Assembly (NCBI GenBank): GCA_022833215.1
Contig: JAIPUZ010000008.1
Coordinates: 1-54,365, forward strand
DNA from: Mesorhizobium sp.
Lineage (GTDB): Bacteria; Pseudomonadota; Alphaproteobacteria; Rhizobiales; Rhizobiaceae
Direction: 5' to 3'
DNA: 54,365 nt
A program made the translations under genes and the position numbers. The notes under the pieces are model-generated. The model did no database searches and had not been told where the DNA came from. It worked only from the letters and a program-made list of their open reading frames with translations. This document shows positions 1 to 54,365 of this stretch, in pieces; within the stretch, counting starts at the first letter, position 1, and each line of letters starts with the position of its first letter.

Positions 1-57
1 GCCGCCAACTTCATCGGCTTCGTCAAAATCGCCAGCATCATGATGTGGCTGAAATGA
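1..57 (+). CDS. IS5-family transposase, C-terminal fragment (partial)
   Basis: The open frame from base 1 encodes ANFIGFVKIASIMMWLK followed by TGA at 55-57. This is the characteristic C-terminal end of DDE transposases of the IS427 group of the IS5 family. The DDE catalytic residues lie outside the window. The longer copy at the other end of the window has the same ending preceded by a WRRIATRYDKLA segment, which supports the family call. The 5' part is missing because the window starts inside the gene. Confidence 0.8.
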   Translation, partial: AANFIGFVKIASIMMWLK

Positions 58-79
58 TTAAATCGTCACTACAGCCTAG
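1..79 (+). mobile_element. IS5-family insertion sequence, right (3') end, truncated by the window edge
   Basis: The first 79 bases are identical to the reverse complement of 54251-54329, so a copy of one insertion sequence enters the window from each side in inverted orientation. The end contains the last codons of a transposase, its stop, about 18 bases of terminal sequence and a CTAG at 76-79 where the similarity between the two copies stops. CTAG fits the YTAR/TA target preference known for the IS427 group of the IS5 family. Only one end of each copy is present, so length, the other terminal repeat and intactness cannot be judged. Confidence 0.85.
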
Positions 80-115
80 AGCGTTTCTGCGATTCTAAGA
101 AAGGCGGAAATGCTC
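79..115. repeat. Palindromic intergenic repeat, copy abutting the IS end
   Basis: GAGCGTTTC at 79-87 pairs with GAAATGCTC at 107-115 (one G-U type change), around a loop resembling gcgattcgaagaaa. A near-identical module lies at 2291-2327. Such short palindromes are scattered between genes in Rhizobiales genomes. The IS joins exactly at the CTAG that begins this module, so the element seems to have been the insertion target. Confidence 0.65.
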
Positions 116-139
116 GAGGTCGCGGAACGGCTGCGTTAA

Positions 140-224
140 TGGTGCGGACGACGGGAATCGAACCCGTACGGATCGCTCCGAGGGATTTTAAGTCCCTTGC
201 GTCTACCAGTTCCGCCACGTCCGC
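140..224 (-). tRNA. tRNA-Leu (anticodon TAA)
   Basis: On the minus strand a 7-bp acceptor stem GCGGACG/CGTCCGC, discriminator A and encoded CCA (complement at 140-142) bracket an 85-nt class II tRNA. The anticodon stem AGGGA/TCCCT encloses loop CTTAAAA, giving anticodon TAA, which reads UUA/UUG leucine codons. The T arm contains the standard GTTCGAATC-type sequence (here GTTCGATTC). The gene lies about 60 bp from the IS end. Confidence 0.97.
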
Positions 225-232
225 GCGTGACG

Positions 233-261
233 TTTCTCACGGCTTATTCGGCTTTCGTCAA
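233..261 (-). promoter_or_regulatory. Predicted sigma-70 promoter of tRNA-Leu(TAA)
   Basis: On the minus strand TTGACG (complement of 256-261) is followed after 17 bases by GAGAAA (complement of 233-238), eight bases upstream of the mature tRNA 5' end. The -35 is near consensus and the -10 is weak. Placement and spacing suit a stable RNA promoter. Confidence 0.5.
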
Positions 262-504
262 CCGTGTTGCACCACTAATCTGTTGAGCTGGGTAAATCGG
301 CTTCGCCAGCCCGATCATGCAGACAATGCGGTGCAGGCCGTCGTCTGCCGGAGCAGCGAATTTCATTGGAGTGCCGTCACGGCGACAGGTTGACTGTTGC
401 GGCTGGTCTTGGTCAATCTGTCTGCGTTTGGCGAGGCGATCCCCCAGCCATAGTCGAGAAAACTGCCAAAGCCTTATGCTTTGCGCCTCAGGAACCTGCG
501 CACC
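262..504. other. Non-coding stretch upstream of the OYE gene, no clear feature
   Basis: With 505-780 this forms a 555-base interval between the tRNA and the OYE gene. Several open frames cross it on both strands, but their translations are rich in Arg, Cys and Pro in the manner of non-coding GC-rich DNA, and none has a convincing ribosome binding site. I see no RNA gene or repeat here. Confidence 0.5.
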
Positions 505-645
505 ATGTCCGCCACATCCTCCTCCCCCGATGCAACAGCCTGTTTCTCCCCGCGACTGCTCCCGGATGGCGGAGCCGCCCTGATCGCCGCTTTCGGCGGC
601 GGACAGATTTCAGTGGACCGGCACTTCATCGAACGCGAGCTCTGA
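505..645 (+). CDS. Possible small protein, 46 aa, unknown
   Basis: ATG at 505 opens 46 codons ending TGA at 643-645, with AGGA about 12 bases upstream (long spacing). The start is MSATSSSPDATAC and the end is SVDRHFIEREL, a composition more protein-like than the other frames in this interval. No known domain is recognised and there is no signal peptide or membrane segment. It may be a real short gene, a decayed remnant or chance. The coding strand also contains CCTCCTCCCCC at 518-528, like the motif in the hairpin array at 10.6 kb, though only a 4-bp stem (CATC/GATG) surrounds it. Confidence 0.25.
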   Translation: MSATSSSPDATACFSPRLLPDGGAALIAAFGGGQISVDRHFIEREL

Positions 646-780
646 TCGCAGTTTCGGACCTCCGGGCGCCCGGAGGTCGTTGTGGCCGGACGCAACCACC
701 TGTCAGGTCTGTGAACCTGCATCCCGCCTGCGCAGCCGCGCCAGACATACGCAAAACTCAGGAATTTCCCGGAGCCCTTC

Positions 781-1881
781 ATGACAGCAGCTCTTTTCCA
801 GCCCATAACCCTCGGCGATCTCGATCTGCCCAACCGTCTCGCCGTGGCGCCCATGTGCCAGTATTCGGCCATCGACGGATGCGCCACGGATTGGCATCTC
901 CAGCACTGGATGAACCTTGCCATGTCCGGCGCCGGCATGGTCACCGTTGAAATGACCAATGTCGAACGGCGCGGACGCATCAGCCACGGCTGCATGGGGC
1001 TTTATACGGAAGCGAACGAAGCGGCTGCCAAACGCGCTCTGGACGCTGCCAGACGCGTTGCGGCGCCCGGAACGAAGTTCGGTACGCAGATTGCCCATGC
1101 AGGCCGCAAGGCGTCCTGCCGCAGGCCATGGGAAGGCGGCGGCCCGCTACAGCCGGGAGAGGATGCCTGGCCGGTGGTGTCGGCCTCCGCCCTTGCCTAT
1201 GACGAGGGCTGGCAGACGCCTCACGCGCTGACGGAAGAGGGAATCCGTGAGGTTGTGGAACGGTTCGCGCAAGCGGCAAAGCGAGCCGAACGTGCCGGTT
1301 TCGACTTCATCGAACTCCATGGCGCGCATGGCTATCTGATCTTCCAGTTTCTGTCGCCGCTTTCGAACAGGCGCGAGGATCGCTGGGGAGGCTCCCTGGA
1401 AAACCGCATGCGGTTTGCGCTGGAGGTCACGCGCGCCGTGCGCAAAGCTGCCCCGACGCTCATGCTGGGCATGCGCCTGTCGGTGAAGGAATGGGTGGAT
1501 GGCTGTTTCGACGTCGACGAGGCGGTCGAGGTGGCGAAAACGCTCAAGGCAGAAGGAATTTCCTACATCTGCTGCTCGAGCGGCGGCAACTCGCCATTGC
1601 AGAAACTTCCCTCCGGCCCCCTGTATCAGGTTCATCTGGCCGAAGCTGTGCGCAGGGGAGCCGGCATTCCGGTTCGCGCCGTCGGCCTCATAACGGAGCC
1701 GAAACAGGCGGAAGGGGTGATTGCCGAAGGCCGCGCGGATATTGTCGCGCTCGGCCGCGCCTTCCTTGCCGATCCGCGCTGGGGCTGGCGCGCCGCCGCT
1801 GCGCTGGGTGCCGAAATACCGGCGGCGCCGCAGCTACAGCGTTCCGTCACCACCATGCGGCACTGGATGGTCCCCTCCTGA
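781..1881 (+). CDS. NADH:flavin oxidoreductase, old yellow enzyme family (YqjM/XenA-like)
   Basis: This 366-aa protein is an FMN-dependent ene-reductase expected to reduce activated C=C bonds or xenobiotic nitro/enone compounds with NAD(P)H in the cytoplasm. The N-terminal segment RLAVAPMCQYSA places Cys26 where YqjM-type (thermophilic-like) OYEs carry their flavin-tuning cysteine. HGAHGYL supplies the substrate-binding His pair (His180/His183), followed by FLSPLSNRREDRWGGSLENR, a strong family signature. Length matches XenA (about 360 aa). GGAG at 769-772 supports the ATG at 781. The physiological substrate is unknown. It stands alone upstream of a DUF2188 gene. Confidence 0.93.
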   Translation: MTAALFQPITLGDLDLPNRLAVAPMCQYSAIDGCATDWHLQHWMNLAMSGAGMVTVEMTNVERRGRISHGCMGLYTEANEAAAKRALDAARRVAAPGTKFGTQIAHAGRKASCRRPWEGGGPLQPGEDAWPVVSASALAYDEGWQTPHALTEEGIREVVERFAQAAKRAERAGFDFIELHGAHGYLIFQFLSPLSNRREDRWGGSLENRMRFALEVTRAVRKAAPTLMLGMRLSVKEWVDGCFDVDEAVEVAKTLKAEGISYICCSSGGNSPLQKLPSGPLYQVHLAEAVRRGAGIPVRAVGLITEPKQAEGVIAEGRADIVALGRAFLADPRWGWRAAAALGAEIPAAPQLQRSVTTMRHWMVPS

Positions 1882-1956
1882 CGAAAGGAGGCAACCAACG
1901 GCCGCCATCCGCGTTTTTCATCGGTCCCTTCAACAGGCGCTATACGGAGAACGGGG

Positions 1957-2196
1957 ATGACCAGGGTCGTCTACAACATCGTGGAGCACGACGGAGGCTG
2001 GGCCTATCAGGTCGGCTCCACCTATTCGGAAACTTTCCCAAGCCGCGATGCCGCTGTCAGGGCTGCCGCGCGCGCAGCCGAGGAACAGCAGATTGCCGGC
2101 ACATCGGACGGCATCCAATATGAGGACAGTTCCGGAAAATGGCATGAGGAACTGTCCGACGGTCGTGACAGGCCGCAAGCCGAAGTTTCGGAGTGA
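1957..2196 (+). CDS. DUF2188 family small protein
   Basis: This 79-aa protein resembles DUF2188: a short beta-rich core (YNIVEHDGGWAYQVG) followed by a helical stretch with many alanines (RDAAVRAAARAAEEQ). The family is small, soluble and of unknown function. The acidic tail (SDGRDRPQAEVSE) is probably flexible. The sequence GGAGAACGGGG just upstream supports the ATG at 1957. It follows the OYE gene by 75 bp on the same strand and could be cotranscribed, though no functional link is known. Confidence 0.7.
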   Translation: MTRVVYNIVEHDGGWAYQVGSTYSETFPSRDAAVRAAARAAEEQQIAGTSDGIQYEDSSGKWHEELSDGRDRPQAEVSE

Positions 2197-2226
2197 TCGT
2201 TGCCCCTTACGCGGCATCCTCCTGTC

Positions 2227-2327
2227 AGAGCAATTCCAGCAAAAGTACGAAGCGGTTTTGCGTTCGTAATTGCGTGAAAACAAAAGATCAGAGCGTTTCT
2301 GCGATTCGAAGAAAAGCGGAAACGCTC
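2227..2327. repeat. Rhizobiales-type composite intergenic repeat
   Basis: The unit starts AGAGCAATTCCAGC and includes an AAGCGGTTTTGCGT core and a GTGAAAACAAA stretch. It ends in a palindromic module with arms GAGCGTTTC (2291-2299) and GAAACGCTC (2319-2327). The order AGAGCA...GTAAAAACAAA...palindrome recurs at 29146-29250, and the end module recurs at 79-115. This is a dispersed non-coding repeat, not a gene. Confidence 0.7.
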
Positions 2328-2354
2328 CAAAAAAGAGCGGCCATCGGCCGCCCT
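2327..2354 (-). terminator. Rho-independent terminator of wrbA
   Basis: Arms GCGGCC (2337-2342) and GGCCGC (2346-2351) form a tight hairpin with a 3-base loop. Read on the minus strand it is followed by TCTTTTTT. It lies 27 bases beyond the wrbA stop. Confidence 0.8.
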
Positions 2355-2380
2355 TTACAACTTCCAGCCGGGCCCGGGCC

Positions 2381-2980
2381 TCAGCCGTGGAGCCTGGCTG
2401 TGATTTCCGCCACACGCTTGCCCTGGAAGCGGGCCCCTTCCAGTTCCTGTGCGGAAGGCTGGCGCGAGCCGTCACCTTCGGTGGTCGTGGTCATGCCGTA
2501 AGGCGCACCGCCACGAACCACGTCATTGCCCATCTGGCCCTGATAGGCATAGGAGAGCGGCACGATGATCATGCCGTGATGCTGGAGCGACGCCTGCGTG
2601 CTCAGAAGCGCGATCTCGGCGCCGCCATGCTGGGTGGCGGTCGACACCATAACGGAAGCGACCTTGTCGACAAGCGCGCCCTTCGCCCAGAGCGGGCCCG
2701 TCTGATCGAGGAAATTCTTCATCTGTGAGGCCATCGCACCGTAACGGGTGGAAACGCCGAAGATGATGGCGTCGTAGGTCTCCAGTTCGAGAGGCTCGGC
2801 AATCGGCGCGTCCTGATCGAGCTTGTAATGAGCCGCCTTCGCAACCTCGAGCGGGACGAGTTCGGGAACCCGCTTTATGGTCACGTCGGCGCCGGCTTCG
2901 CGCGCGCCTTCGGCAGCGGCTTTGGCCATCTGCTCCATGTGACCCCAGCTCGAATAATAAAGGACAAGCACCTTCGCCAT
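2381..2980 (-). CDS. wrbA: NAD(P)H:quinone oxidoreductase WrbA
   Basis: This is a 199-aa flavodoxin-like FMN protein that reduces quinones by two electrons and so limits redox cycling. The N-terminal [19 protein letters not shown] is the phosphate-binding segment of the flavodoxin fold, PTRYG is represented by [19 protein letters not shown], and [10 protein letters not shown] is the conserved flavin-contacting loop. I place the start at 2980 because GGTGGAG lies 9 bases upstream. Upstream GTG/ATG codons at 2995 and 2989 overlap or abut that site. The gene is monocistronic with its own terminator. Confidence 0.96.
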
Positions 2981-3166
2981 TTTCTTCATCTCCACCTTTG
3001 CGACATACGGACACCCTGCCCGCGTGAAATAGCAAAAGGAATCTAGGGCAGCTTTCGTTCACGAAAAAGCACGGCAAAGCCGACACACCGTTCACTGTTT
3101 CTGTACCTTTGCGCGCTCGCGGGCAAAGCGGTATTGATCCATGAAACACTGATGCAGGAGTCGTTC

Positions 3167-3907
3167 ATGCCCGGGACCGTCACCGCCGCCATGCTTGTGA
3201 TTGGTGACGAGATTTTGTCGGGCCGCACCAGAGACAGGAACATCGGCCATCTTGCCGACATCTTGACGGCCGTCGGCATTGATCTGAAGGAAGTGCGGAT
3301 CGTGCCGGACGAGGAGGAGGAAATCGCCTCGGCGCTGAACGCCGTTCGCGCGCGCTACACCTATGTGTTCACCTCCGGCGGCATCGGTCCGACGCATGAC
3401 GATATAACCGCCGATTCCGTCGCCCGGGCATTCGGCGTGCCATGCGAGTATGACGACAAGGCCTATGCCATGCTCGACGCTCACTATGCGAAACGCGGCA
3501 TGGAGTTCACCGAGGCTCGCAAGCGTATGGCCAGAATGCCGCGCGGCGCGGCGCATATCGAAAACCCCGTCTCGGTCGCTCCCGGTTTCCGCATCGGCAA
3601 TGTTCATGTCATGGCCGGCGTTCCGTCCGTCTTCCAGGCCATGCTCGATCAGGTCGTGCCCACGCTCAGGACGGGGACAAGGATGCTTTCGGCAACGGTG
3701 CCATGCCCGCTTGGCGAAGGGGTCATCGGAGAGCCGCTTGCGCAGATACAGAAAGAGCATCCGCTCACCATCATCGGCTCCTATCCGAAATTCGGCGAGG
3801 GCAGGTTCTGGACCGAACTGGTCGTTCGCGCACGCTCACAGGATATGCTGGATGCGGCGCGAAAGGATGTCGAGGCCATGGTGGCCGGGCTCGCTTCAAC
3901 GAACTGA
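3167..3907 (+). CDS. Molybdopterin-binding / CinA N-terminal domain protein
   Basis: This 246-aa protein has the MoCF-binding fold shared by MoaB, MogA and the N-terminal half of CinA. Typical segments are MLVIGDEILSGRTRDRN, FTSGGIGPTHDDITADSVA and VMAGVPSVFQAML. Alphaproteobacterial members are annotated competence/damage-inducible protein A, but this one ends before the CinA deamidase domain. Possible roles are nucleotide or pterin handling, and the true substrate is unclear. AGGAG at 3156-3160, six bases before ATG 3167, fixes the start. An upstream ATG at 3134 has no ribosome site. Confidence 0.85.
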   Translation: MPGTVTAAMLVIGDEILSGRTRDRNIGHLADILTAVGIDLKEVRIVPDEEEEIASALNAVRARYTYVFTSGGIGPTHDDITADSVARAFGVPCEYDDKAYAMLDAHYAKRGMEFTEARKRMARMPRGAAHIENPVSVAPGFRIGNVHVMAGVPSVFQAMLDQVVPTLRTGTRMLSATVPCPLGEGVIGEPLAQIQKEHPLTIIGSYPKFGEGRFWTELVVRARSQDMLDAARKDVEAMVAGLASTN

Positions 3908-3979
3908 AGGCCGGAAGGGAACCGGAAACCGGTTCGGCGCGTTTGTATCGGCCAATTCCTTGCCGGAAAGGGTTAGGCC

Positions 3980-4813
3980 ATGTCGTTCAGGACCATCGCT
4001 GCCATATTGCAGGGGGAACAGGAGTTCGTGCGCGTTCTCGATTGCGCGATCCCGCTTGCCGTTCGCCTTGAGGCACACCTCGTCGGTGTGCATGCCGAAG
4101 TGCTTCCGGTGCCCTATACGGCGGCAGCGGGCTTTCCCGACACCGACTTCATCCAGGTCTCCACCGAACTGAACAAGGAAACGACGCTGAAACTTCGCGG
4201 CTCGTTCAACGATCGCGCCGACGAGGCCGGGCTCTCCTTCGAATGGCGCACGCTGGAAAGCTTCTCGGGCGACGGCACGCTGGCGGGCATGCCGAGCATC
4301 CGTGCCGCCGATCTGGTGGTGGCGGCCCAGCGCGACGTGGAAAGCGACGATGGAACCGACGTCGAGAGCCTTGTCTACGAAGCTGGGCGGCCCGTTCTCA
4401 TGGTGCCGCATTCCGGGCCGGTCAGTTCATCTTTCCGACGGGTTCTGCTTGCCTGGAACGGCAGCAAGGAAGCATCGCGGGCCACCTTCGATGCCCTGCC
4501 CTTCCTTATCGAAGCCGATCAGACGGATATACTGGTGATCGACCCGCCCGCCAACGCCGACGACAGCCCCGACGCGGCGGGCGCGCGCATCGCCGCCGCG
4601 CTGGCGCGACATGGCGTAACGGTGGGAGTATCCATTGAAAGCTCCCGCGGCCATTCGGTCGATAGCGTTATTCAGGAGCGGCTGACAGCCAGTGGCGCCG
4701 ATCTCCTCGTGCTGGGCGCATACAGCCATTCCTGGCTCAGGGAACTGCTTTTTGGAGGGGTCACACGCTCCATTCTCCGCTCCGCGCCGGTCACCGTGCT
4801 TCTGTCGCGCTGA
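3980..4813 (+). CDS. Universal stress protein, tandem Usp domains
   Basis: The 277-aa protein holds two UspA folds. The N-terminal half (about 1-140) starts FRTIAAILQGEQEF and lacks a clear nucleotide loop. The C-terminal half (about 145-277) carries the ATP-binding type signature GAYSHSWLRELLFGGVTRS followed by PVTVLLS. Two-domain Usp proteins of this size are common in alphaproteobacteria and act in stress survival, but the specific signal cannot be inferred. It sits between the CinA-like gene and gpt on the same strand with 70-110 bp gaps. Confidence 0.9.
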   Translation: MSFRTIAAILQGEQEFVRVLDCAIPLAVRLEAHLVGVHAEVLPVPYTAAAGFPDTDFIQVSTELNKETTLKLRGSFNDRADEAGLSFEWRTLESFSGDGTLAGMPSIRAADLVVAAQRDVESDDGTDVESLVYEAGRPVLMVPHSGPVSSSFRRVLLAWNGSKEASRATFDALPFLIEADQTDILVIDPPANADDSPDAAGARIAAALARHGVTVGVSIESSRGHSVDSVIQERLTASGADLLVLGAYSHSWLRELLFGGVTRSILRSAPVTVLLSR

Positions 4814-4924
4814 GCGGATCGTCGCGGCCTTGTGCTGCCCCTTGCCAAGCATGTCGATTTCCGGCTAATTCCGGCCGCATTCCATCTCACTGCGCGCTCA
4901 GGCGCGCCTGCGGAGTGCGCCCGA

Positions 4925-5422
4925 ATGTCCCTGCCAGACAAAGCCTTCCCGATATCCTGGGATCAGTTCCACCGCGACGCGCGCGCGCTGGCGTGGCGGC
5001 TTGCCGGCGCCAACCAGAAATGGAAAGCCATCGTCTGCATCACCAGAGGCGGACTGGTGCCCGCAGCCGTCATTTCACGCGAACTCGGCATCCGCATCAT
5101 CGAAACGGTGTGCGTCGCCTCCTATCATGACTACGCTTCTCAGGGACAGTTGCAGGTTCTGAAGGAAGTGAACCCGGTGCTGCTGGAAAATGACGGTGAG
5201 TCTGTCCTCATCATCGACGACCTGACGGATACCGGGAAGACGGCCGGTATCGTGCGCGCCATGCTGCCAAAGGCTCACTTCGCCACGATGTACGCCAAGC
5301 CGAAGGGCCGGCCGCTGGTCGACACCTTCGTCACCGAGGTAAGCCAGGACACCTGGATCTATTTCCCCTGGGACATGGGTTTCACCTACCAGAAGCCCAT
5401 TGCCGACGATCAGGTGAAATAA
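4925..5422 (+). CDS. gpt: Xanthine phosphoribosyltransferase
   Basis: This 165-aa cytoplasmic salvage enzyme converts xanthine (and guanine) plus PRPP to the nucleotide. The PRPP-binding loop is [13 protein letters not shown] (about 93-105), and [10 protein letters not shown] plus the late [10 protein letters not shown] segment match bacterial Gpt (XGPRT) rather than hypoxanthine enzymes. E. coli Gpt is 152 aa. ATG at 4925 is preceded by GGAG at 4912-4915. The frame is open further upstream, but the extra residues have no homology feel. Confidence 0.9.
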
Positions 5423-5448
5423 CGCCTCATAAAAGAGCCCGCGCCAAG

Positions 5449-5516
5449 GCATGTCACCCGAAAAGCTGGAAGCGGTTTCGGGACAACGGCGTGACGAGCG
5501 ATTCTGAAAGATCGCG
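5449..5516 (+). repeat. Rhizobiales-type intergenic repeat (short copy) left of the Nudix gene
   Basis: The sequence runs GCATGTCACCCGAAAAGC, then GGAAGCGGTTTCGGGACAA, and ends GAGCGATTCTGAAAGATCGCG. It is the same element, in inverse orientation and lacking about 25 internal bases, as 6184-6274. Confidence 0.7.
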
Positions 5517-5549
5517 GCACGCTTTCGCGCCATTTACTTTCCCTACACC

Positions 5550-6143
5550 ATGAAAGGTGTAGCCTTGTTAACTGGAAAGCGATTCTCAGCGGGCGCTGCT
5601 ACGATGCTGACAGGGCCTCACTCACATGCGCACCTCGCCGAAAGGGTGCGCAAGCTGTTCGGGACAGTGCCATGCCGGTTGCAGGTCGCTGCCCTGCCCT
5701 GGCGCGAACTGAACGGCAACGTCGAGATCATGCTCATCACCAGCCGGGGTACAGGCCGCTGGGTTCTGCCCAAGGGCTGGCCGGAGGCACGGGAGCCGCT
5801 TTGCGAAGCGGCCGCGCGCGAAGCCGGCGAAGAGGCAGGTATTTCAGGACGTGTTTCAACCCTCGAAGCAGGCCGCTACTTCTATGCGAAAGCGATGACG
5901 GGCGGGCACGACGTTCCTTGCGAGGTGTTCGTCTTCCCGCTGCTTGTTGAATCCGTCTCGGACCACTGGAAAGAAAGCCGCCAGCGAATCCGCCGCTGGA
6001 TGAAAGGCTCCGAGGCGCAACGCGAGGTCGCGGAATCCGACCTTGCCGAAATCATCGGCCACTTCTGCCTCAGCAGGCAAAATCACGGTCCGAACAAGCC
6101 CGGCACGGAAGCTTCGGATAATACCCGGCCAGCCAGACTGTAG
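5550..6143 (+). CDS. Nudix hydrolase (diphosphoinositol-polyphosphate phosphohydrolase-like)
   Basis: The 197-aa protein contains a complete Nudix box, G-x5-E-x7-REAGEEAGI, starting at GWPEAREP (about 76-98). It is preceded by RGTGRWVLPKG, typical of DIPP/NUDT4-like and Ap4A-type members. These hydrolyse nucleoside-diphosphate-linked or inositol pyrophosphate substrates, and the substrate here is unknown. Start is uncertain: neither ATG 5550 nor ATG 5604 has a good Shine-Dalgarno, and residues before about 25 are poorly conserved in type. The gene is bracketed by inverted copies of a dispersed repeat. Confidence 0.88.
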   Translation: MKGVALLTGKRFSAGAATMLTGPHSHAHLAERVRKLFGTVPCRLQVAALPWRELNGNVEIMLITSRGTGRWVLPKGWPEAREPLCEAAAREAGEEAGISGRVSTLEAGRYFYAKAMTGGHDVPCEVFVFPLLVESVSDHWKESRQRIRRWMKGSEAQREVAESDLAEIIGHFCLSRQNHGPNKPGTEASDNTRPARL

Positions 6144-6183
6144 AATCTCCTGAAGAAGGAGAGCGCCGGACATTAACGCAGGT

Positions 6184-6274
6184 CGCGATCTTTCAGATTC
6201 GCTCCTTGCGCTTCAGGTTCCTGTTTTACGCATGTCATTGTTCCGAAACCGGTTCCGGCTTTCGGGCGACATGC
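6184..6274 (-). repeat. Rhizobiales-type intergenic repeat (full copy) right of the Nudix gene
   Basis: Read on the minus strand: GCATGTCGCCCGAAAGCC, then a GGAACCGGTTTCGGAACAAT core, an ATGCGTAAAACAGGAACC segment, and GAGCGAATCTGAAAGATCGCG at the end. It matches 5449-5516 in inverted orientation. It lies between the Nudix gene and the tig terminator. Confidence 0.75.
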
Positions 6275-6308
6275 TTCAGGTCGACGACAGAAACCGTGCC
6301 CCGTGCAC

Positions 6309-6336
6309 GAAAAAGGCCGCCCTGAAGGCGGCCTTT
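6309..6336 (-). terminator. Rho-independent terminator of tig
   Basis: A perfect 10-bp stem (6312-6321 with 6327-6336, GGCCGCC core, 5-base loop) is followed on the minus strand by a run of T. It lies 24 bases past the tig stop. Confidence 0.88.
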
Positions 6337-6359
6337 GTCTTATCTGGCGGAAGCGATTC

Positions 6360-7832
6360 TTACTCGGCGTCCTTCTCGGCCTTCTTCTTGGGCGCAGCCT
6401 TCTTCTTCGGAGCTTCCGCCTCGCCTTCCTCGGTCTTGGCAGCAGCCTTCTTCGGCGCGGCCTTCTTCTTGGCCGGCTTCGCCTCGGTCTCGCCGTCCTC
6501 GTCGTCGGCCAGCAGTTCGTCCTTGCTCACCTTCTGGTCGGTGACCGAAATCTGGCCCAGCAGGTGATCGACCACCTTCTCCTCGAAGATCGGCGCGCGC
6601 AGCGTATTCAGGGCTTCGGGGTTGCTTCGGTAGAACTCGAACACTTCCTGCTGCTGGTTGCCCGGGAAGCGGCGAACCTGTTCGAACAGGCCGCGCTGCA
6701 GTTCTTCATCGGAAATCGTGACGCCGGCCTTTTCGCCGATCTCGGCCAGGACGAGACCGAGCCGCACGCGGCGCTCTGCCAGACGCTGGTATTCGGCGCG
6801 GGCATCCTCTTCCGTGGTGTCTTCGTCGGCGAAGGTACGGCCGGCTGCTTCCAGATCGCGGTTGACCTGATTCCAGATGTTGTTGAACTCGGCCTCGACC
6901 AGCTTGGAGGGCGCCTCGAAGGTGTAAGCGGAATCGAGCTGGTCCAGAAGCTGACGCTTCACCTTCTGGCGGGTGATCGAGCCGAACTGGCTTTCGATCT
7001 GGCTGCGCACGATCTCGCGCAGGCGCTCCAGCGACTCCAGCCCCAGCGCCTTGGCGGTCTCGTCGTCGATCTTCAGTTCGCCCGGCTTGGCGACTTCCTT
7101 GACGGTGACGTCGAAGGTGGCTTCCTTGCCGGCAAGCTGTGCGGCCTGATAGTCCTCGGGGAAGGTCACGACGACCTGCTTCTCGTCACCGGCCTTGACG
7201 CCGACAAGCTGATCCTCGAACCCGGGGATGAACTCCTTGGAGCCCAGAACCAGCGGCTGGTCGGAACCGGTGCCGCCGGCGAAAGCCTCGCCGTCGATCT
7301 TGCCGACATAGTCGATCGTCAGGCGGTCGCCTTCCGCAGCCTTGCCATCCTTCGGCTCGTAGCTGCGGGTGGATTCGGCCACGCGCTGCACCTGCTCGTC
7401 GATCTCCGAATCCGGCACATCGTAAACAGGACGGTTCACCTTGATGTCGGCAAAGTCCTTGATCTCGATCGGCGGAATGACCTCGTAGTTCAGGCTGAAC
7501 TCGAAATCGACACCGCCGTCGAGGATCTTCTCGGCTTCCTTCTCGTCCTCGGTCATGATGACCTCGGGCTGCATGGCTGCCTTTTCGCCGCGCTCGACAA
7601 TGACGGAGCGCGCATCGTTGAGGATCTCGTTGACCACCTCGGCCATGAAAGACTTGCCATACACCTTGCGCAGATGCTGGACCGGCACCTTGCCCGGACG
7701 GAAGCCATTGATGCGGACCTTGCCCCGGGCATCGGTCAGACGCGTCATGAGCCTGGCTTCCATATCGGCAGCCGGCACGACGACCTTGATCTCGCGCTTG
7801 AGGCCGGAGTTGAGCGTTTCGGTGACCTGCAT
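6360..7832 (-). CDS. tig: Trigger factor, ribosome-associated chaperone and prolyl isomerase
   Basis: This 490-aa protein binds the ribosomal exit tunnel and shields nascent chains. The N-terminal ribosome-binding domain carries the signature NGFRPGKVP (G-F-R-x-G-x-x-P). The FKBP-type PPIase domain begins near residue 167 ([17 protein letters not shown]). The C-terminal arms end in [17 protein letters not shown]. The tail is a low-complexity Lys/Ala/Glu stretch with KKKAAPKK twice, as in related alphaproteobacteria. Adjacent ATGs at 7835 and 7832 follow AAAGG, and I favour 7832 (MQVTET) by spacing. The gene is monocistronic. Confidence 0.97.
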
Positions 7833-8191
7833 CATCAAACCTTTATCTTGACCTGAAAGACCGCAAGACGGCCTTTGCCGTTCACAGCCTGCCGGTAAAT
7901 TCTTCCGGGGTTGGCTTCGGGGCGAAGCCGGATGAGCAGATCACACCATGATCCGACCACCCGATACGCTCCAGCAATGTGAGTAAGTCTTTGTTCTTCC
8001 GACTTCTTTTCACATGATGCAGAAGCGGATCGTCGCATCCCGTCACATTCGACACGCCTTTTGTCACAGGCGAGGCCAATTTTCAACCATCTTAACGCCC
8101 GGGAGGCGCGGCTAAAAATATCCCCGCAGGCCGTCGCCTCCGGCGGCTGCGGATTGACACGGACCGGCCTTCATGGGAATTGCGGGACCTC
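7833..8191. other. Intergenic region between tig and tRNA-Leu(TAG)
   Basis: About 350 bases hold the divergent promoters of tig and the tRNA. An open frame on the minus strand (7882-8079) has no ribosome site, and its translation shows no recognisable domain, so I do not call it. No repeat or RNA structure stands out apart from the promoter at 8154. Confidence 0.5.
8154..8182 (+). promoter_or_regulatory. Predicted sigma-70 promoter of tRNA-Leu(TAG)
   Basis: A perfect -35 TTGACA (8154-8159) is followed after 17 bases by GAATTG (8177-8182), a poor -10, with the mature tRNA starting ten bases further on. The exact -35 and position support it. Confidence 0.55.
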
Positions 8192-8276
8192 GCGGATGTG
8201 GCGGAATTGGTAGACGCCCCGGATTTAGGTTCCGGTGCCGAAAGGCGTGGGGGTTCGAGTCCCTTCATCCGCACCA
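8192..8276 (+). tRNA. tRNA-Leu (anticodon TAG)
   Basis: An 85-nt class II tRNA with acceptor GCGGATG/CATCCGC, discriminator A and encoded CCA. The anticodon stem CCGGA/TCCGG encloses loop TTTAGGT, giving TAG, which reads CUA-type leucine codons. The T arm has GTTCGAGTC. Confidence 0.97.
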
Positions 8277-8337
8277 CCCAATCCGGGTCTCTATAAAGCT
8301 TTTTCTGGCCGGCCCGAGCGAAAAGCGGGCAACGGAG

Positions 8338-8925
8338 CTAATAAAGCGGCTCCTGGAAAAGAACCTGGTCGCCGTCCATCAGCGCCTTGACCTGAGCGTT
8401 TCCTGAAGCAGGCACCGCCACCCTCACGCCGAACGCACGCACGCGCATATCCCGCTCGATGGCGCGCCCTTCCCCTTCGGGCAGATAAAAGCGTTCGATG
8501 CCATAGGTAACCCGCACATCCTCCCCGATGTAGGCAAGATTCAACGGCGGAATCTGACCGGCGATCTCGATTTCGTCGGTGCCGGTCGCGCCAGCCGGTG
8601 GATTCCTGATCCATGCACTCCTGGCACGCCAGTAGCCATCCTCGTCCCGGCCGAGGCGCACGGTGATTTTGCCGGCCGTGTCCAGCCTGTCACCAACTTC
8701 GCCGATGTCGGAAATGATCGTGAGCGGGATGCGGGATATTTCATAGTTCAGGATCACGTAATCGCCGCGCAACAGGTCCCGCGGATCGACCGGCTCCACT
8801 TTCAGCAGCACCTCGCGGCCATCGCGCAGCACGGCAGCCCTGCCGACGATCATCCAGCCCAGAAATCCGGTCTGAACAAGCGCCAGCAAAAGCGCGGAGA
8901 GAACGAGTTTCCTGCCTTTGCTCAT
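8338..8925 (-). CDS. GDYXXLXY-domain membrane-anchored protein
   Basis: The 195-aa protein has one N-terminal membrane segment (about 7-28, LVLSALLLALVQTGFLGWMI) and an extracytoplasmic part. The name-giving motif GDYVILNY is at 54-61, after VEPVDPRDLLR. The second half is beta-rich (VRVTYGIERFYLPEGEGRAI). Function is unknown. The family nearly always accompanies a DUF2157 membrane protein, as here: the start ATG overlaps the stop of the DUF2157 gene (ATGA, 8922-8925), so translation is coupled. Confidence 0.85.
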   Translation of the reverse strand: MSKGRKLVLSALLLALVQTGFLGWMIVGRAAVLRDGREVLLKVEPVDPRDLLRGDYVILNYEISRIPLTIISDIGEVGDRLDTAGKITVRLGRDEDGYWRARSAWIRNPPAGATGTDEIEIAGQIPPLNLAYIGEDVRVTYGIERFYLPEGEGRAIERDMRVRAFGVRVAVPASGNAQVKALMDGDQVLFQEPLY

Positions 8926-10043
8926 GCCTTGCCTCCTTCGGCCTGCGGGGCATCGCTGCCGAGACGGCGCTCAAGCCGGATGATCAGCAGGGCAAGAAAC
9001 CCCACCAGAACGGCGGCAAATACGAAGAAGCCCGCCGTTCCCATCATCGTGCCCATGGTTATCGCATAGATCAGACAGAGTTCGATGGCGAAGGCCAGAT
9101 AGGCGATCCAGCGCAACCCCCGGCTTTCGCGCCCCTGCAGCACGAGCGCGGCCACGATACCGGCCAGTGTCACCGCCGCGGCAACGGGAAAGCCGCCATC
9201 GCCCTCGACATCGATCTGGATCAGCATCATCGCAACCAGAAAGCCGATCAGGGCATGAATCGGCAGGCGTCGGTTGATGCGGACCAGGTTGTCCACCTCC
9301 GCCGGCATGATATGCGCAACGGCAAAGAGACACGCCGACACGCCCGCCATCATGAATGCTATCTCGAAGGTGTCGCCATCGACTGCATGCCATGTCGCAT
9401 AGGCTATGAGAGAAAGCAGGATGAGATGGCGCGTCGCCTGGCTGCGCGTCCAGCAGGATATGCCGAACAGGACCGCCGCCACAGGCAAGAACAGCGCCGG
9501 AGAATCGACTCTGAAAGAGGCGATCAGGCCACCTGTCAGGGCGGCCGCAAGCCAGACATCGGCAATACCCGTCGCCGCGACGGTGAGCGGCCCGGAGCGC
9601 AGCACGAGGGCTGCAAGCGCAGTCGCCGCGCACCATGTCAGAATGGCGGCGGATTCGTCTCCGCTCATATGATACATTTGCCCGATCAGGGCGAGAGAAG
9701 CACCGAAAGCTGCGGCAGCCACGATCCAGAGCGCTTCACCGATGGCGACGTGCCCCCTGAGCCTGGCGAATGCGCCGCCGACATAACCGCCGAAGATAAG
9801 AGCGAACAGCGCCGCGACGCGGGCCAGTCGCGGGAAAGCTTCCCAGTTCGCGGCGATGAATATGAGGATCCCGGCGCCAAACAGCAGCGCCGCCATCATT
9901 GCAAGCACGGCACCCGGACCAAACGACTTCCGGTCGCGCCGTTCAGCATCGAGAACCAGCTTTTCCGCCGTGGAGCGGTCGATCAGGCCCGATGAAACCC
10001 AGCGCTCAACGTCCTGCCTGAGCTGCACTACGTAGCGCGCCAT
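8922..10043 (-). CDS. DUF2157 multipass membrane protein
   Basis: The N-terminal cytoplasmic segment VERWVSSGLIDRSTAEKL (about 10-35) is the DUF2157 hallmark. It is followed by roughly ten hydrophobic helices to residue about 355 and a short polar tail. Biochemical role is unknown. It is cotranscribed with the downstream GDYXXLXY gene, suggesting a two-part envelope complex. ATG at 10043 (MARYVVQL) is preferred because GGA lies about 9 bases upstream. An ATG two codons earlier (10049) overlaps that spacing. Confidence 0.85.
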   Translation of the reverse strand: MARYVVQLRQDVERWVSSGLIDRSTAEKLVLDAERRDRKSFGPGAVLAMMAALLFGAGILIFIAANWEAFPRLARVAALFALIFGGYVGGAFARLRGHVAIGEALWIVAAAAFGASLALIGQMYHMSGDESAAILTWCAATALAALVLRSGPLTVAATGIADVWLAAALTGGLIASFRVDSPALFLPVAAVLFGISCWTRSQATRHLILLSLIAYATWHAVDGDTFEIAFMMAGVSACLFAVAHIMPAEVDNLVRINRRLPIHALIGFLVAMMLIQIDVEGDGGFPVAAAVTLAGIVAALVLQGRESRGLRWIAYLAFAIELCLIYAITMGTMMGTAGFFVFAAVLVGFLALLIIRLERRLGSDAPQAEGGKA

Positions 10044-10157
10044 ATGCATTTTCCATTAAATCAGTAGATTTACCAATCCACATTTCCAAACTGTTGGCAA
10101 AGCGCCGTTTTTCGAATTTGGCCTTTTTATGTCGCAGGTGTGAAAGGGGTGCGATAT

Positions 10158-10175
10158 TGCATTGCACAAAATGCA
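10158..10175. promoter_or_regulatory. Inverted repeat upstream of the DUF1127 genes
   Basis: TGCATT (10158-10163) and AATGCA (10170-10175) form an 18-bp dyad with a 6-base spacer, 23 bases upstream of the putative -35. It may be a regulator-binding site. No specific regulator can be named. Confidence 0.3.
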
Positions 10176-10197
10176 TTGCTGCCATGCGAGTTCTGCG

Positions 10198-10226
10198 CTT
10201 TCAAAGCCGGGCGTATCCTCCTATCT
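10198..10226 (+). promoter_or_regulatory. Possible heat-shock sigma (RpoH-type) promoter of the DUF1127/sRNA operon
   Basis: CCTATCT at 10220-10226 followed by AGG matches the alphaproteobacterial RpoH -10 pattern CYTATnTnnG. Sixteen bases upstream CTTTCA (10198-10203) is an imperfect -35 (CTTGAA expected). The predicted start would give a leader of about 45-50 bases before the first DUF1127 ATG. RpoH control is established for the comparable Rhodobacter locus. For this sequence it is inference. Confidence 0.4.
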
Positions 10227-10279
10227 AGGCTGCGTACGAAGACGACAGAAACCGCAAGAACAATAAGACGAGCAAGACC

Positions 10280-10420
10280 ATGAACCTGATCCGCAACTAT
10301 CGCAACTGGCGCCGTTATCGGGAAACCGTTTCCGAGCTGAGCCGCCTGAGCAACCGTGAACTGAATGACCTCGGCATCAGCCGCAGCGACATTCATTTCG
10401 TAGCCCGCAAGTCGGTCTGA
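10280..10420 (+). CDS. DUF1127 small arginine-rich protein, copy 1
   Basis: A 46-aa protein starting MNLIRNYRNWRRYRETVSEL and continuing to LNDLGISRSDIHFVARKSV. The W-R-x-Y-R-x-T-x-x-E-L core and the DLGISR-x-D-I end define DUF1127. Members are small, basic helical proteins. CcaF1 of Rhodobacter binds RNA and affects sRNA maturation, and others influence phosphate and carbon metabolism. GACGAGCAAGACC precedes ATG 10280 with only a weak ribosome site. A paralogue starts 47 bases downstream and the hairpin array follows on the same strand. Confidence 0.93.
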   Translation: MNLIRNYRNWRRYRETVSELSRLSNRELNDLGISRSDIHFVARKSV

Positions 10421-10467
10421 CCCTTCGGGGTGGCCATCACCCCGAACAGTTTCGCTGGTAAAAGACG

Positions 10468-10608
10468 ATGAACCTGATCCGCAGCTACCGCAATTGGCGT
10501 TCTTACCGCAAGACGGTCAATGAGCTGGGTCGCTTGTCCAGCCGCCAGCTTGATGATGTCGGAATTTCGCGCTTCGAGATCGAACAGATCGTGCGCAAGT
10601 CATTCTGA
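10468..10608 (+). CDS. DUF1127 small arginine-rich protein, copy 2
   Basis: This copy is also 46 aa and clearly a tandem paralogue of the previous gene: MNLIRSYRNWRSYRKTVNEL, then LDDVGISRFEIEQIVRKSF. Both share the first residues MNLIR-x-YRNWR-x-YR. The C-terminal halves diverge, so the pair is an old duplication or under different selection. It ends only 11 bases before the first stem of the CCUCCUCCC hairpin array, so the non-coding units probably come from the 3' part of the same transcript. Confidence 0.93.
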   Translation: MNLIRSYRNWRSYRKTVNELGRLSSRQLDDVGISRFEIEQIVRKSF

Positions 10609-10619
10609 CAACGGAATTT

Positions 10620-10733
10620 CATCGGAGCGACCTCCTCCCCGCTTCGATGGATAGGATCAGCCGCTCCTCCTCCCAATTGGCTGATCACCCTAACGGCGCC
10701 CGCCGGAACCTCCTCCCCCGGCGGGCGCTGTTA
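10620..10733 (+). ncRNA. CCUCCUCCC-hairpin small RNA, unit 1 (cuckoo/CcsR-like)
   Basis: Three consecutive hairpins can be drawn by hand. H1 (10620-10649): 9-bp stem, one G-U, loop GACCTCCTCCCC. H2 (10655-10686): stem GATCAGCC/GGCTGATC, loop containing CTCCTCCTCCC. H3 (10691-10733): 16-bp stem with one G-U, loop AACCTCCTCCC. Each loop is complementary to the GGAGG Shine-Dalgarno core. The layout downstream of a DUF1127 gene matches CcsR1-4 of Rhodobacter sphaeroides and the alphaproteobacterial cuckoo RNA family. Strand is inferred from the operon and from loop complementarity. No T-run follows H3, so processing rather than termination may define the 3' end. Confidence 0.82.
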
Positions 10734-10765
10734 AGAAAAATTCAGCTCCCTTTGGAGCAGCCAGT

Positions 10766-10880
10766 TTCGCCGAAGCCGACCTCCTCCCCGGCAACGGCGA
10801 ACGGTCGATCTCCTCCTCCTCCCAGGATCGACCACCTTAACGACACCCGCCGGACCTCCTCCCCCGGCGGGTGTTGTCGT
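10766..10880 (+). ncRNA. CCUCCUCCC-hairpin small RNA, unit 2 (cuckoo/CcsR-like)
   Basis: The second unit repeats the three-hairpin order. H4 (10766-10801): 7-bp stem, AA/AA internal loop, 4-bp stem, loop ACCTCCTCCC. H5 (10803-10833): stem GGTCGATC/GATCGACC, loop TCCTCCTCCTCCCAG. H6 (10840-10877): stem of about 14 bp, loop ACCTCCTCCC. H6 keeps the CCCGCCGG core of H3 but has A-T pairs at two positions where H3 has G-C, a compensatory change. A 32-base linker containing a small GCTCC-CTTT-GGAGC hairpin separates the units. No clear U-tract follows, and trmFO begins within 70 bases. Confidence 0.82.
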
Positions 10881-10946
10881 TTGCGGGAAAGTCGTGGCGT
10901 CCGGCCACGCATTGCATTCCACATCCCGAAGGATTAAGTGCGCGGC

Positions 10947-12356
10947 ATGAGCATCAAGCCCGTTCACATCGTCGGCGGCGGTCTCGCCGGTTCCGAAGCT
11001 GCATGGCAGACCGCGCAGGCCGGGGTCCCTGTCATTCTCCACGAAATGCGTCCCGTGCGCGGCACGGAAGCCCACAAGACCGAAGGGCTGGCCGAACTGG
11101 TCTGCTCCAATTCGTTTCGCTCGGATGATGCCGAAACCAACGCTGTCGGGCTGCTTCACGCCGAAATGCGGCTGGCGGGATCGCTCATCATGCAATCGGG
11201 CGACGCACATCAGGTGCCGGCGGGCGGAGCCCTAGCCGTCGATCGCGACGGATTCTCGCAGGCGGTGACGGCAAGGCTGGAGTCGCATCCGCTCATCACC
11301 ATCGTGCGTGAGGAGATGGCGTCGCTGCCGCCGGACGAGTGGGATCAGGCGATCATCGCCACCGGTCCGCTGACCGCGCCCGACCTTGCCGCTGCCATTG
11401 CCGCAAGGACCGGTGCCGATGCGCTGGCCTTTTTCGATGCCATCGCGCCGATAGTTCATTTCGATACCATCGATATGAACGTCGCCTGGTTCCAGTCCCG
11501 TTACGACAAGGTCGGTCCCGGTGGAACGGGCAAGGACTACATCAACTGCCCGATGGACAAGGCGCAATACGACGCTTTCATCGAAGCGCTTCTCGCGGGC
11601 GACAAAACCGAATTCAGGGAGTGGGAAGGCACGCCCTATTTCGACGGCTGCCTGCCGATCGAAGTGATGGCAGAACGTGGCCCGGAAACGCTCCGTCATG
11701 GGCCGATGAAGCCGATGGGGCTTACCAATGCCCACAATCCGACCGTTAAACCCTATGCCGTGGTGCAGTTGCGGCAGGACAATGCGTTGGGCACGCTCTA
11801 CAATATGGTCGGCTTCCAGACGAAACTGAAATATGCCGATCAGGTCCGGATCTTCCGCACCATTCCGGGGCTGGAGAATGCCGATTTTGCACGGCTTGGC
11901 GGGTTGCACCGCAACACCTACATCAATTCGCCGCAACTGCTGGACGGCACCTTGCAACTCAGGGCGCGCCCCGGGCTTCGCTTTGCCGGCCAGATCACCG
12001 GCTGCGAGGGTTATGTCGAAAGCGCCGCCATCGGCCTTCTTGCCGGGCGGTTCGCCGCCGCCGCGCGCCTCGGCCTACCGCTTTCCGCGCCCCCGCTCAC
12101 CACCGCCTTCGGCGCGCTGCTCAACCACATCACCGGCGGCCATATCGTTTCGGACGATGAACCCGGAAAACGCTCCTTCCAGCCGATGAACATCAACTTC
12201 GGTCTGTTCCCTCCGGTGGAAGCGCCCAAAGTGGAAGGCAAGCGGCTGCGCGGCAAGGAAAAGACCCTTGCCAGGAAAAGGGCTATGACGGCGCGCGCCC
12301 TTCAGGACTGCTCGGCATGGCTGGGGGCGACCGGAGACATCCGGGCAGCCGAATAG
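10947..12356 (+). CDS. trmFO: Methylenetetrahydrofolate-tRNA-(uracil-5-)-methyltransferase TrmFO
   Basis: This is a folate- and FAD-dependent enzyme forming m5U54 (ribothymidine) in the T loop of tRNA. FAD motif [15 protein letters not shown] lies at the N terminus. [19 protein letters not shown] and [14 protein letters not shown] (carrying the catalytic cysteine) are diagnostic, and VYVESAA-type and GGHI segments close the protein. Length is 469 aa, normal for the family. AAGGA at 10929-10933 is 13 bases before ATG 10947 and 4 before a GTG at 10938, so a three-codon longer product is possible. It lies directly downstream of the hairpin array. Confidence 0.96.
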
Positions 12357-12359
12357 GCT

Positions 12360-13205
12360 CTACCGCCATCCTCTGGCGGCATGGCGCCACAAAAGCCAGT
12401 GCCGGTGAAAATGCGAAAGCGCAATCTTTCCGTCCAGAACATCCTGCGGCCGCCCTTCCATGCGCCGCAGCGTCGCCGCGGTCAAAGCCAGCGGCAGGAA
12501 TGCGGGGCGCAGCGAGACCGGCAGTGAGGGCGCTCCTTTCCGGAAAGCCAGAAGATGCTCTCTCGCAAGGGCGATCATCGCTGCCACGGCCCGCAACGCG
12601 CCTTCCCTGTCCTGTCCTTTGACAAGATCCTGCGGCGAAGTACCGACAGCCTGAAGAAGATCGGCCGGGACATAGCATTGCCCCCTTGCCCGGTGCAGCG
12701 GCAGCAGCAGCAACAGGCCCGTCATTGCCTGAGCGCAGCCGGCATGACCCGCAATCTCCGAAAACCGCTGTGCCGCCCCTGGATCAAGTATCATCGCCGC
12801 AAGCTGGATGATGGCGCTGGCTGTTTCGCCGCAATAACCTTCGAGATCGGTGCGCGAAGGCATCGGATCGTCATAGAGGTCGAAAATACGGGCTTCCAGA
12901 TAGTTCCCGAAGGCCGGAAGCGGCAGATGAAACTGCGCGATGGCCGCGCGCAGGGCGTCGGCGACGGGCTGACCCGTTTCCGCCGAATCGTAAGGCGCGC
13001 TGAGCGTGTCCCGCCACCACTGCAACCTCACCTCTCCCGGCAGGGCCTCCCGGATACGGTCGCGCACGCCTGCGATTTCCGCGTTGAACGCATAAAGCGC
13101 GAGAAGCGCATCGCGCTTTCCCGGCGGGGCATAAAGCGCGGCGAGGTAACGGTCATGATCGGCCTCGCGCACGGCCTGCATGACCAGGGGCGATGCGCTG
13201 GCCAT
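12360..13205 (-). CDS. Squalene/phytoene synthase-family protein, NDUFAF6-like
   Basis: The 281-aa protein has the all-helical squalene/phytoene synthase fold but the sequence pattern of the complex I assembly factor NDUFAF6 group: APPGKRDALLALYAFNAEIA, then VRDRIREALPGEVRLQWWRD and the later YCGETASAIIQLA. The canonical Asp-rich substrate motifs of true squalene synthases are not obvious, so isoprenoid synthesis is unlikely. A chaperone-like role toward complex I is inferred from the mitochondrial homologue. It is last in the yajC-secDF-Mth938 operon and ends 3 bases from the trmFO stop (convergent). Confidence 0.85.
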   Translation of the reverse strand: MASASPLVMQAVREADHDRYLAALYAPPGKRDALLALYAFNAEIAGVRDRIREALPGEVRLQWWRDTLSAPYDSAETGQPVADALRAAIAQFHLPLPAFGNYLEARIFDLYDDPMPSRTDLEGYCGETASAIIQLAAMILDPGAAQRFSEIAGHAGCAQAMTGLLLLLPLHRARGQCYVPADLLQAVGTSPQDLVKGQDREGALRAVAAMIALAREHLLAFRKGAPSLPVSLRPAFLPLALTAATLRRMEGRPQDVLDGKIALSHFHRHWLLWRHAARGWR

Positions 13206-13209
13206 GAAA

Positions 13210-13599
13210 TCAGTCGACGGCGATCAGTGCGGCGGCGACGGCGCGATCATCTGCGAGCAGAACGTTGTAGGTGCGCACGGCCGCCCCGGTCGACATGGGA
13301 TCGGAGGCGATTCCGGCCTCCTTGAGAACTGAGCGCAGGTCTTTGGGTACAGGTCTCAGGTCGACACCCGTGCCCACCAGAAAGATCTCGATCTCCGCCG
13401 CCTCGGCAAGCACGCTATTGAAATCGTCGGCGCTCAGCCTCTCCCGATCCGCCGGCTCCCAGCCGTATATGCCGGAAGGAAGGCACAGGATCGACCCCTT
13501 GTGCGACATCTCCGCGAAGCGAAACCCGCCGTTTCCGTACGCCTCGATGGGCGCACGGCCGGGGAAATGCGCCTCGCGCATGACGATACCCTGTCCCAT
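13210..13599 (-). CDS. Mth938-like domain protein, NDUFAF3 homologue
   Basis: The protein (129 aa from this start) belongs to the Mth938/DUF498 family that includes the complex I assembly factor NDUFAF3. Typical segments are HFPGRAPIEAYGNGGFRFAE, MSHKGSILCLPSGIYGW and IEIFLVGTGVDLRPVPKDLR. It lies between secDF and the NDUFAF6-like gene, 4 bases from the latter, so two assembly-factor homologues are co-expressed. Start is ambiguous: ATG 13599 (MGQGIV) or ATG 13581 (MREAHF, preceded by ACAGGG). A GTG at 13635 also keeps the frame open. Confidence 0.85.
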   Translation of the reverse strand: MGQGIVMREAHFPGRAPIEAYGNGGFRFAEMSHKGSILCLPSGIYGWEPADRERLSADDFNSVLAEAAEIEIFLVGTGVDLRPVPKDLRSVLKEAGIASDPMSTGAAVRTYNVLLADDRAVAAALIAVD

Positions 13600-13638
13600 T
13601 CGTGAACAGTACCCGCTCTCTTGCTCCGTCGCCACAGG

Positions 13639-16206
13639 CTAGCTGCCAGAGGCCGGAGCCACCGTGGACGATGCGCCGCTCTTCCTGGTTCCATCCTCTT
13701 TTTCAAAGGTCTCCGACCGCAGCTTGAACAGAATAAGCATCGGGCCGGCGATGAACACCGAAGAGTAGCTGCCGACGAACACACCGATGATGATCGCGAA
13801 CACGAAGGACGAGATCACTTCGCCGCCATAGAGGTAGAGAGCGGCGAGAGCCAGAAGCACCGTCAGACCTGTCAGGATCGTGCGCGACAGCGTGTGGTTG
13901 AGCGCCAGATTGATAATCTCCTCAATCGGCATTTTCTTGTATTTGCGTAACATTTCCCGGATCCGGTCATAGATCACGACCGTATCGTTGATCGAATAGC
14001 CGACCACCGTAAGGATTGCCGCAATGGAGGACAGATTGAACTCCAGCCCGAAGAACACGTAGATACCCACGATGACGATCACGTCATGAGCTGTGGAGAC
14101 GACGGCTCCGATGCCGAACTGCCATTCGAAGCGGAACCAGATGTAGACCAGCAAGGCCATCATCGAGACGAGGACGCCGATGGTGCCGGTCCACGCCAGT
14201 TCGCTTGAAACGGTCGGGCCGACCGTCTCGACGCGACGGAAATCGTAGTCTTCGGCGAACTCGCCCTTGATCTTCTCCACGGCGGACTGCTCGGCATTGT
14301 CGCCGGCATCCTGCGCCGCGACACGAACCATCAGTTCGCCTTCGCTACCGAACTCCTGAACCTGGACATCGCCGAGATTAAGCTGCTCGAGGCGTGAGCG
14401 CACGTCGGCGGCATCCGCCTGATGGGACTTCGCCTGTATCTCGATCATCGACCCGCCCTTGAAGTCGACGCCGTAGTTGAAGTCCTTGACGAACATCATG
14501 CCGATGATGGCGATGGATACAATGCCCGACAGCGCGAAAGCCCAGTTGCGGAGCTTCATGAAGGGCAGAGACGGCTCCAGCGGCAGGTAGTGCACCAGCC
14601 CCTTGGGGAACTCGGTGGGCTTGGAACGCTTGATCCAGAAGGCAACCATCCAGCGCGTCAGCGTGAAAGCCGTGAAGACGGTGGTGATGATACCGATGCC
14701 GAGCGTCACGGCAAAGCCGCGCACCGGGCCGGTGCCCACATAGAACAGGATCACCGCAACGATGAACGTGGTGAGGTTCGCGTCGACAACGGTGGCAAGC
14801 GCCTGCTTGAAGCCCTGATCGAAGGACTGGACGATCGATTTCCCATACGCACGCTCCTCACGTACGCGCTCGAAGATGATGATGTTGGAATCGACCGCCA
14901 TGCCCATCGTAAGAACGATACCGGCGATACCCGGCAAAGTGAGCGTCGAACCCATAACGGTGAGTATGGCGATCATCATGGCCACGTTGGCCGCAAGCGC
15001 CAGGTTGGCGATGAGGCCGAGCTTTCCATAGACCAGCAGCATGCAGCCGATCACCAGCACAGCGCCCACGATGGAGGCGAACTTGCCGGCACTGATGGAA
15101 TCCGCGCCGAGGCTCGGGCCGACGGTCCGCTCTTCCACGATCGTCATCGTGGCGGGCAGCGCGCCGGCGCGCAGCAGCACGGCAAGATCGTTGGCGCTCT
15201 GCGGCGTGAAGGAACCGGAAATCTGCCCCGAGCCTCCGAGGATCGGCTCGTTGATGCGCGGCGCCGAGATCACCTGATTGTCGAGGATGATGGCGAAAAG
15301 CTTGCCGGTATTCTGCTGGGTCGCCTGACCGAAGCGACCGGCGCCTTTCGAATCGAAGCGGAACGAGACGACCGGCTCGTTCGTGCGCTGGTCGAAAGTC
15401 GCCTGCGCATCGATAAGGTTTTCACCGGAAACGATCACCCTGTTCTCGATCAGGTACGGAACTGGCGGATCGTCGCGCGAGAACATGACGGTCGATCCGG
15501 CTGGTGGACGCCCTTCCATGGCTTCCTGAACCGGCACGGTCTGGTCGACCATCTGGAAGGTCAGCTTCGCGGTCTGGCCAAGGATGTCCTTGAGGCGCTG
15601 CGGGTCCTGCAGGCCCGGCACCTGTACAAGAACGCGGTCGTCGCCCTGCCGCTGGACGATCGGCTCTGTGGTGCCGAGTTCGTTGACGCGGCGCCCCACC
15701 ACCTCGATGGACTGGTTGAGGGCGGTTGCCGTGCGATACCTGATGCCTTCCTCGGTCATGGTGAAGCGGAGCAGGCCGGGCTCCGGCTCGTCCATCGCCA
15801 TTTCCGTAACGCTGCCCGTGCCGAACAATCCGGAAGAAACCGGCGTGGTCAGCGATTTCAGCGCCTCCCTGGCGGCAGCGATCTGGTTCGCATCGCGGAT
15901 GCGAACCTGTACGACCTTGCCGGTTCCCGAAAGCCCGGTGTAACCGATGCGTGTATCGCGAAGCTGCGTTCTGATCTCGTCGCGCGCGCTTTCAAGCTGT
16001 GCCTTGATCAGATCGTTGGTGTCGATCTTGAGCAGGATGTGCGATCCACCCTGCAGATCGAGCCCCAACGTCATCTGCCGGGTGGGAAACCAGTTCGGCA
16101 GAGACGACATCAGCGACTGCGGATAGATGTTGGGCAGGGAGAACAGCACGCCCAGCAGGACGACGGCCCAGATAGAAAACGTCTTCCAGCGCGAGAAATA
16201 AAGCAT
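13639..16206 (-). CDS. secDF: Protein translocase SecD-SecF fusion
   Basis: SecD and SecF are one polypeptide of about 855 aa. They form the RND-type proton-driven subunit that pulls preproteins through SecYEG. The SecD half starts MLYFSRWKTFSIW with a first membrane helix, followed by the periplasmic P1 region with GLDLQGGSHILLKID. A five-helix block contains GMAVDSNIIIFERVREE. The SecF half starts near RNWAFALSGIVSIA with GVDFKGGSMIEI and the matching VGYSINDTVVIYDRIRE. Fusion is usual in Rhizobiales. An in-frame ATG at 16254 preceded by GGGGG could add 16 residues. I prefer 16206 by similarity to typical N termini. Confidence 0.96.
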   Translation of the reverse strand: MLYFSRWKTFSIWAVVLLGVLFSLPNIYPQSLMSSLPNWFPTRQMTLGLDLQGGSHILLKIDTNDLIKAQLESARDEIRTQLRDTRIGYTGLSGTGKVVQVRIRDANQIAAAREALKSLTTPVSSGLFGTGSVTEMAMDEPEPGLLRFTMTEEGIRYRTATALNQSIEVVGRRVNELGTTEPIVQRQGDDRVLVQVPGLQDPQRLKDILGQTAKLTFQMVDQTVPVQEAMEGRPPAGSTVMFSRDDPPVPYLIENRVIVSGENLIDAQATFDQRTNEPVVSFRFDSKGAGRFGQATQQNTGKLFAIILDNQVISAPRINEPILGGSGQISGSFTPQSANDLAVLLRAGALPATMTIVEERTVGPSLGADSISAGKFASIVGAVLVIGCMLLVYGKLGLIANLALAANVAMMIAILTVMGSTLTLPGIAGIVLTMGMAVDSNIIIFERVREERAYGKSIVQSFDQGFKQALATVVDANLTTFIVAVILFYVGTGPVRGFAVTLGIGIITTVFTAFTLTRWMVAFWIKRSKPTEFPKGLVHYLPLEPSLPFMKLRNWAFALSGIVSIAIIGMMFVKDFNYGVDFKGGSMIEIQAKSHQADAADVRSRLEQLNLGDVQVQEFGSEGELMVRVAAQDAGDNAEQSAVEKIKGEFAEDYDFRRVETVGPTVSSELAWTGTIGVLVSMMALLVYIWFRFEWQFGIGAVVSTAHDVIVIVGIYVFFGLEFNLSSIAAILTVVGYSINDTVVIYDRIREMLRKYKKMPIEEIINLALNHTLSRTILTGLTVLLALAALYLYGGEVISSFVFAIIIGVFVGSYSSVFIAGPMLILFKLRSETFEKEDGTRKSGASSTVAPASGS

Positions 16207-16269
16207 CAGTCGAAAACCTGTTGGCGTGCCCGTGGGCGATGTAATGAGGGCCATCGGCCCCCAATACGG

Positions 16270-16605
16270 TTATTTCTTGGCGTTCTGGTTCGCTATCGGC
16301 TCACCCTTGACGCGCACATCGGCAATGGTGGAACGAAGCGCTGTCACTTTCATGCCGCCGAGATCGACCTCGAGCTCGTTGTCGTCGATCACCTTGGTTA
16401 CCTTGCCGACGAGGCCGCCACCCGTGATGACCGTATCGCCACGGCGAATGGCCTGCAGCATCTCGCCACGCTTCTTCATCTGCGCGCGCTGCGGGCGGAT
16501 GATCAGAAAATACATTACCACGAAAATGAGGATGAACGGCAGTATGCTGATGAACATATCGGGAGCGCCGCCTGCTGCCTGCGCATATGCCGGGGTCACG
16601 AACAT
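16270..16605 (-). CDS. yajC: Preprotein translocase accessory subunit YajC
   Basis: A 111-aa membrane protein with one strongly hydrophobic helix (about 18-40, ILPFILIFVVMYFLIIRPQ) followed by a cytoplasmic SH3-like part with RRGDTVITGGGLVGKVTKV. It associates with SecDF, encoded immediately downstream. AGGAG a few bases before the ATG at 16605 gives a good ribosome site. It is first gene of the yajC-secDF-Mth938-NDUFAF6-like operon. Confidence 0.96.
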   Translation of the reverse strand: MFVTPAYAQAAGGAPDMFISILPFILIFVVMYFLIIRPQRAQMKKRGEMLQAIRRGDTVITGGGLVGKVTKVIDDNELEVDLGGMKVTALRSTIADVRVKGEPIANQNAKK

Positions 16606-16781
16606 GAATTACTCCTGGAATGTAAGGAAAGCCGCAATCCGGCCAGAAAATCCGCCGGAATATAGTCGCTCAAGCGGCCATTGCAACCGCGCTTGGCAGC
16701 CCATCCCGCGCTTTTCGCACCAATCGGCGCATGCTACAGCCTGCGCTGTTCCTCAATTGGCAGACATGAAACGTATTTCCC

Positions 16782-17663
16782 ATGACCGACAGCAGCGTTG
16801 ACATCCTGAACCGAAAGCTCGACCAGTTGATCGAGGCGATAGCCCGCCTCGCCCCTCCTCAGCCTCCCCCCAGCGACCTGGATTGCGCCGACTGCTTCGT
16901 ATGGCAGGCTGAAACGTCGTTTCTGGAGCCGGTCCACAGCGTCAACCGCGTCGATATCGACCTCATCAAGGGCGTGGACCGGGTTCGCGACATCCTCGTC
17001 GACAATACGGAGCGGTTCGCGGCCGGATTGCCGGCCAACAACGTGCTGCTCTGGGGCGCGCGCGGCATGGGAAAATCCTCGCTGGTCAAGGCTTCGCACG
17101 CCACCGTCAATGCATCGGAAAAGACCGGCAAGCCGCTGAAACTGATCGAGATTCATCGTGAGGATATCGACACCCTTCCCCGGTTGATGGCCATCCTCAA
17201 GGCGGCGCCCTACAGCTTCATCCTTTTTTGCGACGACCTTTCGTTCGACCATGACGACACCTCCTACAAGTCGCTGAAAGCGGCGCTCGAGGGCGGCGTC
17301 GAGGGGCGGCCGCAGAACGTCATCTTCTACGCGACCTCGAACCGCCGCCACCTTCTGCCGCGCGATATGATCGACAATGAGCGTTCGACGGCGATCAATC
17401 CTTCGGAAGCCGTGGAAGAAAAGGTCTCGCTGTCGGATCGTTTCGGGCTGTGGCTCGGGTTCCACAAATGCTCGCAGGACGACTATCTGGAGATGGTGAA
17501 TGCCTATGCCGGCCACTATGGGCTGGACCTGAGTGAAGAAAATCTTCGCGCAGAGGCGCTTGAATGGGCCACCACACGCGGAAGCCGTTCCGGTCGCGTG
17601 GCATGGCAATTCATCCAGGACCTTGCCGGCCGGCTGGGAAAGCCGCTCAGGGCCGCAAACTGA
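16782..17663 (+). CDS. DUF815 AAA-type ATP-binding protein
   Basis: The 293-aa protein has a Walker A GARGMGKSS (about 92-100) and a Walker B-like FILFCDDLSF (about 146-155), followed by the sensor-like VIFYATSNRRHLLPRDM segment. This is the DUF815 family of predicted AAA+ ATPases, whose substrate is unknown. The N terminus has a short coiled segment (LNRKLDQLIEAIARL). It is transcribed divergently from yajC and ends at a pair of convergent terminators before the NlpD-type gene. Confidence 0.88.
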   Translation: MTDSSVDILNRKLDQLIEAIARLAPPQPPPSDLDCADCFVWQAETSFLEPVHSVNRVDIDLIKGVDRVRDILVDNTERFAAGLPANNVLLWGARGMGKSSLVKASHATVNASEKTGKPLKLIEIHREDIDTLPRLMAILKAAPYSFILFCDDLSFDHDDTSYKSLKAALEGGVEGRPQNVIFYATSNRRHLLPRDMIDNERSTAINPSEAVEEKVSLSDRFGLWLGFHKCSQDDYLEMVNAYAGHYGLDLSEENLRAEALEWATTRGSRSGRVAWQFIQDLAGRLGKPLRAAN

Positions 17664-17667
17664 AAAA

Positions 17668-17688
17668 CCCGCCCCTGAACGGGGCGGG
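17668..17688 (-). terminator. Rho-independent terminator of the NlpD-type gene
   Basis: CCCGCCCC (17668-17675) pairs with GGGGCGGG (17681-17688). On the minus strand the stem is followed by TTTTTCA. It lies about 55 bases past the stop of the LysM/M23 gene. Confidence 0.8.
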
Positions 17689-17696
17689 CCTGAAAA

Positions 17697-17737
17697 GCGG
17701 GCCGGACTGGAGGTCAGGCGGCCCGCGACCAGATTTT
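17697..17737 (+). terminator. Rho-independent terminator of the DUF815 gene
   Basis: GCGGGCC (17697-17703) pairs with GGCCCGC (17720-17726), with ATTTTT following on the plus strand. The 16-base loop is long, so the signal is moderate. Confidence 0.55.
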
Positions 17738-17742
17738 TCCAT

Positions 17743-18993
17743 TCACTCCAGATAGGTGGACGGGTCGACCGGAGCGGAGTTCTTACGAATCTCGAAGTGC
17801 AGCTTCGGAGCAGATGCATTGCCGCTCATGCCCGACAATGCGATCTGGTCGCCACGCCTGACGGTCTGTCCCCGCTTGACGTTCAGCTCGCTGGCATTGC
17901 CGTAGACGGTAACCAGCCCATTGTCGTGGCGCACCAGAACCGTGTTGCCGAACTCCTTGAGACCGTCTCCGGCATAGATGACCACGCCATTCTCGGCCGC
18001 CTTGACCGGCGTGCCCTTCGGAACGGAGATGTCGATGCCATCCCCCCCCTGTCCGAAGCCGGAGATCACCCGGCCCTTCACAGGCCAGCGCATCTTGCCG
18101 ATTCCGGTCGAGTTGGGGGCGGCAGCGCCATCGTCATCCACCTGCTCGACCGTCTTGGTCGCCTGCTTGGGAGGCGTATAGGAAGCAAGCTTCTCGCCTG
18201 GCGTCTGCTGTGCCGGGGGCGGCGTCGAAGCAGTCTTGACCGGATCGACATTTGCAGGCTGCGGTTTCGCCGCCGCAACAGCGCTCGCGGCAGCCGCAGG
18301 CACGCCCGCGCCTGTTGGAATCTTCAGCGTCTGGCCGATACGGATATTGCCATCAGCCAGGCCGTTTGCCTGCTGAAGCGAGGCGACGCTGACGCCGGTC
18401 CTGCGCGATATGGCGGAAAGCGTGTCGCCCTGCTGAACGGTATAGCTTCCACCAGCGACGGCTTGGGCCGAACCCGCCGAGGGCGCGCTAACGGGCGGCA
18501 CGGCTGCAACCTGCCGGGGCTGCTCCGCCGCAGTCGCACCGCGCTCGGCAATGCGCTTCGCTTCCTCGCCCGCGGACTGGAACGGCTTGCTGGACGGCAT
18601 GGGCACCGGCTGCGCCTGCCGGACGGTGCCTGTGGTGGTGTTGTCGAGGGCAGGCGCGGAGGCCACCTGCGTCTGCACCGGCGCCGGCTGAACCTGAGCG
18701 ACGGAAGGCTGTGAAGGAGGCGGGAGCGACGAACGGCCGACCGAACCGGAACTGTATCCTCCGCTGTTGTAGACAGGCTGCTGCGCGGCGACATCGCCAG
18801 GATAAGGCTGCTGCGATGCCTGCCCATAGCTGCCGACACTGGCCTGAGGCGTGGACGCTGTCGTGATGCCATCCAGCCCATCCGTGAACCGCATGGCACC
18901 GGAACTGCACCCGGATGCCGCAGCGGCCACCACGAGAACTGCACAGCCTCGCGCCAGATTGCGCCCTTTTGCTTTCAAAACGCTGAACTGCAT
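17743..18993 (-). CDS. nlpD: NlpD-type lipoprotein: LysM plus degenerate LytM/M23 domain
   Basis: The signal peptide ends in a lipobox AASGC with Cys29, so an outer-membrane lipoprotein is likely. After a long Gln/Pro/Ser-rich linker a LysM domain (about 182-226, YTVQQGDTLSAISRRTGVS) binds peptidoglycan. The C-terminal LytM domain (about 300-416) reads GGDGIDISVPKGTPV where an active M23 enzyme has an H-x3-D zinc site, and VYGNASEL where YxH is expected. Only LHFEIR keeps its His. As in NlpD, it is probably an amidase activator, not a peptidase. It sits next to pcm and surE, the classic surE-pcm-nlpD order. Confidence 0.88.
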   Translation of the reverse strand: MQFSVLKAKGRNLARGCAVLVVAAAASGCSSGAMRFTDGLDGITTASTPQASVGSYGQASQQPYPGDVAAQQPVYNSGGYSSGSVGRSSLPPPSQPSVAQVQPAPVQTQVASAPALDNTTTGTVRQAQPVPMPSSKPFQSAGEEAKRIAERGATAAEQPRQVAAVPPVSAPSAGSAQAVAGGSYTVQQGDTLSAISRRTGVSVASLQQANGLADGNIRIGQTLKIPTGAGVPAAAASAVAAAKPQPANVDPVKTASTPPPAQQTPGEKLASYTPPKQATKTVEQVDDDGAAAPNSTGIGKMRWPVKGRVISGFGQGGDGIDISVPKGTPVKAAENGVVIYAGDGLKEFGNTVLVRHDNGLVTVYGNASELNVKRGQTVRRGDQIALSGMSGNASAPKLHFEIRKNSAPVDPSTYLE

Positions 18994-19179
18994 GACTCTG
19001 ACCCGCGCTGACCCGGAACGAACTGGGTACGATTAAAGCGCGTTAATGTTACCGGTCGGTTAAACCGTTAAAATGAGCGGCAATTTATCTTAAAAATCGC
19101 ATCGATAGCAGGTCATGCGCCGGCAGGACCGCCGGCAACCGGGATGTAAGGCCCGTAGCGGAAAACCGGATTGAAGGCT

Positions 19180-19827
19180 TCAGAGAACGGCGGCAACGCC
19201 GGGAAGCATGGGTTGCAGGCGAACGATGCCGATGTCCTCGCGCTCGAAACGGCTGCCAACCTTGGTGAGTTTCGCAACCACCTGCTCGCCCTCTTCCGGG
19301 CCGATCGGCGCAATCACAACGCCACCGCTGGAAAGCTGCTCCAGAAGGAAGCGCGGGATCGATTCGAAAGCCGCCCAGACGACAATGCGATCGAACGGAC
19401 CTTCATTCGGCAGGCCGTTGGAGCCGTCCGCATGACGCACGATGATATTCGTGATGCCGAGCGCCTCGAAGCGCTGGCGCGCCTGCTCCGCAAGCGTCCT
19501 GTAGCGCTCGATCGTGACCACACGCCCGGCAAGCCGGGACATGACGGCCGCCGTATAGCCCGAACCCGTCCCGATCTCCATGATGCGCATGCCCGGTTCC
19601 GGCGCCATTGCGGCGATGATGGCGGTCTGGATATCCGCGCCCTCGATCGCCTCGCCGCACTCTATCGGCAACATGCGTTCAGACCATGCGACGGTGCTGA
19701 ACTGCGGGGCAAGAAAGCCGCGGCGCGGCGTGGCCTCGATCGCGGCGATAAGCGCCTTGGGAACGGTCCCCTTGCCGCGCAAACGCAGCAGGAAGGCGGC
19801 GAATCCCTCGCGATCGTCTTCCGTCAT
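19180..19827 (-). CDS. pcm: Protein-L-isoaspartate O-methyltransferase
   Basis: This 215-aa SAM-dependent enzyme methylates isoaspartyl residues to start repair of aged proteins. SAM motif I is [19 protein letters not shown], followed by [15 protein letters not shown] and [15 protein letters not shown]. The family LPIECGEAI (usually G-x-T-I-S-Q-P) position is divergent. Its ATG overlaps the surE stop by four bases (19824-19827), giving translational coupling. A GCCGGC/GCCGGC hairpin at 19119-19136 lies between pcm and the NlpD-type gene. Confidence 0.92.
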
Positions 19828-20582
19828 GCCAGAGCCTTGACCAGCTGATCGCGGATTTCATACGCAGTGAAATCGAGCTGTAACGGCGTTACCGAAACAT
19901 AGTCGTTCTCGACGGCATGGATATCGGTGCCGGTCTTGCCGTTGCTTTCGCCACGGCCGAACCGCATCCAGTAGTAAGGCAGCCCGCGCCCGTCCCGGCG
20001 CTCGTCGATCCACAGCCGGTGGACCACCTTGCCCTGCGAGGTCACCTGCGTGCCCTTCACATCCTGCGGCGCACAGCTCGGGAAATTGATGTTGATGAGG
20101 ACGCCTTCCTGCTGCGGCATCGCCAGAAGCTTCCGCAACAGATCGGGCGCAAGAGCCTCGGCCGTGGCATATGGCACCACGCGCTCGTCCCCTTCGCGGG
20201 TATAGGCCTGGCTGAGCGCTATGGAGCGGATGCCGAGCAGCGTGCCTTCCATCGCCCCCGCGACAGTGCCCGAATAGGTCACGTCGTCGGCAATGTTCGA
20301 GCCCGAGTTGATGCCCGACAGCACCAGATCGGGCAGGCCGGGCAAAACCTTGCGGGCGCCCATGATCACGCAATCGGTCGGCGTGCCGCGCACGGCATAG
20401 CGCTTCTCGCCAATCTTGCGCAGGCGCAGCGGCTCCGAGATCGACAGCGAGTGCGCATAGCCCGACTGGTCGTTCTCCGGGGCTACCACCCACACATCGT
20501 CTGACAGCGTGCGGGCGACACGTTCCAGCGATTCGAGTCCCTCGGCGTGGATGCCGTCGTCATTCGTAAGAAGGATGCGCAT
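19824..20582 (-). CDS. surE: 5'/3'-nucleotidase SurE
   Basis: A 252-aa metal-dependent phosphatase acting on nucleoside monophosphates. The N terminus [15 protein letters not shown] carries the metal-binding Asp pair (8, 9). QSGYAHSLS gives the Ser ligand and [19 protein letters not shown] gives the Asn ligand. Length matches the family. Its start codon shares a base with the serS stop (TAATG), and its stop overlaps the pcm start, so serS-surE-pcm form one tightly coupled operon. Confidence 0.97.
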
Positions 20583-21886
20583 TATTTCACTTCGATCCTC
20601 TCAAGGCCGCCCATATAGGGCCGCAGGACATCGGGGACAGTGATCGAGCCATCTTCATTCTGATAGTTCTCCATCACCGCAATCAGCGCGCGGCCGACGG
20701 CCACACCGGATCCGTTCAGCGTGTGGACAAAGAGATTGCCCTTTCCATCCTTGTCCCGGTAGCGGGCATTCATGCGCCGCGCCTGGAAATCGCCGCACAC
20801 GGAACAGGAGGAAATCTCACGATAGGTCTTCTGGCCGGGCAGCCAGACCTCGATGTCGTGCGTGCGGCGCGCGCCAAAACCCATGTCGCCGGTGCACAGC
20901 ACCACGGTGCGGAACGGCAGGTCGAGACGCTTCAGAACGTCCTCCGCGCAGGCGGTCATGCGCTCGTGCTCCGCGACCGAGCTGTCGGCATCGGTGATCG
21001 ACACCATCTCCACCTTGTAGAACTGGTGCTGGCGCAGCATGCCGCGCGTGTCGCGGCCGGCCGATCCGGCCTCGGAGCGGAAGCACGGCGTCAGCGCGGT
21101 GAAGCGCAGAGGCAGCTTTTCATGCGCCGTGATCTCTTCGCGGACCAGATTGGTGAGCGGAACTTCGGAAGTCGGGATAAGGCCCAGCCTGCTCTCGCCA
21201 TGAGGCACGAAGAACAGGTCTTCCTCGAACTTCGGCAGATTGCCCGTACCGAAAAGTGCATCGTCACGCACCAGAAGCGGCACCTGCACCTCGGTATAGC
21301 CATGCTCGGTGGTGTGCAGGTCGAGCATGAACTGGCCGAGCGCCCTTTCCAGCCGCGCAAGCTGGCCTTTGAGCACGGTGAAGCGCGAGCCGGAAAGGCG
21401 CGCCGCGCGCTCGAAATCCATCAGGCCGAGCCCCTCGCCGAGGTCGAAATGCTCACGCGCCCAGTTCGCGGGCGGCGAGACCTTGCCGACCTTGCGCAGT
21501 TCGACATTGTCGTTCTCGTCCTTGCCGACCGGCACGTTGTCGAGCGGAAGATTGGGGATCACGGCCAGCGCATCGATGAACGCCCTGTCGAGGCGGCGCT
21601 CCTCCGCCTCGCCGTTCTGAATGAAGGATTTGATGTCGCCGACCTCGGCTTTCAGCTTTTCGGCCAGTTCCATGTCCCTGGCGGCCATGGCCTTGCCGAT
21701 CTCCTTCGAGGCGGCGTTGCGGCGCTCCTGCGCATGCTGAAGCTTAAGGACATGGGCGCGGCGCGCCTCGTCCCTGGCGATGAGATCGTCTGTGGTCGAC
21801 CTTGCCTCGGCCTCCGACCAGGAACGCTTCTTCAGTGCATCGACAAGAGCGTTGGGGTTCTCGCGAATCCACTTGATGTCCAGCAT
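20582..21886 (-). CDS. serS: Serine-tRNA ligase
   Basis: A 434-aa class II aminoacyl-tRNA synthetase. The N-terminal coiled-coil arm (about 30-105) grips the long variable arm of tRNA-Ser. Motif 2 is [20 protein letters not shown] and motif 3 [16 protein letters not shown]. Starts [11 protein letters not shown], the standard bacterial SerRS N terminus. It is the first gene of the serS-surE-pcm operon and divergent from the FAH-family gene. Confidence 0.98.
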
Positions 21887-22089
21887 GGCAGGCTCATTCC
21901 TCAGTAAAGCGCCACCGGCCTAAACCGCATCCGGAAACGTTTCAAGCTTGGCCTTGCTGCCGGGCCAAATTTTCGCGCATTGGACCGTTTCCCGCCATCG
22001 CTTCTTGCCCGCCCCACAAATCGGGACGAATGTGCGAGGTGCGAAAGCCTGAAAAGAGAATCACGTCACTACAGAAAGCCGAAGAGCCG

Positions 22090-22785
22090 ATGACCGATTT
22101 CGTCCTGCCCCCGCCCCCTGTCGTTTCCGTCGCCATCAGCGACAGCAAGCAGCGGTTTCCGGTGCGGCGCGTTTTCTGCGTCGGCCGCAACTACGGGGCG
22201 CATATCCGCGAAATGGGCAATGACGAGCGCGACCCGCCCTTTTTCTTCACCAAGCCTGCGGACGCGCTGGTCGAAACGGGCAGCACCATTCCCTATCCGC
22301 TCGCTACGGAAAACCTCCATCATGAGATCGAACTGGTCGTGGCCATCGGCAAAGGCGGCATCCGTATCGACCGCGATGCAGCGCCTGATCACATCTGGGG
22401 CTACGGCGTCGGCATCGACCTGACCCGCCGGGACCTTCAGGACGTGGCGAAGAAGGCGGCGCGGCCGTGGGACTGGGCCAAGGCGTTCGACCAGTCGGCT
22501 CCCTGTGGCGCGCTCGTTCCTGCCGCAACCAGCGGTCATCCGCAAAAAGGCCGCATCCGGCTGGCCGTCAATGGCGAGTTGCGCCAGCAGGGCGACCTTG
22601 CCGAAATGATCTGGCCAGTAGCGGACATCGTCGCCATTTGCAGCGAAGCCGTGGAACTTCAGCCGGGTGACCTGATCTTCACCGGCACGCCATCGGGCGT
22701 CGGGCCCGTGAAGGCCGGCGACCGCTTGAGCGGCGAGGTGGAAGGCATCGGCACGGTCGAGCTGGAAATCGGCCCGGCCAGATAG
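22090..22785 (+). CDS. Fumarylacetoacetate hydrolase family protein
   Basis: This 231-aa protein has the FAH fold used by fumarylpyruvate hydrolases, isomerases of aromatic catabolism and oxaloacetate decarboxylases. Signature segments are VFCVGRNYGAHIREMG, FFFTKPADAL, HHEIELVVAIGKGG (metal ligands) and FTGTPSGVGPVKAGD. The size suggests a fumarylpyruvate-hydrolase-type single-domain member. The substrate cannot be fixed and no catabolic operon surrounds it. ATG 22090 (MTDF) is chosen since the frame upstream lacks a site. A weak GAAGAG precedes it. Confidence 0.88.
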   Translation: MTDFVLPPPPVVSVAISDSKQRFPVRRVFCVGRNYGAHIREMGNDERDPPFFFTKPADALVETGSTIPYPLATENLHHEIELVVAIGKGGIRIDRDAAPDHIWGYGVGIDLTRRDLQDVAKKAARPWDWAKAFDQSAPCGALVPAATSGHPQKGRIRLAVNGELRQQGDLAEMIWPVADIVAICSEAVELQPGDLIFTGTPSGVGPVKAGDRLSGEVEGIGTVELEIGPAR

Positions 22786-22792
22786 CGCCGGA

Positions 22793-23293
22793 TCAGCGGG
22801 CAGTCATGCGCCTGGCCGCCTTTCGACGCCGTTCATAGAACATGACCAGCGTCTCGGCGGTCAGCGCCGGCTGCTCCTCGCCCTCGATGTCGACGGTGTT
22901 GAGGAACTTCATCAGATACTGGCCGGGGCCCTTCTCGTCCATCGCCAGCAAGGTCGCACGCAACCGCACGCGCGATCCCACACGCACCGGGGAAAGAAAG
23001 CGCACCTTGTCGAGGCCGTGATTGAACGCGGCCTGCGTGTTCTCCGGTATTGCGCCGAGTTCGTGGCACAGCGCCCCGATGATCGACAGCGTCAGATAGC
23101 CGTGGGCGATGGTCACCCGCAGCGGGCTCTCCCGCTTCGCCCGCTCGGGGTCCGTGTGCAGCCACTGGCGATCGCCCGTGCACTCGGCAAACTGGTCGAT
23201 CCTGGACTGGTCCACCAGCGTCCAGTCAGAGACGCCGAGCTCCTGCCCGACCATGGTTTTCAGTTCTTCGAATGTCGGTGGTGTCTTTCGCAT
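22793..23293 (-). CDS. MaoC-family (R)-enoyl-CoA hydratase-like protein
   Basis: The 166-aa hot-dog-fold protein carries the hydratase 2 pattern: FAECTGDRQWLHTDPERAK with the catalytic Asp/His pair, then TIAHGYLTLSIIGAL. It probably hydrates an enoyl-CoA. The role in fatty acid, PHA or other metabolism is open. AAAGG precedes ATG 23293 by five bases. It is convergent with the FAH-family gene, with stops 7 bases apart. Confidence 0.9.
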   Translation of the reverse strand: MRKTPPTFEELKTMVGQELGVSDWTLVDQSRIDQFAECTGDRQWLHTDPERAKRESPLRVTIAHGYLTLSIIGALCHELGAIPENTQAAFNHGLDKVRFLSPVRVGSRVRLRATLLAMDEKGPGQYLMKFLNTVDIEGEEQPALTAETLVMFYERRRKAARRMTAR

Positions 23294-23427
23294 TCCGCCT
23301 TTCCGGTCCGCGCCGCAGGTTTTCCATCTTCCCGGGAAGTGGTTTTCGTTCGCCAATACTATTGGATAACCGGATCAGAAACTTCAACTCATTCAAACGT
23401 AGAATCCGACCGATATAATTCCCGCCT

Positions 23428-24720
23428 TCACGAAAGAAACGTTCTCTCGAAGATATAGAGCGCGACGCCCGCAATGCCACCCACGATCATGCCGTTGAAG
23501 CGGATATATTGCAGGTCCCTGCCGATGTTGATTTCAATCAGCCTCGTAAGCTGGGCCAGATCCCAACGCTTCACCTGATCCGCAATAAAGGTGGAAACGC
23601 CGCTTTTCTGGCTTTCCACAAAGGCCGAAAGCGCCACGACGAAGCCTGCGTTCATATCCGCCCTGACCTTCGGATCGCGTGCCAGATGGCGTCCGACCTC
23701 CACGAACATGCTGGTCATATGTGTCTGGATCGCCGTGCCCCTGCCGGCTGCCCCGTCCTCGATGAAGGCGCGCAGGCTGTTCCACATGGTGTCGACGAGA
23801 TCGCGCATTTCGGGCCGCGCCAGAAGATCGTGCTTCAGCTTCTCTGCACGGCGCGCGTAGTCCTGCGATGTCCGAAGCTCCGCGATGAACCCTTGCACGA
23901 AACGGTCGAACTCCTCGCGCAGCGGATGATCGGCGTCCGCCTCCACATCGCTCAGCAAGGTAGCGGCCGATGCGACGATCTTTTTCAGGAGATAGGCATC
24001 GGCGCGGAACATGTTGAACAGCGACGGCAGTTCGGCGCGTATCTTCTCGCGCATCGCCTCCAGCGCCTTCTCGTCCGCAAGCACGCCCGAAAGCGCCCGT
24101 ACGATCTCGTCGAACAGCTTCTGGTGGCCGCGATCATGGGTGAAGGTGGAAAGAAGATCGGCAGCGAGCGGCGCCACCTTCACCTTTTCAAGCTCGTCCT
24201 TCAGGCGCTGGCCGACGAAATCGCGCAGGCCGGACTGCTCGACCGCGGCCAGCATCTGCGGGACCAGCCGGCCAACGAAGCGCGACAACCCCGCGGCGCG
24301 CTTCTCGTCCACCAGCCAGTCGGCGACCAGCGCGGCGAAATCCACTTCCTTCAGCTTCTCCCGCACCGGCCCCGGAGCAAGGAAGTTCACCTCGATGAAG
24401 CGGCCGAGATTGTCGGCGATGCGGGTCTGGTTGGCGGGAATGATGGCGGTGTGCGGGATCGGCAGGCCGAGGGGCCGCCTGAAAAGGGCGACGACCGCAT
24501 ACCAGTCCGCAAGCCCGCCGATGGTCGCCGCCTCGGCAAAGGCCGCGACGAAGCCCATGGCGGGCCATGTTGCCTCCAGCGTCTTTGCCACGGCAAAAAG
24601 GGCGATGCAGCCCACCAGGGCAGTCGCCGCCACGATCTTCGTGCGCCGCAGAGCCGCCACCTTCGCCTGCTCCTGCAGGGCGGCATCCCCCTGCAAAACA
24701 CCCGCCGTCGATCTTGCCAT
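23428..24720 (-). CDS. DUF445 membrane-anchored protein
   Basis: The 430-aa protein has an N-terminal membrane region with two hydrophobic helices around 30-75 and the family signature EAATIGGLADWYAVVALFRR followed by PLGLPIPHTAIIPANQTRIA. A long amphipathic helical part and one C-terminal membrane helix (FNGMIVGGIAGVALYIFE) follow. DUF445 (YheB/YjiN-like) function is unknown. Upstream extension to 24879 is open, but MARSTAGVLQ at 24720 is the likely start. It is divergent from the agmatinase gene. Confidence 0.85.
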   Translation of the reverse strand: MARSTAGVLQGDAALQEQAKVAALRRTKIVAATALVGCIALFAVAKTLEATWPAMGFVAAFAEAATIGGLADWYAVVALFRRPLGLPIPHTAIIPANQTRIADNLGRFIEVNFLAPGPVREKLKEVDFAALVADWLVDEKRAAGLSRFVGRLVPQMLAAVEQSGLRDFVGQRLKDELEKVKVAPLAADLLSTFTHDRGHQKLFDEIVRALSGVLADEKALEAMREKIRAELPSLFNMFRADAYLLKKIVASAATLLSDVEADADHPLREEFDRFVQGFIAELRTSQDYARRAEKLKHDLLARPEMRDLVDTMWNSLRAFIEDGAAGRGTAIQTHMTSMFVEVGRHLARDPKVRADMNAGFVVALSAFVESQKSGVSTFIADQVKRWDLAQLTRLIEINIGRDLQYIRFNGMIVGGIAGVALYIFERTFLS

Positions 24721-24898
24721 TGCATCGTTCCATTCGATTCGTCCGGCCATTATCGGCGCGACCACCCTGCGCAGCCATGGAGCGGCATGTGTTTTTACCG
24801 GCCCCGGCCCGCTTGCCACTTTAACCGCTGACACGCTGGCAAGTTGCACGGCTCTTCTGTAGTTGTTGCACTGCGACAAAGATGTTCAGGGAGCGATC

Positions 24899-25888
24899 AT
24901 GCCTTCGAGGACCATCGACCACGCCTTCACCACCCGCAGCAAGCGCGGTGCGGCCTCCGATCCGACCTATGCCGGGGCGCTTTCGTTCATGCGCCGCCAG
25001 TTCACCAAGAATGTCACGGGCGCAGATGCCGTGGTCTGGGGCATCCCCTTCGACGCCGCCGTCACCAACCGCCCCGGCGCGCGCTTCGGACCGCAGGCGA
25101 TTCGCCGTGCCTCGGCAATTCTCGACAACGATCCGCAATATCCTTTTTCCCGCGACCTGTTCCAGGACCTTGCCGTCGTGGATTATGGCGACTGCCTGCT
25201 CGACAGCGGCAACCACAACAGGACGCCCGCTACAATCGAGCGCGAGGCAGCCAAAATCCTCAGGTCCGGCGCGTTTCTGCTCACGCTCGGAGGCGATCAC
25301 TTCGTCACCTGGCCGCTGCTCAAGGCCCATGCCGCCATTCACGGCCCGCTGGCGCTGGTGCAGTTCGACGCCCATCAGGACACATGGCCGGATGACGGCA
25401 GGCGCATCGATCATGGCTCCTTTGTCGGCCGCGCCGTCAGGGAAGGCATCATCGATCCCGACCGCTCGATCCAGATCGGCATCCGCACCCACGCTCCGGA
25501 AACGTTCGGAATCAAGATCCTCCATGGATATGAGGTGGAGGAAATGCGCGCCGCCGAAATCGCCTATGCCATCGTGGAACGCACGGGCGGCCGCAAGACC
25601 TACCTCACCTTCGACATAGATTGTCTCGACCCTGCTTTCGCGCCCGGTACCGGCACACCCGTGGCCGGCGGCCCGTCCTCGGCACGCATGCTCTCAACCC
25701 TGCGCAAGCTGGGACAGGTCGACATCGTCGGCGCCGATGTCGTAGAGGTTGCGCCGGCCTACGACCACGCCGATATTACCTCGATCGCCGCTTCCATGAT
25801 CGCCATGCACTATCTGGGATTGCTGGCCGAACGGAAGGCAAAGCAGGACAACGCCGTAAACAACACCCACCACGGTCAGGACATCTAG
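24899..25888 (+). CDS. speB: Agmatinase / ureohydrolase
   Basis: A 329-aa member of the arginase superfamily, expected to split agmatine to putrescine and urea with two Mn ions. The metal-binding motifs are GGDH (about 131-134), DAHQDTW (about 157-163) and FDIDCLDPAFAPG (about 238-250). Related guanidine-type ureohydrolases (guanidinobutyrase and others) share these, so the substrate is not certain. GGGAG just before ATG 24899 fixes the start. The gene sits 30 bp upstream of argC on the same strand. Confidence 0.9.
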   Translation: MPSRTIDHAFTTRSKRGAASDPTYAGALSFMRRQFTKNVTGADAVVWGIPFDAAVTNRPGARFGPQAIRRASAILDNDPQYPFSRDLFQDLAVVDYGDCLLDSGNHNRTPATIEREAAKILRSGAFLLTLGGDHFVTWPLLKAHAAIHGPLALVQFDAHQDTWPDDGRRIDHGSFVGRAVREGIIDPDRSIQIGIRTHAPETFGIKILHGYEVEEMRAAEIAYAIVERTGGRKTYLTFDIDCLDPAFAPGTGTPVAGGPSSARMLSTLRKLGQVDIVGADVVEVAPAYDHADITSIAASMIAMHYLGLLAERKAKQDNAVNNTHHGQDI

Positions 25889-25917
25889 TCCTTCTCCGCA
25901 TTCAGGCAGACACAGGA

Positions 25918-26850
25918 ATGAAACCGAAAATCTTCATCGACGGCGAACACGGCACCACCGGGCTCCAGATTCGCACGCTGCTGGCCGGCCGCGCCGATCT
26001 CGACATCATTTCCGTGCCTGCCGAACGCCGGAAGGAGAAAGAAGCGCGCGCGGAATATCTCAATGCCGCCGACATCGCCATCCTTTGCCTGCCGGACGAT
26101 GCCGCACGCGAAAGCGTGTCGCTGATCGCCAACGACACCACGCGTGTCATCGACGCCTCCACCGCGCACCGGGTCGCGGAGGGCTGGGATTACGGTTTCG
26201 CCGAGATGGACAAGGACCAGCCGGCCCGCATCGCCGCCGCCAGACGGGTGGCCAACCCCGGCTGCTGGCCGCAGGGGCCGATCGCCACGCTGCGCCCTCT
26301 GGTCGATGCCGGCCTGCTGCCCGCCGATTTCCCGGTCACCATCAACGGCATCACCGGCTATTCCGGCGGTGGGCGCACCATGATCGAGGACTATGAGGCC
26401 AAAGGCGAGAGTGCCTGCGAATTCTTCCCCTATGGCCTGTCGCTCCAGCACAAGCACATTCCAGAGATCAGGACCTATGGCCGCCTCAGCCGCGATCCCA
26501 TCCTGCAACCGGCAATCGGCAATTTCGCGCAGGGCATGATCACCATCGTGCCGCTGCAACTGGGAACGCTGGACTACATTCCAAGCGGTGCCGAACTGCA
26601 TGCGGCCATTGCCGATCACTATGCCGCCATTGCGGGCAGCGTGGTCGAGGTCGCGCCCTACGAGCAGGTCGAGCGCGTTCCCGACATCGACCCCGAGCGC
26701 TACAACGGCACCAACCGCATGAAACTCTATGTGTTCGCCAATGATGAGCGGGCACAGGCGCTGCTGATCGCCGTCTACGACAATCTCGGCAAGGGGGCGT
26801 CCGGCGCCGCGGTGCAGAACCTCGACCTCATGATCGGCAAGGGTGCGTGA
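25918..26850 (+). CDS. argC: N-acetyl-gamma-glutamyl-phosphate reductase (type 2)
   Basis: A 310-aa NADPH-dependent enzyme of arginine biosynthesis. It begins MKPKIFIDGEHGTTGLQIR, and the catalytic cysteine is Cys116 in VANPGCWPQGP. SVDASTAHR (here VIDASTAHRVAEGWDYGFAE) and HIPEI contribute the active site. The short form of about 310 aa is the proteobacterial type 2 ArgC. Only an AGG-type site precedes ATG 25918. The stop TGA overlaps the GTG start of the following kinase gene. Confidence 0.95.
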   Translation: MKPKIFIDGEHGTTGLQIRTLLAGRADLDIISVPAERRKEKEARAEYLNAADIAILCLPDDAARESVSLIANDTTRVIDASTAHRVAEGWDYGFAEMDKDQPARIAAARRVANPGCWPQGPIATLRPLVDAGLLPADFPVTINGITGYSGGGRTMIEDYEAKGESACEFFPYGLSLQHKHIPEIRTYGRLSRDPILQPAIGNFAQGMITIVPLQLGTLDYIPSGAELHAAIADHYAAIAGSVVEVAPYEQVERVPDIDPERYNGTNRMKLYVFANDERAQALLIAVYDNLGKGASGAAVQNLDLMIGKGA

Positions 26851-27689
26851 CGGAAACGCCGGCATTTCCCGCGCACTGGAATATCGCGGCGGCGCGGCTG
26901 ATTGCGGACACGTTCAGCAGCCGCGTCTGGAAGGTCACGCTTGGCGACGGTTCTGTTGCCGTGGTCAAGGACCTGAAGCCTTTCGACGATATCGAGGACG
27001 AGTTGCGCGGCGTCCATCTGCTGGCGTGGCGGAACGGGCGCGGTCTTGTCCGGCTGATCGATCAGGACCGGCACCGGATGCTGATCGAGTACGCTGGCGA
27101 ACGGCATCTGACCGATGTGCTCGAAACCGCAGGCGATGCGGCGGCGACCGAGATCGCCGCAGAGGTGATGCAGCGGCTCCATGCACCGGGCGACAGCCCT
27201 GCCCCATCCGGATTGCAGCCTCTGGCCGAACGCTATGAGGCATTGTTCAGGAAGGCCAGGCAGGACCACGCCGCCGGCGTGCTTTCAGCCTATGTCGACG
27301 CGGCGGAACTGGCACAGCAACTGCTCGACACCGAACGCGACGTTCGCCCTCTGCACGGCGATCTCCACCACGAAAACATCCTCGAAGGACCGCGCGGCTG
27401 GCTGGCCATAGACCCCAAGGGCCTGCTCGGCGACATCGGTTTCGATGCCGCCAATCTGTTTTACAACCCGCTGGACCGGGACGATCTGTGCCTCGACCCC
27501 GGGCGCATTGTCCGCATGGCGGAGCAGCTTGCGCAAGCAATGCGCGAGGACCCGCGCCGTCTTCTCGACCACGCTTTCGCTTATGGCTGCCTGTCGGCTG
27601 CATGGCATCACGAAGATGACAACGTCGCCGATGAAAACCGCGAACTCGCGGTGGCCGATGCCGTTCGCGAGGTCAGGAAGCGGTTCTGA
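26847..27689 (+). CDS. Aminoglycoside/hydroxyurea antibiotic kinase-family protein (APH(6)-like)
   Basis: A 280-aa small-molecule kinase of the APH(6)/streptomycin 6-kinase family. The catalytic loop is [11 protein letters not shown] with Asp172 as the presumed base, followed by [20 protein letters not shown], which supplies the Mg-binding Asp. Translation starts at GTG 26847 overlapping the argC stop (GTGA). Family members can give streptomycin resistance, but this gene is embedded in a chromosomal arginine/agmatine operon, so a metabolic substrate is equally possible. Its end overlaps the convergent ctaA by 17 bases. Confidence 0.85.
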
Positions 27690-28767
27690 TCTCGCCGGGC
27701 AGCGGGTAAGCGCCCCTGGTGCCCCGCCAGTGCGCAGCCGCGAACCCCAGAACCACCAGCGCGAAGCCCTGATGTGTAAGGCCCAGATGCAACGGCACCT
27801 GCATCACCAGAGTGGCGATGCCGATGATCGCCTGCGTCAGCACGAGGATGAACAGAAACACCGCGCGGCGCGCATGCGTCGTTCCCGGAAAGCGCCTGCC
27901 GGTGGCAATCATGTGCCACAACGCCACGACGAACAGGGTGTAGGCGCCGATGCGATGCACGAATTGCACCGTCTTCGGGCTTTCGAAGAAATTCCGCCAT
28001 GCAGGTTCAAGCAAAAGCAGATCGTCGGGAACCACCTTGCCGTCCATCAGCGGCCATGTCGTGTAGCTCAGGCCGGCATGAAGCCCCGCAACGAGCCCGC
28101 CGAGATAGATCTGCACCATGATCAGGAAGGTGAGGATTCCGGCCATGCGCCGGGTGCCGCGATCCGCCGCGTCCTGCGAATGCGGGGCCAGCCCGCGCGC
28201 AACGACCATCGTCGCCATGAAGATCAGCGATGCGATGGTGAGATGGGTTGCCAGACGGTACTGGCTGACGTTGACGCGCTCGACCAGCCCCGAGGCCACC
28301 ATCCACCAGCCAATAGCGCCCTGCAGGCCGCCGAGAGCCAGTATGCCGATGAGCTTCGGCATCAACCCCTTCTCGATGCGGCGTGTTGCCCAGAAAAATA
28401 CCAGCGGGATGGCGAAGATGAAGCCTACGCCGCGTGCCAGCAGCCGGTGCGCCCACTCCCACCAGAAGATGAACTTGAACTCGGACAGGCTCATCCCGTG
28501 GTTGATCTTCTCGTATTGCGGGATCTGCTGGTACTTCAGGAATTCTTCCTGCCATTCCGCCTCGTTCAGCGGTGGGACAATGCCGTGGATCGGCTTCCAT
28601 TCCGTGATCGACAGGCCGGAACCGGTCATGCGCGTTGCGCCACCGACCAGAATCAAAGCGAACAGCACCAGAAGAATGCAATAGAGCCAGAAACGCACCT
28701 GCGCCCGGTTCCGCAGGAGACGGTCCCGGTCGGGCATGGACGATGCGTAGTCGGCGTCGAAGGCCAT
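27673..28767 (-). CDS. ctaA: Heme A synthase
   Basis: A 364-aa inner-membrane protein that oxidises heme O to heme A for aa3-type cytochrome oxidase. About eight hydrophobic helices are visible. Signatures are [32 protein letters not shown] and the second-half counterparts [11 protein letters not shown] and [10 protein letters not shown], each with a heme-ligand-type His. ATG 28767 has TGGAG seven bases upstream. No other cox genes are in the window. Confidence 0.96.
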
Positions 28768-28918
28768 TGCGTGTCTCCAGCGGATCGAAGAAGCGCCGGA
28801 TTGGTGGACCATGGCGCGGACACTGGCAAGAGCGCATGGCGCGGCACGCCGTCGCGCCGCTTTGGCTTGCGCCGCTTTCGTTCAGGCCCTATGCGAGGGC
28901 AACGGAAAGGACGTCAAG

Positions 28919-29146
28919 ATGCCGGTTCGCCTCAAGAAACTGATCGGAACGATCCTGCTGGTGCTTCTCGTCGTGGTCTATTCCATCCTTGCCACGCTGA
29001 TTGCGGTGGCGCAGCTTTCGCAATCCGGGCCGGTCGTCCACCTGCTGTTCTTCCTCATCGGAGGTCTGGTCTGGATCCTGCCGGCCATGCTGATCATCAA
29101 ATGGATGATCAGGGAGCCGAAGCCGCGCCGGGCAGGTAACGGCTAG
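28919..29146 (+). CDS. DUF2842 small membrane protein
   Basis: A 75-aa protein with two membrane helices: TILLVLLVVVYSILATLIAV (about 10-30) and LLFFLIGGLVWILPAMLIIK (about 42-62). The basic N terminus (MPVRLKKLIG) and tail match DUF2842 of Rhizobiales, function unknown. AAAGGA seven bases before ATG 28919 sets the start. It is divergent from ctaA. Confidence 0.85.
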   Translation: MPVRLKKLIGTILLVLLVVVYSILATLIAVAQLSQSGPVVHLLFFLIGGLVWILPAMLIIKWMIREPKPRRAGNG

Positions 29147-29250
29147 AGCATTTTGCAGCCAAATGGAAACATTTGGCGTCGAATAAATGCAGTAAAAACA
29201 AACAGCCAGATCATTTCACCGGATTGCGTGAGACGATGAAATGATCTGGC
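29144..29250. repeat. Composite palindromic intergenic repeat overlapping the end of the L,D-transpeptidase gene
   Basis: CTAGAGCATTTTGCAG leads into a CCAAATG-gaaa-CATTTGG hairpin (29159-29176), then AGTAAAAACAAA. A perfect 14-bp inverted repeat follows, with arms GCCAGATCATTTCA (29205-29218) and TGAAATGATCTGGC (29237-29250). Overall order matches 2227-2327. The right part codes for the last residues of the transpeptidase and may also act as its terminator. Confidence 0.72.
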
Positions 29251-31102
29251 TGGAAGGCGAGCGCACCGCTTCGGTGGCAGAGATCGCCTGCTTCAGCCGG
29301 TCGTCGCGCCCATAGACATCGCCGAAATATTCGACCTTTCCCGACATGTCGGGCCAGGCGGTGAAATAGGCCACATAGACCGGAATACGGCGCGTCACCT
29401 TTTCCGTGGAATGTCCCTTTTTGAGCTTCTCGGCAATGTGGTCGACGGACGTGCCGAGCACGACCGCAGCCATGCCGCGCGGGTCCTGCAGGCGCACGCA
29501 GCCGTGGCTGAGCGCACGCATGTCGCGCTGGAAATAGGCTTTCTGCGGCGTGTCGTGCATGTAGATGGCATGCTTGTTGGGAAACAGGATTTTCAGTTCC
29601 CCGAGCGCATTCGCCTCGCTGGGGGCCTGACGCACGTTGAACGGCACCTTGCCGCCATATTGCCCCCAGTCGATTGCGGACGAGGGAATGCGCTTGCCTT
29701 TGGAATCGGTCACTTCGTAGCCTGCGCGGTCGAGATAGCCCGGATCGCTGCGCAGTCTGGGCAGCATCTCGTTGACGATGATGGACTGGGGCACGCCCCA
29801 ATAGGGATTGTAGTCCACCTGTTTGATTTCGTCGTAGAAGAAGCTGGTCTGGTTGCTGACGCTGCCGATGACCGTGCGCGTCTTCAGCTTTTCCTCGCCG
29901 CCCTCGATATAGCTTGCGGTAAAGGCAGGCTGGTTGATGAACACGCGCGGACTGCCGAGATCGGAAGGCAGCCAGCGTATCTGCTCCATGGCGATCCGCA
30001 CCTTGTTCAGCCTGTCGGCCTTCGATTCGCCGGCTATGGCGGCAACGGTGCGTGCGCCGATGATGCCATCCGGCTTGAGGCCGGCCCTTTTCTGCACGTC
30101 CTCGAACAGCGGCACCAGTTCGGGCTCGTAAACCTCGCTGGCGGAAAGGTGCGTCAGCGCTTCGCCATGGCGCGCGCGCATGTCGTCGTCGAGGTCGCGC
30201 TGGATCAGGCTCAGCAGCTTCGGCAGCTCGGGGCTCGACTGACCCGGCTTCAGAAGCAGACCGGCGTCGACAACGATGTCATTCTCCGCGCTGGCCTCCA
30301 GCGCCTCCAGCTCGACCCTCAGCGCCTCGTATTCCGGGGTCTGCGGATGGCGCGACTCCAGATAGGCGCGCACTTCCCTTGTGTGGGCCAGAATGTCCAG
30401 AACGCCGGAAAGATTTACCGGCTTTTCCGGAAAGTCGTAATAGCCCGAAATGCGGTTTGGCTGGATGCGGCCCTGCCGCGCATCGCGCACATAACGAAGC
30501 ACGCGCGCCGAAAGAGCCATCTCGAAACGGATCAGGCCGGCACGATCGGTTGCCCGCTCCGCACCCTCCCCCGCATCCGGCACGTCGACCGTGTAATCCG
30601 CAGGCGAAAATCCGTGGCTGGCCGCCTCGCCGAGAACGCGGACCGCCTCCCGCGCCTTTTCATCGGGAGCGACGTTTGCAATCCAGATGAAATCCGGGTT
30701 GGCCGAATAATGATCGACAAGAGCCCTGGCGATGGAAGGCTCGGCCATCAGTTCGAACCCCTCGAGGGCGGCAACGGACCCTGCGAAGCTCCCTTCGGGA
30801 TCGCCCGGAGAAAAAGCTGCCTTTTGCGGTGCCGCTGTCAGCGCCGTGAAATCGACCCGTGTCAGCTTGTCCGGCTTGTAGGCATTATAGGTCGGCGCAG
30901 CGATTTTCTTGATCGGAGCCGCTGCTTTCGGTTTCGGTGGCGGCGGGAATTCGCCTTGTGGCGGAGCGGCGCGGCGCTTCGACGGCCCGCCGAAAAGCAT
31001 GTCCATGAGGGTCTGGGCGCTCGCCGGCTGCGCCGTCAGCGCGAGAGCGCTCCCAAGCAGGGCTACGGATGCAAGCCACGCGGCTTTCTTGAGCTGCCTC
31101 AT
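29216..31102 (-). CDS. L,D-transpeptidase family protein (YcbB/YkuD type)
   Basis: A 628-aa secreted or periplasmic enzyme with a signal peptide (WLASVALLGSALALTAQPASA) and a Pro/Lys-rich linker. A scaffold region follows, then a peptidoglycan-binding-like segment (LFEDVQKRAGLKPDGIIGAR, about 337-356). The YkuD catalytic domain has its nucleophile Cys535 in LSHGCVRLQDP and His/Asp partners in YMHDTPQKAYF. It should form 3-3 peptidoglycan crosslinks or anchor proteins to the wall. The last residues IISSSHAIR are encoded by an intergenic repeat. Confidence 0.93.
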   Translation of the reverse strand: MRQLKKAAWLASVALLGSALALTAQPASAQTLMDMLFGGPSKRRAAPPQGEFPPPPKPKAAAPIKKIAAPTYNAYKPDKLTRVDFTALTAAPQKAAFSPGDPEGSFAGSVAALEGFELMAEPSIARALVDHYSANPDFIWIANVAPDEKAREAVRVLGEAASHGFSPADYTVDVPDAGEGAERATDRAGLIRFEMALSARVLRYVRDARQGRIQPNRISGYYDFPEKPVNLSGVLDILAHTREVRAYLESRHPQTPEYEALRVELEALEASAENDIVVDAGLLLKPGQSSPELPKLLSLIQRDLDDDMRARHGEALTHLSASEVYEPELVPLFEDVQKRAGLKPDGIIGARTVAAIAGESKADRLNKVRIAMEQIRWLPSDLGSPRVFINQPAFTASYIEGGEEKLKTRTVIGSVSNQTSFFYDEIKQVDYNPYWGVPQSIIVNEMLPRLRSDPGYLDRAGYEVTDSKGKRIPSSAIDWGQYGGKVPFNVRQAPSEANALGELKILFPNKHAIYMHDTPQKAYFQRDMRALSHGCVRLQDPRGMAAVVLGTSVDHIAEKLKKGHSTEKVTRRIPVYVAYFTAWPDMSGKVEYFGDVYGRDDRLKQAISATEAVRSPSSQIISSSHAIR

Positions 31103-31283
31103 GAGCGATCACCTGTTTTTGCGAACACATGGTCGAACCGCAAACAAGAAGGCGGTACGCCGCTGCGACTATATTGATTCACTATGATTTGGTTAAATAT
31201 ATTTGAACGATCACCCGTGGGTGGTCAGCGCGGGCGCGCTGTGTCATCCATTCCGACAATGCGCACAAGCGGAGGAACGGTGC

Positions 31284-31679
31284 ATGAAGAAGGGTTTCCG
31301 GGCTTTGCTGGACGAGGCCAATGCCGAAGTCGAGACGATTTCTCCGGACGAAGCGGCACGGCTTCTCGGCAATGAAACCGTCACTTTCGTGGACCTGCGC
31401 GACCCGCGTGAAATCGAGCGGGAAGGCAACATTCCCGGAGCGAAGCACTGCACCCGCGGCATGCTGGAATTCTGGATCGATCCGGAAAGCCCCTACCACA
31501 AGCCCTTCTTCGCCACCGGCAATTCCTTCGTGTTCTTCTGTGCCGGCGGCTGGAGATCGGCACTGGCGGCCAAGACCGCGCAGGACATGGGCCTTGAGCC
31601 GGTCAAGCACATCGAAGGCGGCTTCGGAGCGTGGAAGAAGGCGGGGCTTCCGGTCGAACCCGCCAAACCCAAAGCCTGA
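31284..31679 (+). CDS. Rhodanese-like domain protein
   Basis: A 131-aa single-domain rhodanese. EAARLLGNETVTFVDLRDPR opens the domain. The active-site loop is FCAGGWRS with the persulfide-forming Cys, and HIEGGFGAWKKAGLPV closes it. It likely transfers sulfane sulfur in the cytoplasm, partner unknown. GGAGG at 31271-31275 supports ATG 31284. It is convergent with the hydrolase gene, stops 3 bases apart. Confidence 0.92.
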   Translation: MKKGFRALLDEANAEVETISPDEAARLLGNETVTFVDLRDPREIEREGNIPGAKHCTRGMLEFWIDPESPYHKPFFATGNSFVFFCAGGWRSALAAKTAQDMGLEPVKHIEGGFGAWKKAGLPVEPAKPKA

Positions 31680-31682
31680 GCC

Positions 31683-32597
31683 TCAATGCACCGATAAGGA
31701 CACGCCCTGCCGGTCTTTGACGAAACTCACCGACCGCCCGATCACGGCGGGGTCGGCCAGAATGCGCCGGTGTCCGAGCCCTTCCGCCCAGTACAGCTCG
31801 ACATGCGGCCCCGCTTCGGCAAAGGCCCTCGCCTGATCGGCCGGAACCTCGCGATCGTCCGGCGCATGTATGATCAGCGTCGGCAGGCGCAGCATGGCAA
31901 GCTGGCGGGAGCCCATGAATTCATCGAGCCGCCGTCCGGAAAGACGCCGCACGCTTTCCGCCATGCTCGCCTGTGCGCGCGGTCCGACATTGAGCTGCCG
32001 ACTGTATCCTTCGAACACCGAGGGAATGGAGTTCGGCGCAGCGATCAGCACCAGCCGTTTCGTCTCCACCGGCAATATCCCTGTCATGGAGCCAACGGCT
32101 GCGTTGAGGGAAACCGCCCCGCCGAACGAGTGACCGACCACGGCCTCGAATGGCCCGAACCATTGGCCGGCCGCCTGTACAGCCTCGACGGCATCCACGA
32201 GTGTCAGCCTCCTGCCGCCCGACCGGCCATGGCCGGGAAGATCGAGCGAAACGACCCGGTATCCGGCATCGCGATAACCTGCGATGAGGAAGCGCATATA
32301 TTCCGTGCGCGAGCGCCAGCCATGGAGGACAAGCACCGTGCCAGCCCATCGCCCCGGTGTTTCCGGCCGAAACTCATATGCCGCGACACGACCCGTCGGC
32401 GTCGTCAGGCAATGCCGGCGGGCATCCTGCATGAAATCGCCCGCCGCGATCACGGCCATGCGTTCCTTTGGTGTCAGCTTGCGGGGATTGGGCGTGCGGC
32501 AGAACAGTCCGAATGCAAGGCGCCCGGTAAGCTGCGGCGCCACCTTTTCCCCGACACCGAACATGCAGCGGATGACCTTCTGCTGAAATGGTGCCAT
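31683..32597 (-). CDS. Alpha/beta hydrolase
   Basis: A 304-aa serine hydrolase with the nucleophile elbow GHSFGG, oxyanion segment LVLHGWRSR, and late Asp/His candidates in HAPDDREVP and GLGHRRIL. LDLPGHGRSGGRRL is typical of lipase/esterase-like members. Substrate unknown. It diverges from a MarR gene across a short region with two identical-pattern palindromes, so it is probably controlled by that regulator. Confidence 0.88.
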   Translation of the reverse strand: MAPFQQKVIRCMFGVGEKVAPQLTGRLAFGLFCRTPNPRKLTPKERMAVIAAGDFMQDARRHCLTTPTGRVAAYEFRPETPGRWAGTVLVLHGWRSRTEYMRFLIAGYRDAGYRVVSLDLPGHGRSGGRRLTLVDAVEAVQAAGQWFGPFEAVVGHSFGGAVSLNAAVGSMTGILPVETKRLVLIAAPNSIPSVFEGYSRQLNVGPRAQASMAESVRRLSGRRLDEFMGSRQLAMLRLPTLIIHAPDDREVPADQARAFAEAGPHVELYWAEGLGHRRILADPAVIGRSVSFVKDRQGVSLSVH

Positions 32598-32616
32598 AGT
32601 GCGAAATCCGATATTG

Positions 32617-32652
32617 GTTCAATGGTGAACAATTATTAGTTCAATAATGAAC
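32617..32652. promoter_or_regulatory. Double palindromic operator between the hydrolase and marR genes
   Basis: Two copies of GTTCA-N4-TGAAC lie at 32617-32630 and 32639-32652, centred 22 bp apart (two helical turns). The second overlaps the marR start codon at 32647. Short near-perfect dyads in a MarR divergent region are the usual MarR operator, implying autorepression and control of the hydrolase. Confidence 0.7.
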
Positions 32653-33108
32653 AATAAACAAGAGCTTCCCTGGGACAACCCCCGTTTTCGCAACTGGGTG
32701 GCGGTGGCACGGGCCTGCCATGCGCTGGAACGCACGCTGGCGGCCCGGCTGGCGCCGCTCGACCTCAAGCCCGCCCAGCTCGATGTGCTGATGAACCTTT
32801 ATCGCCATCCCGGCATGTCGCAGCATGACCTCGCCCGCAAGCTGCTGGTCGGGCGGTCCAACATCACCATGCTGTTGCCACAGCTTGAAAAGCGCGGGAT
32901 CGTTCGCCGCGAAGGTGATCCGAAAGACAAGCGCATCCTGCGCCTTGCCCTCACCGATGCCGGAACGGCGCTGCTGATGGAAGCGCTGAAAATCTACACG
33001 GCCCTTATCGAGCTGGCGATGGCCGAGTCGAGCCCTGCCCAGTGCGACGTGATGGGAGATCAGATGCGGCGCATCACGGACGTGCTGGATAAGGCGCGCG
33101 AATCCTGA
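32647..33108 (+). CDS. MarR-family transcriptional regulator
   Basis: A 153-aa winged-helix dimer-type repressor. The DNA-binding part is MSQHDLARKLLVGRSNITMLLPQLEKRG followed by the wing VRREGDPKDKRILRLALT with the D-x-R-x-x-x-x-x-LT pattern. N- and C-terminal helices form the dimer interface. Ligand unknown. There is no ribosome site upstream of ATG 32647, which lies inside a palindrome, so translation or transcription start may be coupled to operator occupancy or the mRNA may be nearly leaderless. Confidence 0.92.
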   Translation: MNNKQELPWDNPRFRNWVAVARACHALERTLAARLAPLDLKPAQLDVLMNLYRHPGMSQHDLARKLLVGRSNITMLLPQLEKRGIVRREGDPKDKRILRLALTDAGTALLMEALKIYTALIELAMAESSPAQCDVMGDQMRRITDVLDKARES

Positions 33109-33165
33109 AGCGCCACATCCGGCACATCAGGACGGCCCGACAAGGCATTGAAAATAAACGCCCCG

Positions 33166-33522
33166 TCATCTTCTGTCGCGGCTGAGCCCTTTTTCAGCCA
33201 GTTCGTCGAGATAGGCTTGCCAGCGGGCTTCCTTGTGTTCGCCCAGTTCGTTGAGATAGGTCCAGGTGAAAATTCCGGTACCGTGGAAATCGTCGAAGAT
33301 GATGCGCACCGCGTAGTTGCCGACCGGATCGATGCGCGTGATCGTGACCTCGCGCTTGCCCGGAACGGTAACCCGCTGCTCGGGCGAATGCCCCTGCACT
33401 TCGGCCGAAGGTGAAAGAACGCGCAGCATCTCCGCCGGCAGTTCGATCGGATCGCGGCCGGGAAACGTTATGGTCAACAGTCTGCGGTCCTTCGACACCC
33501 GCAGTTCGCTCGGTGCGGCCAT
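33166..33522 (-). CDS. DUF971 / gamma-butyrobetaine hydroxylase-like N-terminal domain protein
   Basis: A 118-aa protein consisting only of the DUF971 domain: LRVSKDRRLLTITFPGRDPI, then LPAEMLRVLSPSAEVQGH and VGNYAVRIIFDDFHGTGIF. The same fold forms the zinc-binding N terminus of gamma-butyrobetaine hydroxylase, but no dioxygenase part is present. It has been linked to Fe-S proteins in some bacteria. Its role here is unknown. It is divergent from moaA, the Fe-S radical SAM gene. Confidence 0.88.
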   Translation of the reverse strand: MAAPSELRVSKDRRLLTITFPGRDPIELPAEMLRVLSPSAEVQGHSPEQRVTVPGKREVTITRIDPVGNYAVRIIFDDFHGTGIFTWTYLNELGEHKEARWQAYLDELAEKGLSRDRR

Positions 33523-33692
33523 GACAATCCTTCCGAATGAGTCCGCCTACGATACAGCACCCGTTTGCCTGCTTCCACACGGGAAGGCATGTCGCGAACG
33601 CAGCGCAAATTCGTCTTGAACAGTGCGGTGCTTCGTATCACATAAGAGTATATAACGGTTGGGTAACTGCGGCGGAAAGCCTGGAACGCGCA

Positions 33693-34688
33693 ATGGATAT
33701 GATCGACCCCTTCGGTCGCGCCATCACTTATCTCAGAGTTTCGGTAACGGATCGCTGCGATTTCCGTTGCGTCTACTGCATGGCGGAAGACATGGCGTTC
33801 CTGCCCCGCAAGGACCTTCTTTCGCTTGAGGAACTGGACCGGCTCTGCACGGTCTTCATAGAGAAAGGCGTTCGCAAGCTGCGGCTGACCGGAGGCGAAC
33901 CACTGGTGCGCAAGAACATCATGCACCTCGTGCGCGAGCTCTCCCGTCATCTGCGGAGCGGCGCGCTGGAGGAGCTTACCCTCACCACCAACGGCTCGCA
34001 GCTCTGGCGCTTCGCCGGGGAACTGGCAGATGCGGGCGTGCGACGCATCAATGTTTCCCTCGATACGCTCGACCCCGAAAAATTCCACGCCATCACCCGC
34101 TGGGGCCATCTCGACAAGGTCATGGCCGGCATCGACGCCGCACAGCAAGCGGGACTCGGCATCAAGATCAATGCGGTCGCCCTGCGCGGCTTCAACGATA
34201 TGGAGCTGCCCGATATCCTGCGCTGGGCTCATGGCCGCGGCATGGACATGACCGTTATCGAGACCATGCCGATGGGCGAGATCGATGCCGACCGCACCGA
34301 TCAGTACCTGCCGCTTTCCGTGCTGCGCGCGCAGCTTGAACGCCAGTTCACGCTGACTGACATTCCCTTCAGGACCGGTGGCCCTGCCCGCTATGTCGAG
34401 GTTGCGGAAACCGGGGGGCGTCTGGGCTTCATAACGCCCATGACCCACAACTTCTGCGAAAGCTGCAATCGCGTGCGCCTCACCTGCACCGGAACGCTTT
34501 ACATGTGCCTGGGCCAGGAGGACGCGGCCGACCTCCGTGCTCCTTTACGGGCCTCCGAAGGCAACGAGCTTCTGTCTGCCGCAATCGATGAGGCCATCGG
34601 CCGCAAGCCCAAAGGCCACGATTTCATCATAGACAGGCGCACAAATCGTCCTTCCGTCTCCCGCCACATGAGTGTGACCGGCGGCTGA
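33693..34688 (+). CDS. moaA: GTP 3',8-cyclase MoaA
   Basis: A 331-aa radical SAM enzyme for the first step of molybdopterin synthesis. The N-terminal cluster ligands are Cys22, Cys26, Cys29 (CDFRCVYC). The C-terminal cluster is in [20 protein letters not shown], and the protein ends VTGG with the double Gly needed for activity. The frame stays open upstream to 33537, but [20 protein letters not shown] matches the usual start, with GGAA upstream of ATG 33693. It is the first gene of a moaA-DMT-mobA-mobB series. Confidence 0.97.
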
Positions 34689-34770
34689 CCGGGTCTTTTC
34701 GGCCTCATGGTCCATTGCCGTTTGCGGGCTGGCTGCTAGAGCTTCCGGTGTCAGTCGAGGGGACGCCTGT

Positions 34771-35691
34771 TTGAAACTTTCCAGCAATATGCGCGGTGCC
34801 GCCTATATGGCCATCGCCATGGTCAGCTTTGCAACCAACGACGCGATCACCAAGCTGATGGCGGAATCGATCAGCGTCGCCCAGGTCATGCTGGTCAGGG
34901 GCCTTTTCGCCTCCGTCATCATTGTGCTGATAGGCTGGCAAAGCGGCGCTTTCTCGCAGATGAGCATGATCCGGCAGCCGCTGGTCGCGCTGCGCGCGGC
35001 AGGCGAAGTGGCGGCGACCGTCACTTTCCTGCTGGCTCTGGCCCATCTTCCCATCGCCAATGTCTCCGCGGTTCTGCAAGCCCTTCCGCTTGCGGTGACC
35101 ATGGGTGCCGCACTCGCATTCGGGCAAAGCGTCGGCTGGCGCAGATGGCTTGCCATTTGCGCGGGTTTCACCGGCGTCCTCATCACCGTGCGCCCGGGGT
35201 ATGAGGGCTTCAGCGTCTATTCGCTGTTCGCGCTTGCCAGCGTGGGCTTTTGCACGGTGCGCGACCTCGCCACCAGCCGCCTGCCATCGAACATTCCCAC
35301 CCATCTGGTTTCCACCATCACCTCGATTTCGGTGACGGTCACGGGAGCCATCCTGCTCAAGCCGTTGGGGGGATGGAGTTCCATGGAAATCTCTGGCGTA
35401 GCCCTTCTGGCGCTGAGCGCCACGCTTCTGCTTCTGGGCTATAATTTCATCATAATGGCGATGCGCATCGGCGAAGTCTCCTTCATCGCCCCCTTCCGCT
35501 ATACATCGCTACTTTGTTCGATCCTGTTCGGCATGATTCTGTTTTCTGAATTTCCGGACCTGTCCATGATTGCCGGCGCAACGATCATTGTCGCCTCAGG
35601 TCTCTATACGCTCTATCGTGAGCGTTTCGTCGGCCGGTACAAGACGGCGGCCGAAAGTGCGGGGCCCAGCATGGGCCCCGACGGCATATAG
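34771..35691 (+). CDS. DMT/EamA family transporter
   Basis: A 306-aa inner-membrane protein with about ten hydrophobic helices in two EamA repeats. The first ends near LITVRPGYEGFS and the second near IIVASGLYTLYRER. Substrate unknown. The likely start is TTG at 34771, eight bases after GAGGGGA. The first ATG (34789) has a poorer site. The rare start codon suggests low expression. Position between moaA and mobA suggests cotranscription with molybdenum cofactor genes. Confidence 0.85.
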   Translation: MKLSSNMRGAAYMAIAMVSFATNDAITKLMAESISVAQVMLVRGLFASVIIVLIGWQSGAFSQMSMIRQPLVALRAAGEVAATVTFLLALAHLPIANVSAVLQALPLAVTMGAALAFGQSVGWRRWLAICAGFTGVLITVRPGYEGFSVYSLFALASVGFCTVRDLATSRLPSNIPTHLVSTITSISVTVTGAILLKPLGGWSSMEISGVALLALSATLLLLGYNFIIMAMRIGEVSFIAPFRYTSLLCSILFGMILFSEFPDLSMIAGATIIVASGLYTLYRERFVGRYKTAAESAGPSMGPDGI

Positions 35692-35702
35692 GAACTGGCG
35701 GC

Positions 35703-36320
35703 ATGCATGATGCGATTGCAGGACTCATTCTGGCCGGCGGCTTGTCGAGCCGCATGGGCGGCGGTGACAAATCCCTGCTGGAACTGGACGGAAAGCCGGT
35801 GCTGCACCACATCATCGGTCGCATAAGACCGCAGGTTGCCACGCTGGCCCTCAACGCCAACGGCCATCTCGATCACTTCGCCGCATTCGGCTTGCCGGTT
35901 CTGCCGGATACGGTGCCCGGATTTCCCGGCCCGCTGGCGGGCGTACTGGCCGGGCTGGAATGGGTCGAAGCCCAGCCCTCGCATCGAACGCTCATGACCG
36001 TGGCCGGCGATACGCCCTTCCTGCCATGCGATCTCGCAGCCCGGCTGTCTGACGCGACACGCCACGACCCTCAGGCAATCGCCGTTGCAGGTTCCGGCGG
36101 CCGGGAACATCCGGTCTTTGCGCTCTGGCCAGCCGGAATATCCGCGCCGCTGCGCGCCTATCTGCGCGAAGGCGGCAGGAAGGTTTTCGATTTCGTCCGC
36201 TCGAGGCCGTTCGTCTCCGTGAATTTCGACTATGAGGAGGGCATGGATCCGTTCTTCAACATCAACACGCCTGACGATCTGGCAGAAGCGCAACGCCTGA
36301 TGTCGAGGGACCGTAAATGA
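35703..36320 (+). CDS. mobA: Molybdenum cofactor guanylyltransferase MobA
   Basis: A 205-aa nucleotidyltransferase that attaches GMP to Mo-molybdopterin to make the bis-MGD cofactor. The N-terminal GTP loop is LILAGGLSSRMGGGDKSLL. TVAGDTPFLPCDLAARL and FNINTPDDLAEAQ are typical. It starts 11 bases after the DMT gene and its stop overlaps the mobB start (ATGA). Confidence 0.96.
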   Translation: MHDAIAGLILAGGLSSRMGGGDKSLLELDGKPVLHHIIGRIRPQVATLALNANGHLDHFAAFGLPVLPDTVPGFPGPLAGVLAGLEWVEAQPSHRTLMTVAGDTPFLPCDLAARLSDATRHDPQAIAVAGSGGREHPVFALWPAGISAPLRAYLREGGRKVFDFVRSRPFVSVNFDYEEGMDPFFNINTPDDLAEAQRLMSRDRK

Positions 36321-36826
36321 GCCAGCGCGTCTTTGGGATCACGGGCTGGAAGAACTCCGGCAAGACAACCCTCACAGAGCGCCTTGTGAGGGAACTGGTT
36401 GCGCGCGGGTGGACGGTCTCCACCGTCAAGCATGCGCATCACGGTTTCGACATCGACAAGGAAGGCACCGACAGCTTTCGCCACCGGGAAGCGGGAGCCA
36501 GGGAAGTCGCCATCGTGTCCGGCCGCCGCTGGGCGCTGATGCACGAGCTCGACGGCGAGGAGGAGCCTGCGCTTGGTGATATCCTTGCGCGTATCGCCCC
36601 GTGCGACATCGTTCTGGTGGAGGGCTACAAGCACGAATCGCATCTCAAGATCGAGGCCCGCCGCCGCGACGCGCGCGACCATACGCCCCTGTCGCCGAAC
36701 GACCCGAACATTGTCGCTGTCGCCGCCGATTGTCCGCAGCCGCGCGAGACCCTTCCGGTATTCGATATCGATGATGTCCCGGCGATTGCCGACTTCATCG
36801 AGGATGTAACCCGGCTACGAATCTAG
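36317..36826 (+). CDS. mobB: Molybdopterin-guanine dinucleotide biosynthesis adapter MobB
   Basis: A 169-aa P-loop GTP-binding protein. Walker A is GWKNSGKTTLTERL. TVKHAHHGFDIDKEGTDSFR and LVEGYKHE are family signatures. MobB assists MobA. Its ATG overlaps the mobA stop by 4 bases, giving coupled synthesis. It is the last gene of the series. Confidence 0.95.
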   Translation: MSQRVFGITGWKNSGKTTLTERLVRELVARGWTVSTVKHAHHGFDIDKEGTDSFRHREAGAREVAIVSGRRWALMHELDGEEEPALGDILARIAPCDIVLVEGYKHESHLKIEARRRDARDHTPLSPNDPNIVAVAADCPQPRETLPVFDIDDVPAIADFIEDVTRLRI

Positions 36827-36908
36827 GCTGCCCGACACGTCCGGCACAGTCCCCGTGAAGGTTCCGCCGCAACGTCGCCACGCACCGGCATGCAGGCGGT
36901 TTTTGGTG

Positions 36909-36923
36909 TTGCTTTTCAAGCAA
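36909..36923. promoter_or_regulatory. Palindrome upstream of the ABC substrate-binding gene
   Basis: TTGCTT-TTC-AAGCAA is a 15-bp dyad that contains the T-N11-A spacing of LysR-type boxes. It lies 88 bases before the ATG of the binding-protein gene. No LysR gene is adjacent, so the regulator is unknown. Confidence 0.35.
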
Positions 36924-37010
36924 AAACAATGGGAGTATCCGTTATCCGGCGGTCGGAAGAACCGTCTGCGGGTATCGTTTCGATATTCGCGATAACCAGA
37001 GAGGAACGTC

Positions 37011-37787
37011 ATGCGATTTGGAAGATACGTGCTTATTGCAACTGCCAGCGCGCTGTTTGCACTTGGTTCGGCCCACGCGCAGGAAGAAGTCGTCCGCATC
37101 GGCACGGAAGGCGCCTACCCGCCGTTCAACAATCTGACTTCCGACGGCAAGCTGGAAGGCTTCGACATCGATATCGCACAGGCGCTTTGCGATGAAATGA
37201 AGGTCAGGTGCGAGTTCGTCGCGCAGGAATGGGACGGCATCATCCCGGCTCTTCAGGCCGGGAAGTTCGACGCCATCATAGCGTCCATGTCCATCACCCC
37301 GGAACGGCTGGAGCAGGTCGACTTCAGCAACAAATATTACAACACGCCGCCCGGTCTTGCAGTCCCGAAGGACAGCGACATCAACGGGGTCGGCAAGGAA
37401 GATCTGGCAGGCAAGACGATCGGCGCGCAGGCATCCACGACCCATTTCAACTATTCGACCGTGACCTACACCGACAGCACGGTAAAACCCTACCCGACAG
37501 CGCAGGAATATCAGCTCGATCTCGCCAATGGCCGTCTCGATGCCGCCAATGACGATATCATCGCCCTCACCCAATGGCTGGATTCGCCTGATGGTGCCTG
37601 CTGCAGGCTGGCTGGAACGATCACGCCTGTCGATGAAATCCACGGCCCCGGTGCCGGCATTGCCATCCGCAAGGGTGAAACCGCGCTGCGCGATCGCTTC
37701 AACGCGGCGATCCAGGCCATCCGGGAGAACGGAAAGTATAAGGAAATCAACGACAAGTACTTCAGCTTTGATGTATATGGCGATTGA
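37011..37787 (+). CDS. Amino-acid ABC transporter substrate-binding protein (Lys/Arg/His/octopine type)
   Basis: A 258-aa periplasmic binding protein with signal peptide (ATASALFALGSAHA). VRIGTEGAYPPFNNLTSDGK and GFDIDIAQALCDEMKVRCEF open the SBP_bac_3 fold. IASMSITPERLEQVDFSNKY continues it. Basic amino acid or opine ligands are typical of the group. GAGGAAC precedes ATG 37011. A strong hairpin separates it from two permease genes, as expected when the binding protein is made in excess. Confidence 0.92.
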   Translation: MRFGRYVLIATASALFALGSAHAQEEVVRIGTEGAYPPFNNLTSDGKLEGFDIDIAQALCDEMKVRCEFVAQEWDGIIPALQAGKFDAIIASMSITPERLEQVDFSNKYYNTPPGLAVPKDSDINGVGKEDLAGKTIGAQASTTHFNYSTVTYTDSTVKPYPTAQEYQLDLANGRLDAANDDIIALTQWLDSPDGACCRLAGTITPVDEIHGPGAGIAIRKGETALRDRFNAAIQAIRENGKYKEINDKYFSFDVYGD

Positions 37788-37797
37788 TTGAATAGCT

Positions 37798-37822
37798 GGG
37801 GCGGAGCCGAAAGCTTTGCCCC
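37798..37822 (+). promoter_or_regulatory. Intercistronic stem-loop between binding-protein and permease genes
   Basis: GGGGC (37798-37802) pairs with GCCCC (37818-37822), with an inner AGC/GCT pairing. No long T-run follows, so it may stabilise the upstream mRNA or partly terminate rather than stop transcription. Confidence 0.5.
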
Positions 37823-37894
37823 GGCTTTCCTGCCGGCTTTGCACCAGTCGGCAGTTTCGACAACAACGGAAATCACAGGGATACGGGCGGGGTA

Positions 37895-38608
37895 ATGCAG
37901 AGCGTTTGGACGCTGCTGAGCTGGGGGCCGGAGGGATGGCTGGATGAAATTGCCTATGGCGTTTTCATCACCGTCAGCCTGGCTCTCGCAACGCTGCCGC
38001 TGGGTCTGCTCATCGGCTTCCTGATCGCGGTGGCTAAACAGTCGCAAGAGCGCTCTCTGAAACTGGCTGCCGACATCTATACGACCATCTTCCGCGGCCT
38101 GCCGGAGCTTCTGACGCTGTTTCTTGTCTTTTACGGCGCGCAGATCGGCATCCAGCAGGTGGTGCGATTCTTCAATCCGACCGCCAGCGTCGAGGTCAAC
38201 AGCTTCGTTTCCGGCATGATCGCCCTCGGCGTGGTGTTCTCTTCCTATGCCAGCGAAGTGTTCCTGTCGGCGTTCAGGGCCATTCCACGCGGACAATATG
38301 AAGGCGGCTACGCCATCGGCCTGTCGAAATTCCAGACGATGCGGCTCGTCGTTCTGCCGCAACTCGTACGCATCGCCCTGCCCGGGCTCGCCAATCTGTG
38401 GCTCATCCTGCTCAAGGATACATCGCTCGTTTCCGCCATCGGCCTGACGGACATCTTGCGTCAGGCAGGCGTGGCCGCGCGCGTCACCAAGCAGGCTTTC
38501 CTGTTCTTCGGCTTCGCCACGCTGATCTATCTCGCACTGGCGATCCTTTCCTCCATCGGCATCGGGCTCATTGAACGCCACGTCGGCAAGCAGGAGGTTC
38601 AGCGATGA
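37895..38608 (+). CDS. Polar amino-acid ABC transporter permease (HisQ-like)
   Basis: A 237-aa inner-membrane permease with about five helices. The ATPase-coupling EAA loop region is YEGGYAIGLSKFQTMRLVVLPQ, and IFRGLPELLTLFLVFYGAQIG is typical of HisQ/ArtQ. It overlaps the next permease gene by four bases. GGCGGGG lies just ahead of ATG 37895. Confidence 0.92.
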   Translation: MQSVWTLLSWGPEGWLDEIAYGVFITVSLALATLPLGLLIGFLIAVAKQSQERSLKLAADIYTTIFRGLPELLTLFLVFYGAQIGIQQVVRFFNPTASVEVNSFVSGMIALGVVFSSYASEVFLSAFRAIPRGQYEGGYAIGLSKFQTMRLVVLPQLVRIALPGLANLWLILLKDTSLVSAIGLTDILRQAGVAARVTKQAFLFFGFATLIYLALAILSSIGIGLIERHVGKQEVQR

Positions 38609-39438
38609 GCGCTGTCGACCATCCGGCCGCCACCGAAGCCCTTCGCCCGCCACCGCCCCCGCGCGGCTGGCCGCGCGAACGCGTCATCGGCTACATACTG
38701 GTCTTCCTGTGGGCGCTGGCGTTCGTTGGCCTCGTTGCCTACCTCGTCTCGGCATGGAAGCCGGATATGTTCTGGAGATACGCTCCGGGCTATCTGTCCG
38801 GCGTGTGGGTCACCATCAAGCTGGTGGCGATTTCGGTGATGATCGGCGCGCTGTTGTCGGTCCCGATCGCCTATGGGCGCATGTCGCGCAATCCGATAAT
38901 CGCCACCTTCGCCTATGCCTATGTCTATTTCTTCCGCGGCACGCCGCTGCTCGCGCAGGCATTCCTCGTCTACTATGGTTTCGGATCGTTCCGTCCGCAA
39001 CTCGATGCCATCGGGCTGTGGAGTTTCTTCCGCGACGCCTTCAACTGTGCGCTGTTCGCATTCTCGCTGAACACGGCGGCCTATCAGGCCGAAATCCTGC
39101 GCGGCGCCATCCAGAGCGTACCGAAAGGCCAGTGGGAAGGGGCCGAATCGCTGGGGATTCCGCGCCTGCTCACACTGCGCAAGATCATCTTTCCGCAGGC
39201 GCTGATCGTGGCGTTGAGGCCATATGGCAATGAGCTGATCCTCATGGTCAAGGGATCGGCTATCGTCGCCATCATCACCGTCTACGACCTGATGGGCGTG
39301 ACCCGCCTTACCTATTCCCGCACCTTCGACTTCCAGGCTTACCTGTGGGCCGCGATCATCTACCTGCTGATCGTGGAAACCCTGCGCCACGCGGTCGACT
39401 GGGTCGAGGAACGCATCACACGCCATCTCAGGCGCTGA
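38605..39438 (+). CDS. Polar amino-acid ABC transporter permease (HisM-like)
   Basis: A 277-aa partner permease. After a Pro-rich cytoplasmic N terminus, it has about five helices with FFRGTPLLAQAFLVYYGFGS and coupling loop WEGAESLGIPRLLTLRKIIF. AGGAGGT before ATG 38605 is a near-perfect ribosome site despite coupling to the previous gene. No ATP-binding subunit follows: the next gene is a dehydrogenase, so the system must borrow an ATPase from elsewhere. Confidence 0.92.
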   Translation: MSAVDHPAATEALRPPPPPRGWPRERVIGYILVFLWALAFVGLVAYLVSAWKPDMFWRYAPGYLSGVWVTIKLVAISVMIGALLSVPIAYGRMSRNPIIATFAYAYVYFFRGTPLLAQAFLVYYGFGSFRPQLDAIGLWSFFRDAFNCALFAFSLNTAAYQAEILRGAIQSVPKGQWEGAESLGIPRLLTLRKIIFPQALIVALRPYGNELILMVKGSAIVAIITVYDLMGVTRLTYSRTFDFQAYLWAAIIYLLIVETLRHAVDWVEERITRHLRR

Positions 39439-39499
39439 CTCCCCTTACCTCCAACAATGCTTTAAGACGCAGGCGTGCTTGCGTGAAAGGACTCCGATA

Positions 39500-40369
39500 A
39501 TGGCAACAGTGGCTTTCCTTGGTCTTGGCGTGATGGGCTATCCGATGGCTGGCCACCTGAAGAACAAGGGCGGCCACGACGTCACCGTTTACAACCGCAC
39601 CGCCGCCAAAGCCGAAAAATGGGTCGGCGAACATGGCGGCCGGTTCGCCACCACCCCCGCCGAAGCGGCGGAAGGCAAGGATTTCGTTTTCGCCTGCGTG
39701 GGAAACGACGATGACCTGCGCTCGGTAACCATCGGTGCCGATGGCGCCTTTGGCGCCATGAAGAAAGGCGCGATCTTCATCGACAACACCACCGCGTCGG
39801 CCGAGGTTGCGCGCGAATTGTCCGCCAGCGCCGCTGAAGCCGGCTTTTCGTTCCTCGATGCCCCCGTCTCGGGCGGCCAGGCCGGAGCCGAAAACGGCGT
39901 CCTTACCGTCATGGTTGGCGGAGAAGAGGTGGCATTCGACCGCGCCCGCCCGGTCATCGATTCGTTTGCCCGCATGGTCGGCCTGATGGGGCCGGCCGGC
40001 GCCGGCCAGCTCACCAAGATGATCAACCAGATCGCCATTGCCGGGCTTGTGCAGGGTCTCTCCGAGGGAATCCATTTCGGCAGGAAGGCCGGGCTGGACA
40101 TCGAAAAGGTGGTCGAGGTCATATCGCGGGGTGCCGCGGGCTCGTGGCAGATGGAAAATCGCCACAAGACGATGAACGAAGGCAAATACGATTTCGGCTT
40201 TGCAGTCGACTGGATGCGCAAGGACCTCGGCATCTGCCTTGCGGAAGCGGACCGCAACGGGGCGATCCTTCCGGTCACGGCACTGGTCGATCAGTTCTAC
40301 AAGGACGTTCAGTCCATGGGCGGCGGGCGCTGGGACACGTCCTCCCTGCTGGCGCGACTCGAGCGTTGA
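39500..40369 (+). CDS. NAD(P)-dependent beta-hydroxyacid dehydrogenase (3-hydroxyisobutyrate dehydrogenase family)
   Basis: A 289-aa oxidoreductase. The Rossmann loop is FLGLGVMGYPMAGHL. FLDAPVSGGQAGAENG is the substrate-binding signature, and the catalytic Lys is in AGQLTKMINQ. Members include 3-hydroxyisobutyrate, tartronate-semialdehyde and succinic-semialdehyde (GLYR) reductases. Which one cannot be told. AAAGG lies 9 bases before ATG 39500. It follows the permeases by 61 bp. Confidence 0.92.
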   Translation: MATVAFLGLGVMGYPMAGHLKNKGGHDVTVYNRTAAKAEKWVGEHGGRFATTPAEAAEGKDFVFACVGNDDDLRSVTIGADGAFGAMKKGAIFIDNTTASAEVARELSASAAEAGFSFLDAPVSGGQAGAENGVLTVMVGGEEVAFDRARPVIDSFARMVGLMGPAGAGQLTKMINQIAIAGLVQGLSEGIHFGRKAGLDIEKVVEVISRGAAGSWQMENRHKTMNEGKYDFGFAVDWMRKDLGICLAEADRNGAILPVTALVDQFYKDVQSMGGGRWDTSSLLARLER

Positions 40370-40442
40370 GCACGGGAATTATCCGTTTAAAGGCAGCATT
40401 CTTGCTTGCTGACACCGTTCAATCCCATAATGATTGCAAATC

Positions 40443-40946
40443 ATGGCAAGCGCTTCGCAGGAACCACGCAAAACGACTCTCGACCGCATCGATATCGCCA
40501 TACTCGATACGTTGCAGAAGGACGGTCGCATTCCCAACGCCGCGCTGGCCGAAAAGGTGGGCCTGTCGCAATCGGCCTGCTCGCGCCGGCTCGACAATCT
40601 GGAACGGTCCGGAGTAATCCGGGGCTATCACGCCCGGCTGTCGAACGCTGCGCTTGGCCACCATACGACCGTGATCGTCCATATCTCGCTGTCGGGCCAG
40701 TTCGAGAAAACGCTGTCCGACTTCGAAGCGGCGATCAAGCGCTGCCCGAACGTGTTGTCCTGCCACCTGATGTCCGGCGAGTACGACTACATATTGCGCA
40801 TCGCCGCGCGCGATCTCGCGGACTATGAACGCATCCACAAGGAATGGCTGTCGGCCATGCCCCATGTGACGCGTATCAACTCGTCCTTCGCGCTGCGCGA
40901 GGTGGTGGACCGCACAGCGCTCGGCATGAAGCCGGAAATGGCGTAA
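40443..40946 (+). CDS. Lrp/AsnC-family transcriptional regulator
   Basis: A 167-aa regulator with N-terminal helix-turn-helix (LDRIDIAILDTLQKDGRIPN, ALAEKVGLSQSACSRRLDNL) and a C-terminal RAM ligand/oligomer domain (CHLMSGEYDYILRIAARDL). An amino acid or derivative is the probable effector, and the neighbouring ABC transporter and dehydrogenase are candidate targets. No ribosome site precedes ATG 40443. Confidence 0.93.
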   Translation: MASASQEPRKTTLDRIDIAILDTLQKDGRIPNAALAEKVGLSQSACSRRLDNLERSGVIRGYHARLSNAALGHHTTVIVHISLSGQFEKTLSDFEAAIKRCPNVLSCHLMSGEYDYILRIAARDLADYERIHKEWLSAMPHVTRINSSFALREVVDRTALGMKPEMA

Positions 40947-40976
40947 CTCACCTCGCAGGACAGGCGTCCCGCCACC

Positions 40977-42512
40977 CTATCTGGCGACAGAACCGGCCGG
41001 CTGCCCTTCGATCGCCAATGCCATGCGGCGTCCGAGCACCTTGCCCAGTTGCGTCACACGCGCCGCGGGCCGCTCGCCATAGAGGGAGGCAAGGTTGGAA
41101 GGCAGGACGATCTCCAGCGTGCCGTCCTCCCGTCTGTTCCACGTCAGTTGCGGAATGACACCCGGCATCGCCGCCGACAGAAGATACACCACCCGCATCG
41201 TGCCGGCGAGAATACGTGCCCGCTCCAGATAGCGCGGCATTGCCAGCAACCGGATTTCGGCGGCCGATTCGCTGAACACCCCTTCGTGACGGAAGAGATT
41301 CGTCAGCGCCAGATAGGCCCGGCCGGGATGGTCGACGCCCAGAAACGCGGCATGAGAGATGATGTTGAGCGATTGCGTGCCCCGGTATTCGGGGTGCGCC
41401 CGCCAGCCGATATCTGCCAGCAGACAGGCCGCCTTGCGATAGCGCGCCTCATCCTCCGTTTCCTCGACACCGAACATTTCGAAAGCCTGCCCGGTCCAGT
41501 CGGCAAGCTCCTGCGCATGGGTGAAGGAGCGGGAGCGCAGGCGCGCAAGCTCCTCACAGGCCGAAAGCAGCGGGTCCGCCTGCTGCTCGGCCGGCGTCAG
41601 CAGCGAATGCAGGTATCCCTCGCGCACCCCCACGGCCGAGACCACGATACGGGCAGGCCTCATCGCGCCGATGATTTCCTTCTGCACGATGGCGCCGTAA
41701 GGCAGCAGGGCGCGACGCGCCTTGGACACGCCCTCGATGCCCTTCATGCGCTCCAGATTTCCCTTTGCCACCTGCTTCAGGAACGGCATCGCACTTTCGG
41801 TGCCGATCTCATAATGATGCATGACATCCAGCGGATAGCCGGTCTTTTCCATGTGGAGGCGGGCGAGATTTCGCCAGGTGCCGCCCACGGCATAGAAAGT
41901 ACGGCCCTGCCCCGCCTTCAGCAGCCCGGCCCTGGCCACCTCCGCGCGCGCGATCTTCGCCGCCTGCTCCAGTGAATTGCCGGCCATGTCCTGAAGGCGC
42001 AGGCCCCCGAGCGGCAAGGTTATGCCGTCCCCGATATTTTCGCCGTCTATATCGACAAGCTCGAGGCTGCCGCCACCCAGATCGCCGGCAATGCCATTCG
42101 CCGGCCGGAAGCCGGAGATCACCCCGAGCGCCGAGTAATAGGCTTCCTGCCGGCCGCTCAGAACATGGATTTCGGTGCCCAGCACCTCTTCGGCACGATG
42201 GATGAAATCCGGGCCGTTTTCGGCCTCGCGCGCTGCCGCCGTTGCCACGACGTGCATGTGCACGGCGCCGGCCTGATCGGAAAGTGCGCGGAAGCGGCGG
42301 AATTCCTCCATCGCCCGCGTCACCGCGTCGGGGTCGAGCCTGCCCGTGGAAACGATGCCGCGGCCGAGGCCGGCAAGCATCTTTTCGTTGAACAGCATCG
42401 TGGGAGAACGCGCCAGCCCTTCGTAGACGACAAGCCGGATCGAGTTCGAGCCGATGTCGATGATCGAAACCGGACGCCGGTCCTGAAGCCGGCCCTGGGA
42501 AGCTGCCATCAT
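40977..42512 (-). CDS. ppx: Exopolyphosphatase, Ppx/GppA family
   Basis: A 511-aa protein of the ASKHA fold that releases Pi from polyphosphate and/or converts pppGpp to ppGpp. The N-terminal phosphate loop is SIIDIGSNSIRLVVYEG. ARVVATAAAREAENG and IAGDLGGGSLELVDID (second loop) are diagnostic. A C-terminal HD-like helical domain follows. Starts ATGATG at 42512, overlapping the ppk stop, so kinase and phosphatase are coupled. Confidence 0.95.
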   Translation of the reverse strand: MMAASQGRLQDRRPVSIIDIGSNSIRLVVYEGLARSPTMLFNEKMLAGLGRGIVSTGRLDPDAVTRAMEEFRRFRALSDQAGAVHMHVVATAAAREAENGPDFIHRAEEVLGTEIHVLSGRQEAYYSALGVISGFRPANGIAGDLGGGSLELVDIDGENIGDGITLPLGGLRLQDMAGNSLEQAAKIARAEVARAGLLKAGQGRTFYAVGGTWRNLARLHMEKTGYPLDVMHHYEIGTESAMPFLKQVAKGNLERMKGIEGVSKARRALLPYGAIVQKEIIGAMRPARIVVSAVGVREGYLHSLLTPAEQQADPLLSACEELARLRSRSFTHAQELADWTGQAFEMFGVEETEDEARYRKAACLLADIGWRAHPEYRGTQSLNIISHAAFLGVDHPGRAYLALTNLFRHEGVFSESAAEIRLLAMPRYLERARILAGTMRVVYLLSAAMPGVIPQLTWNRREDGTLEIVLPSNLASLYGERPAARVTQLGKVLGRRMALAIEGQPAGSVAR

Positions 42513-44713
42513 CAACCGGTCGTCGGGACAGTTTTCTTGCGGCGCTTGAACTGGGCTATCCGCTTCGGCGCATGCGACTTCAAGGCGTCACCCCGTCCCG
42601 AAAGGCTGGGATTGGTCATGAAATATTCCTGCGCATTGAATGGCTCCTCGCCCTCTTCAAGCACCACTCGGCGCGACGTTCCATCGGGCAATACTTCGAA
42701 ACTTTGCTGGTTGTCCACCAGATTGCCGAGCATGATCTGCCCCAGGATCTGCTCATGCACGGTCGGGTTGGTGATTGGCACCATGGTTTCAACCCGCCGA
42801 TCCAGATTTCGCGGCATCATGTCGGCCGAACTGATGTAGATGATCGCCTCGTCGGACGGCAGGCCATGGCCATTTCCGAAGCAATAGATGCGGCTATGTT
42901 CCAGAAAACGCCCGACGATGGACTTGACGCGGATGTTTTCCGACAGGCCCGGCACCTGCGGCCGCAGGCAGCAGATGCCGCGCACGACCAGATCGATTTC
43001 CACACCGGCCCGGCTCGCATCGTAAAGCGCGTCGATGACCTGTGGATCGACGAGCGAGTTCATCTTCATCCAGATGCGCGCCGGCCGGCCTTCCCGCGCA
43101 TGCCGGATCTCGCCCTCGATATGAGACAGGATCCGGCTGCGCAGGGTGAAGGGAGACATGGCGATGGTCATCTCCTCCGCCGGTTCCGCATAGCCGGTGA
43201 TGAAATTGAATATCTGCGACACGTCTCTGGCGATCTGCGGGGCCGTCGTGAAGAATGACAGGTCGGTATAGATGCGCGCCGTGATCGGATGGTAGTTGCC
43301 AGTGCCCAGATGAACGTAGTTGCGCAGCTTGCCGTCTTCTCGCCGCACCACCAGCGACATCTTGGCGTGCGTTTTCAGTTCGAGGAACCCGAAGACGACC
43401 TGCACGCCCGCGCGCTCTAGATCGCGCGCCCAGCGGATATTCGCCTCCTCGTCGAAGCGCGCCTTGAGCTCGACCAGCGCCGTAACCGATTTTCCCGCCT
43501 CAGCCGCATCGATGAGCGCGCGCACGATCGGGCTGTCGTTAGATGTGCGGTAGAGCGTCTGCTTGATCGCCACCACTTCGGGGTCGAGCGCGGCCTGGCG
43601 AAGGAACTGCACGACCACATCGAACGATTCGTAAGGGTGATGGACAACGATGTCCTTCTCGCGAATGGCGGCGAAGCAGTCGCCGCCATGCTCGCGAATG
43701 CGCTCCGGGAAACGGGGGTTGTAAGGCGTGAATTTCAGATCGTCGCGCGCCACGCCGACGATCTCGGAAATCTGGCTGAGCGCCAGCGGGCCTTCGATAA
43801 CGCTGATGCGGTTTCCGGCCACGCCCAGCTCGCCCGCCACGAAGTCCCGAAGGCTTTCCGGCATGCGGCTGTCGAATTCTATGCGGATCACCGAGCCGCG
43901 CCGGCGGCGCTTGAGTGCGGTTTCGAACAGCCGCACCAGATCCTCCGATTCTTCCTCGACTTCGATGTCGCTGTCGCGGATGATCTGGAACGTGCCGGAG
44001 CCCTTGACTTCATAGCCGGGAAACAGACGCCCGATGTAAAGGCCCACCACATCCTCCAGCGGCACGAAGCGCACGCGCCCCTTTCGGTCCGGCAGGCGGA
44101 TGTAGCGCTTGAGGGCCGGCGGCAGGCGCAAAAGCGCGCTCATGTCTTCCCCTTCCCGCAAATGACGCAATTGAAGCGCCATCGAGAATCCGAGATTGGG
44201 AATGAAGGGGAACGGATGTGCCGGATCGATCGACAGCGGCGTCAGAACCGGAAATACCTGTTCCCGGAAATATTCTTCCAGCCAAACCTTTTCATCCTTG
44301 GTGAGGGCTGAAACGTCGACAGTCTCGATACCCTCCTTTTCGAGACGCGCCATCAGTTCAGCGAGAATCTTCTGCTGATCCGACTGAAGCCGCTCCACCT
44401 CGCGCAGCACCTGTTCGAGCTGCTGTTCCGGCGTGCGCCCGTCCGGGCTCTTCAACGTGATGCGCTGGCGGACCTGCCCGGCAAGGCCGGCCACCCGCAC
44501 CATGAAGAATTCGTCGAGATTTCCCGCGGAAATCGACAGAAAGCGAACCCGCTCGAGAAGCGGGTGGCGTTCATTGCGTGCTTCCTCGAGCACGCGTCTG
44601 TTGAATTGCAGCCATGAAAATTCGCGGTTGACGAAACGGTCCGGATTGCCGCTCTCGTCTGCGGTCGCATCCAGGGTGGTGAACTCTGCCTGCTTCGGCC
44701 TCAATTCTGTCAT
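42512..44713 (-). CDS. ppk: Polyphosphate kinase PPK1
   Basis: A 733-aa enzyme polymerising ATP gamma-phosphate into polyphosphate. The N domain has [20 protein letters not shown]. The PLD-like catalytic part has [15 protein letters not shown] with the autophosphorylated His, and [11 protein letters not shown] with the second His. [20 protein letters not shown] and [13 protein letters not shown] complete the signature. Normal PPK1 length (about 690-730). Upstream of and overlapping ppx. It is divergent from the zinc-finger gene. Confidence 0.97.
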
Positions 44714-44876
44714 ATCCCCGCTTTCCTCGCCCCTTGCTGGCTGGTGCCCCGGCCAGCCAGCCGGCTACACTTTTCACATTATCCTCTGGCAGGGTTTTGC
44801 GACAGTTTCATTTCATATGCTTGCAAAGAACCGACTTATGATCCAAACGCTGGATAACAGCTCGAAGGAGATGATC

Positions 44877-45122
44877 ATGGCTGGCGGTACCATTCCCCAC
44901 TTCCAGAACGATCAGGGTCACGCGGCAATCGAGATCGGCGTCAGGGAATTCATGTGCGTCGGGGCCAATCCGCCGTTCGACCACCCCCATGTGTTTCTGG
45001 ACATGGGTGCGGATGACGAGAAGGTCTGCCCCTATTGCTCGACCCTCTATCGCTACAATGCAGGGCTTGGCCCCTCACAGACCGTCCCTGCCGGTTGTGC
45101 CTACATCGAGCGCGCCGCCTGA
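44877..45122 (+). CDS. CHCC zinc-finger protein, NDUFS6-like
   Basis: An 81-aa protein with the zf-CHCC pattern of mitochondrial complex I subunit NDUFS6. Ligand candidates are Cys27, His36 (FDHPHVFLDMG), Cys51 and Cys54 (VCPYCSTLYRYN). Alphaproteobacterial homologues are accessory subunits of NADH dehydrogenase. AAGGAG at 44865-44870 favours ATG 44877. ATG 44871 abuts the site. It is 24 bases upstream of the FAD monooxygenase gene. Confidence 0.9.
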   Translation: MAGGTIPHFQNDQGHAAIEIGVREFMCVGANPPFDHPHVFLDMGADDEKVCPYCSTLYRYNAGLGPSQTVPAGCAYIERAA

Positions 45123-45146
45123 TCGCAGGACAGGCTCCAGACATCG

Positions 45147-46370
45147 ATGACAACCGGGGACACACGGCCAATTCTGATCTCCGGGGCCGGAATCGCCGGC
45201 CTTACGCTGGCGATTGCCCTGGCGCGCCGGGGCGTGGCCAGCAGGCTGTATGAACAGGCCGCGCAACTGGAAGCCTTCGGCGCCGGGCTCCAGCTTTCCC
45301 CGAATGCCGCACATATCCTGCTCGAACTTGGCGTTCTGCCGCGCTTGCGCCCGCAAGCCGTTCAGCCGGAAACCGTGCGGCTGAAGGATGCAGGGACGCT
45401 GCGTATGTTGACCAGCATACCGCTGGGGCAGGAAGCCGAACGGCGCTGGAAAGCCCCCTATCTGGTCGCGCACCGCGCCGATTTGCAGCAGGCTCTGCTT
45501 GCAGAGGCAGCCACACGACCGGAAATCGCTCTGACGACCGGAATGCGCCTGTCCGGCGTGTCAGCCGGTGCGGAAGGCAATGTCACGGCCCGCTTCGAAA
45601 ATGAGGATGGCCGCGCCGAAGTCGCGCACAGCAGCCTGCTGGTTGGCGCAGACGGCGTCTGGTCCGGAACGCGCCAGCACATAGACGGATCGGCCGACAG
45701 CCGGTTCAGCGGACAGATAGCGTGGCGCACCACCATCACGATCGACAGCGAGGCCGGTCAGGTTTTTCGCACGATTGCCGAAACGGACAGCGTCACAACC
45801 TTCCTGCATGGCCGGTTCCATCTCGTTGCCTATCCGCTGCGCGCCGGCAGGGAGATCAATCTGGTTGCGTTCACGCCGGCCAGCAGAATTGCAGATGGGT
45901 GGGCGGCGGATGCCGATCCCGCAATCCTGATGCGCGCCCTGACCCTCGGTTCCCCGCAGCTCCTGACCCTTGCCGAACTGGCTGCCCCGTGGACCGCATG
46001 GCCGCTCAATACCGTCGACCCTGCGGCGAGGTGGAGCGCTCCCGGCATGGTGCTGATCGGGGATGCGGCCCATGCCGTAACGCCTTTCGCCGCGCAGGGC
46101 GCGGCCATGGCGATAGAAGATGCCGCCCTGCTCGCACATTCGCTGGCAAGCGCTGCGGGATCAAGGCAAACCGCAATCTCCGCGTGGGAAGAGCAGCGCA
46201 AGGCCCGTGTAATCAAGGTGGCGCGACGCGGAGCCCTGAACAAGCTGGCGTGGAATGCCACCGGCCCCGTCGCGCTGGCGCGCAATCTCGTTTTCAGCCT
46301 TCGATCGCCCGGAAGCCTCGCCGCCGATCTCGACTGGCTCTATGGCTGGCGACTGCCGCGGGCAGGCTGA
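45147..46370 (+). CDS. FAD-dependent monooxygenase (salicylate hydroxylase/UbiH-like)
   Basis: A 407-aa class A flavoprotein hydroxylase. The dinucleotide-binding loop is ILISGAGIAGLTLAIALARRG, the DG motif is LVGADGVWSGTR, and the second FAD motif is MVLIGDAAHAVTPFAAQGA. The substrate is an aromatic ring or quinone precursor. Because it follows an NDUFS6-like gene, ubiquinone hydroxylation is a possibility, but salicylate-type degradation cannot be excluded. Confidence 0.9.
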   Translation: MTTGDTRPILISGAGIAGLTLAIALARRGVASRLYEQAAQLEAFGAGLQLSPNAAHILLELGVLPRLRPQAVQPETVRLKDAGTLRMLTSIPLGQEAERRWKAPYLVAHRADLQQALLAEAATRPEIALTTGMRLSGVSAGAEGNVTARFENEDGRAEVAHSSLLVGADGVWSGTRQHIDGSADSRFSGQIAWRTTITIDSEAGQVFRTIAETDSVTTFLHGRFHLVAYPLRAGREINLVAFTPASRIADGWAADADPAILMRALTLGSPQLLTLAELAAPWTAWPLNTVDPAARWSAPGMVLIGDAAHAVTPFAAQGAAMAIEDAALLAHSLASAAGSRQTAISAWEEQRKARVIKVARRGALNKLAWNATGPVALARNLVFSLRSPGSLAADLDWLYGWRLPRAG

Positions 46371-46474
46371 GGCAGCCGTACCGGTACAGAGTTTCCGTTT
46401 CATGCAGGCGAATCTACCGCTGCTTTCGGCGCCTGAACGAAGATGCCGAAAGCAGCCTTATGCGCAGAAACCGA

Positions 46475-47278
46475 TCAGTGCAGGATCTGGCTGAGGAACA
46501 GCTTCGTGCGCTCGTGCTGCGGGTTGTCGAAGAACTCGGACGGAGTGTTCTGTTCGACGATCTGGCCCTGATCCATGAAGATAACCCGGTTCGCAACCTT
46601 GCGCGCAAAGCCCATTTCGTGGGTCACGCACAGCATGGTCATGCCCTCTTCGGCAAGGCCGACCATCGTTTCCAGAACCTCCTTGACCATTTCGGGGTCG
46701 AGGGCCGAGGTCGGCTCATCGAACAGCATGATCTTCGGTTTCATGCACAATGAGCGCGCGATGGCGACGCGTTGCTGCTGGCCGCCGGAAAGCTGGCCGG
46801 GATATTTGTGCGCCTGTTCGGGGATCTTGACCCTTTCCAGATAGTGCATGGCCGTGGCCTCGGCCTCCTTCTTCGGAACCTTGCGCACCCAGATCGGCGC
46901 CAGCGTGCAGTTCTCCAGAATGGTCAGGTGCGGGAACAGGTTGAAGTGCTGGAACACCATGCCGACCTCGCGGCGCACCTCGTCGATCTTCTTGAGATCG
47001 TTGGTCAATTCCTTGCCATCGACGAGGATCCTGCCCTTCTGGTGCTCCTCCAGCCGGTTGATGCAGCGGATCATGGTCGACTTGCCCGAACCGGAAGGCC
47101 CGCAGACGACGATGCGCTCGCCCCGCATGACCTTCAGGTTGATGTCTTTCAGGACATGGAACTCGCCATACCACTTGTGCATGCCGATGATCTCGATGGC
47201 GACATCGGTCGTGGAAACCTGCATCTTGCCGGTATCGACCTCAATTTCCTGCGCACTGACTGCGTTCTCGGTGGCCAT
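46475..47278 (-). CDS. aapP: General L-amino-acid ABC transporter ATP-binding protein AapP
   Basis: A 267-aa ATPase. Walker A is [11 protein letters not shown], signature [15 protein letters not shown], Walker [15 protein letters not shown], and switch His in CVTHEMGFA. It is last gene of the aapJQMP order and clearly of the GlnQ/AapP type. GGGGAA precedes ATG 47278. It is the only amino-acid ABC ATPase in the window, so it may also serve the ATPase-less system at 37-39 kb. Confidence 0.96.
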
Positions 47279-47293
47279 GTGCCATTCCCCTGT

Positions 47294-48454
47294 CTAGCGT
47301 TTGTGACCGGTATCGAGCCGGCGTTCCATATATTGAGAATAGCGCGACATGCCGAAGCAGAACACCCAGAAGATCGCGGCCGCAAATATGTAGCCGGTCT
47401 TCGCGGTTTGCGGCGTTGCCCATGTCGGGTCACCCGAGATGTTCTGCTTCACGACGCCGAGCAGGTCGAACATCGAGATGATGAGCACCAGCGTCGTATC
47501 CTTGAACATGCCGATGAAGGTGTTGACGATACCGGGAATCACCAGCTTCAGCGCCTGCGGCATGATGATGAGGCCCATCTTCGGCCAATAGCCCAGGCCG
47601 AGCGAATCCGCCCCCTCATATTGCCCCTTGGGTATCGCCTGCAATCCGCCGCGCACGACCTCCGCCATATAGGCCGAGGCGAAAAGCGCCACGCCGATCA
47701 AGGCACGCAACAGCTTGTCGAAGCTCGTGCCCGGCGGCACGAACAGCGGCAGCATGAAGCTGGCCATGAACAGCACCGTCACCAGCGGAACGCCGCGCAC
47801 GGTTTCGATGAAAATCACCGACAGAAGCTTGACGATGGGCATGTGCGAGCGCCGCCCCAGCGCCAGAATGATACCAAGCGGCAGCGAAACCACGATGCCG
47901 ACATAGGAAATCACCAGGGTGACCATGAGACCGCCCCACAGCGGCGTCTCGACATAGCGCAGCCCGAAAGCACCGCCGACCAGAAGCAGGAAAGCGACGA
48001 ACGGGAAGACCCCGAAGAACAGGATCGCGTTGAGCTTCTTGAAGGGAGCGCGCGGGATGAGCAGCGGTGCCAGCAGCAAGATGAAGAGGATGCCGGTCAG
48101 GACCACGCGCCAGCGCTCGTCCATCGGATAGCGGCCGAACATGAACTGGCCGAAACGGCCGCTGACGAACGGCCAGCAGGCGCCGGACCATCCGGCCGGC
48201 AACTGGCCGCCCTGCTCCGTCGTCAGGCATGCCGTGCGATCGGTGCCGGTCCACACCGCGCTGAAGAACAGCCAGTCCAGTATCCGCGGCAAGAACGAGG
48301 CGACCGCGAGAAGCGCGATTATCGTCAGCACCGAGTCGAAAGGCGTCGCGAACAGGTTCTTGCGCACCCATGCGCCGAGACCGGCCTGTGACCGTGGGGC
48401 CGTCTCGGCCAGAGCCATTTCCGTACGCACCCAGGAGATGTCATGTTCCTGCAT
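47294..48454 (-). CDS. aapM: General L-amino-acid ABC transporter permease AapM
   Basis: A 386-aa permease, longer than HisM-type because of extra N-terminal helices and a periplasmic insert with paired Cys ([10 protein letters not shown] and GACWPF). [20 protein letters not shown] and [20 protein letters not shown] give the family and coupling loop. GAAGGAG precedes ATG 48454, which lies 3 bases after the aapQ stop. Confidence 0.95.
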
Positions 48455-48457
48455 GGC

Positions 48458-49642
48458 TCATCTCTCCTTCAGCGCCATTTTGGTATTGAACCAGTTCATG
48501 AACAACGAAGTGAGAATGCTGATGCTGAGATAGACGGTCATGAAGATGACCACCACCTCGATCGCCTGCCCTGTCTGGTTGAGGATCGTTCCTCCAACGG
48601 CATAGAGGTCCGGGTATCCGATCGCCACCGCAAGGGACGAGTTCTTCGTCAGGTTCAGATACTGGCTGGTAAGAGGCGGAATGATGATGCGCATGGCCTG
48701 CGGGATCACCACAAGGCGCAATCCGTCGTTGGAACTCATCCCAAGCGCGGAATAGGCTTCCGTCTGCCCTTTCGGCACCCCCATGATGCCTGCACGCACG
48801 ATCTCGGCGATGAACGAGGCGGTGTAGAAGGACAGCGCCAGATAGAGCGACAGGAATTCCGGCTTGATGTTGGTGCCTCCGCTCAGGTTGAAGGTGCCCT
48901 TCTGCGGATAGTCCACCGATACCGGCATGCCGGACACGAGGTAGCCCAGCAGCGGCAGGCCGATGATGAGGCAGACGCTGGTCAGGAATACCGGAAACCT
49001 CTCGCCGGTTGCCATCTGCCTGGCCCGGGCGCGCCGCGCGACGTACCAGCTCAGGACGACGGCAGCGACAAAACCGGCCAGGATAAGCCCCGAACCGGGT
49101 TCCCAGACCAGTTTCGGGAAATAGAAACCCCGATTGTTGAGATAGGAGCCGAGCGGGAGCGACAGGCTGTCACGCACATTGGGCAGCACCGCCAGAACGC
49201 CCTGATACCAGAACAGGATGACCAGCAGCGGCGGTATGTTGCGGAACACCTCAACGTAGATCATCGCCAGCTTGCGAATCAGCCAGTTCTGGGAAAGCCG
49301 GCCGATGCCGACGAGAAAGCCCAGTATGGTTGCCGTCACGATGCCCGCCGCCGCCACAGCCAGCGTGTTGGCGATGCCGACCAGAAGCGCGCGTCCGTAA
49401 GACGAATCGGAGGTGTAGTCGATCAGGCGGTCGGAAATATCGAAGCCGGCGCGGCCGCGCAGAAACGCAAAGCCGGTGGAAATGTTCGAGCGCCGCAGAT
49501 TTTCGACGGTGTTGTCGACAATCCACCAGATTCCCATCGCCAGCAGCGCGACGAGAAGCACCTGGAAGAAGATGCTGCGCACCCTCGGATCGTAGATCAG
49601 CGGGACCCGTACGGGTTCTTCTCTGATGACATGTTCTGACAC
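48458..49642 (-). CDS. aapQ: General L-amino-acid ABC transporter permease AapQ
   Basis: A 394-aa permease with about eight helices, including a long N-terminal one (IFFQVLLVALLAMGIWWIVD). Coupling loop is QTEAYSALGMSSNDGLRLVV. EVFRNIPPLLVILFWYQGVL is typical. Start is GTG at 49642 (SEHVIREEP), with AGGGGAA upstream. An overlapping ATG two bases earlier is out of frame. A hairpin lies between it and aapJ. Confidence 0.94.
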   Translation of the reverse strand: MSEHVIREEPVRVPLIYDPRVRSIFFQVLLVALLAMGIWWIVDNTVENLRRSNISTGFAFLRGRAGFDISDRLIDYTSDSSYGRALLVGIANTLAVAAAGIVTATILGFLVGIGRLSQNWLIRKLAMIYVEVFRNIPPLLVILFWYQGVLAVLPNVRDSLSLPLGSYLNNRGFYFPKLVWEPGSGLILAGFVAAVVLSWYVARRARARQMATGERFPVFLTSVCLIIGLPLLGYLVSGMPVSVDYPQKGTFNLSGGTNIKPEFLSLYLALSFYTASFIAEIVRAGIMGVPKGQTEAYSALGMSSNDGLRLVVIPQAMRIIIPPLTSQYLNLTKNSSLAVAIGYPDLYAVGGTILNQTGQAIEVVVIFMTVYLSISILTSLFMNWFNTKMALKER

Positions 49643-49709
49643 ATGGTTCCCCTTAACCTGGTGTCTGTTCCTGCCGGCCTTTGTTTTGTTGTTCCGGCAA
49701 GAGAAAGAA

Positions 49710-49735
49710 GACCGGGGAGCACATGCTCCCCGGTC
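49710..49735 (-). terminator. Hairpin between aapJ and aapQ, probable partial terminator
   Basis: A perfect 11-bp stem (GACCGGGGAGC with its complement) and a 4-base loop. On the minus strand it is followed by TTCTTTCTCTT, a broken U-tract. It should let the binding protein be made in excess over the membrane parts. Confidence 0.7.
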
Positions 49736-49742
49736 ATTCCGC

Positions 49743-50771
49743 TTAGCGGATCGGCATGCCGTATTGCAGGCCGCCCTTGGTCCACAGCGCGTTGATGCCG
49801 CGCGAGATCTTGAGCGGGCTGCCGGAGCCGACGTTACGCTCGAAGATTTCGCCGTAATTGCCTGTAGCCTTGATGATATTCACCACCCAGTCGTTGCTGA
49901 GCCCCAGATCGGTGCCAATCTTGGTCTCGGACTCGGTGCCGAGCAGACGGCGAATGTCGGGATTCGAGCTGTTCTTCATCTCGTCGACATTGGCCTGCGT
50001 GATGCCGGCTTCCTCGGCGTTCAGCAGCGCGAAATAGGTCCACTTGGCGATATCGAACCACTTGTCGTCGCCCTGGCGCACCGAAGGCCCGAGCGGCTCC
50101 TTGGAGATGATCTCCGGCAGGACGACGTGATCGTCCGGCGCCGACATCTGCAGGCGCACCGCATAGAGACCCGACTGGTCGGTCGTATAGGCGTCGCAAC
50201 GGCCGGCGTCATAAGCTGCGTTGGCTTCCTCGAACTTCTCGAACACCACAGGATTGTATTCCATCTTGTTGGCGCTGAAGTAGTCGGCGAGGTTGAGTTC
50301 CGTCGTGGTGCCGGCCTGCACGCATACGGAAGCGCCGGAAAGCTGCAGTGCGGAATTGACGCCCGGCAGTTTCTTGGCGTTGATCATGAAGCCCTGGCCG
50401 TCATAGTAGGTGACGCCCGCGAAATTGAGGCCGAGCGCCGTATCGCGGTTGACCGTCCAGGTCGTGTTACGCGAGAGAATGTCCACCTCGCCCGACTGGA
50501 GCGCTGTGAAGCGGTCCTTGGCGCTGAGACCGGTGAACTTCACCTTGGTTCCGTCGCCGAAGACAGCAGCGGCGACGGCGCGGCAGTAGTCGACGTCCAG
50601 GCCGGTCCATTCACCCTTGTCGTTGGGGGCGGAGAATCCGGCGAGCGCGGTGTTGACGCCGCACTGGACGAAACCCTTCTTCTTGACGTCGTCAAGCGTA
50701 TCGGCGCTTGCTGCGGTGGCTACAACGCCGATCGCGGCTGCGCTCAAAAGACCGATTGCCAACTTTTTCAT
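49743..50771 (-). CDS. aapJ: General L-amino-acid ABC transporter substrate-binding protein AapJ
   Basis: A 342-aa periplasmic protein with signal peptide (IGLLSAAAIGVVATAASA). CGVNTALAGFSAPNDKGEWT and GLDVDYCRAVAAAVFGDGTK are specific to AapJ/BztA. VQAGTTTELNLADYF and DAYTTDQSGLYAVR continue the fold. First gene of aapJQMP, which imports a broad range of L-amino acids in rhizobia and is regulated by nitrogen state there. A 440-base non-coding region lies upstream. Confidence 0.96.
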   Translation of the reverse strand: MKKLAIGLLSAAAIGVVATAASADTLDDVKKKGFVQCGVNTALAGFSAPNDKGEWTGLDVDYCRAVAAAVFGDGTKVKFTGLSAKDRFTALQSGEVDILSRNTTWTVNRDTALGLNFAGVTYYDGQGFMINAKKLPGVNSALQLSGASVCVQAGTTTELNLADYFSANKMEYNPVVFEKFEEANAAYDAGRCDAYTTDQSGLYAVRLQMSAPDDHVVLPEIISKEPLGPSVRQGDDKWFDIAKWTYFALLNAEEAGITQANVDEMKNSSNPDIRRLLGTESETKIGTDLGLSNDWVVNIIKATGNYGEIFERNVGSGSPLKISRGINALWTKGGLQYGMPIR

Positions 50772-51215
50772 AACCCACAGACCCTTTTCTGTTATCCGGG
50801 ATCCGACCCGGCTTCGTCGTGCCTAAGGCGACCTTGCCGGCCGCTTTCTCCCGGGATGTAAAGTCATTCCAGACCCGTAACCCGCTCCCATTCACGCACA
50901 TCATCGAAGGCGATAATCTTCGTGAGGTCAAGAAAAATGAATGATTGGGCCAGCCTTTGCGCCCCCTGCGAAAGAAGGGGTTGATTTTCCGGGGTGATTT
51001 ACCCGGAATCCGGCGGGAAACTTCCCCAGCGGAACCTCCCGGAATGTCCTCCAGGCGACAAAAAATGTCGCTCGATTGCCTCAAAAATCATGTCTGACGA
51101 CCCGTTTCCAACGGGCTGGATCAACAGAGCGGGTGCCTCTGAGCGACCGCCAAAGGTTGCGCCACGCCGGGCGCGGGCCTAAGACTCGGGCACTTTTCTT
51201 TGGGATGATCGGGAT
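50772..51215. other. Non-coding region between aapJ and metC with three dyads
   Basis: About 440 bases without a convincing gene. Dyads visible: TTCCGGG (50987-50993) with CCCGGAA (51002-51008), GCGACA (51055-51060) with TGTCGC (51066-51071) and a pure A loop, and CCCGTT (51101-51106) with AACGGG (51110-51115). It must hold the promoters of both divergent genes. No known riboswitch pattern was recognised. Confidence 0.5.
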
Positions 51216-52385
51216 ATGGACAAGAACAGCCTGGAACTGGGTGTGAACACGCGACTTGCGCATTGCGGCAACGACCCGCGCGAATTTCACGGCTTCGTGA
51301 ATCCTCCCGTCGTTCACGCCTCGACGGTTCTCTTTCCCGATTCGGCAACGCTTGTCGGCCGCTCGCAAAAATACACCTACGGCACACGCGGCACCCCGAC
51401 CACAGATGCGCTGGCCTCGGCGATCGATGAGCTCGAAGGCTCCGCGGGCACGATTATCGTCCCATCCGGGCTTGCGGCGGTCACCATACCGCTGCTGACC
51501 TTCGCCGAAGCCGGCAGCCATGTGCTGATCGTCGATTCGGTCTACAATCCCACCCGCCAGTTCGCCGACACCATGCTCAGGCGTCTTGGGGTGGACGTGG
51601 AGTATTACGACCCGCACATCGGCGCCGGCATCGAGGCCCTCATCCGCCCGAATACGAAGGTGGTGTTCACCGAATCTCCCGCCTCGAACACGTTCGAGAT
51701 GCAGGATATTCCGGCCATTTCCGCAGTGGCCGGAAAGGCCGGCGCCGTGGTGATGATGGACAACACCTGGGCCACCCCGCTTTACTTCAGGCCGCTGCAT
51801 CACGGCGTGGACATCTCGATCCACGCCGCCACCAAATATCCCGCGGGGCATTCCGATGTCCTGCTCGGAACGGTGTCGGCCAACAGGGAACACTGGCAGC
51901 GTCTGCATGACGGGTTCATCACGCTGGGTTGCTGCACCGCGCCCGACGATGTCTATCAGGTGCTGCGCGGCCTGCGCACGATGGGCATCAGGCTGGAGCA
52001 TCATCGCAAGAGCGCGCTGGACATCGCCGGCTGGCTGGAGACCCGTCCCGGCGTCTCGCGCGTGCTCCACCCTGCCCTGCCGAGCCATCCCGACCATGCC
52101 CTCTGGCAGCGTGACTTCTCCGGCTCCAGCGGCATTTTCTCGATCGTTCTGGCCGGCGGCGGCCAGAAGCAGGCGCATGCATTCCTCGACGCGCTGCGAA
52201 TTTTCGGGCTCGGCTATTCGTGGGGCGGATATGAAAGCCTCGCGGTGCCGGTCTCGCTGGCTGACCGCACAATCGCCAAAGGACCTTATGAAGGCCCGGT
52301 CATCCGCCTCCAGATCGGGCTGGAAGACGTGGAGGATTTGAAGGCCGACATCCAGCGTGGCCTCGAAGCGGCCGCAGCGGTCTGA
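51216..52385 (+). CDS. metC: Cystathionine beta-lyase
   Basis: A 389-aa PLP enzyme of the Cys/Met metabolism family. The Schiff-base Lys is Lys207 in HAATKYPAGHSDVLLG. YTYGTRGTPTTDAL and SGLAAVTIPLLTFAEAGSHV bind cofactor and substrate. YSWGGYESL is typical of MetC rather than gamma-synthases. Product: homocysteine for methionine synthesis. Sits alone. Confidence 0.92.
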   Translation: MDKNSLELGVNTRLAHCGNDPREFHGFVNPPVVHASTVLFPDSATLVGRSQKYTYGTRGTPTTDALASAIDELEGSAGTIIVPSGLAAVTIPLLTFAEAGSHVLIVDSVYNPTRQFADTMLRRLGVDVEYYDPHIGAGIEALIRPNTKVVFTESPASNTFEMQDIPAISAVAGKAGAVVMMDNTWATPLYFRPLHHGVDISIHAATKYPAGHSDVLLGTVSANREHWQRLHDGFITLGCCTAPDDVYQVLRGLRTMGIRLEHHRKSALDIAGWLETRPGVSRVLHPALPSHPDHALWQRDFSGSSGIFSIVLAGGGQKQAHAFLDALRIFGLGYSWGGYESLAVPVSLADRTIAKGPYEGPVIRLQIGLEDVEDLKADIQRGLEAAAAV

Positions 52386-52625
52386 AATCCCCCTTGGCAT
52401 GACGCACGCGACAATATCGCGGGCATTTTTGCAAGCTACAGGACCCCTCTCCCTTGAACGGCGAGGGTTCTGCCTTTCAGCATTGTCTTCAAAGTCCGGA
52501 TTTCCGAAAAATCATTCTCACAACGCCTCGCTCGGGGGCAGCGCTTTCCTTTATCCGGTGCGCCTGCATCGGCAGACTTCGGCCCTGCAACAACAGGCTC
52601 CGTTTGCCGGCAAGGACGCACCAGC

Positions 52626-53153
52626 ATGACTTTCAGATTCAAGACCGCATTCGACAGCACCAACGCAGCGCTCTCCGCCGAGCCGGGAAACGCCCGGGCA
52701 AAGTTCTCCGCCAACTCCCGTCTCGGCGAAGGCGTGAACAGCAACGTTGCCATCCGGCAGTTCAATGTCGCTGTCGATGAACCGGAGGTGCTTGGAGGCA
52801 CCGACACCGCTCCCAATCCTGTCGAATACATCCTCGCCGCGCTCGGCTCGTGTCAGGAGATCACCTACCGGCTTTATGCGGATGCTCTCGGCATTCCGGT
52901 AAACGGCGTTTCGGTACGGATAGAAGGCGACATCGATCTGCGGGGCCTGTTCAACGTCGACAAATCCGTGCGGCCCGGCTTTCAGGGAATCGTTGCCGAA
53001 GTAACCATCGACAGCCCGGCGCCCGAGCAGGATCTGCTTCGTCTCAAGAGCATCGTCGACCGTCACTGCCCCGTTCTGGACATTCTCCGCAATCCGACGC
53101 CGGTGGAACTCGATCTCCGTTACAACAAGGTTTCCGAACTCGAAGCCGTATAG
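52626..53153 (+). CDS. OsmC/Ohr family protein
   Basis: A 175-aa protein with the two redox cysteines Cys76 (LGSCQEITY) and Cys148 (RHCPVLD) of the OsmC/Ohr peroxidase fold. NPVEYILAALGSC is the family core. Likely detoxifies organic hydroperoxides, although other OsmC-like proteins have different thiol roles. AAGGAC precedes ATG 52626. About 240 bases upstream contain no gene. Confidence 0.9.
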   Translation: MTFRFKTAFDSTNAALSAEPGNARAKFSANSRLGEGVNSNVAIRQFNVAVDEPEVLGGTDTAPNPVEYILAALGSCQEITYRLYADALGIPVNGVSVRIEGDIDLRGLFNVDKSVRPGFQGIVAEVTIDSPAPEQDLLRLKSIVDRHCPVLDILRNPTPVELDLRYNKVSELEAV

Positions 53154-53303
53154 GCTGCAAGCCTCAGCTACATCAGCCGAAATCGGATGCTTTCTGATCG
53201 GTAAGTTTCAAAAGCGGGCTTGCATGCGGGCAATCGTGCTGATACGGCATCCGTCATCTTCTGAGGTCGGCATTCAGCTTGCTGCCTTTCAGGAGACGGT
53301 CAT

Positions 53304-53380
53304 CGGAGTGTAGCGCAGCCTGGTAGCGCACCTGATTTGGGATCAGGGGGTCGCGTGTTCGAATCACGCCACTCCGACCA
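53304..53380 (+). tRNA. tRNA-Pro (anticodon TGG)
   Basis: A 77-nt tRNA with acceptor CGGAGTG/CACTCCG, discriminator A and encoded CCA. The anticodon stem CTGAT/ATCAG encloses loop TTGGG with anticodon TGG. T arm GTTCGAATC. Confidence 0.97.
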
Positions 53381-53490
53381 CTTTATCACCTTGGGAAAAC
53401 CATGCTGCGGCGTTTGCGATCTTGCCGCCGCGCGCTTTGCGCAGTAAGCAGTCGGCAACGGCCGAATGGCCGAACAGCAATGAGGTTTCC

Positions 53491-53796
53491 ATGTCCGCGC
53501 GCATTTTCAGTCCCGCCAAGACTGCCATGCAATCCGGCACCGCAAAGACCGGCTACTGGGTTCTGGAGTTCGAACCCGAACAGCCGCGCAAGATCGACCC
53601 CCTTATGGGCTATACGACCTCCGGCGACATGAAGAGCCAGATCAGGCTTCGCTTCCAGACGAAGGAAGAGGCAATCGCCTATGCCGAGCGCGAAGGTCTG
53701 GCCTATCGCCTCCAGGAGCCCAATCTGCCGAAGCGGCGCCAGATTTCATATGCCGACAACTTCCGGTATGACCGCCGCACGCCCTGGACGCATTGA
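53491..53796 (+). CDS. NADH dehydrogenase accessory subunit, NDUFS4-like (ETC complex I conserved region)
   Basis: A 101-aa protein matching the NDUFS4/18-kDa subunit family of complex I. SARIFSPAKTAMQSGTAKTG, then WVLEFEPEQPRKIDPLMGYT and LRFQTKEEAIAYAEREGL are highly characteristic. It is one of the supernumerary subunits found in alphaproteobacterial complex I. GAGG before ATG 53491 sets the start. Flanked by two tRNA genes on the same strand. Confidence 0.95.
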   Translation: MSARIFSPAKTAMQSGTAKTGYWVLEFEPEQPRKIDPLMGYTTSGDMKSQIRLRFQTKEEAIAYAEREGLAYRLQEPNLPKRRQISYADNFRYDRRTPWTH

Positions 53797-53841
53797 ACAA
53801 TACATCCGCCACGCAGGACGAAACGCCTGCGGCGGACCTAC

Positions 53842-53918
53842 GGTCCCGTAGCTCAGCCGGATAGAGCACCGGCCTTCTAAGCCGATGGTCGCAGGTTCGA
53901 ATCCTGCCGGGATCGCCA
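53842..53918 (+). tRNA. tRNA-Arg (anticodon TCT)
   Basis: A 77-nt tRNA with acceptor GGTCCCG/CGGGATC (one G-U), discriminator G and encoded CCA. Anticodon loop CTTCTAA gives TCT, reading AGA/AGG. T arm GTTCGAATC. About 330 bases from the IS end. Confidence 0.96.
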
Positions 53919-54044
53919 TAGATCAAACGCCCACATCGAATTTCCGATAATTCTCATTGACAGCCGCGCCGCAGCTTCGCACGCCTTGTCCGGACGCCTT
54001 TTCTCGCATAAGTAGCAGAAGGGGATTTATGGGGGAGCCGCACC

Positions 54045-54254
54045 ATGCCGGTGTGCGGGACATGCGCCGGGCTTGGGCGCGTATTTCATTGCATTCGATG
54101 GCCAGCCTGCGGCTGCCCGGACGGGACGACAGCTACGTCTTGCCCCGGAAAAACCATGTGCTGTTCCCAATGTCTTGGAACCGGAGAGGCAGAGCCGACT
54201 ACGAAAGACAGTACGGGAGAGCGCCAGACTCCGCAACGGCTACGACATAGCTAG
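54045..54254 (+). CDS. Small Cys-rich protein with DnaJ-type C-x-x-C-x-G-x-G repeats
   Basis: A 69-aa protein with MPVCGTCAGLGRVF near the start and CCSQCLGTGEAEP near residue 40-50. Both resemble the C-x-x-C-x-G-x-G knuckles of the DnaJ zinc finger, with further Cys between. No J domain. GGGGGAG seven bases before ATG 54045 is a strong ribosome site. The stop TAG is part of the CTAG at the IS junction, so the true end of the ancestral gene may be lost. Confidence 0.6.
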   Translation: MPVCGTCAGLGRVFHCIRWPACGCPDGTTATSCPGKTMCCSQCLGTGEAEPTTKDSTGERQTPQRLRHS

Positions 54255-54365
54255 GCTGTAGTGACGATTTAATCATTTCAGCCACATCATGATGCTGGCG
54301 ATTTTGACGAAGCCGATGAAGTTGGCGGCGAGTTTGTCGTAGCGAGTTGCGATGCGCCGCCATTG
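54251..54365 (-). mobile_element. IS5-family insertion sequence, right (3') end, truncated by the window edge
   Basis: The sequence from CTAG at 54251 outwards is identical over 79 bases to the reverse complement of 1-79 and then continues 36 bases further into the transposase gene. The two copies therefore point towards each other with their 3' ends inside the window. The rest of this copy is outside. Confidence 0.85.
54273..54365 (-). CDS. IS5-family transposase, C-terminal fragment (partial)
   Basis: Thirty residues in frame to the window edge: QWRRIATRYDKLAANFIGFV followed by KIASIMMWLK and TGA. The R-R-I-A-T-R-Y-D-K-x-A-x-N-F segment is the conserved region around the last catalytic helix of IS427-group transposases. 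The upstream part, including most of the DDE triad, is outside the window. Confidence 0.85.
   Translation of the reverse strand, partial: QWRRIATRYDKLAANFIGFVKIASIMMWLK

Follow-up and report, generated by a model that had tools for sequence, protein, structure and literature searches.

NfeR1 from Sinorhizobium meliloti is a small RNA (sRNA) of three hairpins, activated by LsrB, whose loops were found experimentally in that species to silence mRNAs by pairing (PMC10746234). The family of RNAs with such anti-Shine-Dalgarno (aSD) loops was described as SmelA075/SmelA099, which are reported to be stress-induced and processed, and the likeness of the motif to the anti-Shine-Dalgarno sequence of the 16S rRNA is stated in the same source (PMC3927594). 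According to a Northern blot study, only one of the six NfeR1-type copies of S. meliloti is reliably detected (PMC7143759), so that the presence of a copy is no proof of its expression. RNAs of this kind pose the question of how pairing with many ribosome-binding sites is dosed while the RNA's own message is spared.

A second described system is known as CIN1, a name given to short DUF1127 genes associated with CcsR-like RNAs (PMC10253847). In Rhodobacter sphaeroides, the gene ccaF1 is reported to be co-transcribed with CcsR from an RpoHI/RpoHII promoter (PMC10253847), and RNase E and CcaF1 to act in the maturation of CcsR (PMC10253847, PMC8625941). CcaF1 itself is described as binding RNA and affecting the RNAs of its own operon (PMC10253847, PMC12501420). 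The DUF1127 domain has also been argued to be a protein-interacting and not merely an RNA-binding domain, and the 47-48-aa DUF1127 proteins of Agrobacterium reportedly exert their effect via the kinase PhoR (PMC12501420). Finally, the reported targets of the activator VtlR are short DUF1127 genes in Brucella and, in Agrobacterium, atu1667 (PMC12595884 for vtlR). None of the 40 sRNAs predicted for M. huakuii in one table is annotated there as ar14, the Rfam name of the NfeR1 family, and no paper on a tandem arrangement in Mesorhizobium was recognised, the founding CIN1 paper and the 2021 CcaF1 paper lying outside that scope.

The locus considered here lies in a window of 54,365 nucleotides from Mesorhizobium sp. 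(contig JAIPUZ010000008.1), and all of its features are on the + strand. It is best explained, with a probability of about 0.68, as a CIN1-type operon under activation by LsrB/VtlR, read as one transcript, whose ar14 sRNAs would silence Shine-Dalgarno sites. Two open reading frames of 46 codons, at 10280..10420 and 10468..10608, match DUF1127 (Pfam PF06568, cut-off 23.3 bits) with 63.7 and 53.3 bits, in agreement with a preliminary description of two 46-aa DUF1127 genes. The DUF1127 proteins encoded here are tiny and arginine-rich. The spacer between both genes holds a hairpin with a 9-bp stem (10424..10446), and a stable hairpin occupies the same spacer, with differing stem bases, in 15 of the 17 relatives folded, L009 and L014 being the exceptions; it may set the ratio of both proteins or mark a cleavage site. 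The own genome has five DUF1127 matches: the pair in the window, a single 46-aa copy on contig C117, and two inside longer reading frames (162 and 142 aa). The C117 copy (L005), a third 46-aa gene, has a strong AGGAGG leader and is free of sRNA units within 3.1 kb.

The six hairpins that follow make up a tandem pair of ar14 units, each with three hairpins and each a member of the NfeR1/"cuckoo" sRNA family. The hairpins begin 9 nt behind the stop codon of the second gene and span 260 bases (10618-10877), as had been claimed from the letters alone. The covariance-model search suggested at that stage returned two full-length matches to RF02344 (ar14), of 86.0 bits for unit 1 (10613..10733) and 86.1 bits for unit 2 (10762..10879), with a gathering score of 58.8 bits. 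Unit 1 consists of hairpins at 10618-10651, 10655-10686, and 10691-10733, with no T tract after the third; unit 2 consists of hairpins at 10766-10801, 10803-10833, and 10840-10877, where a TTT behind the last one forms a weak candidate terminator. Each of the six carries CCUCCUCCC in its loop. The 32 nt between the units include a small hairpin without the motif (10745..10758), and in relatives this spacer varies in length and folding.

The string CCTCCTCCC is found seven times in the window, compared with 0.54 on average over 100 shuffled versions (maximum 2), and six of these copies fall at 10631-10863. A seventh stands at 518-526, outside the locus, where 0.54 copies are the chance expectation for the window. 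The stretch 10606-10880 folds with -134.3 kcal/mol (z -10.6; none of 200 shuffles was equally stable), placing all six motifs in loops. In an alignment of 35 units, 14 of 24 predicted pairs show compensatory two-sided changes and the loops are invariant; 43 units had been found, from which unit 1 of L017, running off its locus, and seven divergent units (L029, L031, two in L040, L059, L084, and L088) were dropped, and no unit was called in L009, L010, L034, L043, L055, and L083, with other spacing or altered loops. In several loops of Aminobacter L009 and L010 and of L221 (genome G204) one CCT triplet is lost, a sign of decay of the "invariant" motif in individual units.

These loops are the ground on which the leading alternative, though a rather unlikely one, has to be weighed, namely that they mainly bind protein, the hairpins acting as a sponge for a C-rich-RNA-binding protein or for the DUF1127 proteins themselves, in operon feedback rather than mRNA silencing. 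Repeated identical loops would fit this, as would the RNA binding of CcaF1 and its effect on the RNAs of its own operon (PMC10253847, PMC12501420). Against it stand the silencing by pairing reported for the NfeR1 loops of S. meliloti (PMC10746234), the likeness of the motif to the 16S anti-SD (PMC3927594), and the distribution of ar14 in the own genome: besides the two matches in the window there is a third, solo one on contig C49 with no DUF1127 gene in the surrounding 3.1 kb, showing that the RNA exists without the protein in cis. An anti-Shine-Dalgarno role of the loops, put forward in the preliminary description, is likely.

The putative switch of the locus is a 31-bp element, TTGCATTGCACAAAATGCATTGCTGCCATGC, at 10157..10187, a candidate operator of the LsrB/VtlR type that emerged from a genome pattern search and a same-genus comparison and that sits 93-123 bp 5' of the first DUF1127 gene. 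As a degenerate pattern with at most 3 mismatches, it occurs at two places in the own genome, which are the two ar14 loci (window and solo), and the reversed-pattern control occurs at none. With at most 4 mismatches, all of the 35 same-genus loci have it 115-125 nt ahead of the start of the first DUF1127 gene, and it is present in 20 of the 31 named loci with DUF1127 before the motifs; the 11 named loci without it at this threshold include Pseudaminobacter L014, Brucella/Ochrobactrum, and Phyllobacterium. Within the element, TGCA-N6-GCAT stands at 10163-10176, or -70 to -57 from the predicted start, and the LsrB site reported for NfeR1 has the same form at -72 to -57 (PMC10746234). The element also resembles, with 3 mismatches, the VtlR motif given as CAATGCAGCCATGCA (PMC12595884). 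The full 31 bp were used as the marker in place of two shorter motifs: TGCA-N6-GCAT by itself has 5 matches in the window where 3.3 are expected, which is not significant, and the 15-base Brucella VtlR motif, tried as a marker and rejected, has 7 window matches at 3 mismatches. As a degenerate 15-mer, the latter has 3 exact matches in the genome and 24 with one mismatch (reversed control 0). Upstream of the DUF1127 gene on C117, a sequence like the LsrB element but one base shorter, and so missed by the 31-bp pattern, was seen by eye.

Downstream of the element, a candidate sigma-70-type promoter, CTTTCAA-N16-CTATCT (10198..10226), was recognised by eye from its likeness to the NfeR1 promoter, CTTAGAC-N17-CTATAT (PMC10746234), and would place the transcription start near 10233. 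A possible regulator is encoded on contig C76, where an LsrB-like gene of the LysR family (298 aa) is flanked by an oxidoreductase gene read as trxB, immediately in front of it, and by an ar15/AbcR match behind it, the same order as described for the vtlR neighbourhood in Brucella (PMC12595884). For the NtrC motif of NfeR1, TGC-N11-GCA at about -116 to -100, a pattern with only six fixed bases, inspection by eye showed no counterpart at that position, and one at 10150-10166 that overlaps the LsrB element. The 31-bp element is likely the switch of the locus, of the LsrB/VtlR type.

The T tracts bear on whether genes and units share one transcript. Among the 35 aligned units, at least three T within ten columns downstream of hairpin 3 were found in 1 of 15 internal units and in 20 of 20 last or single ones (unit 1 of L015, whose second unit has an altered third loop, being set by hand as internal), and among further loci a T run of three follows 25 of the 28 last units and 2 of the 45 internal ones (L231 and L238, 2 of the 35, omitted as identical to named loci), counts that are not independent because most of the loci compared belong to one genus. 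The three last units without a T run are those of L221, where a degenerate second unit with a T run follows, of L233, at a contig end, and of L250, which reads GTTGTATT. The third hairpin thus looks like a terminator almost exclusively in the last unit, a near confinement that argues for a single read-through transcript; the tract of the window's own last unit, just TTT, is weak and counts against the operon model. The distance from the DUF1127 stop to the first motif is 20-33 nt in 28 of the 31 named loci, and co-transcription of the DUF1127 genes and the ar14 units is probable.

An independent transcription of the ar14 units from promoters of their own is improbable, even though the layout in Sinorhizobium sp. 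6-70 suggests it. There, before trmFO (L037, 1380-2890), the order is ar14, ar14, DUF1127, DUF1127, with long spacers between what appear to be separate units and, by eye, TGCA-rich sequence before each element; NfeR1, too, is reported to have its own promoter (PMC10746234). Since this locus has the same elements spaced apart, read-through of arrays is not universal. At the window locus, the merely 9 nt between stop codon and hairpin 1 and the 32 nt between units speak against separate promoters, as do the 31-bp element, which stands only before the DUF1127 genes, and the lack of a T tract in most internal units. That the hairpins are mere stabilisers or terminators at the 3' end of the DUF1127 mRNA, with no role in trans, is very improbable, because the resemblance of the last hairpin to an intrinsic terminator in most compared loci accounts neither for invariant loops on drifting stems, nor for arrays of 2-4 units, which termination does not need, nor for the solo ar14.

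Under the LsrB/VtlR operon reading, LsrB would bind 10157-10187 and a single RNA would start near 10233, carrying two short DUF1127 messages followed by two ar14 units, the first of which would be read through while the last hairpin doubles as the terminator. Cleavage of the 3' part, probably by RNase E as in the case of CcsR, would then release ar14 sRNAs with three CCUCCUCCC loops each, and these, by analogy with their family, would pair with the Shine-Dalgarno sequences of other mRNAs and silence their translation like NfeR1. The DUF1127 proteins would work alongside, either in RNA maturation, like CcaF1, or through partner proteins, as with PhoR; a maturation role of such 46-aa proteins may be extrapolated from the 71-aa CcaF1, and the Agrobacterium proteins of 47-48 aa are reported to act via PhoR. 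Unequal crossover between units would change the number of sRNA units, the terminator remaining at the last one. The different driver in R. sphaeroides, an RpoHI/RpoHII promoter (PMC10253847), counts against this model.

The genomic surroundings place the locus among many relatives. The next gene after the array is trmFO, whose product is 88 and 86% identical to those of Aminobacter and up to 85% to those of Mesorhizobium, where very near records may be missing. Across a family sample, ar14 is found in 194 of 199 genomes at E 0.001 and in 184 of 199 above the cut-off, with 0 of 14 controls. A pair of DUF1127 genes about 190 bp apart was counted by hand in 36 of 37 same-genus genomes, the exception (G219) being a fragmented assembly with one weak match, and DUF1127 precedes the motifs on the same strand in 31 of 80 TrmFO loci. 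One DUF1127 gene with three or four motifs is the arrangement in Brucella, Ochrobactrum, and Phyllobacterium (L018-L020, L028, L029, L031). Pattern searches gave 15 of 289 genomes class-wide, the own one included and, among the others, three of family f48 with a DUF1127 reading frame beside the motifs, and order-wide 27 of 150 genomes among the matches listed. A different array form is present in Aurantimonas (L083:2109-2797), where a single DUF1127 gene, its leader being GAAAGGAGG, is followed by seven motifs, several of them spaced at 137 bp.

In the preliminary description, the locus was taken as the cuckoo/CcsR-type system in a Rhizobiales genome, in an enlarged form. The combination of DUF1127 with this type of RNA in two three-hairpin units stands; the hairpins belong to a curated Rfam family (ar14), the closer experimental relative is Sinorhizobium NfeR1, and the form called enlarged, two genes with an array of 2-4 units, is the usual one in the genus. 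Judged from sequence, the locus is a genuine, conserved CIN1/ar14 member, ordinary within its genus, and the putative fused operon is the form taken in Mesorhizobium and Aminobacter by a module whose parts lie apart in other groups.

Array size varies among the 35 same-genus loci, with two units in 22, three in 11, four in one (L222, 12 motifs), and one array cut by a contig end; the last unit has one altered loop in L234, L237, L243, L245, and L254, and the second unit of L221 is degenerate. The origin of the extra units was addressed in 11 three-unit arrays with intact motifs (L014, L022, and nine further same-genus loci). In all 11, the middle unit is nearer to the last unit in its first hairpin, and in 10 of 11 it is nearer to the first unit in its third. 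L014 is tied for the third hairpin and switches within its tail, which matches the first unit at 12 of 12 positions and the last at 4 of 12. In M. jarvisii (L022), the middle unit's hairpin 1 agrees with the last unit at 37 of 38 positions and with the first at 22 of 38, and its hairpin 3 agrees with the first at 40 of 43 and with the last at 36 of 43. Both middle units of the four-unit L222 show the same first/last hybrid pattern, Aminobacter L009 and L010 have a similar hybrid look by eye, and the second hairpins of middle units take no clear side. Such hybrids are the pattern expected if unit 1 and the last unit had undergone unequal crossover, a process that would also keep the terminator at the end of the array. 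The ten arrays of the Mesorhizobium type may derive from one event, and those of L014, Aminobacter, and L222 look like separate events.

The DUF1127 leaders bear on how the operon's own message might escape its loops. Within the clade, with identical leaders counted once, the 30 linked leaders have a median duplex energy with the loop of -2.9 kcal/mol, 1 of them at or below -6, against a median of -10.4 for 21 leaders of unlinked 46-aa paralogues among the matches listed, all 21 at or below -6 and nearly all with GGAGG. The two leaders in the window give -3.3 and -2.8 kcal/mol. With random 25-mers of the window at a median of -3.5 and 45 window genes, at the first start, at -4.2, the linked leaders are near random, so that the Shine-Dalgarno signal is simply absent from them; shuffled linked leaders reach the observed median in 1 of 200. 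The contrast may reflect one or two evolutionary events within the clade. Over all loci, 51 linked leaders (L035 classed as such solely via a stray motif near trmFO) have a median of -3.1 and 89 unlinked ones of -7.4, and at least 5 matches to the 16S complement are found in 22 of 51 and 57 of 89, respectively, figures in which group and clade are confounded. As a general rule the contrast was rejected: of 19 linked leaders from other families among the matches listed, 7 are at or below -6, two of them with GGAGG, and Aurantimonas L083 has the GAAAGGAGG leader.

An avoidance of anti-SD hexamers over the DUF1127 part was likewise abandoned. The first count, in 14 relatives, was 0 where 13.0 were expected, an expectation inflated because the reverse complement of the array had been included; the recount gave 0 against 3.6 from the array-free locus, 6.1 by shuffle, and 0.0 from the sense strand of trmFO, and across 35 genus loci a single hexamer was counted where shuffling predicted 15.7. 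Since trmFO also lacks these hexamers, the argument was dropped. A self-sparing, dose-adjustable riboregulator can be proposed only tentatively: an LsrB-driven single transcript whose own SD-less DUF1127 messages would escape the anti-SD loops, whose built-in target would be the unlinked paralogue with its GGAGG leader, and whose units, 2-4 in the genus, would be altered in number by unequal crossover with the terminator staying at the end.

DUF1127 genes beside such RNAs are already described as CIN1, and what is added here is the likely switch and a proposed course of the array's growth by copying. The LsrB-type switch, the terminator pattern of the last unit, and the crossover history are worth keeping, and so, as a hypothesis, is the contrast between the paralogues. 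Because its members have 2, 3, or 4 units at the same conserved site, share a promoter element, and possess a paralogue whose leader is of the opposite kind, the genus offers a natural dosage series for the question of how such RNAs are dosed and kept off their own message, and LsrB-NfeR1 and CcaF1-CcsR, which have been studied separately, meet in one probable operon.

Three described systems come close to this locus. The short DUF1127 genes activated by VtlR/LsrB (the BAB1_0914 group of Brucella, atu1667 of Agrobacterium) share with it short DUF1127 genes under VtlR, a control that is putative here, but the descriptions consulted mention no sRNA units behind them; in Brucella/Ochrobactrum L018, L029, and L031, DUF1127 genes linked to trmFO do have motif hairpins, and the 31-bp element appears there at 5, 9, and 9 mismatches. 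The CIN1 locus ccaF1-CcsR1-4 of R. sphaeroides also has repeated RNAs with aSD loops immediately behind a DUF1127 gene and a terminator at the 3' end, a candidate one here, with co-transcription there and probably here; it differs in the 71 aa of CcaF1, the RpoHI/RpoHII promoter, and four RNAs of two stem-loops each, whereas the window has two proteins of 46 aa, an LsrB-type element, and two units of three hairpins. The ar14 RNA NfeR1 of S. meliloti (Smr14C2, SmelC397; RF02344) has the same three hairpins, CCUCCUCCC loops, and full-length model match, and its start, which is a predicted one here, lies about as far from an LsrB-type element. Unlike NfeR1, described as a single transcript with its own promoter, the locus in the window has a tandem of two such units that follows immediately on a pair of DUF1127 genes.
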